Positions 1-64,000 of a DNA stretch of 64,000 bases are shown piece after piece. The stretch's first letter is position 1. Each line of letters begins with the position of its first letter. The stretch spans positions 3,882,920-3,946,919 of the forward strand of contig NZ_LR593887.1 in assembly GCF_901538355.1 (NCBI RefSeq). The letters are read 5' to 3'. The notes under the pieces are model-generated. The model saw only the letters and a program-made list of their open reading frames with translations. It did not search any database and was not told the origin of the DNA. Made by a program: the position numbers and the translations under genes. The stretch is from Tuwongella immobilis (GTDB lineage Bacteria; Planctomycetota; Planctomycetia; Gemmatales; Gemmataceae).

Positions 1-2
1 TC

Positions 3-911
3 GAAATCGGCGGCACCAAGCTGCAACTGGGACTCGGTTCCGGAAATGGTCACCTTTCCGGTTTGTGGCGGGGACAAGTCGATGTCGCCAAAGGTGGCGA
101 GGGCATTCGACAGCAGATTCTCACCGCCGTCCCCGAACTCATCGCTCAAGCTCAGATTCAACGATCCGAAATTCGAGCCGTCGGCATCGGCTTCGGCGGT
201 CCGGTCGATGATGCCACCCAATCGGTGATCGAATCGCATCAAATCCATGGCTGGACGGGCTTTCCGCTTGCCCGCTGGTTAGGCGAATCGTTGGAATTAC
301 CTGCGGTCATGGGCAACGATGCCGACGTGGCCGGACTCGGCGAGGCCTGCTTCGGTGCGGGCCGTGGAAAGTCGCCGCTATTCTACGTGACCATCGGCTC
401 CGGCATCGGTGGTGGACTGATTCTGGATGGTACGATTCTTCGTGGGACCGGTCGCGGGGCTGCGGAAATCGGCCACTTGCGGATCTTCGACCCCACCTGC
501 GGCGAATATCGCACCTTGGAATCGCTCGCCAGCGGTTGGGGAATCGAATCCCGCGCACGACGCTTACCTGGTCAACCCGCCACCCGAACTGCTCTGGAAG
601 TCGGTCAAGCCGCCAACGCGGGCGAAGCGTGGGCCATCGAATTGATGCACACCACCTGCGATTATCTCGCTGAAGCCATTTGCCAATGCATTGCGTTGGT
701 CTGTCCCCGTCGGATCGTCATCGGCGGCGGGGTTTCGTTGATGGGCGAATCGGTGTTTTTCCAACCATTGCGAGAACGTGTTACCTCCCGCGTTTTCAAA
801 CCGTTTGCCGGGCTGACCGACATTGTCCCCGCCGAACTCGGTGAGACGGTCGTCGTCCATGGTGCGTTAGCCTTGGCGTCGCAATCCTACCCTCCTTTGT
901 CCGCGTCGTGA
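3..911 (+). CDS. ROK-family sugar kinase/regulator, 5' end cut by window edge
   Basis: The reading frame is open from base 3 with no start codon, so the gene begins before the window. The first visible residues, EIGGTKLQLG, are the phosphate-binding loop of ROK (glucokinase-like) proteins, with the leading Asp probably just outside. The catalytic segment GNDADVAGLGE and the glycine-rich GSGIGGG follow. There is no DNA-binding domain in the visible part, so a kinase is likelier than a NagC-type repressor. The usual Cys-rich zinc motif (CxCGxxGC) is reduced to one Cys in TCGEYRTLES, which is atypical. Substrate unknown. It is followed 12 bases later by the DUF445 gene, so the two may be co-transcribed. 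Confidence 0.85.
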   Translation, partial: EIGGTKLQLGLGSGNGHLSGLWRGQVDVAKGGEGIRQQILTAVPELIAQAQIQRSEIRAVGIGFGGPVDDATQSVIESHQIHGWTGFPLARWLGESLELPAVMGNDADVAGLGEACFGAGRGKSPLFYVTIGSGIGGGLILDGTILRGTGRGAAEIGHLRIFDPTCGEYRTLESLASGWGIESRARRLPGQPATRTALEVGQAANAGEAWAIELMHTTCDYLAEAICQCIALVCPRRIVIGGGVSLMGESVFFQPLRERVTSRVFKPFAGLTDIVPAELGETVVVHGALALASQSYPPLSAS

Positions 912-923
912 GAATCCATTGCG

Positions 924-2240
924 ATGAATGCCGAGAATTCCCCCACTCCGATCGATCAACCGGGAAAACTGCGTTCGTTGTGGCGACTCGCCCGCACGAG
1001 CCCGCATTCCGGCACCCGATTATTCGCACTCGCCGAACTCGTTTGCTTTCCCGTATCGCTGCTTACCATTGTCGCCCTGCTGACCACCGTCGGGTTGCGT
1101 TGGACCGAGTTTGCCCTGCCGAGCTGGTGGACGCGAATCGCCCTGCCACTGCTCTGCACCGGCGCGGTCGGATATTTGACCAACTATGTCGCCGTCCGAA
1201 TGCTGTTTGAACCGTATTCCCGCAGCGATTCGCACTGGCTGACCTGGCTGACCTTGGGACTTTGGCGACAAGGGCTTGTCCCCGCCCGCAAGGAACAACT
1301 CGCGGAATCCGTCGGTCTCGAAGTCGCGCAGCGGCTGTTGACACCGAAAGCAATCACCGAAGAAATCACCAAATTGGTCAACGAAACGCTCGATGATCCC
1401 AGTTTTCGAGCGAATCTGCGCCGCATCGCCGGTCCCGTTCTGCGCGAGCAGTTGCCGGGAATCATCCACCGGCTCGGTCCCGATCTGCAAACCATGGCCA
1501 CCAAAGGGCTTGCGAAAGCCATGACACGAGAACAGGTGAAAGCCTTTCTCACGGATGTCGTCGAGCCGTGGCTGCAAGAAGAGTCGAACCGCGATCGCGT
1601 GCTGACCGCAATTGTCGACAATCTTCGCAAACAATCACCGCGACTGGTCGGGTTCATGCGGCAAGCCGCCCAGAAATACGTGGCCGGCGACGTGATGAAA
1701 TCGATGATGTTGAACATGGCCGAATCGAGCGGCATGCTCGACTGGGACAGCATTAGTCGGTCGATTGGCGAACAGTTGGGCACCCGAGAAAGCCGCGCTG
1801 AATTCGCCGGCATGCTTGATGGAATCGTCGCCAGTCTGTCTCGCAGTCTGGACGAAGCCGGTGCCGAGGCGACGCTGGAACAACTGCGGACTCGCGCCGG
1901 TGGCTATCTGGGTCAAATGCTGGAAGGCTTTCTCGCTGCGGAACTTCCGGATCAAATCGGCCCCTTGCTGGAAAGCGATGGCTTTTGGAACTGGCTGCAC
2001 GAACGCGGGATTCCCGCCCTCAAGCCCGCGATTATGGGATGGTTGGAAGAACATGGCGTCGAAGTCATCGGCAAACGCTTCGATGTCGCCGGTCGAGTCC
2101 GCACAGCGATCACCGCGATGGATGTTCGCACCGTGCATCAAATGGTCGATTCCGTTGCCACCGAACAACTTGGGGCGATTCAGGTGCTGGGTTTCGTTCT
2201 CGGGCTGATGACCGGCATCCCCTTGTTATTGCTTCTGTGA
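924..2240 (+). CDS. DUF445 family membrane protein
   Basis: A 438-residue protein. Two hydrophobic segments at about residues 35-85 end in GYLTNYVAVRMLFEP, the signature of DUF445 (YheB/YjiN-like) proteins. A long, charged, probably helical middle follows, and a last hydrophobic helix (about 420-438) ends at the stop. This gives a body anchored at both ends. The molecular function of the family is not settled; I infer a membrane-associated structural role only. The ATG at 924 is the first in frame after the ROK stop and lies 12 bases from it. The trpF start lies 12 bases beyond the stop, so the three genes may be one transcript. Confidence 0.85.
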   Translation: MNAENSPTPIDQPGKLRSLWRLARTSPHSGTRLFALAELVCFPVSLLTIVALLTTVGLRWTEFALPSWWTRIALPLLCTGAVGYLTNYVAVRMLFEPYSRSDSHWLTWLTLGLWRQGLVPARKEQLAESVGLEVAQRLLTPKAITEEITKLVNETLDDPSFRANLRRIAGPVLREQLPGIIHRLGPDLQTMATKGLAKAMTREQVKAFLTDVVEPWLQEESNRDRVLTAIVDNLRKQSPRLVGFMRQAAQKYVAGDVMKSMMLNMAESSGMLDWDSISRSIGEQLGTRESRAEFAGMLDGIVASLSRSLDEAGAEATLEQLRTRAGGYLGQMLEGFLAAELPDQIGPLLESDGFWNWLHERGIPALKPAIMGWLEEHGVEVIGKRFDVAGRVRTAITAMDVRTVHQMVDSVATEQLGAIQVLGFVLGLMTGIPLLLLL

Positions 2241-2252
2241 GGCGGTCGAATC

Positions 2253-2915
2253 ATGGTGCGAGTGAAAATTTGCGGCGTGACCACAATCGCCGATCTGGAG
2301 ATGTTGGCGGATGAAGGGTGCGATGCGGTGGGCATCAATTTCTATCCGAAATCGCCTCGCTACATCGCCCCACGAGATGCATTAACGCTCGTTCAGGCAT
2401 GTTCGCCAATGATGAGCTTGATCGGATTATTCGTCGCTCAGCCGTTGCGACAAGTATTTGCAACCGCCTACCAACTCGGCATCCGCGGCGTGCAATGCTA
2501 TGGCGAACCCGCCGATTGGGAACCGCCCGCGCCGTTCGCACTCCTTCCCGCGTTTCGAGTCAAAACGCGCGAGGATTTACTGGCGATTGATGCCGCCGTG
2601 GAGAACGCAACATCCCGTGGCATCACGCTTTCCGGCGTGCTAGTCGATTCGATGGTGGATGGACAACTCGGTGGCACCGGGCATGTAGCACCGTGGGAGT
2701 TGCTCGCAGAATGGAAGCCGAAGGTGCCGTTGGTGTTGGCCGGCGGACTGAAACCCGAGAACATCGCCGAGGCCATCCGCATCGTTCGGCCTGCTGCTGT
2801 CGATGTCGCCAGCGGTGTCGAATCGGCTCCTGGAAAAAAAGAGCGTCAGAAGGTCCGCGACTTGATTCAGGCAGTCCGCCAGGTCAGCGCAACCGGAATG
2901 GATTCCGTGGGTTGA
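2253..2915 (+). CDS. trpF: Phosphoribosylanthranilate isomerase
   Basis: Third step of tryptophan synthesis from anthranilate: an Amadori rearrangement of phosphoribosylanthranilate to CdRP. The protein opens with VKICGVTT, whose Cys is the general base in TrpF, and continues with GCDAVGINFYPKSPRYI. The phosphate-binding end is seen in LAGGLKPENI and VDVASGVESAPGKKE. At 220 residues it has the usual length of a single-domain (beta/alpha)8 TrpF. A GAGG lies about 10 bases before the ATG. No other trp genes are in the window, so the pathway is scattered. Confidence 0.95.
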   Translation: MVRVKICGVTTIADLEMLADEGCDAVGINFYPKSPRYIAPRDALTLVQACSPMMSLIGLFVAQPLRQVFATAYQLGIRGVQCYGEPADWEPPAPFALLPAFRVKTREDLLAIDAAVENATSRGITLSGVLVDSMVDGQLGGTGHVAPWELLAEWKPKVPLVLAGGLKPENIAEAIRIVRPAAVDVASGVESAPGKKERQKVRDLIQAVRQVSATGMDSVG

Positions 2916-3006
2916 ACCGTGATTTCGTCAATCCGGACGAAAAAAACCGGCGGGGATGGTTTTTGCGTGCGGAATCGTTACAACATCGGTGAGCTTTTCG
3001 GTCTGA

Positions 3007-4419
<1,413 letters not shown>

Positions 4420-4452
4420 TCGCCGGTTTTCAGGTGGATGATTCGATTTTCG

Positions 4453-4488
4453 CAGACACCGCACGTCGGAAACGGCTTGCGGTGTCTG
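4453..4488 (+). terminator. Terminator-like hairpin after ahcY
   Basis: A perfect 11-bp inverted repeat (cagacaccgca at 4453-4463 and tgcggtgtctg at 4478-4488) with a 14-base loop sits between ahcY and ribE. The U-run after it is short (tgttgc), so it may terminate weakly. It ends about 20 bases before the riboflavin synthase start and could also mask its ribosome-binding site. Confidence 0.6.
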
Positions 4489-4507
4489 TTGCATGATGCG
4501 AGGTCGC

Positions 4508-5116
4508 ATGTTCACCGGATTAATTGAGTGTATGGGAACCGTCCAAACCATCGCACCCGATGGATTTGGCGGGGCCGAAATGACCATTCAGGAGTCAACA
4601 CTCGCGCCACAACTGCAATTGGGCGAGAGTGTTGCGGTGAATGGGGTTTGTCTCACCGTAGTCGGAATGGATGCCTCGACGTTTCGATTCCAACTCGGAC
4701 CCGAAACGCTGCTGAAATCGAACCTCGGCACCCTGCAACCTGGCCACCGCGTGAATCTCGAACGATCGTTACGCATGGGTGATCGCATCGGCGGCCACTT
4801 CGTTCAAGGCCATGTGGATGCGATGGGGACGATTCTCGAGAATGTGCAACAGGGCGAGTGGCGCATGTTTCGCTTCGATTGCTCCGCTGCGCTCACTCCG
4901 TTGATGGTTCCCAAAGGATCAATCGCAGTCGATGGGATCAGCCTCACGCTCGTGGATGTCGCCCCATCGTCGTTTACGGTCATGTTGATTCCGCATACGC
5001 TGAGCATGACCACGCTGGGATTGAAGTCCGTTGGTGAGACCGTGAATTTAGAGACCGACATGCTGGCGCGGCATGTCGCCAAGTTGGTCGCCGCACCGCG
5101 CCTGGCAGTAGACTAA
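4508..5116 (+). CDS. ribE: Riboflavin synthase, alpha subunit
   Basis: Dismutates two 6,7-dimethyl-8-ribityllumazine molecules into riboflavin and the pyrimidine precursor. The family start MFTGLIE is at 4508. An in-frame ATG at 4493 would add MMRGR, but a GAGG at the right distance and family alignment favour 4508. Two lumazine-binding barrels in tandem are visible: VNGVCLTV with GHFVQGHVDAMG in the first, and VDGISLTLVDV followed by IPHTL in the second. The length of 202 residues is normal. No other rib genes are nearby and no FMN riboswitch is evident. rsmA starts 21 bases after the stop. Confidence 0.95.
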   Translation: MFTGLIECMGTVQTIAPDGFGGAEMTIQESTLAPQLQLGESVAVNGVCLTVVGMDASTFRFQLGPETLLKSNLGTLQPGHRVNLERSLRMGDRIGGHFVQGHVDAMGTILENVQQGEWRMFRFDCSAALTPLMVPKGSIAVDGISLTLVDVAPSSFTVMLIPHTLSMTTLGLKSVGETVNLETDMLARHVAKLVAAPRLAVD

Positions 5117-5137
5117 GTCCTTCTGAGATCGCTGGTT

Positions 5138-6061
5138 ATGACGCACCCGCTGGATTCTTCTTCGCCCCGACAAACCAAGTCGTTTCTGCAAAATCTCTTG
5201 GCCGAGCATCGCCTCGAAGCCAAGGCCAAGATGGGGCAGAACTTCTTGATTGATTTGAATTTGCTCGACTTGATCATTCGCACGGCCGACTTAGGGCCAG
5301 ATGATCTGGTGTTGGAGGTCGGTACTGGCACGGGCAGCCTCACGGCCCGACTCGCCGAGCAAGCAGGGGCGGTTATCAGCGTCGAACTGGATTCCGCGTT
5401 CCATCACGTCGCCAAGCAGATTCTCGGACCACGTCCCAATCTGACGTTGTTGCATGCAGACATTCTCAAAAGCAAGAATGAGATGCAACCGATCGTGATG
5501 GAGACAATCGCGAAGGTGCGGCAGGAACGCGGGTTAAAGAATTTTAAACTCGTCGCCAACCTGCCGTATGTCGTGGCGACGCCGGTCATCTGCAACCTGC
5601 TCATCAACCTGGACGACATCGAGCGCATGGTCGTCATGGTGCAGTGGGAGATCGGCGAAAAGCTGACCGCCCCGATGGGCACCAGCCATTACAGCTCGCT
5701 GGGCGTTTTGGTGCAAAGCGTGGCAGATATTGAGATTATCCGACGATTAGCACCAAGCACCTTCTGGCCCGCGCCGAAGGTCGATTCGGCGATTGTGCTG
5801 ATCAAACCGTCGCCAGAAAAACGGGCATTGGTGGGCGATGTGCGAAACTTCCGCATTTTCCTGCGGGATCTTTACGTCCATCGCCGCAAGAACTTACGAT
5901 CGGCACTCGTGGGCTGGCCGATCGCCGAACTCCGCCGAAGCAAGGCCGAAGTGGACGCCCTGCTGGAATCGATCGACCTGCCCCCCGATGTTCGAGCCGA
6001 AGACTTGTCCGTCGAGGAGCATCTGGATCTGTGCCGAGTATTCAGCCCGACGAAATCATGA
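5138..6061 (+). CDS. rsmA: 16S rRNA dimethyladenosine transferase
   Basis: Dimethylates the two adjacent adenines in the 3'-terminal helix of 16S rRNA during late 30S assembly, using SAM. Motifs in order: KMGQNFLID near residue 30; the SAM-binding motif I LEVGTGTGSLT; SVELD; and the catalytic NLPYVV. A C-terminal small domain follows. At 307 residues it is slightly longer than typical (about 270). The end overlaps the convergent iscX by 6 bases. The start lies 21 bases after ribE, suggesting co-transcription. Confidence 0.94.
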   Translation: MTHPLDSSSPRQTKSFLQNLLAEHRLEAKAKMGQNFLIDLNLLDLIIRTADLGPDDLVLEVGTGTGSLTARLAEQAGAVISVELDSAFHHVAKQILGPRPNLTLLHADILKSKNEMQPIVMETIAKVRQERGLKNFKLVANLPYVVATPVICNLLINLDDIERMVVMVQWEIGEKLTAPMGTSHYSSLGVLVQSVADIEIIRRLAPSTFWPAPKVDSAIVLIKPSPEKRALVGDVRNFRIFLRDLYVHRRKNLRSALVGWPIAELRRSKAEVDALLESIDLPPDVRAEDLSVEEHLDLCRVFSPTKS

Positions 6062-6271
6062 TCCAAATTCGTCGAGCCACTCTTCGTACCATGCCATCTG
6101 GATGGCTTCGAGAATCTTTTCGTTGGATTCTTCCGGCTTCCCCTCGAAGTCTTCCAGATCAAGCACCCACTTGTGCAAGTCGGTAAACCGCACGGACAGC
6201 GGATTCAAGGTATCGTATTTCTCGAACAACATGGCCGCAATTTCGTGGGTGCTGCGCCAATTGAGTGGCAT
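6056..6271 (-). CDS. iscX: Fe-S assembly protein IscX
   Basis: A 71-residue acidic protein matching the IscX (YfhJ) family over its whole length: an N-terminal WRSTHEIA, the conserved VRFTDLHKWV, DLEDF, and SNEKILEAIQMAWYEEW. In known systems IscX binds the cysteine desulfurase IscS and iron and modulates Fe-S cluster assembly. A strong Shine-Dalgarno (aaggagg) precedes the ATG at 6271. It lies 13 bases downstream of hscA on the same strand, as in isc operons, but no iscS, iscU, hscB or fdx gene is in view. Its last bases overlap rsmA tail to tail. Confidence 0.9.
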   Translation of the reverse strand: MPLNWRSTHEIAAMLFEKYDTLNPLSVRFTDLHKWVLDLEDFEGKPEESNEKILEAIQMAWYEEWLDEFGS

Positions 6272-6284
6272 GGATCATGCCTCC

Positions 6285-8129
6285 TTATTTTCGAACGACC
6301 GTCTCGTCGATAGTCGCTTCATCTCGTCCCGACAGCGTCGCCTTCACCACCGCATTCATCAACAGAGACGCGAGCGGCAAGGTCGCTTGTCCAAAAGTAT
6401 GAATGGCCCGCTGAACGTCGTCGAGCTTGTCGGCGGCCATGGCTTGACGCAGTGCCGTTTCGGCGGTCGAAATCGCTGCCCGTTGCTCGTCGGTCAACTG
6501 GTCCCCGGCTTGAGCCAGCGCTTTGACGGTGTGCCGTAAGTCGTTCTCGGCCTTATTCTTCAGTTCAATCAGACGGCGCGTGGTAAAATCCTCTTGCGCG
6601 TGTTGAACGCTCTCCAGAACGAGGCGTTCCACTTCCGCTTCACTCAGACCGTGCCCGGCTTGGACGGAAACCATTGCTTGCTGCCCGGATCGCAATTCCC
6701 GAGCAGAGACGGTCAACTGACCGTTGGCATCGACCAAAAACGTGACATCCACCTGGGCCATTTGCGCGGGCATCGGCGGAATGCCCGACAGTTTGAACGT
6801 GCCCAACAGCCGGCAATCCTTGACCAATTCCCGTTCGCCTTGGTAGATCCGCAAAATCACGGCTGTCTGATTATCCGCAAACGTCGTATAGCGCGTTGTC
6901 GCGCGAGCGGGGACGGTCGTGTTGCGGTGGATCACCTTATCGACCACGCCGCCCATCGTTTCAATTCCCAGCGACAACGGAACAACGTCCAGCAGGAGCA
7001 TGGTCCGCTTTCCGCCGGTCAGAATGTCGGCTTGCACAGCGGCACCAATTGCCACCACTTCATCGGGATTGAGTTCGGTGTGCGGCTTGCGGCCAAAATA
7101 GTCTTCGACACGCTGACGAACATACGGCACCCGCGTCGAACCACCGACCAGCACCACTTCGTCAATGTCACCCACTTTGAGGCCCGCATCTCGCAGCGCG
7201 GAACGGCATTTTTCCAGCGACCGATCGACTAGCGTGCGGATGCCTTCTTCGAATTCGCTTCGCGTCACCGTCCGTTTGAAGTGGATTCCTCGGTCGGGAT
7301 ATTCCAGAACGAACTCGGCGGCATCCTCGGTTGACAGTGCGATTTTCACCCGTTCTGCCTGTTCGCGGAGTGCTTGCAGCAATTGGGCATCGCGTTGGCT
7401 CAGATCCAATCCCAATTCTTGGGCGACTCGTTGCATCAGAGTCCGATCAAAATCATCACCGCCGAGATACGTATCTCCATTGGTGGCAAGGACTTTGAAC
7501 ACACCATCGCTCAATGCCAAAATCGAGCAATCGAAGGTACCGCCGCCGAGATCGTAGACAGCGATCTTGCCGGTCTTGCGTTGATCCAACCCGTATGCGA
7601 GTGCGGCGGCCGTTGGTTCATTGACGATCCGCAGCACATCCAGCCCGGCGATCCGCCCGGCATCCCGCGTCGCTTGCCGTTGCGAATCATCGAAATACGC
7701 AGGAACCGTAATCACGGCTTTCGTCGGATTTCCGGCCCGACGGCGAACTTCCTTGAGAATTAGCGCCGAGAGTTCCTCGGGGGTATATTCGCGCTCCCCG
7801 ATGCGAACCTGAAGCACTTTCCGTCCCGCTTCCGCATCGCGTTCAACGATCTGATGCGGGATCATGGGTAATTCTTTTTGCAGATCCGCGAGCGTGCGGC
7901 CCATGAGCCGTTTGATGCTGAAAATGGTGTGTTCGGGATCGCTGAGTGCGCGATCACGTGCGGCGGTCCCCACGAGCACGCTGCCATCGTCGTGAAAGCT
8001 GATGACGCTGGGGACCAGCGCAACGCCGTCGGAGTCTCGCAACACCTGGGCTTTGCCATCGCGGATGGTGGCCGCCAAGCTAAAGGTGGTGCCTAAATCA
8101 ATTCCAACGACGGTGGGTGCATCGGCCAT
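6285..8129 (-). CDS. hscA: Hsp70-type chaperone HscA
   Basis: A DnaK-family ATPase of 614 residues. The nucleotide-binding domain shows GIDLGTTFS near the N-terminus, [16 protein letters not shown], the phosphate 2 loop DLGGGTFD and LVGGSTRVP. The linker [10 protein letters not shown] leads into the substrate-binding domain. I assign HscA rather than DnaK because iscX follows at 13 bases and because the C-terminus lacks the acidic EEVD-like tail. The ATG at 8129 ([11 protein letters not shown]) is chosen over an upstream ATG at 8165 because it places the ATPase domain at the N-terminus as usual. HscA transfers Fe-S clusters from the scaffold IscU in known systems; its partners must be elsewhere. 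Confidence 0.85.
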
Positions 8130-8508
8130 GGGGACAAAGCCTTCCGAATTCTCCCGGGGGAGCATCTGCGTTTGAGCGCGAATTCCACACGGGAGCATTC
8201 CATCCCGCGTTGCTCACCCGTACCAACAACGATGAGGCATCTTCGTTTATGGTAGACCGCCGTTGGACAACTGGCAAGGATTGGCGACCTCTGCCGAGAA
8301 TTCGAGTCCCGAAATTCCGGGAGAATCTCGGCACGCGGATCGGTCTTGGGAATCAGAGATTCTCGACGAAATTCGTGAATTCACGACGATCAATTCACGA
8401 TTCGCTTGATTTTAACGATTCATTCCAAGTTATTTTTCGTGAGACGCCCCAAAATCACATCTCATCGAGTTTCGTTCCTGTGATTTCTCACCGAATAACG
8501 CTTCATGA
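8130..8508. other. Intergenic region upstream of hscA, with hairpin and palindrome
   Basis: No convincing gene. It holds an imperfect hairpin at 8292-8333: tgccgaga pairs with tctcggca, with an inner tcccg/cggga stem. At 8374-8385 there is a perfect 12-bp palindrome, cgtgaattcacg, whose half aattcacga recurs at 8392-8400. Together these could be an operator for hscA-iscX, which starts at 8129, or the terminator of the aroDE-like gene ending at 8509. Neither is proven. Confidence 0.4.
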
Positions 8509-10023
8509 TCACACATTTTCTTCGGTATCGTCTTCGACCCAATTGGATAGCCATTCCCGGAGAAACTCCGATGCGATGGTTTCGCCAACGATTTGCTCCA
8601 CCATGCAACGGGCGTATTCCACCAGCATCGTTTTCGGGTCGACAATCGCACACCCGCGTTGAGTGGCTTCGCGGAGTAGCGGCGTGAGACGGGGCATCTG
8701 CGAGACATCGAAAATGGTCATGCCCGGCCGCAAATAGCCGGGATGAATCCCACCACGGGAATGCGATTGCGATTGCGGCGTCTCATCTTCCTCTTCAGTT
8801 TGCGGATCGCCGGGATAAATCAGCACATCATGCGAGGTGGTATACAGTGCATCGAACAGAATCTGTCGGCCACCGAATAATTGGGAGAGTCGGGCCGAGG
8901 CTTCGCGTTGTTTGCAGGCAAAAATGAGGGATGCGCCACGTGCCTTCAGACTGGGGGCGATCATGCGCACGGTGGGGGTATCGCCCACGAGCATCGCCAT
9001 CCGTCCGCGCAGGGGCGATTCGCCATTTTCGCGGGGTGGCATACTCGCTTCGATTGCCCGGACCGCTGCTTCGCCGAAATGATTCTGCGCGACCCAGCCA
9101 TCGGCGGTCGGTGCGAGAAAATCTGCCGCTTGCACCGGGACACGCGAGGAATCATCATACGCAGCGATTGCGTGGGTTCCTTCCCGATTCGATTCATCCA
9201 GCACGACCGCTTGCAGCTTGACGGCCTCGATGATTTTGCGGAAGGTTTTCGGATTTCCCACTTGGAGCGGCAGGCATCGTTGCGGCTTTTGCAGCTCGAC
9301 AAACGCCGCATTCAACAGCCCGGTGAGTAGAAAATCTCGTTCGGCCAGCCCGGTGACGCCGACAAACCGCGTCCCCTTCCCGATTTCGCGATAGCGATAG
9401 ATTTGCTCCAGATCGCGGATGGTCGGCTGACCGGGATAGGCTTCCATGCCGCGTTCGAGTGCGGCCACAGTCCAGGGTGCCCCCAATCGTCGGCCCAAGA
9501 CGGCGAGCATCACTCCGGGGCGACCCAGACCAAACACGACGGTGGGCACGGTGGCCTTGGGAATGAGTTGCACCAACGGCCAGGCTTCTTCCGGGGTGCG
9601 GGCGCGGGTGACGATCTTCACCACGTCGGGCTTTTGTTGCAGCATTCCCTCGTAGATTTCGGCCAAATCGGCGGGTGTTTCCTTCAGGTTGGTATAGGCG
9701 ATGACGCGTTTGCAGCCGGGATACGGGCGGATTTGATCGGCGACATCGGCTTCCATTTCGACAAAATCGGCACCGGAAATAATCGCCTGTCGAAGCAGCA
9801 TCAGCCGTTCTTCTTCGGTACCGTCCCAGTTTCCGCCATCTTCCGGACGACGGCAACTGCACAGAATCGGCTTGCGTTTGTTGGCGAAGAGTTCGCCGAT
9901 ATTGGGGTCTTTCTCGAAGCAATCGAGACGAACCTCGACCATATCCGCGCCGAGCATGACGGCGTTAAGGATGTCGACCAACACCAATCGACGGGATTCT
10001 TGGGCGATCGAAATACAGATCAT
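8509..10023 (-). CDS. AroD-AroE-like fusion with substituted catalytic residues
   Basis: A 504-residue fusion. Residues 1-225 resemble type I 3-dehydroquinate dehydratase: VEVRLDCF, CRRPEDGG, VEMEAD, the Schiff-base Lys in VVKIVTRA, and YPGQPTIRDL. Residues 230-500 resemble shikimate dehydrogenase. By eye alignment the dehydratase His, in the usual NHDF/YHDF segment, is Thr here (IAYTNLKETP), and the Arg of the SRL segment is Ala. In the second half the shikimate-binding SxSP, NVTxPxK and NTDG motifs read AERDF, VVLDESN and QNHFG, and the nucleotide loop reads GDTPTVR. The fold is therefore recognisable but the chemistry is doubtful. The ATG at 10023 begins MICISIAQE, a normal AroD start. Confidence 0.75.
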   Translation of the reverse strand: MICISIAQESRRLVLVDILNAVMLGADMVEVRLDCFEKDPNIGELFANKRKPILCSCRRPEDGGNWDGTEEERLMLLRQAIISGADFVEMEADVADQIRPYPGCKRVIAYTNLKETPADLAEIYEGMLQQKPDVVKIVTRARTPEEAWPLVQLIPKATVPTVVFGLGRPGVMLAVLGRRLGAPWTVAALERGMEAYPGQPTIRDLEQIYRYREIGKGTRFVGVTGLAERDFLLTGLLNAAFVELQKPQRCLPLQVGNPKTFRKIIEAVKLQAVVLDESNREGTHAIAAYDDSSRVPVQAADFLAPTADGWVAQNHFGEAAVRAIEASMPPRENGESPLRGRMAMLVGDTPTVRMIAPSLKARGASLIFACKQREASARLSQLFGGRQILFDALYTTSHDVLIYPGDPQTEEEDETPQSQSHSRGGIHPGYLRPGMTIFDVSQMPRLTPLLREATQRGCAIVDPKTMLVEYARCMVEQIVGETIASEFLREWLSNWVEDDTEENV

Positions 10024-10151
10024 GCGATCGATTCCGCAGGGGGCAACAACGGGCGTTCAGATCGACCGCCGATTGTGACATCGCCTGGGGATGCTGACAA
10101 GCAACCGAGCAAAATTTTTCCCAAATCGGTTCCCGGATCGCGATCGTGTCA

Positions 10152-10547
10152 TCAGCCGGACGATTGCGAGCCTTCGCCAGATTCGGCGAGCGGATATTCT
10201 TCGAGCAGCGATTTGAGTTGTCCCACGGGAATCGGTTTGCTGATGCAGCGATCAAATCCCTGCATTTCGGCATCTTCGCCGGATTCGAGATATCCCCCAG
10301 ACATGCCAATGAGCACGGGCCGCACGGTGGGATATCGCTTGCGAATCTCGCCAGCCAATGTTGAGCCATCGGTATCCGGCAAGCCCTGGTCGATCATGAC
10401 GATGGTAGGCTGGAAATCGCCGATTTTCTGCTCGGCTTCGCTGCCGGTGGTGACCCAACAGACCGCGGCACCCTGGCGTTCGAGCACCACTTTCAGGAGT
10501 TGACCGACTCCGGTGTGGTCTTCCACTACTAAGACGCGGTGCGGCAT
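10152..10547 (-). CDS. Single-domain response regulator (CheY-like receiver)
   Basis: A 131-residue receiver with nothing attached. The acidic pair is in VVEDHTG, the phospho-accepting Asp in IVMIDQGLPDTDG, the switch Ser in IGMSGGY, and the Lys in CISKPIP. The ATG at 10547 is preferred over upstream in-frame codons because MPHRVLVVED is the usual receiver start. No histidine kinase or output gene is beside it, so partner and output are unknown. It is divergent from the next gene on the plus strand. Confidence 0.85.
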   Translation of the reverse strand: MPHRVLVVEDHTGVGQLLKVVLERQGAAVCWVTTGSEAEQKIGDFQPTIVMIDQGLPDTDGSTLAGEIRKRYPTVRPVLIGMSGGYLESGEDAEMQGFDRCISKPIPVGQLKSLLEEYPLAESGEGSQSSG

Positions 10548-10683
10548 CGAAATGTGACCTCGGCAACTTCCCGGCTCTCCATCAATCCTCCATTCCATGT
10601 ATACTACATCAAACATGACCCGTGAACCAATTCGAAAACGGGATTGGTCAAAATGCGGGCGCGAATGGAGGGGGCAGAGTCTC

Positions 10684-11106
10684 ATGCTGACACCGTTGCA
10701 GGCGGGTCAAATTCCGTCGTTCCTTCGCCGATATCGATTGTCGGGGAGTCGATTTCTGGGCATGCGAATTCGACCGCAGAAGCACCAGAATCCGCTGGTC
10801 GAAATCCGACTGAGCGTGCGATTAATCGATGCAACCGCTACCGGAAAACCGACTCGGACCCGGTTGCGGATTGTGTTGACCGACGCCAGCGAGTATCGTT
10901 TCCAGAAACGACCAAACGCCGACAAGCAAGTGCTGCGTCGGATCGATTTGGCGTATTTGAGCGGGCAGTTCTTTTTCTGCTTGGATTCGTACCTGGAAGA
11001 AAACGAACGGCCAGCGATCCATGATTTTCGCGCATCCGATGCGTATGTCGCTGCCTCGGAAATGGCCTATGAGATTCTCCCTCCGAAACCGAAAGCGAGC
11101 CAATGA
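10684..11106 (+). CDS. Conserved-looking protein of unknown function
   Basis: I do not recognise this 140-residue basic protein. It is rich in Arg and beta-type segments (VEIRLSVRLIDA, LRIVLTD) and has no signal peptide or membrane segment. The ATG at 10684 has a purine-rich ggaggggg about 12 bases upstream. A longer frame from 10615 is possible but lacks such a site; a tatact lies just before that alternative and could be a -10 box. Its last 4 bases overlap the start of the Dabb gene, which argues that it is translated and coupled to it. Confidence 0.6.
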   Translation: MLTPLQAGQIPSFLRRYRLSGSRFLGMRIRPQKHQNPLVEIRLSVRLIDATATGKPTRTRLRIVLTDASEYRFQKRPNADKQVLRRIDLAYLSGQFFFCLDSYLEENERPAIHDFRASDAYVAASEMAYEILPPKPKASQ

Positions 11107-11441
11107 CCATGCCGACGTCCACCGGTCCTCATTTGGTCCACTGTGTGTATTTCCGTCTGAAGGATCGCACGGAAGCCAACGTCACCGCTCTGGTTGATGC
11201 CTGCAAGCAATACCTGAACGTGCAAGCGGGCATTCTCTATTTCGCCGCGGGACGATTGGCCAAGGATTTGAATCGGGCCGTGAACGTCCAGGATTGGGAC
11301 GTGGCACTGACCATTGTCTTCGTCGATTCGGCACATCATGATGCCTATCAAGATGATCCCACGCACCAGCGGTTTATCGACGAGAACCGCGAAACCTGGG
11401 ACTCGGTGCGTGTTTTCGATTCGCTCGTCGATCCGGCATAA
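11103..11441 (+). CDS. Dabb (stress-responsive alpha/beta barrel) domain protein
   Basis: A 112-residue protein with the ferredoxin-like dimeric Dabb pattern: HCVYFRLKD at the start, then the middle DWDVALTIVFVDSAHHDAYQ and a closing HQRFIDENRETWDSVRVFDS. Proteins of this family form dimeric barrels. Functions range from polyketide cyclases to unknown small-molecule binders, so no reaction is assigned. It overlaps the preceding unknown gene by 4 bases (ATGA) and is followed 39 bases later by the sugar-acid dehydratase, so a metabolic link is possible. Confidence 0.8.
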   Translation: MTMPTSTGPHLVHCVYFRLKDRTEANVTALVDACKQYLNVQAGILYFAAGRLAKDLNRAVNVQDWDVALTIVFVDSAHHDAYQDDPTHQRFIDENRETWDSVRVFDSLVDPA

Positions 11442-11480
11442 CCTGACGTTCTCTCCCTTGGTTTGGAATCGGATGCTCAC

Positions 11481-13457
11481 ATGACCGCCCATGCATCGCT
11501 GCTGGAAACGAATGATCCCGCACTATACGACCTGAATGCCCGCGCGGCAGGGCCATCCGGCGCGCTGCCGTTGACCGACGACATGCTCCGCAGTGCGCCC
11601 AGCGGCGATCTCTTCGGCTGGACTCAGAATGTCGGCATGGGATTGCCTGCGGACCAACTTGGTCGCAAGGAATTTCTCATTCTCAGCACGCATGGCGGTC
11701 TGCGTGGCGAAAACGGCGAGCCGATCGCCCTGGGGTACCATTCCGGCCACTGGGAAGTTGGCCTGCTGGTGAAAGCCGCCGCCGAGGAATTCACCCGATT
11801 GGGGTTCACGCCGTTCGCCGGTGCCGTCACCGACCCCTGCGATGGACGCAGTCAGGGCACCACCGGCATGTACGATAGTCTGCCGTATCGCAACGATTCC
11901 GCGTTGGTATTGCGGCGATTGATGCGATCACACCCGACCCGCTCCGGAATTCTCGGGGTGGCCACCTGCGATAAAGGCTTACCGGCCATGATGATGGCGC
12001 TCGCGGCCATGCATCGCCTGCCAACGGTCCTGGTCCCCGGCGGCGTTATGCTGGCGGGCCTGCCCGGCACCGAAGACACGGGCAAAGTCCAGACCATCGG
12101 CGCTCGCTTCGCCAATGGCGAAATCACGTTGGAACAAGCGGCCGAGGCCGGATGTCACTCGTGTGCCAGTCCGGGTGGAGGCTGTCAGTTCCTCGGCACT
12201 GCGGCCACTTCGCAAGTCGTTGGCGAAGCGCTGGGCATGAGCTTGCCCCATTCCGCACTCGCGCCTTCCGGCCAACCGATTTGGCTCGACATGGCCCGCC
12301 GATCCGCTCGCGCATTGGGCGTGCTCACGCATCGCGGCATCACCACCAACCAGATTCTCACCGAAGCCGCGTTCCGAAATGCAATCACCGTTCATGCGGC
12401 CTTCGGCGGATCGACGAACCTACTCCTGCACATCCCCGCAATCGCGTTTTATGCGGGCGTCCCCCGACCGAAAATCGACGATTGGATTCGCATCAATCGC
12501 CAAGTGCCGCGTCTGGTGGATGCCCTGCCGAATGGGCCGATGGGCTACCCGACGATCATGACTTTTCTTGCCGGTGGAGTGCCGGAAGTCATGCTGCATC
12601 TGCGTGCGATGAATCTGTTGGAATTGGACTGCCTGACCGCATCCGGAATGCGCCTGGGCGAGGTGCTCGACTGGTGGCAAACCAGCGACCGACGCAAACG
12701 CCTCCGCGACCGACTCGCCGAGAAAGAAGGCATCAACCCCGACGATGTCATCATGTCCCCCGAACGGGCCCGCGAAAAAGGGCTGACAGCCACCGTCACC
12801 TTCCCGCGTGGTAATCTCGCTCCGGAAGGCTCCGTCATCAAAAGTACGTCGATCGATCGATCGGTCGTCGATGCCGACAATGTCTATCGCAAGACCGGCC
12901 CCGCGAAAGTGTTTCTCACCGAGCGGTCAGCAATCGCGGCACTCAAAGGCACGGGGCCGGTCAAAGTCGTCCCGGGCGATGTGCTGGTGCTCTGCTGCCG
13001 AGGACCATTGGGGTCGGGGATGGAAGAGACCTACCAAGTGACGTCGGCGTTGAAGCATCTGCCGTGGGGCAAACATGTTGCGGTAATTACCGATGCACGC
13101 TTCTCGGGTGTTTCGACTGGTGCCTGCATCGGCCATGTAAGCCCAGAAGCACTGGCGGGCGGCCCGATTGGGAAACTCCGCGACGGCGATTTGATCCACA
13201 TCGAAGTCGATCGCGAACGACTCGCCGGCTCGATCGATCTGGTTGGTGATGCGACCGGCAATCATGGGCCGGAATGGGGCACCGCCGAACTCGCGCGCCG
13301 ATCACCGCGACCGGATTTGGCCCCCGATGTCGATCTCCCCGCCGATACCCGCCTGTGGGCGATTCTGCAAAATGCCAGCGGCGGCGTCTGGGGCGGTTGT
13401 GTCTATGACCCAGATGCCATCGCCGCGAAACTGTTGGCGAATCCGCCTGCGAATTAA
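11481..13457 (+). CDS. YjhG/YagF-family dehydratase (D-xylonate dehydratase type)
   Basis: A 658-residue member of the IlvD/Edd superfamily that matches the YjhG/YagF branch (about 655 residues) along its whole length: [45 protein letters not shown], and the Cys-rich [15 protein letters not shown]. The Cys of DPCDG, CDKG and GGGCQ are the expected Fe-S ligands. Enterobacterial members dehydrate D-xylonate to 2-keto-3-deoxy-xylonate; the exact sugar acid here is inferred. The ATG at 11481 starts MTAHASLL; an upstream TTG at 11463 is less likely. An inverted repeat follows. Confidence 0.9.
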
Positions 13458-13478
13458 CGCATCGTGGCCGATCCCAAG

Positions 13479-13530
13479 GGTGCCCATCGTCCGATCCAAA
13501 ACGGCCGACCACATCGATCCGATGGGCACC
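13479..13530 (+). terminator. Inverted repeat after the dehydratase
   Basis: An 11-bp perfect inverted repeat, ggtgcccatcg at 13479-13489 and cgatgggcacc at 13520-13530, begins 21 bases after the dehydratase stop. The 30-base loop and lack of a U-run make it a weak candidate terminator. Confidence 0.4.
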
Positions 13531-13943
13531 AACCTCCTTCATGATGCCAACGAAGCAATTCCTTTGTCTCCATCGGACCAAAATCAAACGAGCGGAGTAA
13601 TCCGCTCCCGATGGTCTCGGCGATGATTCCAGACAAGCATTCTGATTGCAGTGATGGTCCACTGCTGGCTTCGGCATCACCAAGATATTTCGCCAGATGA
13701 CCATCCCATTTCCGAAATCTCCCAGGAATGCCCTGAATGGGGCTGGGACCGATTCACGCCGTTTTTCCGCTTGCCGGATTCTCGATTGATTCGGTCAAAT
13801 TGCACCGCCGGAAGGATTGAGATCGAGGAAATCGCTTTGGAATCAGCAAACATTGTGATAATATTTCCATCGTGGTCCGAAACAACGAAGCGTCGCACTT
13901 CTGGTACTTCGCTTCGAGTTGCCGGACATATCAAAGACACCTG
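13531..13943. other. Intergenic region at the left edge of the Rhs island, no gene called
   Basis: About 410 bases between the dehydratase and the repeated island. Short open frames exist on both strands (13651-13944 plus, 13677-13949 minus), but neither has a convincing start signal or recognisable sequence. The change to AT-richer sequence begins near 13780. It may hold older debris of the same island. Confidence 0.3.
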
Positions 13944-14602
13944 AAACAACCAATGCTGAGCCGATCCGGATGTGTCCCAGAGACTCCACTACAAAAACCA
14001 CGGAATCTCCGGGAGTGAAAGTGGACACAATCACAGAGGAGGAAAACAACTCATGCGTTCAAAACGGCTCAAGCTGATCGCCATAGTCCTGATCGTCACA
14101 ATATCGGCTGGAATCACCTGGAGATTGACTCGACAAAATCCGATGGGCTCCGATGTGTTCAATCAGATAACAATCGGAATGCCGATCGAGGAAGTCCGAG
14201 CGATCATGATTCTACCTGCAGGTGACTACACAAGAATATCGATTCCCGGCGAGATTTATGAAGAGGAGGTGAAAACTAAAATTGAGGGAGCAAAGCCTTC
14301 CGATTATGAGTTCACACAGTTCCATCACTGGCGATTCATGTGGCATGGAATAACAGTTTACTGTGACAATGACTATCGTGTCGTCCACGTAGAAAGATAC
14401 AAAGTGGAGCCAGTTCAATGGAACTTAAAAACATGGCTGGCTATCTTCATTAACAAATTTTAACGAGATGTCAGGATGGGTACACACTCACAGATGATGC
14501 TGAAGATGGCCTCAATCGTCGCGTGATCGAAGAATCCGGCAGCGGCGTGAACCATCTGCTCTATTCGCAGGGCTGGCAAGTGTTGGAGGAACGTGCGGAT
14601 TC
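13944..14602 (+). repeat. Duplicated module, copy 1 (tip tail + immunity-like gene + Rhs fragment)
   Basis: A 659-base block nearly identical in layout to 16225-16884. It begins aaacaaccaatgc and runs through the sequence ctccactacaaaaaccacgg, the small membrane-protein gene and the Rhs core fragment. It ends at gcggattc, after which the two copies diverge. The left 100 bases correspond to the 3' end of the Rhs tip found intact at 16225-16298, but here small indels break its frame. Confidence 0.85.
14053..14463 (+). CDS. Small membrane-anchored protein, orphan immunity candidate (copy 1)
   Basis: A 136-residue protein with one N-terminal membrane helix (LIAIVLIVTISAGITW) and a domain beginning FNQITIGMPIEEVRAI. 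That pattern recalls SmpA/BamE-type small folds, though the resemblance is weak. A clear Shine-Dalgarno (gaggagg) precedes the ATG. It is a paralogue of the protein at 16335, identical at most positions and with the same C-terminus (WLAIFINKF). By position, after the tail of an Rhs tip, it is likely an immunity protein whose toxin has decayed. Function is inferred from context only. Confidence 0.65.
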   Translation: MRSKRLKLIAIVLIVTISAGITWRLTRQNPMGSDVFNQITIGMPIEEVRAIMILPAGDYTRISIPGEIYEEEVKTKIEGAKPSDYEFTQFHHWRFMWHGITVYCDNDYRVVHVERYKVEPVQWNLKTWLAIFINKF

Positions 14603-14621
14603 TGGACCTCCCCAGGTTTGA
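14478..14621 (+). pseudogene. Rhs core-end fragment a, truncated
   Basis: An open stretch encoding GYTLTDDAEDGLNRRV, then NHLLYSQGWQVLEERAD and a quick stop. The pattern of a YD-type repeat followed by WQVLEER is typical of the region before the last Rhs core segment. It matches fragments at 16760 and 17845. It has no start codon of its own and breaks at 14602, where IS3-like debris begins. Confidence 0.7.
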
Positions 14622-14666
14622 CATTCGGCGAGTTAAGAGTGTACATTCCTCAACTAAATCACACTC

Positions 14667-14850
14667 ATGACAAAAGGCGACTCTCGGATACGCCTAAATT
14701 CAAAGTCCAGGCGGTTCGTCCGGTCACCGAACCGAATTATTCTATTGCCGATGCGGCTCGTCAGTTCGACATCACGGAAAAACCGCCCGCGGGCATGGAA
14801 GAAATAACTCCAGGCTGAAGGCGACTCCGCGTTTCTTGGCAACGGAAATC
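14667..14850 (+). pseudogene. IS3-family OrfA remnant, frameshifted
   Basis: Read across two frameshifts, this encodes the N-terminal HTH part of an IS3-type OrfA: M-T-K-R-R, then PKFKVQAVRPVTEPNYSI, then ADAARQFDITEN, W-K-K, a stop where Gln is expected, and LQAEGDSAF. A base is missing near 14675, another shift lies near 14777, and there is a nonsense codon, so it is dead. No OrfB and no clear right inverted repeat were found. The left border may be the tggacctccccaggtttg at 14603, exactly where the Rhs fragment breaks. Confidence 0.65.
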
Positions 14851-14928
14851 GATGCTCCCTCAAATACCGGCGAAGTCCGACCGTGGCGAAGTTGGGGATG
14901 AAAACCGTTAGAAAACTGGAGAAATACA

Positions 14929-15165
14929 ATGACGCAGCACGAGGCGGAGGCGATTGCCATGGCAGTCCTCCGCAAACGCAAAACAAAGATCCGAGGAGAT
15001 GGCTCAATTTGTAGTCGCCGATGTGAGCCTGGTGAGTGGAGCCATTCCCGCGCTGGCTGGTCCGTATCGGTACGTCTTGACGTACCTGACGGCTGGGAAG
15101 CAGACAGCATCAGCGTACACGTATTTGAGCCGGACGGAGATACCTATATCCCAATGATTCTGTAA
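14929..15165 (+). CDS. Small protein of unknown function in the Rhs island
   Basis: A 78-residue protein with a ggag about 9 bases before the ATG. The N-terminal half is basic (AVLRKRKTKIRGDG). The second half, WSVSVRLDVPDGWEADSI and then VHVFEPDGDTYIPMIL, has the alternating pattern of beta strands ending in a small domain. Such tails occur in small immunity-type folds, but I cannot name the family. It sits between IS3 debris and an Rhs tip gene. It may be another immunity gene or a fragment. Confidence 0.5.
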   Translation: MTQHEAEAIAMAVLRKRKTKIRGDGSICSRRCEPGEWSHSRAGWSVSVRLDVPDGWEADSISVHVFEPDGDTYIPMIL

Positions 15166-15368
15166 ATTAGCGCCGCCATCATCGTTCCGACATGAACGGC
15201 GGTGTCTGGTATCCCTCATGTACTGACGGCAACGCCTTCCCGCACGATCCGATCGGGTCGGTCAAGGCCTTGGATTGGGAACGCGACGGAAGCCTGCCGC
15301 CCCCCTGACCTGCTTCGGCAGAGAGAATTCCGCATCTATGGAGCGATGTCGCATGATGCATCAACGCT

Positions 15369-16298
15369 GTGATCACGATCACTCGAGATAGTGACGCCAA
15401 CGGCAGCCTGGATCAGCGTCTGTGGGTGGTCCAAGACACCAACTGGAACGTGACGGCCCTGCTGAACGATTCGGGCATCGTTGTCGAACGCTACGCCTAC
15501 GATGCCTATGGTGCCGTGACGATCCTCGATGCCGCGAGGGCAGTCAAATCCGACGGCAGCGATTACGCCATCCGCCCACTGTGGCAGGGCTTACGTCTCG
15601 ACGATGCGAGCGGACTCTACCACGCCCGCAACCGCGAAGTCAGTACGACGCTGGGCCGACCGCTGCAACGCGACCCGATCGGCTTCGCCGCGGGCGATGT
15701 CAATGTCTATCGCTGGGTGGGGAATGGGCCGATTGGGGCGGTGGATCCGCTGGGGTTGATGTCATCCGAGCTTACATCAATACTCAATTCAATCGCATCT
15801 TCTGGTGCGATCAATGACAAAGAGGTAAACACGGGACGACAGCGTGCATTAAGAGCGTTTAGATGGTTAGCTGTAACTAATCTTGCAGACACAGTGGTTA
15901 CAGCGGTGGCGGAGACTGCAGCCAATCTGATTCGACAGCTTCGGGCCATGAACCAATTGATTGATTACGTTAACCTTTTTGAAGAAGCCATTAGCAAAAA
16001 AACAGTAAAGTATGCAAAATTGGTGCTAGATATCAACAACTCAATCACTGGAACGAAAGACACTGAAGTAACTGCAGTTTTATTATATGTCACTAAGTCC
16101 CGATCGTATTTGTTAGACGTCAAAGGGCATGTTGGCAAAACTGTGGAATGCGGGAAAATTATCAACAAGTTCCCTTATGAGTACTTTCGTTTTCTTGTTA
16201 AAGGCGAGTATACAATCCAGGAGAAAACAACCAATGCCGAGCCGATCTGGATATTTGACCCCGATAATCCACTACAAAAACCACGGAATCTCCGGTAG
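15369..16298 (+). CDS. Rhs core-end fragment b with intact C-terminal tip of unknown type
   Basis: Residues 1-130 are the end of an Rhs core: YAYDAYGAVTILD, LYHARNREVSTTLGRPLQRD, PIGFAAGDVNVYRWVGN and the closing DPLGL. The usual cleavage/joint motif is thus complete. Residues 131-309 are a variable tip, rich in Lys/Asn and in a different base composition, with no motif I recognise. The only start is a GTG at 15369 inside the core, and the homologous sequence upstream is missing, so this is an orphan tip fragment rather than a full rhs gene. The candidate immunity gene starts 36 bases after the stop. Confidence 0.7.
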   Translation: MITITRDSDANGSLDQRLWVVQDTNWNVTALLNDSGIVVERYAYDAYGAVTILDAARAVKSDGSDYAIRPLWQGLRLDDASGLYHARNREVSTTLGRPLQRDPIGFAAGDVNVYRWVGNGPIGAVDPLGLMSSELTSILNSIASSGAINDKEVNTGRQRALRAFRWLAVTNLADTVVTAVAETAANLIRQLRAMNQLIDYVNLFEEAISKKTVKYAKLVLDINNSITGTKDTEVTAVLLYVTKSRSYLLDVKGHVGKTVECGKIINKFPYEYFRFLVKGEYTIQEKTTNAEPIWIFDPDNPLQKPRNLR

Positions 16299-16884
16299 TG
16301 AAAGTGACACAATCAGAGAGGAGGAAAACAAATCATGCGTTCAAAACGGCTCAAGCTTATCGCCATGGTTCTAGTCGTTACAATATCGGCTGGAATTATC
16401 TGGATATTGACCCGACAAAATCCAATTGGCCCCGATACGTTCAACCAGATAAAAATCGGAATGCCGATCGAGGAAGTCCGAGCAACCATAATTCTCCCTC
16501 CAGGTGAATACGAGAAAATATCGATCCCCGTCAAGATTTATGAAGAGGAGGTGAAAACTAAAATTGAGGGATCAAAATTTTCCGATTATGAGATCGCACA
16601 GGTACATCGCTGGCTATTCATGTGGCATCAAACAACAATTTACTATGACAGCGACTATCGCGTCGTCCATATATATAGAAGCAAATTCGAACCAGTTAAA
16701 TGGAACTTAAAAACATGGCTGGCTATCTTCATTAACAAATTTTAACGAGATGTCATGATCGGTACACACTCACGGATGATGCTAACGATGGCCTCAATCG
16801 TCGCGTGATCGAAGAATCCGGCAGCAGCATGAACCATCTGCTGGTTTCGCAGGGCTGGCAAGTAATGGAGGAACGTGCGGATTC
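16225..16884 (+). repeat. Duplicated module, copy 2 (tip tail + immunity-like gene + Rhs fragment)
   Basis: The 660-base partner of 13944-14602. Here the left end is the in-frame 3' end of the Rhs tip gene (stop at 16296-16298). The block then holds the paralogous membrane-protein gene and the start of Rhs fragment c. The copies keep the same gene order and start signals. Confidence 0.85.
16335..16745 (+). CDS. Small membrane-anchored protein, candidate cognate immunity protein (copy 2)
   Basis: A 136-residue paralogue of the protein at 14053, with the same N-terminal helix (LIAMVLVVTISAGIIWIL), the FNQIKIGMPIEEVRAT segment and WLAIFINKF end. A gaggagg lies 9 bases before the ATG. It follows the intact Rhs tip by 36 bases, the standard position of a cognate immunity gene. 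If correct, the membrane helix suggests protection at or outside the inner membrane. The differences from copy 1 are scattered substitutions, as expected for diverging specificity or drift. Confidence 0.65.
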   Translation: MRSKRLKLIAMVLVVTISAGIIWILTRQNPIGPDTFNQIKIGMPIEEVRATIILPPGEYEKISIPVKIYEEEVKTKIEGSKFSDYEIAQVHRWLFMWHQTTIYYDSDYRVVHIYRSKFEPVKWNLKTWLAIFINKF

Positions 16885-17272
16885 GAGTTCCACACCTCAC
16901 ACACGGTATGTATACAGCCCGGTATATATCGACGCAATCATCACGATCACTCGGGATAGCGACGCCAACGGCAGCCTGGATCAACGTCTGTGGGTGGTCC
17001 AAGACAGCAACTGGAACGTGACGGCCCTGCTCAACGATTCGGGCATCGTTGTCGAACGCTACGCCTACGATGCTTATGGTGCCGTGACGATCCTTGATGC
17101 CGCCTGGGTAGTCAAATCCGGCGGCAGCGATTACGCCCTCCGCCCATCGTGTCAGGGCTTCCGTCTCGGCGACTCGAGCGGACTGGTTCGTGCGAAGGAT
17201 CGCGAAGCGATTCCGATCAATCACGGACAAAATGAAGAACTGACTCTTAAGTTGATAAGACTTAAAGGATAA
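16760..17272 (+). pseudogene. Rhs core-end fragment c, tip lost
   Basis: An open frame encoding RYTLTDDANDGLNRRV, QGWQVMEERADSSSTPHTR, YSPVYIDAIITITRD, LWVVQDSNWNVTALLNDSG and YAYDAYGAVTILDAA, i.e. the same core end as fragment b but with more upstream sequence. It degrades after SSGLVRAKDRE, missing the GRPLQRDPIG...DPLGL joint, and stops after a short unrelated tail at 17272. There is no start codon at the natural beginning; an ATG at 16832 is internal. Confidence 0.7.
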
Positions 17273-17297
17273 CAATTCCTGTGATTCCTTTACTCCG

Positions 17298-17813
17298 ATG
17301 ATATCTAAGGATCCATACTTCTCCCAGCATCACAAAATTGGACTGATCGCCATGTTGTCAACACTCTTGATTGCACTCCTAAATTACCATAATCCATCCA
17401 TCTTCAATGATTGGAAATTGCGACTTTCGATAATCGCATTAGAGCTCAATCACACCAGCAGCTCTGCGGTCGATTGGGCATTGAAAATCGATGTTATTTC
17501 AGAAAAAGGGCTTGCACATCTATCGGACAAAGAACGAGAATTGATTGCGACAATTTGCGGCAAACTCCTTAAAACAGACATGCATAGAAAAGCCAAATTG
17601 ATATTGTGTCACGTCATCAACCGAACTCGACCACATGCTTGGAATGCAATTTCAGGTGCTTGTTTCTTTTTTCACGAGATACTAATAAACAAGGTGTTTG
17701 ATAAAGGGATAATCAATCCTAGGTCAGGCGTACATCCAAAAGACGCCGTATTTATCCTGATAATATTGATAATCAATGATGAAATTCAGGCACTGCAGCG
17801 TTATTTAAGATAA
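17298..17813 (+). CDS. Protein of unknown function after Rhs fragment c, possible immunity gene
   Basis: A 171-residue protein with an N-terminal hydrophobic stretch (IGLIAMLSTLLIALL) and a second one near the C-terminus (AVFILIILIINDE). The middle is helical and charged. I do not recognise the family. It is AT-rich like the other island genes, lacks a strong ribosome-binding site, and begins 25 bases after an Rhs fragment. The position fits an immunity gene of a lost tip; that is inference. Confidence 0.5.
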   Translation: MISKDPYFSQHHKIGLIAMLSTLLIALLNYHNPSIFNDWKLRLSIIALELNHTSSSAVDWALKIDVISEKGLAHLSDKERELIATICGKLLKTDMHRKAKLILCHVINRTRPHAWNAISGACFFFHEILINKVFDKGIINPRSGVHPKDAVFILIILIINDEIQALQRYLR

Positions 17814-17844
17814 GACATCTCTAATCCATTAGAGATCTGGCACC

Positions 17845-18051
17845 AATCACTTGCTGGTTTCGCAGGGCTGGCAAGTGTTGGAGGAACGTGCGGATTCGAG
17901 TTCCACACCGCACACGCGAACTGGATACAGCCCGGTGTATATCGACGCGATCATCACGATCACTCGGGATAGCGACGCCAACGGCGTCCGAAATCCCCAA
18001 ATCCGCCTCCAATTCGAGGTAACTGCGGATGATCTATCTGAATTCAACTGA
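17845..18051 (+). pseudogene. Rhs core-end fragment d fused to a tip tail
   Basis: Encodes HLLVSQGWQVLEERADSSS, YSPVYIDAIITITRDSDANG and then switches at 17985 to NPQIRLQFEVTADD and a stop. The first part equals fragments b and c. The second part is the 40-bp element repeated at 18920. The fusion stays in frame, so a deletion seems to have joined the core to the last residues of a tip. Confidence 0.65.
17990..18029 (+). repeat. 40-bp repeat, copy 1
   Basis: Matches 18920-18959 at 37 of 40 positions (gaaatccccaaatccgcc at its start). It ends 27 bases before the ATG of the membrane protein at 18057. In one frame both copies read NPQIRLQFE, consistent with the last residues of an Rhs tip. Confidence 0.8.
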
Positions 18052-18056
18052 TCGAT

Positions 18057-18734
18057 ATGAGTTTTCGATGGGAAGCTATGAGCAGTGATGAGCGAAAAAT
18101 TATCCGAAATCAAAAGCGAAAAAGAAATTGGAGTCCCACCTTGTCAACAGACTCAAAAGATTTCGAGTTTGTATCGCTTGGCTCAGCACAGGAAATGGTC
18201 AGCCGCCGTCTCGAGAAGCGGATCAAAGAAAAGACTCGAGCAAGGAAAGCGATAATCACCCTCATCGCACTGATCACAATCATCCCCATGATTTTTTATA
18301 TCTGGAATTCATTATCTTCAATGGTTGTGAATATTCACATATCGGGACTTCAAAGAGAGAACACGTTCATACTCGTTGTTTCCGCTAATCATGGATACAT
18401 CCGACCACTCAAGACTTGTGGATACTGGAAAGGCATATACGCTTCGAGTATACCTTACAATCAATTTTCAGGTTGGACACAAGCTCAAACTGAAGAAAAT
18501 GGAAAAGCGGATGCGAACCATCAGCTCTGGGCACCTGGAAATCAAATTGGGATTATTATCCTCAAAGGCGGCATATATGAGATATATTTCACTCGCCCAA
18601 CTTTCAATCAGCAACTAAGCTTCACGTTATTCGGAGGGGAGTTTGATATCGATCTAAAAAAATGCATCTCACGCAACCTATCTCTTGAACAGATGGATAA
18701 ACTCAAAACTCAGGGTTTCGCAGAAATCAATTGA
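18057..18734 (+). CDS. Single-pass membrane protein of unknown function, possible immunity gene
   Basis: A 225-residue protein: a basic, soluble N-terminal third (about 1-70, with RRLEKRIKEKTRARK before the membrane), one helix (IITLIALITIIPMIFYIW), then an external domain of about 130 residues with FSGWTQAQ and IIILKGGIYEIYF. No family recognised. A second in-frame ATG at 18078 is preceded by gggaag and is an equally good start. It follows the 40-bp tip tail, so it is in the slot of an immunity gene. Confidence 0.6.
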   Translation: MSFRWEAMSSDERKIIRNQKRKRNWSPTLSTDSKDFEFVSLGSAQEMVSRRLEKRIKEKTRARKAIITLIALITIIPMIFYIWNSLSSMVVNIHISGLQRENTFILVVSANHGYIRPLKTCGYWKGIYASSIPYNQFSGWTQAQTEENGKADANHQLWAPGNQIGIIILKGGIYEIYFTRPTFNQQLSFTLFGGEFDIDLKKCISRNLSLEQMDKLKTQGFAEIN

Positions 18735-18812
18735 AAGTCCAACCATCTGTCGCCTTCGAATTCTATTTTCAATCGACCTTTATGATTTGGCAGATTCATT
18801 TATTGTCTCATG

Positions 18813-18920
18813 CAAATGTAGTGGACTGACAACGTCGAATTGCGCGGTTTCGCGAAGTAAATTTCAGTCTACAGCAGAAGAGCAGCCGCGAAATTCGACG
18901 TTGTCGGTCCACTACATTTG
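18813..18920. mobile_element. 108-bp palindromic MITE-like element
   Basis: Two 35-base arms, 18813-18847 and 18886-18920, are inverted repeats with only 2 mismatches around a 38-base centre. Inside the arms the sequence is flanked by TA on both sides (18819-18820 and 18913-18914), i.e. TA-gtggac...gtccac-TA, as expected for IS630/Tc1-type insertion. It has no coding capacity. No second copy is in the window. Confidence 0.6.
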
Positions 18921-18959
18921 AAATCCCCAAATCCGCCTCCAGTTCGAGGCAATTGCGGA
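18920..18959 (+). repeat. 40-bp repeat, copy 2
   Basis: Partner of 17990-18029 (3 mismatches). It starts exactly where the palindromic element ends and lies 32 bases before the ATG of the membrane protein at 18992. Confidence 0.8.
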
Positions 18960-18991
18960 GTCATAATATCTCAAGAGGGAGAAATACCAGA

Positions 18992-19393
18992 ATGAACATA
19001 TCTCGAAAATCAATCCTTACGAAATTAATACTTGTAATCTTCCTATATCTTGCCACATGGTTACTGACATGGCTGATTTTTTGTCGTTCTGTTGAGGATA
19101 GATTGATTACAGGTCATCGAGAAAATCAAGACTCGGAACACACTGCGATTAAATTTGAGGAAAAATTCCGAGATCGAACTCGGGAAACCGTTTCAATCGA
19201 AGAAATACTTGCGACAGATCAATATATTGTCTTTGGTGATACGTGGACACCGTTCCCATTGATCGTCAATGTTTATTGTATCTATAAGACTGGTAGGCAG
19301 GCAGGCGGTGGTGAACTTCTTATCCTCTGGACTCCGGTCGGAAATGTCATCTTAGATAAAAAACTCAACTGGCGGAAAGAATGGTATCAGTGA
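18992..19393 (+). CDS. Single-pass membrane protein of unknown function, possible immunity gene
   Basis: A 133-residue protein with an N-terminal membrane helix (LILVIFLYLATWLLTWLIF) and a soluble domain containing TVSIEEILATDQYIVFG, then LIVNVYCIYKTGRQAG and LILWTPVGNVI. The ATG at 18992 has gaggga 12 bases upstream and is preferred to an in-frame ATG at 18953. Like its neighbours it follows the 40-bp tip tail and is AT-rich. The family is unknown. Confidence 0.6.
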   Translation: MNISRKSILTKLILVIFLYLATWLLTWLIFCRSVEDRLITGHRENQDSEHTAIKFEEKFRDRTRETVSIEEILATDQYIVFGDTWTPFPLIVNVYCIYKTGRQAGGGELLILWTPVGNVILDKKLNWRKEWYQ

Positions 19394-19512
19394 CAGTAAC
19401 GAATTCCAACTACCTCGTGCAGTTCAGCGAACTTGAATGCTTCACATAAAAACTCACTATTTTGGATCGTAGCCACGAGCTGAAATCGGCCAACTTCTCT
19501 TCGTTTTTTTTG

Positions 19513-20451
19513 ATGACGACCCGTGATTCCATCCCGTTTTCCATCATTCTCCCCGTGTTGAATGGGGAGTTGCTTTTTGTCTCGGGCGCTGTACTCGATT
19601 CAGGCGCAATCGCTTCACGGCTGGGAATGTTGGATGGTTCACGATCGTTCGACGGATGGAATGCAGGAGGATCGATCGGATCATCTCGCGTGATTCTCGA
19701 TTTCAAAACTGGAGTCAAAATGAGTGATTCGTTGTTTCTGGTCAGAAAGGCCATGTGGTCTTCATCGAACGCCACATGCCTTGCTACCCTTCTTCCCGAT
19801 TTTCGTAATCCAACAACTCCTGACAGAGCATTATCAGGAGTCGGTTCCTTGCCAGGGCTTTACTCAGTACCCTTTCAATGGGAGTTTGCCCCACATCTGA
19901 GGGACCCTAGTATGAGCAAGAGAGATGAAGATTTCGTCCGAGAAGCTGCTTTTCGATCCCAAAGCTACATCGTCACGGGGGATGTTGAGCGTTTGAAACC
20001 GCCATGTCTCTTAATTCCAGATCAGGGTGAGCAGCACGATGAATTTGAAGTGATCATCCAAATTAACGCAAATAGTCTTTTTCACTTTGCTGGATTTCAA
20101 TCTTGGATTTGGTTACTATCGATAGGGAAGTATTTATATGGTGATTTCCTTGGTCTAGTCGATGATCAAACAGTTCAACTTGCCCGCCGATTATCACCAA
20201 TTGAGGGGGACTGTATCCCATTCGTGACAGATATGACGAACGCCACTGTCGGTGTTGTTGTGCTTGGCAACCGTTTGGCTGAGAATCGGTTCTCAGCCAG
20301 GATTATTGCGGTAGGCGACAAACCTTCGATCAAAGTCGGATCCGTTCTCAAAACGATCGCTTCAGGAATGTTAGACGATATTCGATATTTGATTAATTTG
20401 GATTTATGCACGATCGAAGAGATTTGCAAATCACCATCCCCTGATTCCTGA
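19513..20451 (+). CDS. Protein of unknown function
   Basis: A frame of 312 residues from the first ATG; a TTG at 19462 could extend it by 17. The N-terminal 150 residues are low in recognisable motifs. From about residue 180 there are regular segments (DEFEVIIQINANSLFHFAG, WIWLLSIGKYLYGDF, TVGVVVLGNRL) that look like genuine alpha/beta sequence. No signal peptide or domain is recognised and no Shine-Dalgarno is visible (an eight-T run precedes the ATG), so the true start may be internal. It borders the Rhs island and may belong to it. Its stop lies 3 bases before the next start. Confidence 0.5.
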   Translation: MTTRDSIPFSIILPVLNGELLFVSGAVLDSGAIASRLGMLDGSRSFDGWNAGGSIGSSRVILDFKTGVKMSDSLFLVRKAMWSSSNATCLATLLPDFRNPTTPDRALSGVGSLPGLYSVPFQWEFAPHLRDPSMSKRDEDFVREAAFRSQSYIVTGDVERLKPPCLLIPDQGEQHDEFEVIIQINANSLFHFAGFQSWIWLLSIGKYLYGDFLGLVDDQTVQLARRLSPIEGDCIPFVTDMTNATVGVVVLGNRLAENRFSARIIAVGDKPSIKVGSVLKTIASGMLDDIRYLINLDLCTIEEICKSPSPDS

Positions 20452-20454
20452 TCG

Positions 20455-20811
20455 GTGTTTCGCGTGAGAAACGACGGCGAATCGAATTATGACCGCATCA
20501 AACGTGATGTGTTGGCCATCGTCCGTGACATTCCTGCCGGGAAGGTGACGACCTATGCCGCGATTGGTGCAGCGCTTGATGTCATGCCGCGGCACGTTGC
20601 CTACTTGTTGGCCATGCTTACCGACCTCGAACAAGACGACTTGCCTTGGTATCGTGTGGTTGGTTTAGCCGGGAAACTCTCCACCACCAACCCGATTCGA
20701 GCGGGGAAGCAACGGGCGTTCCTGGAAGCGGAAGGGATTTCGTTTCGTGGAAAATGGCAGATCGATGCGTTCGATCTCGTGTTTTTCCCGATCGCGCCAG
20801 CCGCTGAATGA
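20455..20811 (+). CDS. Alkyltransferase-like protein (ATL, MGMT-type DNA-binding domain)
   Basis: A 118-residue protein with the MGMT/Ada DNA-binding fold: a start like VLAIVRDIPAGKVTTYAAIG, then VMPRHVAYLLAML, LPWYRVVG and FLEAEGISF. The alkyl-acceptor motif PCHR is PWYR here, Trp replacing the acceptor Cys as in ATL proteins. These bind O6-alkylguanine without repairing it and pass the lesion to nucleotide excision repair. The start is a GTG at 20455, three bases after the preceding stop, so it is coupled to that gene. The ATPase gene follows 31 bases later. Confidence 0.85.
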   Translation: MFRVRNDGESNYDRIKRDVLAIVRDIPAGKVTTYAAIGAALDVMPRHVAYLLAMLTDLEQDDLPWYRVVGLAGKLSTTNPIRAGKQRAFLEAEGISFRGKWQIDAFDLVFFPIAPAAE

Positions 20812-20842
20812 TGAAATCGCTGCCAATTGCGAAGGATCGATC

Positions 20843-21688
20843 ATGGCGAGACGGAAATCGCGGGCCGTTCGTGGGCCGTATCTGCATCATGTGGAACTCT
20901 TGGCGGATCGCATCCCGGCGGATCGGTTTCCGTTCAATCTCCCCGCGATTCGCTCGCTTAAACGGCTCGAATTTCATCCGGGCGTGACCTTCTTCGTTGG
21001 TGAAAACGGCAGCGGGAAATCGACGCTGCTCGAAGCATTAGCGGTCGGATCGGATCTCAATGCCGAGGGTGGCAGCATCCATTTTCGCTTTGCAACCCGC
21101 GCCTCGCATTCGGATTTGGATCGGGCGTTGCGGCTGGCCAAGAGCATTTTCAGCCCGCCCGATTCGTATTTCCTGCGTTCGGAGAGTTTTTACAACGTCG
21201 CCACGGAAATCGAGAATCTCGACAGAACTGGCACTGGTCCCCGCATCATCGACAGTTACGGTGGCGTGTCGCTGCATGATCGCTCGCATGGCGAGGCGTT
21301 TCTCGCTTATTTTCAGCATCGATTTGGCAGCAACGGATTGTATTTCTTCGATGAACCCGAAGCGGCGTTATCCCCACGTCGATTGACACAGGTGCTTCGT
21401 GTGATTCATGATGCGGTCGAACGCGGTGGGCAGTTCGTGATCGCCACGCACTCGCCGATTCTGTTGTGCTATCCGCACTGTCGGATTTACGAGTTCACGC
21501 CAACGGGAATCCACCCACGAACACTCCGCGAATTAGCCCATTTTCAGATTACCCAGCAATGGATGCTCTCACCCGAAGATGCGTTTCGAGAATTGCTGAG
21601 CGCCCCTCCGTCAACGCTGTTGAGCGATTCGCCGGCTGAAATCGATGAGGTCTCGCCGAATCGAGCGGATTCGGATTCGGATTCGTAA
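20843..21688 (+). CDS. ABC-type ATPase (AAA_21/COG3910-like)
   Basis: A 281-residue soluble ATPase. Walker A is GENGSGKST near residue 52, an ABC-signature-like SHGEAFLAYF comes before the Walker B GLYFFDEPEAALSP, and the switch His is in ATHSPILL. The layout and length match stand-alone predicted ATPases of the COG3910 kind, not an importer with a transmembrane partner. A gaagga lies 8 bases before the ATG at 20843. The C-terminus ends in an acidic SDSDS tail. It is likely co-transcribed with the ATL gene. A role in DNA damage or defence is possible but unsupported. Confidence 0.8.
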   Translation: MARRKSRAVRGPYLHHVELLADRIPADRFPFNLPAIRSLKRLEFHPGVTFFVGENGSGKSTLLEALAVGSDLNAEGGSIHFRFATRASHSDLDRALRLAKSIFSPPDSYFLRSESFYNVATEIENLDRTGTGPRIIDSYGGVSLHDRSHGEAFLAYFQHRFGSNGLYFFDEPEAALSPRRLTQVLRVIHDAVERGGQFVIATHSPILLCYPHCRIYEFTPTGIHPRTLRELAHFQITQQWMLSPEDAFRELLSAPPSTLLSDSPAEIDEVSPNRADSDSDS

Positions 21689-21692
21689 CCGC

Positions 21693-21716
21693 ATCCTGCC
21701 GACTTTTCGGTAGGAT
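21693..21716 (+). terminator. Hairpin after the ATPase gene
   Basis: A 10-bp stem with one G-U pair (atcctgccga at 21693-21702, tcggtaggat at 21707-21716) and a 4-base loop begins 4 bases after the ATPase stop. There is no U-run after it. It separates the ATPase from the sulfatase. Confidence 0.5.
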
Positions 21717-21773
21717 GGCCCGCCAAGCCCCGCAATAATAACGGCATTCCTCTCTCTGGTTCAGGAGTTGGCA

Positions 21774-23270
21774 ATGTCGAGCTATCGCATCGCAGGCATC
21801 ATCGCGGGATTGGTGGCGATTTTCGGGAGCGGATCGGTGATTGCAGCCGACAAACCGGCGCCCCGAAAGCCCAACATCGTCTTTGTCATCGCGGACGATT
21901 TGGGCTATGGCGACCTTGGGTGTTATGGGCAGAAAAAGATTCCCACGCCGAACTTGGATCGACTCGCTGCCGAGGGGATGCGGCTCACTCGCCATTATTC
22001 CGGCAATGCGGTGTGCGCGCCATCGCGCTGCGTGTTGATGACCGGGAAACATCCCGGCCACGCCTTCATCCGCGATAACCGGGAGGTGAAGCCCGAAGGC
22101 CAATTCCCGATTCCGGCGGATACGGTGACCATTCCCAAGTTGCTCCAACAAGCCGGCTACGTTACGGGGGCGTTTGGCAAATGGGGATTAGGGGCACCGG
22201 GAAGCGAAGGCGAGCCGCTGAAGCAGGGATTCAATCGGTTCTTCGGCTACAATTGTCAACGGGTGGCCCACAATTACTATCCGACCCACCTGTGGGATGA
22301 TGCCCAAAAGATTGCCCTGAAGAATCAAGCGTTTCCCTCGCAAGACAAACTCAAGCCGTCGGAAGATCCAAAGAATCCCGAATCATATGCTCGCTTTCGT
22401 GGAAGCGATTACGCCCCGGATTTGATCGCCCAACAAGCGATTCGCTTCGTCGAAACCAACCGAGACAAGCCGTTTTTCCTGTTCGTTCCCACGACGGTGC
22501 CGCATTTGGCGCTGCAAGTTCCTGCCGATGAAGTCGTCCCTTTCGCGGACAAATTTGGGGATATCCCCTACCCCGGTGGCCGTGGCTATACCCCGACTTT
22601 CGCACCTCGAGCGACCTACGCAGCGATGATTCATCGCATGGATCGTGAGATTGGCCGAATCATGGACCAAGTGAAATCGCTGGGATTGGATGAGGATACC
22701 CTGTTTGTATTCACCAGCGATAACGGGCCGCTGTACGATCAACTCGGCGGCACCGATTCGGAATTCTTCAATTCGCATGGCGGGCTTCGCGGTCGCAAAG
22801 GCTCGTTGTACGAAGGCGGTGTGCGGGTTCCGTGCATTGTCCGCTGGCCGGGGAAAATCGCGGCCGGCACAGTGAGCGACCGCGTCACCGGATTTGAAGA
22901 TTGGCTCCCGACGCTGTTGGAATTGATTGGCGGATCGACTGCCCCGAAATCGTTGGATGGCATCAGCTTTGCGCCAACGCTACTCGGCAAACCACAACCG
23001 GAACGCCCATTTTTGTATCGGGAATTTTCCGGGTATGGCGGCCAGCAATCGGTGCGCGTCGGCGATTGGAAACTCGTCCGCCAGAAGCTGAATTCGCTGG
23101 GTGCGAAGGGGAAGCCGAAGTCGGAACTGTATCACCTGGCCAACGACCCAACCGAGGCGGATGATGTGGCGGCGAAACACCCCGACGTGGTTGCCCGACT
23201 CGAGAAAATTCTCATCGAGCAACACACGCCCAGCAGCGTGTTTCCGTTCAACGTGTTGGATCGGAAATAA
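21774..23270 (+). CDS. Secreted sulfatase (arylsulfatase A type)
   Basis: Hydrolyses a sulfate ester; the substrate is unknown. A signal peptide is clear (IAGIIAGLVAIFGSGSVIAA). The metal site is in NIVFVIADDLGYGDLGCYG, and the modification site is VCAPSRCVLMTGKHPG, where Cys81 of the C-x-P-S-R motif is expected to become formylglycine. GKWGLG and FTSDNGP are further active-site segments, and the C-terminal domain has the usual ELYHLANDPTEADD. The length of 498 residues is normal. The ATG at 21774 has caggag 7 bases upstream. Planctomycetes carry many such genes. It is convergent with thrC. Confidence 0.93.
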   Translation: MSSYRIAGIIAGLVAIFGSGSVIAADKPAPRKPNIVFVIADDLGYGDLGCYGQKKIPTPNLDRLAAEGMRLTRHYSGNAVCAPSRCVLMTGKHPGHAFIRDNREVKPEGQFPIPADTVTIPKLLQQAGYVTGAFGKWGLGAPGSEGEPLKQGFNRFFGYNCQRVAHNYYPTHLWDDAQKIALKNQAFPSQDKLKPSEDPKNPESYARFRGSDYAPDLIAQQAIRFVETNRDKPFFLFVPTTVPHLALQVPADEVVPFADKFGDIPYPGGRGYTPTFAPRATYAAMIHRMDREIGRIMDQVKSLGLDEDTLFVFTSDNGPLYDQLGGTDSEFFNSHGGLRGRKGSLYEGGVRVPCIVRWPGKIAAGTVSDRVTGFEDWLPTLLELIGGSTAPKSLDGISFAPTLLGKPQPERPFLYREFSGYGGQQSVRVGDWKLVRQKLNSLGAKGKPKSELYHLANDPTEADDVAAKHPDVVARLEKILIEQHTPSSVFPFNVLDRK

Positions 23271-23279
23271 CCCCGCCGA

Positions 23280-23300
23280 CGATTCCGGTAATCGGAATCG
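23280..23300. terminator. Bidirectional hairpin between sulfatase and thrC
   Basis: An 8-bp perfect stem (cgattccg and cggaatcg) with a 5-base loop lies in the 32-base gap between two convergent genes. It has no U-run, but the position suits a shared terminator. Confidence 0.5.
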
Positions 23301-23302
23301 AC

Positions 23303-24532
23303 TCAGCCGATGGCGTCGAGAATGGCGTCAATCGGCTGATCCTTGTTGACTTTGGGCAGATTCAGCGGCAGTGCCTCGAGATATTTCTGCGCCGCCCCGG
23401 TGTTGAAGACCACCACCGATTCATCGGGGCGAATCTCGCCGCTGGCCAGCATCGATTCCAGCACATCGAAGCAGACGGCTGTCTCGGGACAAATGCTGAT
23501 TCCTTCCGCGCTGGCGGATCGCACCATCCACGGAGCAATGTTCGCCTCTTTGCCAGTGCGAGCGGTACCGCCGCTTTCTCGAATCGCGTCGAGAATCATA
23601 AAGTCCCCGACGGCGACCGGGACGCGCAATCCGCTGGCAACGGTGGCCGCGTTCGGGAACAACTCGGCGAATCGCTCGCCCTTGTCGAATGCGCGAGCGA
23701 TTGGGGCACACCCCTCCGCTTGGCAACTGATCAGTCGCGGGACTTTGTCGGTTTTCAACCACCCCAGCTGGCGCAATTCCGCGAATGCCTTGTGCATGCC
23801 GACCAACCCCGTGCCGCCGCCGGTGGGGTAGAGAATCACATCGGGCAGATGCCAGCCGAGTTGTTCGGCCAACTCCAGACCCATGGTTTTCTTGCCTTCG
23901 AGCCGGTACGGTTCTTTCAGCGTCGAAAGATCGAACCAGCCCATGCGTGCGGCCCCTTCGCGGACCAATCGACCGCAATCGTTGATGAGACCGTTGACCA
24001 GAAACACCTTGGCACCGAATTGATACGCTTCCATCTGATTGACGATTGGCGTATCTTCCGGCATGAATACGAAGCACTCGATTCCGGCCCGCGCGGAGTA
24101 GGCGGCGGCCCCACCTCCGGCGTTGCCGGCTGTCGGCAGCGCAACGCGGGTGATGCCCAGATGTTTGGCCAGACTCAACGCGGCGGTCATGCCTCGGGAT
24201 TTGAACGACCCGGTGGGCAATTGCGATTCATCTTTGACGTACAATTGCGACATGCCTAGCGATTGTCCCAGTCGCGGGCAATGCAAGAGCGGGGACATGC
24301 CCTCGCCGAGGCTGACGGGTTCGGCATCGAACGGGAGCGGGAGCAATTCCCGGTAGCGCCACAGAGTCGGCTCGCGCTTGGCGATTTCGTCGGGCGTCAC
24401 GGCGTTGCGGATCGCGTCGAGATCGTAGCGTACCCAAATCGGGCGGCCCTCGTGCGTCCCGTGGACCTGCCCGGCGGGCAAGCGGGTGCCGTTAATCGCC
24501 GCTTCCAAATGCGTCACAAAACTCTGGCTCAT
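23303..24532 (-). CDS. thrC: Threonine synthase
   Basis: Converts O-phosphohomoserine to threonine using PLP. In 409 residues: GEGMSPLLHC; the PLP Lys111 in LPTGSFKSRG; TAGNAGGGAAAYSARAG; and the phosphate loop PTGGGTGLVG. It is the shorter class of ThrC with the plant/archaeal-like core. Its ATG overlaps the stop of the MoxR gene by 4 bases (ATGA), so it is translationally coupled to a gene with no evident link to threonine synthesis. No thrA or thrB is nearby. Confidence 0.93.
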   Translation of the reverse strand: MSQSFVTHLEAAINGTRLPAGQVHGTHEGRPIWVRYDLDAIRNAVTPDEIAKREPTLWRYRELLPLPFDAEPVSLGEGMSPLLHCPRLGQSLGMSQLYVKDESQLPTGSFKSRGMTAALSLAKHLGITRVALPTAGNAGGGAAAYSARAGIECFVFMPEDTPIVNQMEAYQFGAKVFLVNGLINDCGRLVREGAARMGWFDLSTLKEPYRLEGKKTMGLELAEQLGWHLPDVILYPTGGGTGLVGMHKAFAELRQLGWLKTDKVPRLISCQAEGCAPIARAFDKGERFAELFPNAATVASGLRVPVAVGDFMILDAIRESGGTARTGKEANIAPWMVRSASAEGISICPETAVCFDVLESMLASGEIRPDESVVVFNTGAAQKYLEALPLNLPKVNKDQPIDAILDAIG

Positions 24533-25647
24533 TTGCTCGTCTTCTTCGCAAGTTCGCGTTCGATCACCCCCCAGGCGGCCCCTGCATCGCTGGTGGGATC
24601 ATTCCACCGCCCCGAGAAGCGCCCGCAGAATGACGATTTTAGCACTTCTGGCAGCATCGTCTTCAGATCATCGGCAATCATCGTGTGGCTGAGGTAGACG
24701 CAGACCTCATCCGTCGCCCGAACCGACAATCCCACCGCCAATTCCGGCGAATTGCGAATCTCGGCGGCAATCTCGACCACCTGTTCGATCAATTTGGCCG
24801 CCACTTCGGGGTGCCGCTTCGTGAGAATTTTCACTTCCTCGTGTGCGGGCGGATAATCCATCTGCAACGGCGCAAAGCGGTCCAATTGTGCGGCATCGAT
24901 TCCGAATGTCGCCGAGAATTCCGACCCACGATTCACCGCCGCGATGAACTGCACATTCTCGGGGATTTTCAGAAAGCGATTCTCGATCGGATGAAACACC
25001 TTGCGGGAAGAATCCAACGCGGGCATCAAGGCGTTTCGGGCCGATTCCTGACAGCGATTGAATTCGTCCAAGAAGATCAAATATCGACGATCGGATCGTT
25101 CGGATGCCTCTTCCAACGCGACTAAAATTTCCGTTTTGACAAAGTCGGTCACCGGTGCGCCGCTGGAAGAGGCTCGCACCTGAATGGTGGCAAGAAAATC
25201 GGTGGCTTCGACCACGGCACCGCAGTTGAAAAAGACGAATTCCATGCCCAGCGTCTCGGCAATGGAGCGGGCCAACACGGTTTTCCCGCACCCCTGCGGC
25301 CCATCGAGCAGAATGTTCAGGCCGCTTTCGAGCAGCACTTGCAGCTTGCGACTAACCAGCGGATCGAGGTACACCCCCTCAATCCGGAACGCCAGTTCTT
25401 GCTGGAATTCAACCTCGATCACGCCACGATCATCCCGGTCACGCTTGCGAACCGCCGTGACCTTGACGCGACATGGAATGCCAGGGCGAATGCGCTTATC
25501 GTCGCACAGAATCACTTTCGGCGTGCGTTTCCCGTCCAGGTGCGTGGCCTTGAAGCGGAAGCCGGACTCGGCCACGGGATTCAACGAGAAAGTCGCCTCG
25601 CCGACCAGCCCAGGTTGAATCTCGTCCATCGACCATTTCGTTGACAT
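24529..25647 (-). CDS. MoxR-type AAA+ ATPase
   Basis: A 372-residue protein. Residues 1-90 are a beta-rich N-terminal region not typical of MoxR. The AAA+ module follows, with Walker A GPQGCGKT at about 116-123, Walker B LIFLDEFNR, and the sensor/arginine-finger region around AAVNRGSEFSATFG and LDRFAPLQMDYP. MoxR ATPases act as chaperones that load or remodel vWA-domain partners. The partner here is probably the giant vWA protein encoded just upstream (gap 14 bases). The ATG at 25647 has ggag 10 bases upstream; an upstream TTG at 25668 is less likely. Confidence 0.85.
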   Translation of the reverse strand: MSTKWSMDEIQPGLVGEATFSLNPVAESGFRFKATHLDGKRTPKVILCDDKRIRPGIPCRVKVTAVRKRDRDDRGVIEVEFQQELAFRIEGVYLDPLVSRKLQVLLESGLNILLDGPQGCGKTVLARSIAETLGMEFVFFNCGAVVEATDFLATIQVRASSSGAPVTDFVKTEILVALEEASERSDRRYLIFLDEFNRCQESARNALMPALDSSRKVFHPIENRFLKIPENVQFIAAVNRGSEFSATFGIDAAQLDRFAPLQMDYPPAHEEVKILTKRHPEVAAKLIEQVVEIAAEIRNSPELAVGLSVRATDEVCVYLSHTMIADDLKTMLPEVLKSSFCGRFSGRWNDPTSDAGAAWGVIERELAKKTSK

Positions 25648-25661
25648 TTCCGGTGGCTCCG

Positions 25662-28600
25662 TTAGCAATGCCCCAACGCCTTTTTGACCAACTTGGCGAC
25701 AATCTTCCCGAATTCTCGCACGCCTTTGTCTAAATTCGCTTCATCCAACACAATGTAATTGGGGAAACAAACATGATCCAGTTCGCGCACCGCCACCTGC
25801 GCACAGCAAAATTGCTTCCGGCTCAACTGCGTCACCAGCGCTTTCAGCGATTCCACACTGCATTCCGTCGGCGATCCATCGCTAATCATCACGAGCAATT
25901 TCGCCCGGCGATTGGATTGCTGCGCAATCTGCGCCACATGCCACAAGGCGGCGGAATCGTTATTGCCATCGTCGGCATACAGGCCATGAATTCCGCATCG
26001 GTTGGCATTCCCCGCATCGTAAATCACCTGATCCGTGAAGCCAAACAACCGCACATCAATCCCCGCTTGCCCCTTGGCAGCTTCGGCCAACAGAGTGCCG
26101 AACAGCTTCGCCTTCTCGATATTTTCATTCCAGGTCATCGACCCCGAGCAATCGACGATCACCCCCAGGAATAAATCCGTCGTCATCTGGATTTTCCGTG
26201 AGATCAGCAAGCGCGGATCGGAGCGCAAGACGGCATTTCGCAAGCGACTGCGATCGATCATTTTGCCCTGAATCCGCATCTTCTGCGGAACCATGTTCAG
26301 TCCCAGATTCGAGAGAAACTCCCGCATTTGCCGGGCGGGACGGGCCACGCGATCGGCATAACGCTTGTGTTCCTCCGGATCGTGCGGCATGGGCTGAATC
26401 TTGTCGATCGTGTCGAATTTCTCTTCCTCGCTGAGATTGATCGAAATACTCGGCCGCCCCTTGGGATCGCCGTTACGCCCTCGTTTGCGACCCTTCCCTT
26501 CCAACTCGGCAATCACACGGGATTGCAGATCCTTATCCGTGATGCCGTCCAACACTTGATCCAGTTCGATTTCGCGGGATGAAAGCGAGACATCCATCGA
26601 AAATTGCTTCAGCAAATCGGTTTCATGGCCGAAGATGCGGCGCAATTCGCGGGCGATTTCGCGCATTTGCGTCATGGTCGAGTGTCGGAATTTCCCTCGA
26701 AACAATTTCAAGCCGGCCTCGACTCTTGGATCGCCATCACGGTTGGGCTTGCCCATCCGCAAACATCGCATGAACTTCGGGAAACTCATGCCGGCTTGTT
26801 CCATCGCCATGAGAATTTGACCGTTGTTCACGCCGATTCGGATCAAGCTGCGGTCGGGCACCAATGTCGATTGCGACAAGACCGCAAACGCATGCACGCC
26901 CAGACTTTCCAGCAATTCTCGCCCGTCGATACTGCGTTGTGAATGCTGGAAGGCATACGCGCCGAGTTTCTTCAAATCGTCGCCGTAGGTGGAATCGAGC
27001 GCTCGAAGATTTCGCTCCAATTGCTCATCGGAAACCAAGTTGAGCAGTTGGCCGATTCCTTCATCATGGGCATCTTTCCAGATGGCTTGGGGCACCTCGC
27101 CACGATGGTAGAGATGATGCCCGTACTCGTGGACAATCAGCCCACGAACAATCGCCTCACCGTTCCACACATAGCGCAACAGCGGCAGCGGGGAGATATA
27201 AATTTTGTCTTCGTTCAATCGCGTGTAACCGAGATTGTTATCCATCAGCATCTGAATGGTAAACAATCGGCCGGTGAGTTTCCGCCCTTCCCGAACCCCC
27301 CAGGCGAAGGTGCGGGCCATGCGCTCCAACTTCGGTTCGCGCCAGCGCATATGTTGCGTTTGTCGAATCGCTTCTTTGCGAATATCGACATCTTCGCAGG
27401 TTTCGACCAGTTGCATGTAGCCATCGGAACGGGCGTAATCCGTCGCTTCGAGTTCCTCCAAATACGACTTCGCATTCTCGAACGCGGCATCGGTCCCCAG
27501 CATCGTCAAACTGCGAATCGTATTCCGAACGATCGACCCGGAGACCTGACGCAGCAGTGCAGCCCGACTTTGTTCGGGGAGGTCGATCGGCAACAGCATC
27601 GGAATGAACCAATGCGAATAATCACGCGCATATAGCCAATTTGCGAGTCGAATTTGCAGGGGATCATCTGCGGCGTTCAACCGCTGCAAGGCACGTTCGA
27701 ATGGGGCGAGTTGGTACCCTTCACTCACCTCATGATCCAACAAAAATTCCACAACCCGATGAATTACCGCAACACAATCGCATTCCAGCAAGATTCGATT
27801 GAGTCGCAGTCGGATTTCGAGCGGCTCACCGGTTTGGATGCAGTCCAATGCCCAAGTTGCGGCGTCCTGCGGTGCCTTCGCTGGCAATCGGCAGACCCAA
27901 TCGACTAACTGCGTCACGGGGAGGTTGCGGCTGGCGGCGAACATCCCCAGTGCCAGCAGGCCGATATCCGTAGAATCGGTTCCTTCTTGGAATCGTTGCA
28001 GAATGCGATCGAACATGTCCGGGAATCGCTGTTCGCCCGATTCCGCGAGTGCCCAGCAGAGCGCGGATTCCAGCGCCAGTGGAATTCCCGGGCGACTGGC
28101 CCAGAATTCCAATCGTTCCGTGGGCAGATCGGTCCAGACCCAGACATCGCGGACCAGCGCATTGGACAGCTCCCACGTCAGCTTTCGTCCGACGCTGGCT
28201 GCAAGCAACGCTTCGAGATTGGCTGGCGTTCGCTGGTCGAAAAAGAACCAATCGACCCATTCGGATTTCCAACCGGGCTTGAACAAATTCGCGATTTTCT
28301 CCGCAAATGGGAGCGCTTGCCATTCCTGGTTTGCGGTCTCATCCGCTCGCGTTGATTCGGCATCGACATCGGATGGCGGGGAGACAAACCCCAGGTTTGC
28401 CCGCGTCTCGACCGATAAACTTGCCCAAAGTCGCTGAATCGCAGCGATCGACATCAACAGGGATTGTTGTCCCTGCCGATCCTGCCAGATTCGCTTCAAA
28501 TGCAGAGCGACCAACTCGCCGATGGGGGTCGCGAGTTGCTCAATACACGCGTTCAAATACGCCTCGGTCCACCAATCGACGCGGGTGAGACCGCCGCGCG

Positions 28601-31121
28601 CGAGTTGTTGTTCCCAAGCGGCGATCAATGCCAACCAGACATACCGCTGCAAAAACGGACTCGGCAGCGATGCCATCCACCGGATCGCATCCAGCGGCGC
28701 AATCACGCCCAACGCGGCAATCCCCTGCATGAAGCAATCGCGGTGGAATTCCCAACGATACAACAGCGCATGTCCCAGAACGGAAAGTTCCGATTCCCCG
28801 CGAAAGACCATCACGGCGGCGGCTTCCACGAGTTTGCGGAATCGCTCGCTCGATTCGCTGTACATCTCCACCCATTGACAGACTTGGTGAAGTGGGTCGT
28901 GACTCCCGACTAACGCAAGGATCACCTCGACATCGGGGTAGATCGTCCGATCTGAAGTCGCGAGTTCCTGGCAAATTCCGATGCGTCCTCGAATGGGCTT
29001 CGTCGCTGGGGTCGAAGATTCCGACCCGACGGGCTGTAACCGAGATTTAACCCACGCCTGCACATCGACATCAGTGGATGCGGAGAGCATTTGGGCGATT
29101 TCGTATTCGCGATCGAAGGAAATGCCCGTGCAAAACGCGAAACTCCGCAACAATCGGCGCAACTGCGAGGGATCCAATCCGCGCAGGGTGAGTCGCAGTT
29201 GGGCCATCGACCCATGTTGGGTGAAGATCGTCCAAAGCATCAGCCCCGTGGGACTTTCCTCGGGTTGGTCCCGATTCAGCCATTCACGCATCGCCTTCAG
29301 AATGTGCGATGGCCCAATCTGAACGAACAGCAATTCGCCCAGCCGGCGTCGCTTGTTGAGTGTCGGCGCAACAAAATCGTGCTCCAATCGCAGAATCGCC
29401 GCAAAACTCGCGACGGCCTGTTCGCTATCGAGGATCTCAATCCACTCCAGCCGATCGCCCGGCATGCTGAGCATCAATTGCGCCAAGATCGCCGAATGAT
29501 CGGCGAGTTGTCGGGTTCCCAATCGCCGGATCAGCATCTTCAGATCATCGCGATGCGCTTCCAAACTGCTGAGAAACAGCACCGCATTTTCGGAATCGCG
29601 CTCAATCGCCGACTGGATCGAATCTTTGCCGAACTCGGAAAAAATTCGATACAAACAGCCCTTTTTGCCCAGTCGAAGCAGACCGGCAAGAATCGCCAAA
29701 TCGAGATGCCCCTCGGAATCGCGGAGAGCCGGAATCGACAGCAATTTGGCCCATTCGTCGGGTTCTGCATTCCGAAATCGATCGCCCAATCGATGGAGCA
29801 GCCGTAACCCGTGGCGGATCACCTCGCGATTCCAGGTGCCGTGGGTGAGCAATTCGGGAGCAAACGCCAGGACGATCCCGACGGGATACAATCGCCCGAA
29901 TCGGCTCGGGTCGGCCGGCGGTTCGGTGGCCCAATCCCACTCAGCCGCGACCGCAACCAGCGACGCCAACAAGGCTTGACGCAATCGCGGTGTCGCGGCA
30001 TCCAGTTCTTCGGTGAGTTGAATCAACCAGCGATCCTCGCCGGGAATCGGCGGTGTGGTTGACCAGTGACGCAGGATCAATCGCCAGAACGCTTCGCCCA
30101 ATTCCAACGGTTGGCTGATGGGGCCAGCTTCCAAGGATTTGCGGTCTTTGAGCCAATCCAGAATGGCATTGGCATCGGCGAGCGATCGCAGCCGATTTTC
30201 GTGCTTCGCCATCGCGGTCAGCAGAACCGAAACGGGCGACTCCACAATCCAGCGCACCAACGTCTCGGCGGGGAGCGTCCCGTGTGCGACAAATGCCAGC
30301 ATCAACGGCAGTTCCGCGATCACTGCGGCGGGCTTCACCGACTTCACGACAATCTCGTGCGTGGCGGAATCGGCCAGCAGATACAACACCGATGGGATCG
30401 ATTCATACTGGTTGAGAAAGGTTTGCGCTGCAAGCCGTCGAATCGCGGGATTGCGATGCATCAGCACCAGCAGATGCCCACCCCAGGATTCCGCACTGCA
30501 CGATCGCGCAAGCGTCTCAGCGGCAACAAGTTGCACCGATTCATCGGCATCATCCAAGGCATCTGCAAGCGTTTCAATCGCCAAATATCCACAAGCACCG
30601 GCGAGCATCGGCAGGCACGCCCGACGCATGATCGGATTGCGATGCCGCACCCACGATTTCAAAAATCCCAGGTACGGTGTCCGATCCGCGACTGGCTGAC
30701 GATGCATCGCCGTCAGCCGTCGCACCAACTCGGCTTCGGGATCGGATAATTCCGGAATCGGCTCCGGCTCCATCGGTCGGAAATCATGCGAATCGAAGAA
30801 AAAACTCGGTCGCCGCGTCGCATCGGCTGGGCCGAGATCCAGCTCGAAATCCCCATCGTCCGGATTCACCGGAGTCGCGGATTTCGGGCGTTTGGGCTGG
30901 TTGGAGTCCAAACGCGGCCCCACCGCGCGCGAGCGGGAAGCGAACGACGGCCGCGGCCGATCCTTGCTCGTCGAGGTGCTCTCCCCGAACGAACTGGAGT
31001 TCATCGTTTGGAAGGAATCGGTGTTGGGGAACGCGGAAATCAGATCGCGACGTGCCACAGCAATGGAACCAAAGCGTGGACGCAGGGTGGTGAGCAGTTC
31101 CCATAATCGCAAATCGGCCAT
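25662..31121 (-). CDS. Giant helical-repeat / metallopeptidase-like / vWA protein
   Basis: 1,819 residues, no signal peptide. About 60-120 is a low-complexity charged linker. About 130-1250 consists of repeated helical pairs of HEAT type (for example NPIMRRACLPMLAGACGYLA). HEYGHH at 1331-1336 is a zincin HExxH motif, with a possible further ligand in DEGIGQLL. From about 1650 a vWA domain has the complete MIDAS DCSGS at 1657-1661 and ISDGSPTE. The metallopeptidase-vWA pairing recalls COG3864/DUF2201 proteins; the long repeat region is extra. The ATG at 31121 has ggag 6 bases upstream. The downstream MoxR and thrC genes follow in one operon. The peptidase activity is inferred from the motif only. 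Confidence 0.8.
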   Translation of the reverse strand: MADLRLWELLTTLRPRFGSIAVARRDLISAFPNTDSFQTMNSSSFGESTSTSKDRPRPSFASRSRAVGPRLDSNQPKRPKSATPVNPDDGDFELDLGPADATRRPSFFFDSHDFRPMEPEPIPELSDPEAELVRRLTAMHRQPVADRTPYLGFLKSWVRHRNPIMRRACLPMLAGACGYLAIETLADALDDADESVQLVAAETLARSCSAESWGGHLLVLMHRNPAIRRLAAQTFLNQYESIPSVLYLLADSATHEIVVKSVKPAAVIAELPLMLAFVAHGTLPAETLVRWIVESPVSVLLTAMAKHENRLRSLADANAILDWLKDRKSLEAGPISQPLELGEAFWRLILRHWSTTPPIPGEDRWLIQLTEELDAATPRLRQALLASLVAVAAEWDWATEPPADPSRFGRLYPVGIVLAFAPELLTHGTWNREVIRHGLRLLHRLGDRFRNAEPDEWAKLLSIPALRDSEGHLDLAILAGLLRLGKKGCLYRIFSEFGKDSIQSAIERDSENAVLFLSSLEAHRDDLKMLIRRLGTRQLADHSAILAQLMLSMPGDRLEWIEILDSEQAVASFAAILRLEHDFVAPTLNKRRRLGELLFVQIGPSHILKAMREWLNRDQPEESPTGLMLWTIFTQHGSMAQLRLTLRGLDPSQLRRLLRSFAFCTGISFDREYEIAQMLSASTDVDVQAWVKSRLQPVGSESSTPATKPIRGRIGICQELATSDRTIYPDVEVILALVGSHDPLHQVCQWVEMYSESSERFRKLVEAAAVMVFRGESELSVLGHALLYRWEFHRDCFMQGIAALGVIAPLDAIRWMASLPSPFLQRYVWLALIAAWEQQLARGGLTRVDWWTEAYLNACIEQLATPIGELVALHLKRIWQDRQGQQSLLMSIAAIQRLWASLSVETRANLGFVSPPSDVDAESTRADETANQEWQALPFAEKIANLFKPGWKSEWVDWFFFDQRTPANLEALLAASVGRKLTWELSNALVRDVWVWTDLPTERLEFWASRPGIPLALESALCWALAESGEQRFPDMFDRILQRFQEGTDSTDIGLLALGMFAASRNLPVTQLVDWVCRLPAKAPQDAATWALDCIQTGEPLEIRLRLNRILLECDCVAVIHRVVEFLLDHEVSEGYQLAPFERALQRLNAADDPLQIRLANWLYARDYSHWFIPMLLPIDLPEQSRAALLRQVSGSIVRNTIRSLTMLGTDAAFENAKSYLEELEATDYARSDGYMQLVETCEDVDIRKEAIRQTQHMRWREPKLERMARTFAWGVREGRKLTGRLFTIQMLMDNNLGYTRLNEDKIYISPLPLLRYVWNGEAIVRGLIVHEYGHHLYHRGEVPQAIWKDAHDEGIGQLLNLVSDEQLERNLRALDSTYGDDLKKLGAYAFQHSQRSIDGRELLESLGVHAFAVLSQSTLVPDRSLIRIGVNNGQILMAMEQAGMSFPKFMRCLRMGKPNRDGDPRVEAGLKLFRGKFRHSTMTQMREIARELRRIFGHETDLLKQFSMDVSLSSREIELDQVLDGITDKDLQSRVIAELEGKGRKRGRNGDPKGRPSISINLSEEEKFDTIDKIQPMPHDPEEHKRYADRVARPARQMREFLSNLGLNMVPQKMRIQGKMIDRSRLRNAVLRSDPRLLISRKIQMTTDLFLGVIVDCSGSMTWNENIEKAKLFGTLLAEAAKGQAGIDVRLFGFTDQVIYDAGNANRCGIHGLYADDGNNDSAALWHVAQIAQQSNRRAKLLVMISDGSPTECSVESLKALVTQLSRKQFCCAQVAVRELDHVCFPNYIVLDEANLDKGVREFGKIVAKLVKKALGHC

Positions 31122-31898
31122 GGATGCTCCAAGACATGAGTCGCCGTCGCGGAAGTGCCGCGGGGAACGTGCTGCGCACAATGGATTCGCAAGCAAGCCG
31201 CTTGCTACTCCGATTGCAGCCGGACTCCCAACACCGGAGTTGTTCCCGATTCAGCCCGGTGGAAACTGGTTTCGTCGGTTGGCACCACACTCCGTTGACC
31301 ACGACTTTCGTCGCAACCGTCGTCGGAGCAATCGTTACCGTCCGTCTCTTCCCGAATCCGAAACTTGCAGGGAAACCGATCCAGAGTCGTTCGTTTCAAT
31401 CAAGCGAACCCGATTGAAAGTCCAAATGTACCTCTAGTGGTGTGCGAGAGTACGAGACACCAAGCCCGACTGCTCCCACCTGAGAAGTCGCTGAATTGGC
31501 TTGGTCGAAACGCATCACCTTCCATTCGAACCGGGGAAGGTTCTACGCTGGATCGCCAAACCGCCAGCAGAGCTGAGGGTTTCCGATCGCATGCAAATCC
31601 TGCAAGGGATGGCGGGGATTCCCACCATCCGATTTCTGAAGTCGACAACAAGCGTTCCCGGAGATCGCGGGTCGTACTTCCAACTGAGGCTTCGCGATCC
31701 CACCGGTGAACGGTGATTGCCGCGAAGCCGAAACCATCGCATCCATTCGCAGCGATGCTCTCGCATGCGACACAGAATGAGAGTGTGATCCCGGCCTGGC
31801 GGTTCGCGCCAATTTTGGGATGGACACGCACACTCGTGAGGATATACGCAGTACCCTCCCCAACATTGCGTCGAAATCTGCGAAATCTCTGCGAATGG
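31122..31898. other. Long intergenic region with a two-tier hairpin
   Basis: About 780 bases between the start of the giant vWA gene and the end of rsmH (both minus). Several open frames exist, but their translations look random (no regular hydrophobic pattern). At 31688-31729 there is a two-tier hairpin: ggcttcgcg pairs with cgcgaagcc, and inside it caccg pairs with cggtg around gtgaa. This could be the rsmH terminator, a leader of the vWA operon or a small RNA. Confidence 0.4.
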
Positions 31899-32885
31899 TT
31901 ACGCCATGGCCCGTTCGGCCCAGCGCAATTTGGCGGATCGGGAACGGGGATTGCTGAATCGCTCGGCGTGACCGGGTCGAATCGGCTCTTCGCTAATGGT
32001 GGAGTAGACGCCGGCTCGCTGGCCATCCCGAAACGCCTGCTTGATGATGCGATCCTCACCGGAATGGAAGCTAATCAGCACAATCCGCCCACCCGGTTTC
32101 AGCAATCCCGGCATCGCTCGCAACAGTGCCGTCAGATTCGCCAATTCCCGATTGACCAAAATCCGCAGCGTCTGGAACACCCGCGCCACCGGTCGAATGC
32201 GCTGCTGCCACTCGGGAACGGGTCGTTTCGCGGCTTGGAATTCCAGTTTCACCGGGGCGGCCTGAAGGATGAATTCGCGCAGTTCCGTTGTCGTCTGAAA
32301 ACTCCGCGATTTGCGTTCGTTGACAATCGCGCGAGCAATTTTCTCCGCTTGCGGCTCATCGCCCAATTCGGTGAGCGCGGTGGTCAGTTCGTCGAGCGGA
32401 ATGGTCGCCAGCAACTCGCCAGCGGTCTTGCCACGAGTCGGATCCATCCGCATATCCAGCGGCCCTTCCCGCATGAAGGAAAATCCGCGTTGGGGATCAT
32501 CCACCTGCATGCTGGACATGCCCAAATCGGCGAGAACGCCATCAATTTGAAAAATTTCTTCGCCCGCCAGGGCTTGGACCAGCCCGGCATAATTGCCGTG
32601 ATGAAGCGAGAAGGGATGCCCGATTGTGGACAATCGCGTCTCGGCGGCAGCGATATTCTGCGGGTCGAAATCGAAGGCCACCAGTTTTCCGGTTGGCCCA
32701 ACGCGGCGAAGCAGCTCGCTGGAATGGCCGGCATAGCCCAAAGTGCAATCCACCACAGTCTTTGCGTTCAGCTCGCCGAGCGCGGACAACACCTCCGCCA
32801 GCATCACCGGCACATGCTCCCCTTGCGGAGTGCTTCGGGGGGCATTTCCGGGACGCGGACGACGATAGGGACGGCGCGGTTTCAT
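31899..32885 (-). CDS. rsmH: 16S rRNA (cytosine(1402)-N(4))-methyltransferase
   Basis: Methylates N4 of C1402 in the P-site region of 16S rRNA. 328 residues with HVPVMLAEVL at about 24, DCTLGYAGHS (SAM loop), the Asp-rich DFDPQN, GVLADLGMSSMQVDDPQRGF, and the C-terminal ISFHSGEDRIIK. All are family hallmarks. A gggag precedes the ATG. The first 20 residues are a basic extension (KPRRPYRRPRPG). In most bacteria rsmH lies in the mraZ/ftsL/murein cluster; here it stands alone, divergent from a decarboxylase. Confidence 0.95.
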   Translation of the reverse strand: MKPRRPYRRPRPGNAPRSTPQGEHVPVMLAEVLSALGELNAKTVVDCTLGYAGHSSELLRRVGPTGKLVAFDFDPQNIAAAETRLSTIGHPFSLHHGNYAGLVQALAGEEIFQIDGVLADLGMSSMQVDDPQRGFSFMREGPLDMRMDPTRGKTAGELLATIPLDELTTALTELGDEPQAEKIARAIVNERKSRSFQTTTELREFILQAAPVKLEFQAAKRPVPEWQQRIRPVARVFQTLRILVNRELANLTALLRAMPGLLKPGGRIVLISFHSGEDRIIKQAFRDGQRAGVYSTISEEPIRPGHAERFSNPRSRSAKLRWAERAMA

Positions 32886-32990
32886 TCGAGAAACTCCCTG
32901 CTAAATTCGCAAGACATCGATGCAACGCCATCCTACCATGTGGGTAGATCCTCTCCTGTCGCAGTTCGTTGCATTCTTGGAGAATGGCCC

Positions 32991-34682
32991 ATGTCGTCGC
33001 CTCAAATCACGTCGCTTGCCGAATCGCAGATGGGTCAAGCCCATTCGGTGGAAGCAACCAGTATCGGCCAATATTTGCTGGATCGACTTCGCGGATTAGG
33101 CGTCGATCAAATGTTCGGCATACCCGGCGATTACGTCTTATCGTTCTTCAAAATGGTCGAAGAATCGCCTGTTGAAATGGTGGTGACCACCAACGAACTG
33201 GCGGCTGGGTACGCGGCAGATGCCTACGCCCGCATTCGTGGCCTGGGCGTGGCTTGCATTACCTATGCCGTCGGGGCATTCTCGTTGACCAATGCCGTAG
33301 CGGGAGCCTACGCCGAACAATCGCCATTGGTGATTATTTCCGGCTCACCCGGAACGCGCGAAGTCAAGCGCAATCGCTTGCTGCATCATATGGTAGGCGA
33401 TTCCACGACGCAAATGGATGTCTTCAAAAATATCACCGTCGCTCAGGCATTGTTGGATGATCCGTTGACCGCATTTCGGGAAATCGACCGAGTGCTGGAT
33501 GCCTGCCTGCGCTTCAAACGACCGGTGTATCTGGAAATTCCCCGCGATCGCGTCCACACTCCGCCGATCCACCCGCATCGCTCGTTTCATGAAGAACCCG
33601 TCAGCGATCCGGACGAACTGCGCGAAGCGGTCGCCGAGACATTGGAGATGCTCAAAAAGGCGAAGCGGCCCGTCATTCTGGCGGGGATCGAAATTAATCG
33701 CTATCGCCTCGCGGACCGGGTACTGAAGTTGGCAGAACGGCATCGAATCCCCATTTCCGCCACGTTGCTGAGTAAATCGGTATTTCCCGAACGGCACCCG
33801 CTGTATCTGGGCGTCTATCAGGCAGCGATGGGGCGCCAGGAAGTCACGCAATACGTCGAAAATTCCGATTGTCTCCTGATGCTCGGGGCGATGATTACCG
33901 ATACCGATACCGGAATTTTCACGCATCAACTGAATCCGGACTATCTCGTCTTCGCCACCAGCGAACAGGTGCAGATTCGCTACCATCATTACGAAGATAT
34001 TTTGCTCGAAGACTTTGTGGCGAAACTGGATACGTCCGAACTCCCCATCTACGAACCGACCTTGCCAAAGAGTCAAAACCCGATCGATCAGCCGTATGCG
34101 ACGGTGCCCAATACCGTGATTACGGTGCGACGATTGTTTCAGAAGTTGAATAGCATTCTTGATGCGAATTCGGTCGTGATTGCCGATCCGGGCGATGCCT
34201 TGTTCGGCGCCGCGGATTTGAGCGTGCAGGACAGCGCGGAGTTTCTCGGGTCGGCATTCTATGCCACACTCGGCTGGGCCGTTCCGGCGGCAATCGGCGC
34301 TCAGAAAGCCGCTCCATCGCGTCGGCCCATCGTGCTGGTCGGCGATGGGGCATTCCAGATGACCGGCTTCGAGCTGGGCACCACCAAACGATTCGGCCTC
34401 AACCCCATCGTCATCGTTCTCAACAACAAAGGCTACCTTACCGAGCGATTTCTGCTCGAAGGCCGATTCAACGATATTCCCAATTGGCAATACCACCGAT
34501 TGCCGGAAGTCATTGGTCATGGTCGCGGCTACGAAGTATTCACCGAATCCGACTTGGACCGCGCGTTGGAATCCGCCTGGCAGAACTCCGATTCGTTTAG
34601 TCTCCTGAATGTGCATTTGGCACCTACCGACCACAGCCCCGGCTTGGCACGATTAGGCGAAAACCTCTCGAAACGGGTGTAA
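32991..34682 (+). CDS. ThDP-dependent decarboxylase (pyruvate/indolepyruvate decarboxylase type)
   Basis: A 563-residue member of the pyruvate decarboxylase group of ThDP enzymes. The catalytic Glu is in TTNELAAGYAADAYAR, the HH pair typical of PDC/IpdC is in LLHHMVG, and the ThDP/Mg motif runs from GDGAFQMTG to LNNKGY. It likely decarboxylates a 2-oxo acid to an aldehyde; pyruvate, indolepyruvate or phenylpyruvate cannot be separated by eye. The frame stays open upstream to 31713, but that part is antisense to rsmH. The ATG at 32991 with ggag 9 bases upstream and the start of homology fix the true start. A hairpin follows. Confidence 0.88.
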   Translation: MSSPQITSLAESQMGQAHSVEATSIGQYLLDRLRGLGVDQMFGIPGDYVLSFFKMVEESPVEMVVTTNELAAGYAADAYARIRGLGVACITYAVGAFSLTNAVAGAYAEQSPLVIISGSPGTREVKRNRLLHHMVGDSTTQMDVFKNITVAQALLDDPLTAFREIDRVLDACLRFKRPVYLEIPRDRVHTPPIHPHRSFHEEPVSDPDELREAVAETLEMLKKAKRPVILAGIEINRYRLADRVLKLAERHRIPISATLLSKSVFPERHPLYLGVYQAAMGRQEVTQYVENSDCLLMLGAMITDTDTGIFTHQLNPDYLVFATSEQVQIRYHHYEDILLEDFVAKLDTSELPIYEPTLPKSQNPIDQPYATVPNTVITVRRLFQKLNSILDANSVVIADPGDALFGAADLSVQDSAEFLGSAFYATLGWAVPAAIGAQKAAPSRRPIVLVGDGAFQMTGFELGTTKRFGLNPIVIVLNNKGYLTERFLLEGRFNDIPNWQYHRLPEVIGHGRGYEVFTESDLDRALESAWQNSDSFSLLNVHLAPTDHSPGLARLGENLSKRV

Positions 34683-34695
34683 CCCACCAGGAATG

Positions 34696-34733
34696 GCATC
34701 GTTCGGCTGATCGTCCAAGTCGCCGAACGATGC
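34696..34733 (+). terminator. Terminator hairpin after the decarboxylase
   Basis: A perfect 12-bp stem, gcatcgttcggc (34696-34707) and gccgaacgatgc (34722-34733), with a 14-base loop, followed by tactttc. It begins 13 bases after the stop. Confidence 0.7.
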
Positions 34734-34895
34734 TACTTTCCGATTCCACCGTGCGGAATCGCCCCGCACGCATGCACACAGGCACATCTCGTCCCGATTT
34801 CTGGGTGAACCCACTAGACGGTAGAATTGGTCTCGATAGGATGACGGTTGGTAGTTGGTGCAGTCACCAGCAGCGGGAGCGCGACGGGAGCGGCC

Positions 34896-36155
34896 ATGTT
34901 TGTCGATCGGGCGGAGATTTTTGTGCGGGGCGGCGATGGCGGACGCGGAGCAAGCAGCTTCCGGCGTGAAAAGTACGTCCCCAAAGGTGGGCCGGATGGC
35001 GGCGACGGTGGCCGTGGCGGGTCGGTGATTATCATTGCCCAAGTCAACGCCGATAGTCTCGCACCGCTGATCGGCCGCAAATTCTGGAAGGCCGAACATG
35101 GCCAACCCGGCACCGGGGCCAACTGCCATGGACGCGATGGCAAAGATCTGATTATCTACGTTCCCCCCGGAACCATCATCCGCGACCGCGACCGCGGAAA
35201 CATCATCAAAGACTTGACCGAACATGGCCAAAGCGTCGTCGTCGGCCAAGGCGGACGTGGCGGGCGCGGCAACAAGCACTTTGCCACCTCGACCAACCGC
35301 GCGCCGCGCGAAACTGGCCCCGCCGGTGAAGGCGAAGCCCGCTGGCTGGCACTCGAACTGAAAGTCATCGCCGATGCCGGGCTGATTGGCAAACCAAATG
35401 CCGGCAAATCGACGATGCTCAGCCGGTTGTCACGCGCCACCCCCGAAATCGCCGATTACCCATTCACCACGAAATATCCCAATCTCGGGATCGTCTCATT
35501 GGGTGGCGATCATCGCTTGGTGCTCGCCGATCTTCCTGGATTGATCGAAGGCGCGGCCGACGGTGTCGGACTGGGACATGAATTTTTGCGCCACGTCGAA
35601 CGGACGCGGGTGCTGGTCCATCTGATCGAACCGTTCCCGACCGACGGCACCACGCCAAAGACCAACTACGAGGTGATTCGACGAGAGTTGGAGCTTTACA
35701 GCCCGATTCTCGCCCGCAAGCCGGAAGTGGTGGCAATCTCGAAAGCGGAACTCACCGGCTCCGACGAAATCCGCCAGCAATTCCAAGAGGAATTGGGCCG
35801 CGAAGTGCTGCTCGTCTCCGCCGTCACCGGCGCGGGCCTCGCACTCCTGGTCAAAGCCATCTCCGAAGCCTTGGCGAATGCCCCCAAAGAACCGGAAATG
35901 ACGCATACCCTTCCCACCGAAACGGTTGCGATCTGGTCAGATTCCACCAACGAATCCATGACTGATGATTCACTTGATGATTCAGAATCGCTGGATGAGA
36001 CCGAAGCACGGTTGGAAGATGATTCGGAAGCCTTGGATGAGACCGAATCGCTATTGGTAGATGATTCGGACTTCGACGATTCGGAAGATCTCGATGACGA
36101 ACCGATCATCTTACCGATGAAACCACCTGTCGATTCGGAGTCGCCGCATGGTTGA
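34896..36155 (+). CDS. obg: Obg family GTPase with acidic repeat tail
   Basis: A ribosome-associated GTPase acting in 50S assembly and stress. The glycine-rich Obg fold (VRGGDGGRGASSFRREKYVPKG, VVGQGGRGGRGN) covers about 1-157. The G domain follows: GKPNAGKSTMLSRL, DLPGLIEGA and the NKxD-type site reading SKAE. The C-terminus (about 350-405) is an acidic tail built of imperfect repeats (DDSESLDETEA, DDSEALDETES, DDSDFDDSED) in place of the usual OCT domain. The ATG at 34896 has gggag upstream; an earlier in-frame start at 34848 is not needed. The stop overlaps coaX by 8 bases. Confidence 0.93.
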   Translation: MFVDRAEIFVRGGDGGRGASSFRREKYVPKGGPDGGDGGRGGSVIIIAQVNADSLAPLIGRKFWKAEHGQPGTGANCHGRDGKDLIIYVPPGTIIRDRDRGNIIKDLTEHGQSVVVGQGGRGGRGNKHFATSTNRAPRETGPAGEGEARWLALELKVIADAGLIGKPNAGKSTMLSRLSRATPEIADYPFTTKYPNLGIVSLGGDHRLVLADLPGLIEGAADGVGLGHEFLRHVERTRVLVHLIEPFPTDGTTPKTNYEVIRRELELYSPILARKPEVVAISKAELTGSDEIRQQFQEELGREVLLVSAVTGAGLALLVKAISEALANAPKEPEMTHTLPTETVAIWSDSTNESMTDDSLDDSESLDETEARLEDDSEALDETESLLVDDSDFDDSEDLDDEPIILPMKPPVDSESPHG

Positions 36156-36876
36156 TGTCGTGATCGACATCGGCAACACGCAAATGAAATGGGGGCGTTG
36201 CAATCCGACCGGGATCAGCGCCATTGCCCGTCTTGATCGCGATCCGGAATCGTGGCAGCAACAGCGTGATGACTGGGAATTACGGCCCGGCACGGAATGG
36301 TGGTTAGCCTCGGTGAATCCGAGTTTCACCGAGCCGTTGATCGATTGGTTGACCGATCAGGGTGATGTTGTTCACCGAATTGATCACTTTCGTCAAGTTC
36401 CTGTGATCGTCGATGTCGAATTTCCCGAACGGGTGGGCATCGATCGGCTCATGAACGCGGCCGCTCTGCGCTCCGAACTCCAACCGGGCCAAGCGGTTGC
36501 GATCGTCGATGCCGGGTCGGCGATCACCGTTGATTGGCTCACCGGAGATGGTCGGTTTCTTGGTGGGGCCATCCTGCCCGGAATCGGTTTGATGGCGCGG
36601 GCGTTGCACCAGTACACCGCGGCATTGCCACTCGTCACACTCCACCGAGCGCCGCCAGCCAATCCCGGACGCAATACCGTGGAGGCGATTGAACGTGGTC
36701 TCTTTTTTGCCGCCCGCAGCGGGATCGACGCCTTGATTCGCGGTTACGCCCAACAAGCCGAATCGCCTCGAGTCGTCTGGACGGGTGGCTATGCACCGTT
36801 GCTAGCCCAGGAAGGCGAAATTCGCCCAGATTTGACGTTGGAAGGAATCCGCCGCGTCGCGGAGTGGAACGCATGA
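36148..36876 (+). CDS. coaX: Type III pantothenate kinase
   Basis: First step of coenzyme A synthesis: phosphorylation of pantothenate, without feedback by CoA in this type. The ASKHA-fold marks are VIDIGNTQMKWG at the N-terminus, the GIDRLMNAAAL segment (usual GxDR), the second phosphate motif IVDAGSAITVDWL, and GGAILPGIGLMARALHQYTAALP. The length of 242 residues is normal. Start and stop overlap its neighbours by 8 and 4 bases (obg before, MnmE-like after), so the three genes are translationally coupled. Confidence 0.94.
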   Translation: MVDVVIDIGNTQMKWGRCNPTGISAIARLDRDPESWQQQRDDWELRPGTEWWLASVNPSFTEPLIDWLTDQGDVVHRIDHFRQVPVIVDVEFPERVGIDRLMNAAALRSELQPGQAVAIVDAGSAITVDWLTGDGRFLGGAILPGIGLMARALHQYTAALPLVTLHRAPPANPGRNTVEAIERGLFFAARSGIDALIRGYAQQAESPRVVWTGGYAPLLAQEGEIRPDLTLEGIRRVAEWNA

Positions 36877-38045
36877 GCAATTGTCTCACCATGCAAACTC
36901 GTGTCGCGCAACTGACTCCGCCTGGGAGTGCGGCGATTGCCACGATTGCGCTGGTGGGACCGGAATCGTGGCGCGTCGTGCAAACTCGATTCGCCACCCA
37001 CCTGGGGAACCGACTCCCCGATCAGCCGACTTCGGGCCGAACCTGGTTCGGTCGGTTGGGCGACGCCATCGCCGATGAAGTGATTTTGACCGTCAGCGCA
37101 GAGACGCCGATTCCACGAGTCGAAATCCATTGCCACGGTGGCCGCAAGATCGTCGAACTGTTGATGACCATGTTCGAATCGGCGGGCTGTATTCGCTGCC
37201 GTTGGCAAGAGCTGCTTCAATTGCAGCATCCGGTGCATCTGGGTTCGGCAATCGTCCACGATGCAATGGTGGCATTGACCCAGGCTACCACCACACGAAC
37301 CGCAGCAATTCTGGTCGATCAGTGGAACGGCGCCCTGAATCGGGCAATTGATGCCCTGGATTTCTCGCTCCGGGCCAATGACGCCGGTTCCGCACGCGAA
37401 CAACTCCACGAATTAACCCGATGGACGCATCTGGGACGGCACCTTACCCGCCCGTGGTCGGTGGTCATTGCCGGGCCGCCGAATGTCGGGAAAAGCAGTC
37501 TCATCAACGCGCTCAGTGGTTATTCTCGCAGTATCGTCTCACCAATTCCGGGGACGACCCGTGACATTGTCAAGGTCGCCCTTGCATTGGATGGCTGGCC
37601 CGTTGAAATCGTCGATACCGCCGGAGTCCGCGACACGCACGATCGCATCGAGCAGGCCGGAATCCAACTGGCGTGGGACAAAATCGCGTTGGCGGATGTC
37701 TGTATTTGGATGCTCGACAATGCCGATCCAGTCGTCTGGCCAGCGGCGCAACTCCGCAATCTGCATACGGTTTGGGTGCGCAACAAGGCTGATCTGCCGA
37801 TGCGTTGGGATCCGAGTTTGATCCCCGGATCCTTGCCTTTAGTCGCCACCACCGGCGAAGGACTCGAAGCCGTGATTCAAGCGGTTGTCTCGGAACTCGT
37901 CCCCGAGATTCCGCCGCCCGGAACTGCGATTCCCTTCACCGAATCTTGGTGCGAACGTCTGGAAGGGGCATTGACCAGCTTGGAGGCCACCGGATGTCAA
38001 GCCGCCTGGGATCGATTGTTTCGCGGCTTTTCCGGCGGCAAATGA
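36873..38045 (+). CDS. MnmE-like GTPase paralogue lacking the C-terminal Cys motif
   Basis: A 390-residue protein with the TrmE layout: an N-terminal folate-binding-like domain (LTPPGSAAIATIALVGP, IHCHGG), a helical part, and a G domain with GPPNVGKSSLINALSG, the Thr of PGTTRDIV, DTAGVRD and NKAD. The true MnmE (45801) ends in FCIGK; this protein ends FSGGK, so the Cys needed for tRNA modification is lost. It is also about 50 residues shorter. It overlaps coaX by 4 bases (ATGA) with ggag upstream. It is probably a GTPase with a new or reduced role; not a pseudogene, since the G motifs are intact. Confidence 0.8.
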   Translation: MSNCLTMQTRVAQLTPPGSAAIATIALVGPESWRVVQTRFATHLGNRLPDQPTSGRTWFGRLGDAIADEVILTVSAETPIPRVEIHCHGGRKIVELLMTMFESAGCIRCRWQELLQLQHPVHLGSAIVHDAMVALTQATTTRTAAILVDQWNGALNRAIDALDFSLRANDAGSAREQLHELTRWTHLGRHLTRPWSVVIAGPPNVGKSSLINALSGYSRSIVSPIPGTTRDIVKVALALDGWPVEIVDTAGVRDTHDRIEQAGIQLAWDKIALADVCIWMLDNADPVVWPAAQLRNLHTVWVRNKADLPMRWDPSLIPGSLPLVATTGEGLEAVIQAVVSELVPEIPPPGTAIPFTESWCERLEGALTSLEATGCQAAWDRLFRGFSGGK

Positions 38046-38076
38046 TTCCGCTCCGGATTCGTCGCAACTCCATCAA

Positions 38077-38679
38077 TTACAACGGTTTCCGTGCGATCAA
38101 CTGCACGACATGCGCCATCCCCGTGTGATGCGTGCCTTCGATCACTTCGCGCTCCAACTCGGCACAATGCAGGAATTCCAACCCGACAAGTTCCGACTCA
38201 AGATCGAACGCCGAAACCAACATCGAACGATCACTGGGGCCACCGGTGCCACGTCCCAATTGTTGCGGCGTATACGCTTCGAGGATGAAGACGCCGCCCG
38301 GTCTCAACCCCGCCACCACCCGCGCATGCACGTCGCGCCGCAGTTCCGCTGGCAAATGGCAGAAGATCGAAAGAATCCCAGCCCATGATCGTGGTTCGAT
38401 CGGAAAGTATTTCAGATCCACGACTTGCGTTTGCAGGGTTAATCCGGATGATTCGGCCCGCTGGACCGCCTTTACCAAACCAACGCTCGACTGATCGACA
38501 GCGAGAAGGTCAAACCCCAATCCGGCCAAGTAGAGTGCGTTCCGCCCTTCACCTTCTCCCAGAGACAGAATCGGGCCGTGCGGCAAGTGATGCGCGGCCT
38601 CCACCAGAAAGCGGTTCGGCTCCTCGCCATAAATCAAGCCGGGATTGGAATAGCGTTGATCCCACTGCTCGCGTTGCAT
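38077..38679 (-). CDS. Class I SAM-dependent methyltransferase (TehB-like)
   Basis: A 200-residue protein beginning WDQRYSNPGLIYGEEPN, the usual opening of TehB/YcgJ-like small methyltransferases. The SAM loop is ILSLGEGEGRNALYLAGLG, followed by LLAVDQSS, and then GLRPGGVFILEAYTP. A gaagga lies 7 bases before the ATG. The substrate is unknown; TehB-like enzymes act on tellurite or small thiols, but the annotation cannot go further. It is convergent with the MnmE-like gene (31 bases between stops). Confidence 0.82.
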   Translation of the reverse strand: MQREQWDQRYSNPGLIYGEEPNRFLVEAAHHLPHGPILSLGEGEGRNALYLAGLGFDLLAVDQSSVGLVKAVQRAESSGLTLQTQVVDLKYFPIEPRSWAGILSIFCHLPAELRRDVHARVVAGLRPGGVFILEAYTPQQLGRGTGGPSDRSMLVSAFDLESELVGLEFLHCAELEREVIEGTHHTGMAHVVQLIARKPL

Positions 38680-38800
38680 CTCGTATCCTTCGCATCTCGA
38701 ATGAATTGCATCGATTCATTCATTCGGATGATTGGCGCAAGCGATGTGATTCCAGATTTTCGGAATCCGAATTGAAATGAGAATTGGTTGCCGCCGAAGC

Positions 38801-40780
38801 TCAACCGTCTTTCTGAAGATTGTAGGTCTTGATCTTTCGATCCAATGTCGATCGTTCGATTCCAAGAATCTGAGCAGCCTGACTCTTATTCCAATCGGTG
38901 TGATTGAGCACCTTGAGAATGTGCCGCTTTTCCATTTCTTCCAACGAAATCGGCAGGAACTCGTCGAGATCGACCTCTTGCCGGGAATCGAGCAGGTCCA
39001 GATTCGACAACCAGATATCGCCGACATCGAGGACCGAACCGACACTCAATGCCACCGCTCGTTCGATGACATTGCGGAGTTCCCGCACATTGCCCGGCCA
39101 AGGGTGCGAACGCAGTTTTTCGAGCGCAGAGGGGGTGAACCCGCGAATTTTTCGGCCCGTTTCTCGAACAAATCGCTTGAGGAAATGTTCGGCCAACAGC
39201 GGCACATCATCGAGCCGTTCGCGCAACGGCGGGACGCGAATTTCCACAACTTGCAAGCGATAGAAGAGATCGCGACGGAACGTGCCCGCGCGAATCGCCT
39301 CTTCGAGTGGTCGGTTGGTGGCGGCGACGACTCGGACATTGACTTTGATCGGGACGTTCCCGCCGACACGCTCAAACGGATGGCCTTCCAACACGCGCAG
39401 GAGTTTCGATTGGGCGTTCAGCCCCATTTCGCCGATTTCGTCGAGAAAGAGGGTGCCATGATCGGCGGCTTCGAATTTGCCGATCATTTTTTCCGTGGCA
39501 CCCGTAAACGCACCGCGTTCATGCCCGAATAGTTCGCTCTCCAGGAGTGATTCGGTGACGGCGGCGCAGTTCAAGCAGATGAGCGGCCCATCGCGTCGCG
39601 GGCTGTGGGTGTGGATCGCTCGCGCGACCAACTCTTTCCCGCTGCCGGATTCGCCTCGCACCAACACGGTCGCATGCGTGGCGGCGACGCGCGAAATTTG
39701 TGATTCGATTCGGCGAATCACCTCACTGGTTCCGACCAACTCGCTTTCGACGCGCAATTGATCGCGGAGCGCTCGATTTTCGAAGGTCAGGCTCGCCTGT
39801 CTTTGGAGATGGCCCCAGGCGGTCCCCAACTGTTTGGCGACTGCCAGAGCGAACTCCAAATCCTCTTGACTGAGCGGATGTTCGAGCATCCCCGTATAGA
39901 TATGAATCAGGCCAACCGTTCGATTGTCGAAGATCACCGGAGCGCACAGCAAACTAGTAACTCGCAGCTCTGTCAGACTGTCACGATTCCGCAGCTCGGA
40001 ATTCTCATCCACATCGACCGCCAAGAGTGCATCGTGCGTGCTCATGACTTCGCTGCTGACGAACTGCGAGACTTTGTGATAGGTCTCGACACGCGAGTTG
40101 CGATGCCGATAGGCGACTAATTCCATCTCGCGATTTTCGCCAACTTCCAGCACCGCACCGACTTCCGCCGGAATCGATTCGAGCAACCCATCCACAACAA
40201 TCGCCGCAAGTTCTTTGGAAGTTTGAGCGGCCGCCATCCGCAAGCCCAACCGATACAGATTGGCAATCGCCTCATCGCGCGTGGGTCGTTCGGGCAGTGA
40301 TGGGACCATCACCGTCGAACGATCCGGCAACGACGTTTCCGGTGCGGTGGGTGCGTTGGTGGAAGTCGGCAGGTATCGCGTTTCGCGGAGCCGTTTTTTG
40401 ATCGCCATCCCATCCGCATCAATGGCGGTTTTCGTGGGGGTGGGTGGAACCAGCGGTTTGGGCAGTTCGCCGAGATTGCGAACGAAGAGAAAGCGGGAAC
40501 GCCCGAACGTCAATTCGTCTTTCGCAGCCAGCTTGCGTTCGCCGGTAATCGGTTGGGTGTTGATCTTGGAGCCGTTCAAACTCCCGAGATCCCGAACATA
40601 CCAGAGCGCATCTTCACACCAAATTTCGGCATGGTCGCGGCTACAGAGGTCGTCTTTCAGAACGATCCGATTCGACGCCGCTCGTCCGAGTGTGTAGCGG
40701 GTCCCAGCCATCAGTGAGATGACTTCACCGAAGCCGTCGTCCAATCGAGGGACTAGATATGCCTGGGATGTCGGGGCCAT
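38801..40780 (-). CDS. Sigma-54-dependent activator with FHA and GAF domains
   Basis: 659 residues in three sensory/effector parts. About 15-105 is an FHA domain ([30 protein letters not shown]), which binds phosphothreonine. About 165-320 is a GAF domain. About 345-590 is the AAA+ sigma-54-interaction module with [15 protein letters not shown], the sigma-54-contacting GAFTGA loop, and FLDEIGEMG. The last 45 residues are a Fis-type HTH ([20 protein letters not shown]). It should activate sigma-54 promoters after a Ser/Thr-kinase-linked signal; the kinase is not in view. The 5' frame starts at the ATG at 40780. Confidence 0.92.
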
Positions 40781-40880
40781 CTAGGCGCACCCTCATTGCA
40801 AGATCGTACTGTTCGCCTCCAGTATAGCGTCCCGAATCAGCCGGAACAAGGAGCGTGAGACGAAGAGTCCGGAAAGCGCA

Positions 40881-41285
40881 TTATCGCGGCTTGATCGTGA
40901 TCGGTTCCGAACGAGCGTGTTTGATTTCGCACACCGACGGCGTTCGGGTCTTCAGACGCACTTCCACAGGTGCCGTTGTGATGGGAATTTCCAACCGTTC
41001 TTTGGGAGCGGCGGTCTGCTGGCCGTTGTAGACGAGCAACAGTCGTGGAGTGGTACCGATATCCATCAATCGTAGCGATTCTTTGGCGTATAATCGAACC
41101 GGCTCGGCAATCCGCATGGTGCGTGCCAGAATCCGGACTTCTCGAACAATCAGAGTTTGCTCGGAATCATTTTGCACAAAGACTTCACCCGCCCGACTGG
41201 TTGCGGTGAATCCCATGAGCATGATGGCGAATGTGGTCAGCCATCGAACCATCGTCACTTGCTTGGATTTGATGCTGCGTCCCAT
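40881..41285 (-). CDS. Secreted protein of unknown function
   Basis: A 134-residue protein with an N-terminal signal peptide (MVRWLTTFAIMLMGFTATSRAG from the internal Met, or 11 residues longer from the first ATG). The mature part is beta-rich (TLIVREVRILARTM, LRLMDIGTTPRLLLVYNG). The ATG at 41285 has ggagg 8 bases upstream and is chosen; the internal ATG at 41252 would also work. No family recognised. It lies near a PEP-CTERM gene on the same strand, perhaps both envelope proteins. Confidence 0.6.
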   Translation of the reverse strand: MGRSIKSKQVTMVRWLTTFAIMLMGFTATSRAGEVFVQNDSEQTLIVREVRILARTMRIAEPVRLYAKESLRLMDIGTTPRLLLVYNGQQTAAPKERLEIPITTAPVEVRLKTRTPSVCEIKHARSEPITIKPR

Positions 41286-41450
41286 CCCTCACCCTCCGAT
41301 TTCCCGATCGCCCCCCTCTCGGGATCTACGAGTCGAACGACGATGGATCGGTGACTTGCGCGGCGGGTGGTGCCAATCGTCGGAAAAATCGGCGGGACAA
41401 CACGGAATTGCCGCCGAATAGCCAGCAATTCCGTGGGGCAGAATGAGCGA

Positions 41451-42053
41451 TTACACTTGCGGGGTGGGTTGCGAGCGGCGTTCCTGACGCTTTCGCATCC
41501 ATGCCAAGAGCGGTGCCCCCAGTCCCAGGAGCGCCAGGGTGGCCGGCTCGGGAACTTCCGATGGCACGGGAATTTCCGTGTTGGTGATGTTGCGATCGAC
41601 CTGCCCGCCCACCGATTGATGCGATTGTGCGGTGAAAAAGCCTTCCTTTTTCAATTCGTAGGTCGAAAAGATCGTGAAGCTGCCCAAGAGCACATCCCCC
41701 GCCGGAATCACCGGGCCGGTATACGTCCAGGTCAGATTGGTGATCGTCGGATCGTCATCCGGGAGCAATCGCGGCGGTGTTGGGCCTTCCAACGCGCTGG
41801 AAAAGGTGAAATTCGCCGGTTGCGAGTTGGTGCCGGGCACATATCCGGCGAAATCGTAGATGGTGAAGTAATCGCCGGGTCGCAGCGATGAATCCGTTTG
41901 CAACACCACATTGTAGGTCCACTGGAACGACCCGCCATCGGGGGTGACATTCACCGAGATCGGGAGCAACCCCGCGTGTGCGGTTGACAGGGTCAGACCG
42001 GCCAGGGTCAACAGTGACAACCACATCACCCGGATCGAAGTACGAATACGCAC
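41451..42053 (-). CDS. PEP-CTERM sorted extracellular protein
   Basis: A 200-residue exported protein. The signal peptide ends at THAG (about residue 28). The C-terminus has the sorting signal VPEPATLALLGLGAPLL followed by a basic end (WMRKRQERR), the PEP-CTERM pattern recognised by an exosortase. The central part is beta-rich, probably an adhesin- or matrix-like fold; I cannot say more. A strong ggagg precedes the ATG. No exosortase gene is in the window. Confidence 0.88.
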   Translation of the reverse strand: MRIRTSIRVMWLSLLTLAGLTLSTAHAGLLPISVNVTPDGGSFQWTYNVVLQTDSSLRPGDYFTIYDFAGYVPGTNSQPANFTFSSALEGPTPPRLLPDDDPTITNLTWTYTGPVIPAGDVLLGSFTIFSTYELKKEGFFTAQSHQSVGGQVDRNITNTEIPVPSEVPEPATLALLGLGAPLLAWMRKRQERRSQPTPQV

Positions 42054-42374
42054 GGATACAACCTCCTTGTTGATTCGATCTGCCGAAATTGCGACGGTTG
42101 CGGCGCGTTCGCAAGTTCGTCAAGCCGGGGGATCACTCCCCATCCTCGGGGTTTGTCTCGGTCGCGGGCAGAGGTGGGCATCGTGGTGATTGGCGACTGT
42201 GAGCAAAACCACAGCGGCGAGGCAAATCCTAAGAGTGATCGAAACGGGTGTCAATCGCGGAATTTTCAGGCGGCTCCGCGCTGATAACCTGGGGAAACTG
42301 CCGAATTCAAGGGGGTTTGGAGGGATTCGCCGGACTCGATGGGACAACGGCTTGATTTCTGTTCGCGGAGAGGC
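42054..42374. other. Intergenic region between divergent genes
   Basis: About 320 bases between the PEP-CTERM gene (minus) and the promoter of the phosphoesterase (plus). No gene is supported. It should contain the PEP-CTERM promoter; I could not pick a convincing one. Confidence 0.35.
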
Positions 42375-42404
42375 TTGACATTACGGAGAGCGAAATAGTA
42401 CATT
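42375..42404 (+). promoter_or_regulatory. Sigma-70-type promoter of the phosphoesterase gene
   Basis: A perfect -35 box ttgaca (42375-42380), an 18-base spacer and a tacatt -10 (42399-42404, four of six). The predicted transcript starts near 42411, giving a leader of about 90 bases to the GTG at 42504. Confidence 0.5.
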
Positions 42405-42503
42405 AACGAGAATTGGTTGAAAATCTACGGGCGAATCGATCCAAGCCAATATCTCACCAGTGCGTCCGCCGTTTCTCAACCCAGATTGCGGAGTGATCTC
42501 GGC

Positions 42504-43250
42504 GTGAAAGCCATTATCAGCGATATTCATAGCAACCTTGAAGCGTTGCAGGCCGTCCTTGCCGATATCGAATCGCAAGGGATTACCGAGATTTATTGTC
42601 TGGGTGATGTGGTGGGATACGGCCCCAACCCCCGTGAATGTGTCGACCTCGTCTCCCGATGCAAGGTCGTGCTGCTGGGCAACCACGATCAGGGTGCCAT
42701 GTTCGACCCGGATGGCTTTAATGCCTCGGCAGAACGGGCCATCTTCTGGACCCGCTCGCAACTCGAATCGTCGGCGGAATCTCGGGATGTCCGCGAAAAG
42801 CGCTGGGAATTCCTCTCCGAACGCCCCCGATCGTTCCGCGAACCGGGTTACCTGTTCGTGCACGGTTCAGCCCGCAACCCGTTGAACGAATACGTCTTCC
42901 CCGAAGATATTTATAACCAACGGAAGATGGAGCGAATCTTCGCTCTGGTCGAACGCTATTGCTTCCAAGGGCATACGCACGTTCCAGGTGTCTTCACCGA
43001 AAACTATCAGTTCCATAGCCCGGAAGAATTGGGCTATTCGTATCATTTGGATGGCCGCAAGACCCTCTGCAATGTTGGCTCGGTCGGTCAGCCGCGTGAC
43101 GGGAATTGGAAAGCCTGTTACATCGTCTTGGACAACGACACCATTCGTTATCGTCGGGTGGAATACGATATCGAAACGACCATCAAGAAGATTTATGCCA
43201 TTCCGGAACTGGAGAATTTCCTGGGCGATCGACTTCGTGAAGGTCGATAA
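42504..43250 (+). CDS. Calcineurin-like metallophosphoesterase (YfcE/MJ0936 type)
   Basis: A 248-residue single-domain phosphoesterase. Metal ligands follow the family order: SDIHSN (D-x-H), [21 protein letters not shown] and GHTHVPG. The substrate is unknown; relatives cleave phosphodiesters. I choose the GTG at 42504 because family members begin [11 protein letters not shown]; a TTG at 42417 would add 29 unrelated residues. A ggag lies 12 bases upstream. It is followed by a good terminator, so it is probably monocistronic. Confidence 0.85.
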
Positions 43251-43288
43251 CATCGCTCCGGTTGCTCTGTCCGGGTCAAACACGGCTC

Positions 43289-43348
43289 GCCGAGTGGATC
43301 GCCTTGGGTTTATCTCCCGAGTTTGATCGACTCGGCGTCTTCTTTTTT
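43289..43348 (+). terminator. Rho-independent terminator after the phosphoesterase
   Basis: A 12-bp stem with one mismatch (gccgagtggatc 43289-43300, gatcgactcggc 43325-43336), a 24-base loop, then gtcttctttttt with a run of six T at 43343-43348. Confidence 0.75.
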
Positions 43349-43409
43349 CACGCCATCGCTCTAAGATAACTTCGCTTGACGACATCGTGAGGAGTTCGGC
43401 GGATCGCTT

Positions 43410-45794
43410 ATGCAGAACAATCGTTCGATTTTTTGGTTCATGCTGATCAGTCTGGTCTTCGTGATCACCTGGCAGCAATTTTTGTTGTGGATGTGGCCGC
43501 CCGAGCCGCCCAAACCCAAACCGGTTGTCCAACGGGAAGCAGTCCAACTGTTGGGCAGCTCCGCGATGCTGGGCAAACGCTGGGTATTTGACCTGCCCGC
43601 CGCCGACGAGCAAGCGGTCAAGGATTGGCCCACGCCGCCGATTCCCCCCTCACGGATTCCGCCTGCCGAACTGATTGCACTGGGCGACGATCCCGAAAAT
43701 CCCTTCTATCTGCGCGTGATGCTGAACCGCCGGGGGGCCGGCGTGCAGCAAGTGATTCTCACGCAATTCGACGAAGCCAGTCGATTGGGCAAGCCGGTGA
43801 AAGATGGCGAAGGCAAACGATTGCCCCTGCATTTGATTCCCGGCGTCAATCGTCCCTTGGAACGCAAGATGGACGATGGATACGTTCCGCCCACGCTGCA
43901 GCCTGGAACCGTGCCCAGCGATGTCAGCCTTTCGCCCGCCTCGTACCGCGTGTTTCATTACGATTCGCCCGATGCCACGCAGCCGCTCGACACCCTGGGC
44001 ATCCGCGATTGGGATCTCGTAACCAAGCCCGCCGATCCGAAAGCCGACACGCAAGAAGTCGTGTTCCAAACCGAACTGAAAGCACCGCACTGGGTCAAGC
44101 TGCGAAAGATTTTTACGCTCAAACGGCATGAATATCATATTGGACTGCGATTGGAGATTGAGCGACTCCCCGGCCACGAAGGTGCCCCGAAATTCCGCTA
44201 TCAGTTGGCCGGCCCGATTGGCATGCCGATCGAAGGCGAATGGTACACCGGCACGTTCCGCAACATGATGGTCGGATTCGTCGATCCCGATGGGAACGCC
44301 TCACGACACTTTGAAGATGCGGCCCAAATTGCCTACAAATCGGGCACCGAACGATTGGTCCGCTCGCAAAGTCGGCTGCAATACGCCGCCATTTCGACCC
44401 AGTATTTCGCATCTGCCATCACCGTCGACGATCAACAAGCGGAAGGGCAAGCCCCCAACTTCCTGGAATTCGTGCGGGGAACGCTCGAACGCCCCGGTCG
44501 GCCGTTGATGCCCGGTCAACCCGAACTCTCTCGGCCTGGCGAACTCGATGATATCACGGTACGCGCGATTTCCGAGTCGCTCGGACTCGAGAAGCCCGTC
44601 CAACATGCCTTCATGCTGTACGAAGGCCCGGTGAAGGTCCGATTGTTGCACCAAATGCGCGATTCGCAAGGGAATCCGGCGGTCGATCCCGCGCTGGTGG
44701 ATCGTTACAAAGATTCGCTGAATCTCCGCACGCTGACGGACTATCAGATGCCCGGCCCGATCGGCAGTTTTGCCCGCACGATTCTCTGGACCGATCTGCT
44801 GATCCTCACGACGAACCTGATGCACAGCATTTTGGGACTGTTCAACGGGATTATGCCGACCTTGGGCTTGAGCATTATCGCACTGACGATCCTCGTTCGC
44901 GGGGTGCTCTTCCCGGTTAGCCGCAAGCAAGCCGCCGGGATGCAACGCTTCCAAGAAAAGATGGCAGTTCTTGCCCCGGAAGTGAAAAAACTCCAAGAAC
45001 GCTTCAAGGATGATCCCCAACGCTTCAAAGAAGAACAGATGAAACTGTATCTTCGCAACGGTGTCAATCCGTTGGTGATGATGGGCGGATGTCTGTTGCT
45101 GATCGCTCAGATGCCGATCATCATGGGATTGTACTACTGTCTGCAAGAAAGCGTCTTCTTCCGACTCTCGGATTTCCTGTGGATCGAAAATCTCGCTGCC
45201 CCGGACATGCTCTTGTGGTGGTCCGAAGGAATTCCGCTCATCAGTCAGCCTGAGCTGCGTGGTGTCGGCATCTGCTTTGGCATCAGCTTCTACATGGGGC
45301 CGTATCTGAACATTCTCCCGATCATCGCCATGGGGTTGATGCTGTATCAACAGATCAAGACCATGCCGCCGCCAACGGATGAGCAACAAGCGGCCCAGCA
45401 ATCGATGATGAAGTATATGATGGGGATCATGGCGTTCCTCTTCTATAAAGTGGCGGCGGGATTGGCCTTGTACTTCATTGCCACCACGATTTGGGGCCTG
45501 ATCGAACGTCGGATGATTAAGAAAGCATCGACGACGTCCCCGGTCTCGGTGCCGGTCAATACCTCAGGCGGCAGCACCACCGGCGAGTTGCTCACCAACT
45601 CGAATTCCGGCTCCACGCCCCGCCCCGCTGGACCGGCTCCGATTCAAGGCAAGGTCAAGAAGAAAGACAAGAAAGGCAAGGCTCCGCAACCGGCGAACCG
45701 CGAACGCAAACCGGAAAAGCCCCCCGGCTTCTGGGAGCGTTTGCAGAACTGGGTGCAAGAGCAACAAGATAAAGCCAAGCGACGTGGAGGTTAA
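43410..45794 (+). CDS. yidC: Membrane protein insertase YidC
   Basis: Inserts proteins into the inner membrane with or without SecYEG. In 794 residues: TM1 at the N-terminus (SIFWFMLISLVFVITW), a large periplasmic domain (about 40-430), and the conserved five-helix core from about 460. Core marks are LTTNLMHSILGLFN, FPVSRKQAAGMQRFQEKMA, MMGGCLLLIAQMPIIMGLYYCLQE, and MMKYMMGIMAFLFYKVAAGL. The C-terminal tail is long and basic (about 60 residues, KKKDKKGKAPQ), as in many Oxa1-type proteins that contact ribosomes. mnmE starts 6 bases after the stop, the order seen in many bacteria. Confidence 0.96.
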   Translation: MQNNRSIFWFMLISLVFVITWQQFLLWMWPPEPPKPKPVVQREAVQLLGSSAMLGKRWVFDLPAADEQAVKDWPTPPIPPSRIPPAELIALGDDPENPFYLRVMLNRRGAGVQQVILTQFDEASRLGKPVKDGEGKRLPLHLIPGVNRPLERKMDDGYVPPTLQPGTVPSDVSLSPASYRVFHYDSPDATQPLDTLGIRDWDLVTKPADPKADTQEVVFQTELKAPHWVKLRKIFTLKRHEYHIGLRLEIERLPGHEGAPKFRYQLAGPIGMPIEGEWYTGTFRNMMVGFVDPDGNASRHFEDAAQIAYKSGTERLVRSQSRLQYAAISTQYFASAITVDDQQAEGQAPNFLEFVRGTLERPGRPLMPGQPELSRPGELDDITVRAISESLGLEKPVQHAFMLYEGPVKVRLLHQMRDSQGNPAVDPALVDRYKDSLNLRTLTDYQMPGPIGSFARTILWTDLLILTTNLMHSILGLFNGIMPTLGLSIIALTILVRGVLFPVSRKQAAGMQRFQEKMAVLAPEVKKLQERFKDDPQRFKEEQMKLYLRNGVNPLVMMGGCLLLIAQMPIIMGLYYCLQESVFFRLSDFLWIENLAAPDMLLWWSEGIPLISQPELRGVGICFGISFYMGPYLNILPIIAMGLMLYQQIKTMPPPTDEQQAAQQSMMKYMMGIMAFLFYKVAAGLALYFIATTIWGLIERRMIKKASTTSPVSVPVNTSGGSTTGELLTNSNSGSTPRPAGPAPIQGKVKKKDKKGKAPQPANRERKPEKPPGFWERLQNWVQEQQDKAKRRGG

Positions 45795-45800
45795 TCGGCG

Positions 45801-47129
45801 ATGATCCCGCATCCGGACGATACGATTGTTGCCCTTGCCACCGCTCGAGGCCCAGGTGGACGGGCGATTCTCCGAATCACCGGACCCAAGGCGTTCGATC
45901 TCGCATCGACGGTATTTCAGGGCCACACACCACTTGCTCCCCGGCAAATGGTGCCTGGAATCCTCAACCTTCCGAGTTTTTCCAGCCCGATTCCCGCCAC
46001 CTGCTGTGGGAATCGGGCCCCCGCCACCTACACGGGACAAGACTTGGTGGAGCTGCACCTTCTCAGCAGTCCACCGATTCTCGACGAACTCACCACCGCG
46101 CTGCTCAACCAGGGTGCCCGATCGGCCCAACCGGGTGAGTTTTCATTACGCGGATTCTTGAACGGCAAACGCGATTTGGTTCAATCCGAAGCCGTCGCTG
46201 CTGTCATCGACGCCCGATCGACCGACGAACTCCAACAAGCCTTGAGCCAACTTGCTGGCGGTGTCACCTCCCCTCTCGCAGGTCTGCGCGAAGATCTGCT
46301 CAACCTGTTGGCGGATCTGGAGGCCGGACTCGATTTCGTCGATGAAGACATCGAGTTTGTCGATCACACGCAGCAGCTGCATCGCATCGCCAAGGCAATG
46401 GCCCAGGTCACGCTGGTTCAGAAGAAACTTGCGGATCGCACCCTGTCCACCGATCGCTTCCGCGTCGTCTTCGCAGGTGCCCCCAACGCAGGCAAAAGCA
46501 GCCTGTTCAATGCCCTCATCGGCCAAAATCACGCGATTGTCAGCGAAGAAGCCGGCACGACCCGCGATTACCTCGTTCAGCCGTTGACCGTCGATTCGGA
46601 AATCACCGTCGATCTGATCGATACCGCAGGCCGCCAAGACGCAGAAACCGTCATCGAATCCGCCGCCCAAGCCCATGCGATGGAACAATCCCGTGCTGCG
46701 GAACTCGTGTTGTGGTGCGTTGATCGGTCAGAACTGCTCACCGCTCGCCCGCCCGCCGATTTAGAGGGCCGCACGACACTTCCGATCGCAACCAAATGCG
46801 ACGAAGTCGATTTTGTGCCCGCCGGCTGGATTGCCACCAGCGCACACACCGGCACCGGTCTGGACCGCATCCGCCTCGAGATCGCCGACCACGCCCGAAG
46901 CTACCAATCGACCGGATTAACACCCAGCCAGAGCCGATGCCGACACCACGTCGAAATCTGCTTATCCCACCTCCGCAAAGCCCATTCGCTGGTTTTATTC
47001 GAAGATCCAACGGAACTCATCGCGCTCGAACTCCGCCTCGCCTTGGAACAACTCGGCGAACTCGTCGGAGCCGTCTACACCGAAGACCTCCTCGACCGCA
47101 TTTTCAGCCGCTTCTGCATCGGCAAGTGA
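45801..47129 (+). CDS. mnmE: tRNA modification GTPase MnmE
   Basis: Partner of MnmG in making the cmnm5U34 wobble modification. 442 residues: the N-terminal folate-binding domain (DTIVALATARGPGGRAILRITG); a helical domain; the inserted G domain with GAPNAGKSSLFNALIG, the GTTRDYL switch, DTAGRQD and the site TKCDE; and the C-terminal FCIGK, whose Cys is essential for catalysis. The ATG at 45801 has ggagg within the yidC end, so it is coupled to yidC. A shorter paralogue without the Cys lies at 36873. Confidence 0.95.
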   Translation: MIPHPDDTIVALATARGPGGRAILRITGPKAFDLASTVFQGHTPLAPRQMVPGILNLPSFSSPIPATCCGNRAPATYTGQDLVELHLLSSPPILDELTTALLNQGARSAQPGEFSLRGFLNGKRDLVQSEAVAAVIDARSTDELQQALSQLAGGVTSPLAGLREDLLNLLADLEAGLDFVDEDIEFVDHTQQLHRIAKAMAQVTLVQKKLADRTLSTDRFRVVFAGAPNAGKSSLFNALIGQNHAIVSEEAGTTRDYLVQPLTVDSEITVDLIDTAGRQDAETVIESAAQAHAMEQSRAAELVLWCVDRSELLTARPPADLEGRTTLPIATKCDEVDFVPAGWIATSAHTGTGLDRIRLEIADHARSYQSTGLTPSQSRCRHHVEICLSHLRKAHSLVLFEDPTELIALELRLALEQLGELVGAVYTEDLLDRIFSRFCIGK

Positions 47130-47217
47130 ACTGCGAGTCGATCCGCCAGTGTCCCGTTCCGTGAGCATCCGGGAATGGAATCGTGTCAGTTTATCCATCA
47201 TCATGCCATAGCCACAA

Positions 47218-47399
47218 GGTCCAACCCCGTCTGCGGGCGATTCACCCGGCGATCAGCAGCGTGACATTCGGAAACATCATGATTGACGCCTGAATAATGA
47301 ATGAATAGAATCCCGAATTGAAACGATCTGGTTGTCGGATTTCACTCCTACCACAGTGACGGATCATCCCTCACAAACGGCCAATCACATCAACCGGAG
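47218..47399 (+). repeat. 182-bp duplicated leader, copy 1
   Basis: Matches 48248-48429 over its full length without indels. It begins ggtccaaccccgtctgcggg and ends caaccggag, the ribosome-binding site of the small gene at 47406. Near the middle the copies differ most, but both form a tcac/gtga hairpin there (47342-47359 here). It is probably a promoter plus leader. Confidence 0.85.
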
Positions 47400-47405
47400 A
47401 TGAAC

Positions 47406-47528
47406 ATGTTGACCGATTTCGATATTCGTTCATCGGCACACATCTGGTTGTTCCAATCCTTTTTTCAGATCTCAATCATTATTCCAGGGATCATTTTCAG
47501 GAAATCGCAATGGCGATCAAACGGCTAA
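47406..47528 (+). CDS. Tiny membrane protein (40 aa) after duplicated leader
   Basis: The duplicated leader ends in ggag 6 bases before this ATG. The 40 residues contain one hydrophobic stretch, WLFQSFFQISIIIPGIIFRK, which resembles FVNFFFQITFFIGIIKSKK in the protein at 48436. I take it as a truncated paralogue. The second membrane helix of the longer protein is missing because of an early stop. Confidence 0.5.
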   Translation: MLTDFDIRSSAHIWLFQSFFQISIIIPGIIFRKSQWRSNG

Positions 47529-47570
47529 CATTTGCACGTTGTGCATCATACGATCTTCAAGAGGATGCCG

Positions 47571-48104
47571 ATGATACCTCAAAAGGTTTGGAGTACAACA
47601 GTTCGAGGACGATGTGCTTGGTCGCTATTCATTGGAGAGCATGGGTGCCTTGGGATCCGTTTCGATGAAGCATCAAGAAAAAGGATGATGCTTGCATACG
47701 AAATAGGATGGAAATGGGTGGCGGGTGAACAAATCGCGAACGAAGACCTATATTTGATATTAGAAAGCGAGAACGAAGAAGACTGTCTTTTAATCGATAC
47801 GAGCGTATTCCCTGAAAATAGTCCAGGCTATTGGAATGTTGCGCTTACTCCAATCGTTTATGTGGTTTGGTGGATGAAATACCTGGAAGGAGTCAAAAGC
47901 GTATCGACCACTGTTTATGAGACGATCGCAGACAGGTTTGAGACATTCTATCAATCTTTAGTTGAACTTGGGCTGGAAGATTTAGCGACTCGAATTCTCA
48001 ATCAGATCGTTCAGATGTTTCCCACGACAGCCCCAGATGACTTGGGATCACCATTCGACCGAAACGAATTATTGTCTCGATTGGCCTTAGACATCTCCGT
48101 TTAG
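47571..48104 (+). CDS. Protein of unknown function
   Basis: A 177-residue acidic protein without signal peptide. The start at 47571 has aagagg 7 bases upstream; upstream in-frame ATGs are too close to that site. It contains aromatic-rich segments (ALTPIVYVVWWMKYLEGV and ETFYQSLVELGLEDL). I do not recognise it. It lies 42 bases after the tiny membrane protein and within the direct-repeat pair, so both may share the leader's promoter. It could be an immunity- or adaptor-type protein, but nothing proves it. Confidence 0.6.
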   Translation: MIPQKVWSTTVRGRCAWSLFIGEHGCLGIRFDEASRKRMMLAYEIGWKWVAGEQIANEDLYLILESENEEDCLLIDTSVFPENSPGYWNVALTPIVYVVWWMKYLEGVKSVSTTVYETIADRFETFYQSLVELGLEDLATRILNQIVQMFPTTAPDDLGSPFDRNELLSRLALDISV

Positions 48105-48240
48105 GCCCGGCGACGGAATGGCTTGGCTGGCAAAAATCGCTCCATTTTGTTCCGATCCCGGTAGCCTTCAGGGTCGAATAGGGCTGCTTCCACTCGATTG
48201 GTCCGGCTCAGGATATTCGGGTTAATATCATGATGCGATC
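48105..48240 (-). pseudogene. IS5-family transposase remnant
   Basis: Read on the minus strand, the bases encode FDPEGYRDRNKMERF followed by KPFRRRA and a stop. This is the C-terminal DDE segment of IS5 (IS427-like) transposases, where the usual sequence is DPExYxxRNxVERFFxxLKxFRR and the Glu is catalytic. Only about 45 residues remain, with no start or ends. It abuts the gene ending at 48104. Confidence 0.6.
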
Positions 48241-48247
48241 GCCAGAT

Positions 48248-48429
48248 GGTCCAACCCCGTCTGCGGGCGATTCACCCGGCGATCCGCAGCGTGACACTCG
48301 GAAACATCATGATTGACGCCTGAATAATGAATGAATAGAATCTCGAATTGAAACGATCTGGTTGTCGGATTTCACCTCAATTCGAGTGACAGATCATCCC
48401 TCACAAACGGCCAATCACATCAACCGGAG
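48248..48429 (+). repeat. 182-bp duplicated leader, copy 2
   Basis: Partner of 47218-47399. It ends in ccggag just before the ATG at 48436. The hairpin here is tcacctc (48372-48378) with gagtga (48384-48389). The base changes relative to copy 1 keep the pairing. Confidence 0.85.
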
Positions 48430-48435
48430 GTTCAT

Positions 48436-48642
48436 ATGGCTGCTTTTTTCACGTCGCTCACGCCAATGCAAATTGCTTTTTTCGTCAACTTCTTCTTCCA
48501 GATCACGTTCTTCATCGGAATCATCAAGTCCAAAAAGTATGGCGAAAGCAGCAGTGTCGCATCCCAGTTGTTGATCGTCTCATTCCTGGTACAGTTCGTG
48601 TTATCGATCTTGATGGCATCGGAACTTTCTCATCGCAAATGA
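48436..48642 (+). CDS. Small membrane protein (68 aa) after duplicated leader
   Basis: A 68-residue protein with two membrane helices (IAFFVNFFFQITFFIGII and LLIVSFLVQFVLSILMA) joined by a short polar loop. The ggagg is 5 bases before the ATG. Its first helix resembles the tiny protein at 47406. No known family. Two-helix peptides of this size can be toxins, regulators or small subunits; none can be chosen here. Confidence 0.65.
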   Translation: MAAFFTSLTPMQIAFFVNFFFQITFFIGIIKSKKYGESSSVASQLLIVSFLVQFVLSILMASELSHRK

Positions 48643-48890
48643 AGCCTCACATGGAATCAACCTCCTGATCTTGGCAAGTCAGCGGCGATCGTTTCGGTTG
48701 GGAAGCCCGAAACGACTTCGTCTGCAACAAGTGGCAGATGAGTTCGAACCTTACGAAGGATATTCCCCTGGCCGAGTTCATGCACAGAGGATCTTATCCC
48801 GGCGAGAGGGCGATTCACCATCGCAATACCCGATGAGACTTCGTCACCTCACACCGCTAGTATAAACTGAGTGCCTCACGAGGAAATAAA
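48643..48890. other. Short intergenic region, nothing recognised
   Basis: About 250 bases between the small membrane protein and the next gene. A 64-codon open frame (48671-48865) is present but has random-looking composition and no start signal. No hairpin or repeat was noted. Confidence 0.3.
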
Positions 48891-49331
48891 ATGATTTCGA
48901 CTGATAACGAGCTGGTTCACGCCCTTGTCACACCCAGTGACAAGCTGCAAAAAATTGCAAACCAACACCTGGAAGAGTATGGCGAGGTGCTGTCAAGTTT
49001 GTTGTTAATCGATATTCGCAATCTGCATCTTCAAAATTACGACATGCGCTTTGAATTTGATTTACTGGCCGACGTGTATCAGAACTGCGAAGAGCGGATT
49101 CAAGCCCATGTGAACGCATGTATTATTTACTCGATAGAAGAATATCTGAAAGAGGAATTTGGCGAGCAGGTCAACATCCGAGATCAGATCGGAGACAAAC
49201 TCTTTGATGTCCTCCAGAAATACAACCAAGAGATCGATGAGATTTACAATCAAAAATTCGATGACGACTCTTCCCCTTCGCTTGGGTCATCGCCACCCCA
49301 ATCGCCAAGCAATCATGAAGATTCGCCATGA
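48891..49331 (+). CDS. Acidic protein of unknown function
   Basis: A 146-residue soluble protein with gaggaaa just before the ATG. It is helical and acidic (LQKIANQHLEEYGEVLSS, EEYLKEEFGEQVNIRDQIG) and ends in a Ser/Pro/Asp-rich tail (SPSLGSSPPQSPSNHEDSP). No family recognised. It is the last gene of the small accessory patch. Confidence 0.6.
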   Translation: MISTDNELVHALVTPSDKLQKIANQHLEEYGEVLSSLLLIDIRNLHLQNYDMRFEFDLLADVYQNCEERIQAHVNACIIYSIEEYLKEEFGEQVNIRDQIGDKLFDVLQKYNQEIDEIYNQKFDDDSSPSLGSSPPQSPSNHEDSP

Positions 49332-49458
49332 TTCAACCGGTTGAGGAGTTTCAAGTCAAACGTCTGAATCACCGTCGGGGATTGTGAACCGAATTGGAGA
49401 GCCGTAAGCTGCGAGGGAGATTCGGCGGAGTTGTTCCCCGCTCAGGTACAAACGCAAC

Positions 49459-49492
49459 CCGCCGTTCGTGCCTGGAGTGGCATGAACGGCGG
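49459..49492 (-). terminator. Terminator hairpin of glnN
   Basis: A 14-bp stem with one G-U pair (ccgccgttcgtgcc and ggcatgaacggcgg) and a 6-base loop, 29 bases beyond the glnN stop on the minus strand. On that strand it is followed by gttgcgtttg, a poor U-tract. Confidence 0.65.
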
Positions 49493-49520
49493 GAAGATTG
49501 GACTCTCGAAGCCGAATCAA

Positions 49521-51707
49521 TTACTTGATGAACAGCATGTCGAGGTAGGTCGGCATCGGCCAGAGGTCGCCCGGAACCATGGTTTCGAGGCTATCGGCGA
49601 TTTCGCGGACGGCGGTCGACGACGCAAGAATGCCATCGCGAGCGGCCTTCGCATGTTCGATTGGGTCGCCATCGGCATGGTGCCCGAGGTCGTGTTCGAG
49701 CTTCGCCAGAGCGGATTGCAGCGCGCCGATCGAGCCAGCCAACGTCTTGAGCAATTCGACTTGGCTGGGCACTTCCACGCCGGCGGCCTTGGTCGCGGCG
49801 ATCGAGCTGGCCAGTTCGCTTTGATACCGAATCGCGGCCGGCAGAATCATCGTCTTACCAATCATCAGAACCGTCTTCCCTTCAACGGAGACGTTCTTGA
49901 CGTAGGTTTCGCAGAGGATGTTGTAGCGGCTTTGCAGTTCGCGTTCGCTGTAAACCTTGTACTTGGAGAACAGTTCCAGCGAATCTTGGCGAACGATGAC
50001 CGGCAACGCATCGACGGTCGTCTTCAGGTTGGGCAGACCACGGCGTTCCGCTTCGGCATGCCATTCCGCCGAGTAGCCGTCGCCATTGAACAGAACCTTC
50101 TTGCTTTCCTTCAGGATGGTCGGCAGCAGTTCTTGGATGGCTTGATTGAGCGGCTTGCCCGCTTTGGTCATGCTTTCCAGTTGGGTGGCGACGTAATCCA
50201 ACGATTCTGCAACGATCGTGTTCAGCACGGTGTTCGGGCCAGCGATCGACTGCGAGGAACCAACCGCGCGGAATTCGAACTTGTTGCCGGTGAAGGCGAA
50301 CGGGCTGGTGCGGTTGCGGTCGCCGGCGTCTTTCGGCAGCTTCGGCAGCACGCTCACACCAACTTCCATGAATCCGCCTTGCTTGGTCGACTTGGCGCCG
50401 CCCGCTTCAAGCTGATCCATGACGTCTTGGAGCTGATCGCCCAAGAAGATCGAGATGATCGCCGGCGGGGCTTCGTTCGCACCCAGACGGTGATCATTGT
50501 GAGCGCTGGCCACCGAGACGCGCAGCAGTTCCGGATACTTGGCAACCGCGCGAATGGTGGCGGCGCAGAAGACCAGGAATTGCGCGTTGTCGTGCGGAGT
50601 GGCACCCGGTTCCAGCAGGTTTTCGCCCAGGTCCGTCGCCAACGACCAGTTGTTGTGCTTGCCCGAGCCGTTGATGCCCTTGAACGGCTTTTCGTGGAAC
50701 AACGCCACCATGCCGTACTTCGGTGCGGTCCGGCGAATCACTTCCATCGTCAGCATTTGATGGTCGTGAGCCAGGTTCGAATCTTCGAAGATCGGGGCGA
50801 TTTCGTATTGCGCCGGGGCCACTTCGTTGTGGCGGGTCTTCACGGGCACGCCGAGCTTAAACAGTTCCGTTTCCAGTTCCGCCATGCATGCGAGCACGCG
50901 TTCCGGGATCGAACCGAAGTATTGATCTTCGAGTTCTTGTCCCTTGGGCGACGGTGCGCCGAAGAGCGAACGGCCGGAGGTGATCAAGTCCGGGCGAGCG
51001 AAGTAGAAGTGCTTATCGACCAGGAAGTATTCTTGTTCCGGGCCAACGGTGGAGAAGACCTTCTTGGCGGCGTGGTTGCCGAACAAGCGAAGCACGCGAA
51101 TCGCTTGCTTGCTCACGGCTTCCATCGATCGCAGCAACGGCGTCTTCTTGTCGAGGGCTTCGCCGGTCCAGCTCACGAAGGCGGTCGGGATGACCAGGGT
51201 CGCGCCGTTGGGGCCATCGAAGATGAACGCCGGGCTGGTCGGATCCCATGCGGTGTAGCCACGAGCTTCGAAGGTCGCGCGGATCCCGCCGGAGGGGAAC
51301 GACGACGCATCCGGTTCCCCGCGGACCAATTCCTTGCCGGAGAATTCAGCAATCGCACCACCGTCGCTGGTCGGCGACAGGAAGCTGTCGTGCTTTTCGG
51401 CGGTCAGGCCGGTCATCGGATAAAACAGGTGCGTGTAGTGGGTGGCGCCCTTGCTCAACGCCCAATCTTTCATCGCGTTGGCAACGGCATCCGCGATCGT
51501 GGGATCCAGCACATCCCCTTGTTTGATCGTGCGTTGCAACGCTTTGTAGATCGGCTTGGGCAGCATCGCCTTCTGGGTGGCATCGTTAAACACATTGATG
51601 CCAAACAGTTCTTTGAGATTCGTCTCTTTGAAGTTGACGCGCTGCAAGTCGTGCTTTTCACCGGCGATCGTCTGAAGGATCGCTTGACGATCGTTCGTCG
51701 AACTCAT
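49521..51707 (-). CDS. glnN: Glutamine synthetase, type III
   Basis: A 728-residue enzyme of the large GSIII class. Its marks include [19 protein letters not shown], the [10 protein letters not shown] metal site, [26 protein letters not shown] (ATP loop) and [11 protein letters not shown]. It makes glutamine from glutamate and ammonia. The ATG at 51707 has gggag 8 bases upstream; an open frame to 51797 is shorter on support. glnA lies 137 bases upstream on the same strand, so both synthetases are probably under related control. Confidence 0.94.
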
Positions 51708-51844
51708 GGCTGGGGCTCCCATTCTTCGTTGATGCAACACCGCAAGGCCCCCCTTGCCCGGACTGGCAACGGGGTTTCCACCCACAACGGCGAGCAAGGC
51801 GGGGGAGAGGAGTCCGCACTGGCTGCCAATTTGGTCGTATGGAA

Positions 51845-53260
51845 TCAGATATCAAAGTACAGAGCGAACTCATACGGATGTGGCCGAAGCCGCAACGCAT
51901 CCGCTTCTTTTTCGCGTTTGTACCAGATCCACGTATCAATCACGTCGGGGGTAAAGACATCCCCTTGCAACAGGAATTCGTGATCCTTTTGCAAATTCAC
52001 TAAGGCCTCTTCCAAGGTCATCGGCGTCTTGGGCACCCTCGCCAATTCCTCAGACTCCAGATCATAAATATCTTTATCGAACGGTTGGCCCGGGCTGATC
52101 TTATTCTTGATCCCATCCAATGCCGCCATCACCATCGCGGCAAAGGCGAGATATGGATTGCACGAGCCATCGGGAAGACGGAATTCAATCCGTTTTGCCC
52201 GCGCATTGGGCGAGTAGACCGGAATCCGAATCGCTGCCGTCCGATTCCGTCGACTGTACGCCAGATTCACCGGCGCTTCACTATTCGGAATCAACCGCTT
52301 GTACGAATTGGTCGTCGGATTCGTGATCGCACTCAACGCGGGAGCATGTCGCAGCAGCCCGCCCATGGCATACATCGCAAGATCCGACAATCCAGCGTAC
52401 GGATGATTTCCCGCAAATAGATTCTTGCCATCTTTCCACAGCGAAAATTGGATCGGCATCCCCGATCCCGCCTCACCATAAATCGGTTTCGGCATGAAGG
52501 TTGCGGTTTTCTGATGCTTCCGCGCAACATTCTTGACAATGTACTTATACTTCAGCACATTGTCCGCCATTTTCACCAATTCATCGGGCAAAAGATCGAT
52601 TTCGCACTGACCGGCCGTCGCCACCTCATGATGATGGCCGTTTATTTTGATGCCACATTGCTCCATCAACAGCATCATTTCGGTTCGCAGATCGTGCAAC
52701 GCATCCGAAGGCGGACAAGGCGAATACCCCTCACCATACCGGAGTTTATACCCCAAATTCGGACGTTCGTCTCGCCCCGTATTCCAAGTCCCCTCAACGC
52801 TTTCGAGATAGTAATAGGCCGAATGGGGGGTTTGATCGAATCGAATATCGTCAAAAACGAAGAATTCCAACTCGGGAGCGACCGAAATGCTGTCGGCAAC
52901 CCCGGTGGCACGCATGTAGTTCACGGCCTTGCGCGCGACATTCCGCGGGTCACGCTCATAATCGCGTTTTTCCGATGGATCCAAAATATTGCAGATGAGC
53001 ACCAATGTAGTCTCACGCGCAAACGGATCCAAGAACGCGGTTTCGGAGACCGGTTGGACGAGCATGTCAGATTCGTTAATCCGACGCCACCCTCGAATGC
53101 TGGAGCTATCGAAGCTCCAACCTTCTTCAAACACATCTTCGGTTAACGCATCCGCAGGAATCGTAAAGTGTTGCCACAAACCGGGAAAGTCCATGAAGCG
53201 GAAGTCGACCGCCTTAACTTCCTTCTCGCGGATAAACGCAAGAATTTGTGTCGGAGTCAC
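51845..53260 (-). CDS. glnA: Glutamine synthetase, type I
   Basis: 471 residues of GSI type: [16 protein letters not shown] at the N-terminus, then [38 protein letters not shown] and the Arg-rich [18 protein letters not shown] holds a Tyr in the position of the adenylylation site of GSI-beta (usual NLYDLPPEE), so covalent regulation is possible. The GTG at 53260 ([10 protein letters not shown]) has a g-rich tract 9 bases upstream and matches family starts; the in-frame GTG at 53269 adds three residues. Confidence 0.93.
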
Positions 53261-53472
53261 AACGTACACCCCCCAAAGGCACGATCGGATCGGACTGCCG
53301 GTGGTGGGGGGAGAGAGAATCCCACGATCCGCAGATATGTCCTACAGATAGCAAATTTGAGGCAGTCCCGCTAGTGGCTTTTCAAAAATCTGCCCGGAAA
53401 ATGGGCAGCGATCTTCTGGTTTCGCCCAAGACATTCTGAATACACCGAGAATACCAATCATTTGCTCCCAAA

Positions 53473-53509
53473 AAACCGCATGGCCGATCAATCATCGCCC
53501 ATGCGGTTT
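53473..53509 (-). terminator. Terminator between the zinc-ribbon gene and glnA
   Basis: An 11-bp perfect stem (aaaccgcatgg and ccatgcggttt) with a 15-base loop. On the minus strand it is followed by a T-run (from aaaaaa at 53470-53475) and lies 28 bases after the stop at 53538. A second small hairpin, ctgccc/gggcag, is at 53391-53409 upstream of glnA. Confidence 0.7.
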
Positions 53510-53537
53510 CGATTTTTGCTTAGGATCTGAGCAGAAT

Positions 53538-55544
53538 TCACGGTTTCAGCCGATCGACGATCCCCAAACTAATCCCGGCTAACCCGAATGCCTGATCTGC
53601 GGGCGACTCCCACGAATTCACAACAGCCCCAATATCCGAGACGCCATTTTTCGCCTGCCGACGTGCGATTTGGAGGCGGAGCAGCAGTTTCGGGTAACTC
53701 GGTTCCGCACCGAATTTCTCAAGCCAAGCCCAATCCCCGTTCGAGGTGGGATCTGCCTGCAAGGTTTCCCAGGCAATCCAGTACCGCATCCAGAGCTGAT
53801 CTGCATTATCCTTGAGCAGATCGACCAGTTCCAATGCCCGAGGTTCGAGCTGCTTTCGGGCGAATAGTCGCGCCAATTTCAACAGGAGGGCCGGTTGAGG
53901 TTGGGCACGCAGTTCCTTCATGGCTAATCCGGAGGCAAATTCGAGCAACGGTGCTGCAACTGGGGCATTCTGACGGATCGCCTCTTCCGCGACCACCAAC
54001 GCAGCCCGCATCCGTGCATCGGGTCGTCCGGGACGCTGCGCCAATTTCTGAGCATCTTCCCAACGTCCTTGAAGGGCCATGCCGTGGGCGAATCCCAGCC
54101 GTGTTTCCAAACTCGGATCGGCGGACGAAGGTGCGGGAACCGCGAGACGTTTGCCCCCTTCCCCGTCAAATGCCATCAAGAATGCCTGCAATCCACGCGA
54201 GAGAATCACCGGCTTCGACTTTCCATCGCCAGCCGCCAACGCAAGTGCTTGTTTCAAGACCTCTTCCGCCGATTCCCGCTGTTCCAACCGCAGCAATTCC
54301 AACCCGATGGCGGCAAGGCATTCCACCGTTTCTGCATCCGACGCCGAGACGAACGCCAGAAACTTCGTTCCCAATAGCGGTTGTTTCCGTTGGACGAGAA
54401 CCGGCGTCAGGCGACGGAATGCCTCCAATCGGACATCCAATTCCGAGCCACGCAGTTTCTCGAATTCCCGTCGCAATTCCGACTGAATCGAATCCCAGGG
54501 CAATTTGAGTTCATCAAAGACTTCGGTTTTATCGCCGCCCAGAAGTGCTGTTGCCGCAATCACTTCCGTCATGATGTACGCTTTTTCCGGACTGTTGGGC
54601 AGGTTCACCAATTGGGCCGATGCCGAACGAAGCGACTCAAGCGCCGCCTGGCATTCGGTGTCGGAGGTCGCCGTGCGTGCGCGATGCTCTCCCGCGGTTG
54701 CATAAATCGTTGCCACCCAGGCCAAGTGTTTCGTCGGTTCCGCCTCGGGAGACTGAATCTTCTCAACTGCGGTATTCAAATCCGAATTTGCGGCAAACGA
54801 TTGTTCATTCTTGCTGAGCATCCCGACGACAATGACCATGCCAACCATGGCCGCCAACGCCGTAAACCCTTTAATCAGCGTGATATAAATCGGTGTCGGC
54901 TCGCGATCCATCTCCATGGGCAAAGCACCAGCTTTGGCCATGGTATCCAGACTCACCACCGTCTTTTGAACATCCCAAGCGCCTTCAGGAGCCTTTTCTT
55001 GGTCGCGGCGTGCCAACGAAGGCTTATCCTGCCCCGCCGTCCGCCAATCCTTTGGCTTCGAGTCTTTCTGGATCGGAACTTTCTGACGAAACTTGCACTC
55101 TGGGCAAAGGACGTTCTTCCCTTCCATCGATCGATCGACCGGCCAAACATGATCGCACGATGAACAGGTCATCTGAATCGGTTGCGATTCAGGCGTCGGT
55201 GTATCTTCTGGAGGCGGCTCATCCGCAAGCGCTTTCAAGGCAGCTTCTTCAGCTTCTTTGATCGAAGCAGTCGGTTGCGGTTGGACGGATGGTTCCGGCT
55301 TGCTCACGGTCGGTCGTGGGCGAAACGTCCCCACCGGGATCTGGTCCGCTGTGCCCACACTCGCGGATGATGGTGCGAATCCTGCGGCCGGCACTTCAGG
55401 AGCGGGAGCGGTGACATTTCCCGAGATTGGGACTTGGAACGGCTTCCGACATTCCGGCGTTTTGCAGGTTACCCATTTTCCTGCATGCTCATCCCGCAGG
55501 CGATATTTCGTTTGGCAAAATGGGCAAGCGATGAGGATAGGCAT
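53538..55544 (-). CDS. Zinc-ribbon, single-TM protein with helical-repeat C-terminus
   Basis: A 668-residue protein. The N-terminal zinc finger is MJ0042-like (IACPFCQTKYRLRDEHAGK, then CKTPECRKPF). A Pro/Ala-rich linker follows, then a second ribbon (CSSCDHVW...CPECKF) at about 125-155. One membrane helix (ALAAMVGMVIVVGM) lies near residue 230. The rest (about 250-668) is helix pairs of TPR type (AEEVLKQALALAAG). Such proteins are common in planctomycetes and of unknown role. The ATG at 55544 (MPILIACPFC) is taken because it puts the finger first. Confidence 0.75.
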   Translation of the reverse strand: MPILIACPFCQTKYRLRDEHAGKWVTCKTPECRKPFQVPISGNVTAPAPEVPAAGFAPSSASVGTADQIPVGTFRPRPTVSKPEPSVQPQPTASIKEAEEAALKALADEPPPEDTPTPESQPIQMTCSSCDHVWPVDRSMEGKNVLCPECKFRQKVPIQKDSKPKDWRTAGQDKPSLARRDQEKAPEGAWDVQKTVVSLDTMAKAGALPMEMDREPTPIYITLIKGFTALAAMVGMVIVVGMLSKNEQSFAANSDLNTAVEKIQSPEAEPTKHLAWVATIYATAGEHRARTATSDTECQAALESLRSASAQLVNLPNSPEKAYIMTEVIAATALLGGDKTEVFDELKLPWDSIQSELRREFEKLRGSELDVRLEAFRRLTPVLVQRKQPLLGTKFLAFVSASDAETVECLAAIGLELLRLEQRESAEEVLKQALALAAGDGKSKPVILSRGLQAFLMAFDGEGGKRLAVPAPSSADPSLETRLGFAHGMALQGRWEDAQKLAQRPGRPDARMRAALVVAEEAIRQNAPVAAPLLEFASGLAMKELRAQPQPALLLKLARLFARKQLEPRALELVDLLKDNADQLWMRYWIAWETLQADPTSNGDWAWLEKFGAEPSYPKLLLRLQIARRQAKNGVSDIGAVVNSWESPADQAFGLAGISLGIVDRLKP

Positions 55545-55662
55545 AGGACCGACACCTGCCGACAAACAGAAAGGAAATTCCGATAGGACAGCAATCTCAT
55601 TATGCGGAAGGAAGCGAACCGCTTCAACATTCGGATTCCGGGAAAGCGGGATAGAAACGAAA

Positions 55663-55704
55663 AAACGAGGAGAAGACTCCAGAAATGGAGACTTTTCCTC
55701 GTTT
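55663..55704 (-). terminator. Rho-independent terminator of rpsT
   Basis: Stem aaacgagga (55663-55671) with tcctcgttt (55696-55704) and an inner ctcc/ggag pair. On the minus strand it is followed by a run of six T. It lies 20 bases beyond the rpsT stop. Confidence 0.8.
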
Positions 55705-55724
55705 CAAGACCGATCGGCACCCAC

Positions 55725-56012
55725 TTAGTTTGCGGGAGCAGCCGGCGGATTCAGTTTCGCGGCGAGGCGAATGGCCAGCCGCCCCTTCTTGCGAGACGCC
55801 GTATTCGGGTGCAGCGTTCGGCGAGCGCCCGCCTTATCGAGCTTCTTCGCCACCTTGTTGAACTCTTGCTGCGCTTGTTCGGCGGTGCCGGTCTTCAGAG
55901 CGGCCAGAAACGCCTTGACTTGCAGCTTGAGTTCTTTCTTGATTTCTCGGTTGTGATCCCGGCGCTTGATATTCTTGCGCAGTGCTTTTTTCGACGAACG
56001 AGTATGCGGCAT
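55725..56012 (-). CDS. rpsT: 30S ribosomal protein S20
   Basis: A 95-residue basic protein that binds 16S rRNA early in assembly. The S20 pattern is clear: SSKKALRKNIKRRDHNREIKK at the start, VKAFLAAL, and LDKAGARRTLHPNTASRKKGRLAIRL at the end. It ends with a short Ala/Pro tail (NPPAAPAN) not usual in the family. It lies 99 bases after tsf on the same strand and is followed by a strong terminator. Confidence 0.95.
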   Translation of the reverse strand: MPHTRSSKKALRKNIKRRDHNREIKKELKLQVKAFLAALKTGTAEQAQQEFNKVAKKLDKAGARRTLHPNTASRKKGRLAIRLAAKLNPPAAPAN

Positions 56013-56111
56013 GAAACAGTTCTCGATTCAATGCAATCAATCCGCTCACCGAAATGAGCGGACTGAACGACCAGTGACAAGATGAGCCTCGGAAGCGAGG
56101 CGATTGACCTC

Positions 56112-56954
56112 TTACGCCGAGGCACCCACCTTGACGCGCACAAACTTTTGAATTTCCAACTTGGCCGATTCCAGAATTTGGCCAACCGTCTTCGACGGAT
56201 CTTTGATAAACGGCTGTTCGACCAGCACGTTTTCAGCGAACCACGTCTTCATTTGACCTTCGGCGATCTTCTCAGCCACTTGAGCAGGCTTGCCCGTTGC
56301 GGCGGCTTTCGCGCGAGCGATTTCCATTTCCTTGGCAACAATGGCTTCCGGAACTTCATCGCGGCGAGCGGAAACGGGGGTCGGAACCACCGCGGCCACG
56401 TGCATGGCAACGTCTTTCAACGTCGTTGCATCGCCACCTTCTTGGAGCACTTGCACCAGAACGCCCAGCGAGCCGTCGTGGTGAATGTACGAGCCGAACG
56501 AGCCACCCACCAGGCGGGTGAAGCGACCGGGCTTCATCTTTTCCCGAATCAGCCCGACAACGGCGGTCAGACGGTCGTTGATCGTTTCGCCGGCCACTTC
56601 CGAGGCTTGGGCCAACAGCTCATCGACGGTCTGCGGATTGTGCAGCGCGATGGACTTCGCCATTTCGTTGGCGAGGGCGATGAACTGATCGCTCTTGGCA
56701 ACTGGCGCGGTTTCGCAGAGCAATTCGATGATCCCGGCCACTTTGGTTGCCGGGTCGATGAATACGGCGACGCGACCTTCGCTCGTCTCGTTATCGATCC
56801 GTTTATCGACCACGCCTTTGTTGCGGATACGCAGGATTTCAACTGCTTTTTCCATGTCGCCTTCGGCTTCGACGAGCGCCCGTTTGCAATCCATCAGGGG
56901 CAAGCTCGTGCGCTGACGCAACGTCTGAACCGCAGTAGCTGTGATCTCGGCCAT
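56112..56954 (-). CDS. tsf: Translation elongation factor Ts
   Basis: Nucleotide exchange factor for EF-Tu. The N-terminal UBA-like part, TAVQTLRQRTSLPLMDCKRAL, and VEILRIRNKG are diagnostic. The core includes ETSEGRVAVFIDP and ELLCETAPVAKSDQF. The 280 residues are normal. The ATG at 56954 (MAEITATAV) is chosen over one 9 residues upstream because family proteins start there. rpsB precedes it, with a hairpin in the gap. Confidence 0.95.
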   Translation of the reverse strand: MAEITATAVQTLRQRTSLPLMDCKRALVEAEGDMEKAVEILRIRNKGVVDKRIDNETSEGRVAVFIDPATKVAGIIELLCETAPVAKSDQFIALANEMAKSIALHNPQTVDELLAQASEVAGETINDRLTAVVGLIREKMKPGRFTRLVGGSFGSYIHHDGSLGVLVQVLQEGGDATTLKDVAMHVAAVVPTPVSARRDEVPEAIVAKEMEIARAKAAATGKPAQVAEKIAEGQMKTWFAENVLVEQPFIKDPSKTVGQILESAKLEIQKFVRVKVGASA

Positions 56955-56981
56955 GGTCGAACAGATCTCCAAGGAATTCAC

Positions 56982-57017
56982 CCGCTCCGTCGTCCGGCCA
57001 TCGGACGATGGGAGCGG
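56982..57017 (-). promoter_or_regulatory. Attenuator-like hairpin between rpsB and tsf
   Basis: A near-perfect stem (ccgctcc...tcgtccg with cggacga...ggagcgg, loop about 5) in the 75-base gap after rpsB on the minus strand. In many bacteria a partial terminator in this gap sets the rpsB:tsf ratio. There is no U-run. Confidence 0.5.
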
Positions 57018-57029
57018 TTTGCATCGGGG

Positions 57030-57920
57030 TTATTCGCTGACAGGCGATTCGGCTTCCGGAGCAGTCGGTTCTTGCGGGGCGGCAGGTTGTTGCGGCTCCA
57101 CGACTCGCGGTGCTCGGCGCGGCTGAACGGCATCCGCAGGCAATGCGGCGCGGCCTTCCAGAATCGCGTCTGCCAACTTCGCCAGGATGACTTCGATCGA
57201 GCGAATGCTATCGTCGTTCCCCGGAATCGGCAGATCGACGGGATCGGGATCGCTATCGGTATCGATCAGTGCCACGGTGGGGATGCCCATGCGTTGGGCT
57301 TCTTTCACCGCAATGTCTTCGCGCTTCGGATCGACCACAACAATGGCGTCCGGGAGCTTATTCATCTCACGGATCCCTTGAAGGTTTCGGCGAATCTTGG
57401 TCAATTCCCGATTCAGCGTCGAAATCATCTTCTTGGAATACGTGCGGATTTGCGACGTTTCCGGAGCACGCGACGAGTCGAGCTTGCCCGCTTCGGTCAT
57501 CATGCTGTTGATATAGGCCACCATATCCATTTGGCTAGAGTTCGTTCCGGCGGGCAGCCAGAGCGATTCCAGTTCTTGCAACCGCTTCAGGCGATTGCGG
57601 ATGGTGCGATAGTTCGTCAGCGTGCCACCCAGCCAGCGTTCGCTGACATAGGGCATTCCGCAACGGGTCGATTCCCGTTCGACGATTTCTTTGGCTTGCC
57701 GTTTGGTGCCCACGAACAGCACCAGGCTGTTCTTGGAGGTGATTTGCGACAGGTAGCGATAGCCACGCAACAGACCGCGGACCGTTTCGCGCAAGTCAAT
57801 GATATGAATCATGTTGCGCTTACCGTAAATATACGGGCGCATCTTTGGATTCCAACGGCTAGCGCGGTGCCCGTAATGGACACCCGCTTCCAACAATTCT
57901 TTCACTTGCACGATGGACAC
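57030..57920 (-). CDS. rpsB: 30S ribosomal protein S2
   Basis: 296 residues. S2 marks: [22 protein letters not shown]; the long helical RNKLKRL region; [23 protein letters not shown]; and the C-terminal [19 protein letters not shown] Pro/Ala/Glu-rich extension of about 45 residues follows. The GTG at 57920 has caggagg 8 bases upstream and matches S2 starts; the open frame to 58016 has no such signal. First gene of rpsB-tsf-rpsT. Confidence 0.95.
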
Positions 57921-58139
57921 GCACAGCCCTCCTGCCCCTTGGCGAGAATTCCACGCTTCTCGGATTGATGCACCAACGAACCCATCGCCCAAACAACGCC
58001 CACGGTCAATCGGCATCGATCACCGACTACCGGATGAAGGTCCAAGGCGAACTCAGCGAATATCCCGTCATTGTGGATGCCAATGAGCATTCGTCAAGGC
58101 GAGTTTTTTTCAGAAACCCCGATTCTGAGCATTCGGGCC

Positions 58140-61115
58140 TCAAGTCCGGGGCAATTCTGCCGAACGATGTCGAGAATATCCGACCATTTCGAGCTGAAAC
58201 TGCTCGGATAGTCGCCCATGGCCTTGGAGATATTTGGCGAGTACCGACAACCGCTGGCGTTCGATTTTGGACTGCTCGGAATTCAGCGGATCGATCGGAT
58301 GCTCCCAGCGAGCGCGACGGATCAATCCACCCACATCGCCGGTCAAACAAAGTTCCACACGCGGTCGCCGACACAATTCGGCCAACCATTCCAGTTTTTC
58401 GCCATACACCACCGCCCGCGCAGGGTGGGATCGGGTCAGGCTGACCATCAGGCGGTCACATTCGCAATGAATGGCGTCCTGTGGGGCCAGAATCTGCACC
58501 TGGGGTGAAACGCCGTCTGGTTCGCGCAGCCACAATTCGCGGATCAGTTGCACTTGGGCCTGATATAACGCCGAGACAACCACCCGTTGCAACGGCGCGC
58601 TTTCGGCCAAAGCCTGGCACCACTCCCGGATCGTATGCGCTTCGGTCAGATTCACAAACCCGAATGGTGGCAGTGCTTCGGCAATTCGAGCGGGGAGTTT
58701 TGCCCGCTGACGTGGATCGCTCAAATCGGTGTCTAAGCCCGAACCGCATTGCAACGGATCACGGAACGGCGCATCATCGTGCCGTGCCGCGCGTTTGGGG
58801 TGCGAATCCGCCGTTGCAGGCACCGGCTTGAACCGCACGATTCCCTTGTGTTGGCGATTCGGCAGCTCCGGCGGCGACCCCAGTTCGCCACCTTCCACCA
58901 ATTCATGAACCCAGTCGCGCAATCCTGGCAACTGTCGCACCAATGTTGCAAACTTCACAAACCGAGGGACTTCGATTCGCCATTCCCCGCACTCCCGACT
59001 GGTCTGCGGCTTGGTGGACTCATGGGTGTCGCTGAGCGCGGTCGATTCGGATTCCAGTTGGAAGGTCTGGCCTGTCTGGGGATGGAATCGTTCGCGCGCG
59101 CCATCTGGCCATTCGATGCTGTCATCCGTTTCCGGTGTGGCGTGGGGCGGCGCGGATCTGCCGATGGGGACGGTCGAGGCGGAATCGGTCGTGCATCGCC
59201 ATCCCAAGGCGGGATGCAACCAGCGGAGTTGCAACTCCTCGGCGAGGCGTCGTTTGGCATCGGCGAGTGTTCCGCCCGGTGGAAACGCGATTTCGGCCAA
59301 CTGCGGCGAATCGGGTTGAGAAACGTCGATACGCAGTTCGCATTCGGGACAATCGGCCAAGGGTTCGCATTCCAGGCGTCGTCGCTGGGTTTCGGTTAAT
59401 GACACCAGCCGTGCAATCCAGCGGCCCGCTTCGCATCTCCAGCCCAATGGTCGCAATCGCTGGCTGAGCCGTTCCAAATCGCGGTCCCAACGCCGTTCGC
59501 CGTGAGCCGATGGGATTCGGGACAGACAGATCCAGCGTTTGGCCAATCGGGAGGCGGCGAACAATTCGTTTTCTGGCATCGCCTGGCAATCGTCGAAGAT
59601 GGCCAGATCAAACGGTCGGGATGTCTCGGAGTTGCCCACCGCCGATTCCCATCCGATCACACCGGGCAAGGAGACGACTGCGGTTAATCGTGCGCGAAAT
59701 TCGTCGCGGCGGTCCGATTCCTGCTGCCAAAATTCGCAGCGTGCTTGTAACGATTCGCGCATCTGAAGCGCATCCCGCAGGCTGCTCTCCCAGAGGGCAT
59801 GATACTGGGATCGTTGTTCCGGAGTGGGATCTTCGGGAAAATCGGGGAATGCATCGAGGATGGGCCGACGGAAGATTTCTCGCTTCTGCACGAGGGTGAC
59901 TTGCGATTGCTGCAATGCGTCGATTTCAGTTTGGGCAAGTTGTTGGCGTCGCTCGATTTCGGCGACCCGGAGTCGGGATTGTTCGGCGTGCCAGTTCTCG
60001 GTGGCTTTCACTTCGGCGGCAAGGAGTTGGGCAATTGCCTCATCCAATTCGTGCAATTGTTGTCCGAGCTGTTCCAATTGATTGCGATGCGATTGCAGTT
60101 GTGGCTCTTGGCTGCCTTGTAACAATCCCTTCCAGAATGACCCGCTGGTGATGCGAAATTCTTTGCGGGCTTGTTCCTGGCTGGCGACTTGCACCTCTTG
60201 CAACCGCTGCAATTCGATTTGCTCGCAGATGGCTTGCCGATGTTGCTGGAGTTTGGCGTGCTGCTGCTGTCGCTCCTCAGATTCGGCGAGGTGGCGTTGG
60301 GACCGCTCCTGCATCGGGGCCAACCATTCCGATTCGACAGCCGCGGTGGATTGCCACTGCACAAATTCCGATTGCACCTGCGATTCGATGCTGTCCCGGT
60401 GTTGTCGAACTTGGGCAAGTCGAGCCTGGCATTCCGCGAGTGGTTCGGCGAGTTGCTCCAAGGCTTGCCACTGTGGGGCGAGTGGTTCGAGTTGTTGAAT
60501 CGTAGCGTGGATCCGAGCGAGTTCGTTCGCGCTGGCATCGCGTTCGGGTTGAAGCCATCGGAGGAATTGGGATTCGTGCAAATGGCGGGCCGATGGTGCG
60601 GAGAGGCTGTTTGGCTTTTCGATTCGTCCCAGACAACGAACGATGGAACCGAGCGTCGGAGGCGGAATCGACTGCAACCAGGCATCAATGCTGGCCGCGT
60701 TGGACATGACAATCAGCAGTCGTTTCTGATTGGCTTGCGCCAAGTCGAGCCAATGACGGATGAGCGCGGTTTTGCCAGTACCACTTTCGCCTTCAATCCA
60801 GAAGCAATCGGGGGTGGTCCACCCCCACCAGATCGCCTCGATTTGTTCGGACGTCAGCGATTGGGATTGCAGGTGGGTGAGCCATTCGGCATCGGGCGCG
60901 GGCGGGAGTGGTCTGGGGACAAGCGGCGCATGCAGGCTTGCCGACATGAACTCGCGGAGTGATTCCGCCGTGCAGAAATCAGCAGCACCTTCGGATGGCA
61001 TCATTCGAGCCGATTCCCGGTCAGTCGCTTGGGGGGATGTTGCGGTGGCGGCGTTCGCCGATCGAAGTTGCTCTGCATCGTTGGGTGCCGATTGGGTACG
61101 CAGGGTCACGAGCAA
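58140..61115 (-). CDS. SF1 helicase-like ATPase with coiled-coil insert and lost motifs
   Basis: Up to 991 residues. The first part, LTSEQIEAIWWG and GESGTGKT (109-116), matches SF1 (UPF1/AAA_11) helicases. A Gln/Glu-rich coiled coil lies at about 200-440. The Walker B region reads LAIFDDCQAMPEN where DEAS or DEAQ is expected, and the GDxxQL motif after it is replaced by SRIPSAHG. Near the C-terminus CDRLMVSLTRSHPARAV recalls motif V, but the final Arg motif is missing. ATP binding is possible; unwinding is doubtful. The start is uncertain: TTG 61115, GTG 61109 or ATG 61004. No partner gene is adjacent. Confidence 0.7.
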   Translation of the reverse strand: MLVTLRTQSAPNDAEQLRSANAATATSPQATDRESARMMPSEGAADFCTAESLREFMSASLHAPLVPRPLPPAPDAEWLTHLQSQSLTSEQIEAIWWGWTTPDCFWIEGESGTGKTALIRHWLDLAQANQKRLLIVMSNAASIDAWLQSIPPPTLGSIVRCLGRIEKPNSLSAPSARHLHESQFLRWLQPERDASANELARIHATIQQLEPLAPQWQALEQLAEPLAECQARLAQVRQHRDSIESQVQSEFVQWQSTAAVESEWLAPMQERSQRHLAESEERQQQHAKLQQHRQAICEQIELQRLQEVQVASQEQARKEFRITSGSFWKGLLQGSQEPQLQSHRNQLEQLGQQLHELDEAIAQLLAAEVKATENWHAEQSRLRVAEIERRQQLAQTEIDALQQSQVTLVQKREIFRRPILDAFPDFPEDPTPEQRSQYHALWESSLRDALQMRESLQARCEFWQQESDRRDEFRARLTAVVSLPGVIGWESAVGNSETSRPFDLAIFDDCQAMPENELFAASRLAKRWICLSRIPSAHGERRWDRDLERLSQRLRPLGWRCEAGRWIARLVSLTETQRRRLECEPLADCPECELRIDVSQPDSPQLAEIAFPPGGTLADAKRRLAEELQLRWLHPALGWRCTTDSASTVPIGRSAPPHATPETDDSIEWPDGARERFHPQTGQTFQLESESTALSDTHESTKPQTSRECGEWRIEVPRFVKFATLVRQLPGLRDWVHELVEGGELGSPPELPNRQHKGIVRFKPVPATADSHPKRAARHDDAPFRDPLQCGSGLDTDLSDPRQRAKLPARIAEALPPFGFVNLTEAHTIREWCQALAESAPLQRVVVSALYQAQVQLIRELWLREPDGVSPQVQILAPQDAIHCECDRLMVSLTRSHPARAVVYGEKLEWLAELCRRPRVELCLTGDVGGLIRRARWEHPIDPLNSEQSKIERQRLSVLAKYLQGHGRLSEQFQLEMVGYSRHRSAELPRT

Positions 61116-61330
61116 GATCCCATCAGTCGCGTAGACAGGAGGGGGCGTCTACGATCCACCATGGTTCACGGAGTCGATCCCACACGGCCTCGCAATCCAC
61201 CCGTGTCTGGATCGGCCCCCAGTATAGACGGAGCTGGGAGCCGATGCTATCGAACTCTTGGGAATTCTTGCAGATGAATTTTTTCCGTGATTTCCGTCAC
61301 GGGCAATCGACGAATCCACACGTGCTGCAA

Positions 61331-63232
61331 TCAGTTGCGAGCATCGCGGGCCAGCAATTCGTTGATCCGCTGCGCCAATCCGGCAGGGTCTTTGGGCTTG
61401 GAACCTTCCGCGATCACGGCCTGATCGTAAAGCAGGCGAGCGTAGATTTCGATCCGCGGATCATCGGTTGCCCGTTCCCAGCGTTCGACGAGCGCCAACA
61501 CCGCCGGGTGATTCGGATTCAATTCCAGAATCCGCTTGGACAGCGTGCCATCGCCCTGCCCCATTTGCTGCATCAGGCGTTCGAGATGCGCTGGCATCGC
61601 AGAGGGGTCGGCCACCAAACAGGCCGCGCTCTCCGTCATCCGCTTGGTCAGGCGAACTTCCTTCACTTCGGGGAGCAACGTCTGGAACCGCTGCAGCATC
61701 GCGGCGAATCGCGATTTCTCCTCGTCTGTCACCGTCTGATCGCCATCCGCGTGAACATCTCCGCGATCGACCGGCTTGAGCTTCTTGCCTTTGTATTCCG
61801 GCAGATTCGGCAAGAAATACTCGTCAATCACCGGATCGGTGAGCAGCAGCACATCAAACCCGCGGGCCTTGAACGATTCCAAATACGGCGACCGTTCCAG
61901 CACTTCCCGTGAATCGCCGACCAGGTAGTAAATCTCCGATTGATTCTCGGGCATTGCCTCAACGTATTGCTTGAACGTGAGATACGACCCGGCAGGAGTC
62001 TTCACCGACTGGAACAGCAACAAATCGGCGAGCTTTTCCTTGTTGTTCCAATCGCGGGCGATCCCTTCCTTGAGCATGCCGCCCAAATCGTTGTAGAAGG
62101 TCACATATTTGTCATATTCCAAATTCCGAAGGGCTTCCAACCCTTGCAGCACGTTCCGCGTCAGGTTCTTTTGCAGCCCATCGAGAATCGGATTGCTTTG
62201 CAGAATTTCCCGCGACACGTTCAACGGCAGATCCGACGAATCGACCACCCCCCGCACAAATCGCAGGTACGGCGGCAACACCGCTTCGCACGGATCCATA
62301 ATCAGCACGCGTTGAATGTACAGCTTCAACCCCGGCTTGGGTTCTTCCCAGCGATACGAATACGGCTTGCGGGCCGGAATGAACATCAGCGCTTTGAATT
62401 CCTGGCTGCCTTCCGCGGCCACGTGAATCACCCGCGCGGGGTCTTGCGTATCGTCGCTGATTTGCCGATAGAATGCGTTGTATTCGTCCGCTGTGACTTC
62501 GTTGCGATTGCGCAACCAGATGGCCTTGCGGGAGTTCAGCGATTCTTCGCTCGTGGTTTCGGTCCCATCTTCCGCCTTCGTCGTTTCATCCATCACAATC
62601 GAATGCTCGACAAAATCCGAGAATTTCCGAACCAGCGACCGCAGCGTATGTCGATCCAAGAATTCGGTGGCGTCGTCCTTCAGATGGAGGATGACATCGG
62701 TGCCACGCGCATCCTTCTCGATCGATTCGACCGTGAATTCTCCCTGGCCATCCGATTCCCAGCGAACACCTTCCTTCGAGGTGCCAGCGGGACGCGTCAC
62801 GACGGTGACTTTGTCGGCGACCATGAATGCCGAATAGAACCCAACGCCAAACTGTCCAATGAGTTCCGGCTGCCCATCCGCTTGCTTTTGCTTCAGCGAT
62901 TCCAAAAAGGCTTTGGTGCCGGAACGGGCAATCGTGCCGAGTTCTTGAATGACCGTCTCGCGGCTCATGCCCAAACCGTTATCCGAAATCGTGAGCGTTT
63001 TCGCATCCGAATTCGGGATGAGTTTGATTTTCCAATCTTTGTTATTTTCGAGCAGTTCTTCGTGCGAGAGCGAATCAAACTTGATTTTGTTGATCGCATC
63101 ACTCGCGTTGCTAATCAACTCCCGCAAGAAAATCTCGCGGTTGGAATACAGCGAGTGGGTAATCAGATGGAGCAGTTGCTTGAGTTCAGTTTTGAATTCT
63201 CGAGTTTCTCGTGCTTCTGTCGTTGGCGTCAT
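61331..63232 (-). CDS. htpG: Chaperone HtpG (Hsp90)
   Basis: 633 residues with the GHKL ATPase N-domain: REIFLRELISNASDAINKIKF, ISDNGLGMS, GTIARSGTKAF and GQFGVGFYSAFMVAD. The middle and C-terminal dimer domains follow (LPLNVSREILQSN). There is no eukaryotic MEEVD tail. Length and order are standard. It ends 215 bases before the helicase-like gene. Regulation by heat is usual in the family, but no CIRCE-type element was seen upstream. Confidence 0.96.
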   Translation of the reverse strand: MTPTTEARETREFKTELKQLLHLITHSLYSNREIFLRELISNASDAINKIKFDSLSHEELLENNKDWKIKLIPNSDAKTLTISDNGLGMSRETVIQELGTIARSGTKAFLESLKQKQADGQPELIGQFGVGFYSAFMVADKVTVVTRPAGTSKEGVRWESDGQGEFTVESIEKDARGTDVILHLKDDATEFLDRHTLRSLVRKFSDFVEHSIVMDETTKAEDGTETTSEESLNSRKAIWLRNRNEVTADEYNAFYRQISDDTQDPARVIHVAAEGSQEFKALMFIPARKPYSYRWEEPKPGLKLYIQRVLIMDPCEAVLPPYLRFVRGVVDSSDLPLNVSREILQSNPILDGLQKNLTRNVLQGLEALRNLEYDKYVTFYNDLGGMLKEGIARDWNNKEKLADLLLFQSVKTPAGSYLTFKQYVEAMPENQSEIYYLVGDSREVLERSPYLESFKARGFDVLLLTDPVIDEYFLPNLPEYKGKKLKPVDRGDVHADGDQTVTDEEKSRFAAMLQRFQTLLPEVKEVRLTKRMTESAACLVADPSAMPAHLERLMQQMGQGDGTLSKRILELNPNHPAVLALVERWERATDDPRIEIYARLLYDQAVIAEGSKPKDPAGLAQRINELLARDARN

Positions 63233-63347
63233 AATCAGTCAATCCAGTACAGGAAGATCCAAAAGCGTGTCCATCTGCAATGATTATAGTGCGCGTTCGG
63301 ATCTGTCGAGTAGTCTGCCGGCGCGGAGGAATCGCCCGAAAACGCAC

Positions 63348-63375
63348 CAGCCGATCCGGTGAATCGGATCGGCTG
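63348..63375 (-). terminator. Terminator hairpin of the cytochrome gene
   Basis: A perfect 11-bp stem (cagccgatccg and cggatcggctg) with a 6-base loop, 30 bases beyond the stop of the cytochrome gene and followed on the minus strand by gtgcgttttcg. Confidence 0.7.
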
Positions 63376-63405
63376 GGCGAGAAATTCGAATGTGAATCTC
63401 AATGA

Positions 63406-63828
63406 TTACTTATGCGATTTGTGGCAACCGCCGCAGGTGGCGCCGCTGAAGAACTTGGTCGTGGCCGAGGCAAAGCCCTTGACGTCCTTCTTTTCGGCAG
63501 CCGCGGCAACCGCCGTGGCATTCTTCAGGTAGGCCTTGGTCAGCTTTTCCCACGATTTGGCATCGCCCTTAGGCGGGGTGTTCTTGCCCATCGCTTCGGC
63601 GAGGCTCACCAGTTCCTTCGATTGTTCGGCAACCGCGTCCCAATCCGGTTTGCCCTTGGTGGCAGCCGTCAGGCTCGTCTTCAATCCGTCTTTGCCGTTC
63701 ACCTTCTTCATGATCGTCTTAATGTCCGGGGTATCACCCGCCGACAATTCGGTGCGAGCGCTCAGCCCGAACATCATCGCACCGACAGCCATCACAGCCA
63801 CCAACCGAACCGACCACTGCATACGCAT
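63406..63828 (-). CDS. Cytochrome c'-like secreted c-type cytochrome
   Basis: A 140-residue exported protein. After the signal peptide (VRLVAVMAVGAMMFGLSA) comes a helical body (DIKTIMKKVNGKDGL, WEKLTKAYLKNATAVAAAAE) and one heme motif CGGCH eight residues from the end. A single CxxCH at the very C-terminus of a four-helix protein is the layout of cytochrome c' and c556. Role unknown (electron transfer or gas binding). The ATG at 63828 gives a signal peptide; the frame is open to 63888. No genes follow to the window end. Confidence 0.82.
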   Translation of the reverse strand: MRMQWSVRLVAVMAVGAMMFGLSARTELSAGDTPDIKTIMKKVNGKDGLKTSLTAATKGKPDWDAVAEQSKELVSLAEAMGKNTPPKGDAKSWEKLTKAYLKNATAVAAAAEKKDVKGFASATTKFFSGATCGGCHKSHK

Positions 63829-64000
63829 GATGAGAACCCTTGCGGTAAACCTGGGGAGGAGACGAGAACCATGGCGACCCTTTGCCAACGATCACCATGG
63901 ACGATCAGGAAGATAGCCGACTATTCCGGCTATCGGAATCGTTGCATCAAGCCGTTGCATTCGTTCAACGGGGGAAAGAAACCAGTAGCCCTGGCAGGAA
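63829..64000. other. Window end, nothing recognised
   Basis: About 170 bases upstream of the cytochrome gene, presumably holding its promoter. No gene edge is visible. Confidence 0.3.

Follow-up and report, generated by a model that had tools for sequence, protein, structure and literature searches.

Bacteria of the order Gemmatales are known for their unusual cell architecture. A gene of one of them, Tuwongella immobilis, raises the question of whether a protein built like a superfamily 1 (SF1) helicase, with irregular motor motifs and a long coiled coil, still works as a motor. It lies in the 64,000-nucleotide stretch of contig NZ_LR593887.1 that was analysed here (the window). The reading frame proposed in the first-pass annotation is real, and all of its codons are open (Table 1). 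Translation of the window copy probably starts at the GTG two codons 3' of the listed TTG, because the resulting N-terminus, MTLRTQSAP, resembles that of the relative L037 (MTLRQSQAP). A word search of open full texts found no description of the family.

Table 1. Features of the window copy, with residue numbers and positions in the window.
Feature	Residues	Position	Strand	Basis or remark
Whole ORF, 991 aa		58140..61115	(-)	TTG at 61115; GTG at 61109 is the likelier start
RecA1, first part (Q motif, Walker A, motif Ia)	85-180	60576..60863	(-)	Family profile against IGHMBP2 (4b3g) and UPF1
Walker A, GESGTGKT	109-116	60768..60791	(-)	Sequence and alignment
Coiled-coil insert within RecA1, Gln-rich in the window copy	190-480	59676..60548	(-)	AF2 helices, composition
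Motif II region, DLAIFDDCQ	503-511	59583..59609	(-)	Alignment to relatives and UPF1/IGHMBP2
Middle domain, inserted between motif IIIa and motif IV	555-722	58950..59453	(-)	Profile searches, alignment
RecA2	723-960	58236..58949	(-)	Profile, Foldseek and alignment
Motif V, CECDRLMVSLTRSH, with R895	884-897	58425..58466	(-)	Alignment to relatives and UPF1/IGHMBP2
Motif VI, LAELCRRPRVELCLTGD, with R917	911-927	58335..58385	(-)	Alignment to relatives and UPF1/IGHMBP2

The closest known kin are UPF1-like helicases. A profile of 22 family members matched IGHMBP2 (3.6e-36) and UPF1 (1e-30), as well as DNA2, SETX, Sen1 and Aquarius, with the motifs in order, and Foldseek returned the same UPF1-like enzymes as the top matches of the full model (best E 2.0e-3). 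A comparison with UPF1/Dna2-type helicases had been suggested as a check on the annotation; these matches answer it, but the full-length AF2 model is poor (mean pLDDT 57.5, pTM 0.33), so that the spatial arrangement of coil, middle domain and motor is not readable from it. The order of the Q, Walker A, Ia, II, V and VI motifs is that of the UPF1/IGHMBP2/SETX/DNA2 group of SF1B enzymes (4b3g, 2xzo, 8ftm, 5ean), with motif IV weak. The window copy has two RecA domains and motifs Q, I, Ia, IV, V and VI; in the register of motif IV there is an Arg, and the profile match to UPF1 there is weak when taken alone (3.0 bits). Judged by homology, it is a divergent UPF1/IGHMBP2-type SF1 protein that carries two inserts. 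Unlike the SF1B group, the Gemmatales family has a RecA1 interrupted by a long coiled coil and a middle domain set between motifs IIIa and IV; it has lost motif III, the D/E of its motif II is scrambled, and both P-loop and RecA2 are absent from 33 of 61 tree rows.

Much of what the first-pass annotation said about the motor holds. Walker A is well formed, with G109, G112, G114 and K115 identical in all 24 motor-bearing members in which the region is present, and Q91 provides the Q-motif-like start. Motif II does read DDCQ (D508-D509-C510-Q511), which puts Asp (D509) in place of the catalytic Glu. This oddity is shared by relatives and is not private to the window copy: across 27 motor-bearing members, position 1 is E in 19, D in 7 and Q in 1, while position 2 is D in 14, E in 11 and Q in 2. 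Motif III is indeed missing, with ICLSRIPS aligned to LVGDHCQL of UPF1, and drift of motifs II and III is family-wide. The window copy has neither DExx with the catalytic Glu nor GDxxQ in motif III, both of which mark SF1B enzymes. The last Arg motif, which the annotation had failed to find, is present: LCRRPR aligns to LTRAR of the relatives and of UPF1/IGHMBP2, the Arg is R917, and Arg stands in this register in 23 of the 27 motor-bearing members. A missing motif VI was therefore rejected. The motif V Arg (R895) is kept as well. The evidence named in advance against a degenerate motor was an alignment placing complete motifs II, III and VI elsewhere in the sequence, and half of it came to light: motifs VI, V and an acidic motif II align in place, and motif III does not. 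Since Walker A, the acidic motif II and the arginines of motifs IV, V and VI are kept, ATP binding by the window copy is expected and some hydrolysis is possible. The survival of the motif V and VI arginines is compatible with real translocation and counts against the reading that we prefer below.

The first insert is the coil, which had been placed after the first ATPase part. AF2 predicts residues 190-480 as helical, within RecA1; over residues 173-480 the predicted helices span 173-209, 212-257, 263-318, 337-422, 432-468 and 470-480, with ten-residue pLDDT means of 69-91 across residues 191-470 in the otherwise poor model. The coil is also rich in Gln, as had been noticed, at 17.9% over residues 190-430 against 5.9% elsewhere in the window copy. 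Across the 60 family rows listed, the median Gln content is 7.0% in the insert and 3.7% elsewhere, and among these rows only L034 (21.0%) has more Gln in its insert than the window copy, with L091 at 16.2%.

The second insert, which the first-pass annotation missed, is a beta-alpha domain of about 170 residues between RecA1 and RecA2 (residues ~555-722). E584 and F611 are identical in 62 of 62 members, D588 in 61 of 62, and R718 in all 60 members with a residue at that column; the alignment of 22 members contains six invariant columns, all of them inside this domain. The description of the middle domain as the best conserved part of the protein was dropped, as its mean commonest-residue share in motor-bearing members (0.49) is below that of the first part of RecA1 (0.59) and of RecA2 (0.53). 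For truncated members the value is 0.56 both in the remnant of RecA1 and in the middle domain. L089, L093 and the first piece of L082 were left out of these conservation counts, and L054 is in neither set. The average conservation of the domain in motor-bearing members does not exceed that of the motor, which also counts against our preferred reading. Modelled alone from a relative's sequence, the domain gave a good model (pLDDT 81.4, pTM 0.80), and it is predicted to fold independently. It perhaps contains two similar halves, which a weak internal profile alignment over 73 columns suggests (probability 43.5%, P 2.4e-4). Pfam searches at E<=10 gave chance-level or motif II matches only, PDB sequence profiles matched only the motif II part, Foldseek against the PDB found no clear solved fold (best E 0.016), and re-examination with VIA-align reached a best Z of 5.5 over 65 residues. 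The best BFVD match, a DUF2283 protein of Pandoravirus (E 8.4e-4, TM-score 0.24), was not accepted as homology.

The middle domain is present in 74 of 102 Gemmatales genomes (E<=1e-12), with a single match in each except G059 and G086. In a sample of 392 genomes of the phylum there were 48 matches outside the window genome, all of which ended within the motif II/III part, at or before position 91 of 245. The domain thus appears limited to Gemmatales in these searches. A search of the genome contigs with a single protein found nothing, and a search with alignment A4 found four loci. Members were cut from the first ATG, GTG or TTG after a stop, so some of their N-termini are overlong. The window copy is the longest branch (2.72) of the middle-domain tree, a tree that left out L054, L058, L089, L093 and the first piece of L082 and whose bootstrap is not settled. 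Because of this branch, the function of the window copy may differ from that of the family.

What the family keeps and what it loses bears directly on the role of the motor. RecA2 is absent from 35 of the 61 tree rows. Of the RecA2-bearing rows, all 23 in which Walker A was seen have it intact (in three it was not seen), against 2 of the 35 rows that lack RecA2, while the RecA1 remnant, the coil and the middle domain are kept in every form. A single clade of RecA2-less rows was rejected (p-AU 3.5e-7), and by this tree analysis the P-loop and RecA2 have been lost more than once. The same test, together with a shared transglutaminase neighbour, rejects a single old paralogue as the origin of all truncated relatives. 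Split genes and assembly breaks were rejected as well: a search for the family RecA2 in nine genomes with the truncated form (five of them single-contig) found nothing in three and matches at the level of ordinary helicases in six, where the best E values of the individual genomes ran from 2.3e-19 to 1.9e-14 (in four genomes, 150 of 153-174 candidates were scored). In L063, one of the truncated relatives, the partner gene overlaps the stop of the helicase gene by 4 nt. In the pairs measured the truncated genes are under purifying selection, with dN/dS of 0.15-0.31 in eight informative RecA2-less pairs. Where RecA2 is present its own dN/dS is 0.16-0.26 in four pairs, so the motor does something there. 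As many relatives have lost half of the motor and kept the rest, the motor looks optional, and the conserved function seems to lie with the remaining parts. An active UPF1-like translocase, with the oddities of motifs II and III as tolerated variants and with inserts that tune substrate choice only, would explain why Walker A is kept in all 24 motor-bearing members with that region, why the window copy has its motif IV, V and VI arginines and acidic motif II pair, and why RecA2 is under selection and on average better conserved than the middle domain. We consider it unlikely, since motif III is absent, the D/E of motif II is shuffled across the family and the gene has been retained in the 35 rows in which RecA2 is lost.

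A second line of evidence comes from the neighbouring genes, examined in a set of 65 loci that includes the window copy, L089 and L093. The search for conserved neighbours in other Gemmatales that had been proposed was fruitful, but neither of the two genes that it revealed adjoins the window copy. The first is a transglutaminase gene. In 37 of 65 loci, which include both motor forms, it precedes the family gene on the same strand by 61-1820 nt; in the window genome it lies 520 kb away. The second is a wHTH gene downstream, which adjoins in 18 of 65 loci (in nine of these the two genes, as cut, overlap by 4 nt) and which stands beside both sister-family loci examined (L039 and L042). This wHTH partner has a strong match in 25 of 95 Gemmataceae genomes; at E<=1e-6 it was matched in 0 of 294 in a phylum sample that held no positive control. 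Beside the window copy there is no wHTH gene, and its genome as a whole gives only a partial match (3.1e-6). The partner gene is present for 19 of 26 motor-bearing rows. Partner and motor are not fully concordant, with the partner but no RecA2 in four rows and RecA2 but no partner in seven; the labels were set by hand, G090 was scored as lacking the partner since its copy adjoins L089, and the independent pairs are few. This incomplete concordance counts against our preferred reading, as do the selection on RecA2, the poor full model and the long branch.

Helicase genes paired with wHTH genes are known from defence systems. Passages of PMC11090510 describe CnuH of Type II/III CoCoNuTs and relatives as a UPF1-like helicase in which Walker A is followed by a helical insertion that contains a coiled coil, with a wHTH gene, CnuE, downstream. 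The AF2 model of the window copy has such an insertion, and the 18 Gemmatales loci named above have such a downstream gene. In the same passages CnuE is a wHTH fused to an effector, usually a nuclease; the window copy has no such partner, and no nuclease was found in the partners of five relatives. As far as these passages go, the Gemmatales family also differs from CnuH-CnuE in its middle domain, its single copy over the order and its motor loss. Mokosh type I offers a further comparison. The two PADLOC models of MkoA match 16 and 17 of the 22 members, and the window protein gave no match at E<=1. The MkoA model fits ordinary helicases better (e.g., 2.8e-97 in the window genome), and for this reason the Mokosh type I identity was not adopted. 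At E<=0.01, MkoB models match four of five partners in the N-terminal part (best 6.8e-12 for the partner of L089 and 2.4e-8 for that of L060) and not the partner of L031. Neither the PLD nuclease of MkoB nor any other nuclease was matched in the five partner proteins scanned, and their alignment holds no conserved nuclease-like residue set. A partial MkoB match (2.2e-9) lies elsewhere in the window genome, and the same model finds matches in 14 of 14 control genomes. A coil and a homologous partner are also present in L089, the nearest outside relative, which lacks the middle domain. These likenesses could mean that the gene is what remains of an anti-phage module of helicase and effector, of the CnuH-CnuE or Mokosh kind, whose helicase would sense foreign RNA or DNA and whose wHTH partner would be or recruit the effector, with the window species keeping the helicase only. 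The coil and downstream gene as in the passages on CnuH and CnuE (PMC11090510), the matches to the Mokosh models and the makeup of L089 all fit. Such a remnant is nevertheless quite improbable in our estimate, given partners with no sign of a nuclease, an MkoA model that prefers ordinary helicases and passes over the window protein, and a gene that is single-copy across the order and often at one locus, unlike mobile defence genes. More doubtful than probable, with a real chance of being right, is a history in which a captured defence-type helicase-wHTH pair gained the middle domain, became fixed as a single copy, lost motor and partner independently in several lineages and is now an ATP-independent scaffold, half-decayed in the window species.

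The reading that we prefer, at somewhat less than an even chance, is a Gemmatales-specific, normally single-copy scaffold derived from a UPF1-like SF1B helicase and made of RecA1, coil and middle domain, with the motor as a dispensable ATP switch. Its foundations are the architecture, the order-wide distribution, the presence of RecA1 remnant, coil and middle domain in all forms, the repeated loss of P-loop and RecA2 in relatives and the frequent wHTH partner, as established by sequence comparison. On binding ATP, the two RecA domains would close over single-stranded RNA or DNA, a partner (the wHTH protein in genomes that have it) would dock at the coil as at an arm, and the middle domain would be the core of a binding function able to run without ATP. 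The first-pass annotation had suggested an ATP-dependent clamp, sensor or scaffold. This is partly supported, mainly through the relatives without P-loop and RecA2, which keep the rest of the protein, under purifying selection in the pairs measured, but its premise of a missing motif VI Arg was wrong. Since the window copy keeps the ATP-contacting motifs except III, has Asp for Glu and has no strong partner match, its most likely nature is that of a slow ATPase or an ATP-gated clamp, part of the way along a path that sister lineages have completed. Passages on Deinococcus PriA (PMC4504706) and yeast Utp25 (PMC9539457) describe helicase-derived proteins that were kept after the loss of catalytic motifs, and the likeness to these pseudohelicases applies to the truncated Gemmatales relatives. 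In contrast to PriA and Utp25 as described there, RecA2 is missing outright and repeatedly, leaving a RecA1 remnant with coil and middle domain, and the window copy retains the motor; with its Walker A in place, it is not a pseudohelicase in the sense of a retained gene whose Walker A and further catalytic motifs are gone. The window copy could also be a decaying relic on its way to loss, as its long branch, the lack of a strong partner match and the distant transglutaminase gene might suggest, but 991 open codons and the retention of Walker A and of the most conserved middle-domain residues make this very improbable.

The protein is spread over most of the sampled Gemmatales, and sets of relatives with and without RecA2, even in one genus, make it possible to test the contribution of the ATPase to a UPF1-like protein and to find which part does the conserved work. 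Genus g17 holds both forms, L040 and L056 with RecA2 and L063 and L064 without it.

The UPF1-like protein of the window is encoded by an unbroken ORF of 991 codons, and a GTG at 61109, two codons inside the listed ORF, would give the start MTLRTQSAP, which resembles the N-terminus MTLRQSQAP of the relative L037. As a single query the protein gives weak matches (Pfam AAA_16, 2.4e-4; NCBIfam IGHMBP2 family, 2.8e-6; best PADLOC model, 2.9e-3). A profile built from 22 members of its family matches IGHMBP2, UPF1, DNA2, SETX, Sen1 and Aquarius in the PDB. Residue alignment to known helicases recovers motifs I, Ia, II, IIIa, V and VI, arranged as in those enzymes, and a weak match at motif IV (3.0 bits to UPF1). 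The window copy has Q91, GESGTGKT with K115, D508-D509, VRQLP in the YRMHP register, R895, and R917 at the position of the motif VI Arg; the first-pass annotation was therefore wrong to report the last Arg motif as not found. It was right that motif III is missing, as GDxxQ is lost in the window copy and VLVGxP is the family consensus at that place. The DDCQ it saw in motif II is real but is no private oddity of this copy, since motif II varies over 27 members (position 1: E 19, D 7, Q 1; position 2: D 14, E 11, Q 2). Because D509 replaces the catalytic Glu and motif III is gone, processive unwinding is less likely in the window copy than slow hydrolysis or ATP-gated clamping. An active translocase, an alternative on which both the ordered motifs and these substitutions bear, seems unlikely.

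Coordinates of the window ORF, its flanking genes and the loci of relatives and other helicases
Feature	Coordinates	Strand	Remarks
Window ORF	58140-61115	-	UPF1-like protein
htpG	61331-63232	-	Flanks the window ORF; assigned from translation without search
rpsB	57030-58016	-	Flanks the window ORF on the other side from htpG; assigned from translation without search
tsf	56112-56981	-	Beyond rpsB; assigned from translation without search
L089	1015-6619	+	1441-aa UPF1-like helicase; carries a homologue of partner B, a downstream wHTH protein
L143	1119-5495	+	1458-aa, very divergent member; matches the coil, middle domain and RecA2; no Walker A in the alignment
L136 (window genome)	8542-11593		Convergent 460-aa ORF by the transglutaminase gene; wHTH-like start by eye; relatives have the helicase there
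L139	2610-7424	-	Second, distinct Gemmataceae UPF1-like helicase (L139-L142), about 1140-1240 aa as cut
L140	3575-8375		As L139
L141	3164-7648		As L139
L142	2529-7313		As L139
L130	9642-10193		Middle-domain model

Sequence alignment demonstrates an anatomy with two inserts, a coil inside RecA1 and a middle domain between RecA1 and RecA2. The Gln-rich coiled coil described in the first-pass annotation is borne out: long helices are predicted over residues 190-480 (ten-residue pLDDT means of 69-91 over 191-470, in a model that is poor as a whole, mean pLDDT 57.5), and the Gln content of 17.9% over residues 190-430 is the second highest among the 60 rows listed. The middle domain occupies about residues 555-722, between the SLFERL-like and YRMHP-like segments. 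All six invariant columns of the 22-row alignment fall within it, and its E584 and F611 are identical in 62/62. In motor-bearing members, which have RecA2, its mean conservation (0.49) does not exceed that of the motor (first part of RecA1, 0.59; RecA2, 0.53). In truncated members, which lack RecA2, this domain and the RecA1 remnant score alike (0.56 each). An AF2 model of this domain from the relative L130, made on a four-row alignment, has ten strands and four helices (pLDDT 81.4, pTM 0.80); its halves align weakly with each other. Searches of Pfam, PDB sequences and PDB folds gave no match of weight. The best viral fold matches to the model are pandoravirus DUF2283 proteins (E 8.4e-4 and 1.4e-3, TM-scores 0.24-0.30).

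Relatives were found in Gemmataceae and one sister family, and their identity with the window protein is 19-26% in the 22-row alignment; several of the genomes used are fragmented assemblies. The N-terminus of many members (L031-L054) is a short conserved stretch that reads M[ST]xRER or close to it. Retention of the middle domain is demonstrated in 74 of 102 Gemmatales genomes at E<=1e-12 (60 of the 71 of good quality), with one match per matching genome except in G059 and G086. In a phylum sample of 392 genomes, 44 match the middle-domain query at E<=0.001, in 49 places, and none of the 48 matches outside the window's own extends beyond position 91 of 245 (motif II/III part). L089 has a coil and no middle domain. 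On the tree of shared motor columns starred branches divide it from the family and from other helicases, which makes it, of the rows tested, the closest relative outside the family. The same tree groups the window copy with L032, L033 and L034 (95/84); in the middle-domain tree its placement is uncertain, and its branch is long.

Loss of the motor is demonstrated within the family, as RecA2 is present in 26 of 61 tree rows and absent from 35. Walker A is intact in 23/23 RecA2-bearing rows where the region is seen (three more are cut off there) and in two of the 35 RecA2-less rows, L063 and L064. These two adjoin their RecA2-bearing congeners L040 and L056 on starred branches, and 29 other RecA2-less rows form one starred clade (99/97), so that two losses of RecA2 have good support on the tree and further ones are probable. 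The changes are read as losses, on an unrooted tree, because both sister-family loci read (L039, L042) carry motor and partner. A single clade of all 35 rows was rejected (p-AU 3.5e-7), and the best tree needs at least 6 changes. When the family RecA2 was searched for in 12 genomes, strong matches came from the three motor-bearing ones (G000, G023, G016), nothing was found in the truncated-form genomes G082, G083 and G001, and the truncated-form G063, G064, G031, G089, G075 and G065 gave only matches at the level of ordinary helicases (best E 2.3e-19 to 1.9e-14). The dN/dS of RecA2-less members is 0.15-0.31 over eight informative pairs, two of which share L068, with L083/L084 at dS 0 and L075/L077 near saturation; that of intact pairs is 0.22-0.28 (n=4, two near saturation). 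In 37 of 65 loci, with members of both forms among them, a transglutaminase gene precedes the helicase gene on its strand, which suggests that motor decay happened in place; for some of the other 28, upstream sequence is short or missing.

Linkage to a partner is demonstrated: in 18 of 65 loci, namely L089 and 17 of the family, the next gene downstream encodes a wHTH protein of ~340 aa, and in nine of these it overlaps the helicase gene by 4 nt as cut. Among 95 Gemmataceae genomes the partner is matched in 32 at E<=0.001, 25 of these at E<=1e-20, and in seven (G004, G012, G026, G095, G096, G097, G099) a strong match lies on a contig other than that of the helicase. It is present in the genome for 19/26 RecA2-bearing vs 4/35 RecA2-less tree rows. 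The neighbours that the first-pass annotation proposed to look for in other Gemmatales are thus conserved there, but the window copy does not share them: its genome has the transglutaminase gene 520 kb off, with no helicase beside it, and the partner search gave a partial wHTH match only (3.1e-6). This suggests that the window copy moved out of the usual locus and lost its partner. That the copy is a decaying relic is highly improbable.

The best 60 matches of a PDB profile search with the partner are nearly all wHTH proteins. In the CoCoNuT description, the UPF1-like helicase CnuH carries a helical, coiled-coil insertion that follows Walker A, the wHTH protein CnuE is encoded downstream of it, and a multimer model puts the wHTH protein on the insertion (PMC11090510). 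The relatives' helicase, with its coil and downstream wHTH gene, fits this arrangement as described. CnuE usually carries a nuclease as its effector part, whereas no nuclease was recognised in the five partners scanned, which had wHTH matches or none, plus CobW_C at 0.002 in the L042 partner. That the family is a remnant of a defence module, a reading on which this likeness and this difference both bear, is quite improbable. We tentatively favour a scaffold, in which the coil would serve as a docking arm, the middle domain and RecA1 remnant would form a binding module with the middle domain as its core, and the UPF1-like motor would act as a dispensable ATP switch.

Other helicases of this class occur in the same organisms. 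A search of the window genome with the window protein returned no match except itself; a separate UPF1/IGHMBP2-like helicase there, in a 721-aa frame, matches the PADLOC Mokosh model MkoA at 2.8e-97. The four Gemmataceae helicases L139-L142 have neither coil nor middle domain, judged by profile spacing, and each is directly followed by a wHTH gene of ~360 aa. Their partners match no PADLOC model at E<=0.01 (n=4), and the L139 helicase itself matches MkoA at 1.7e-111.
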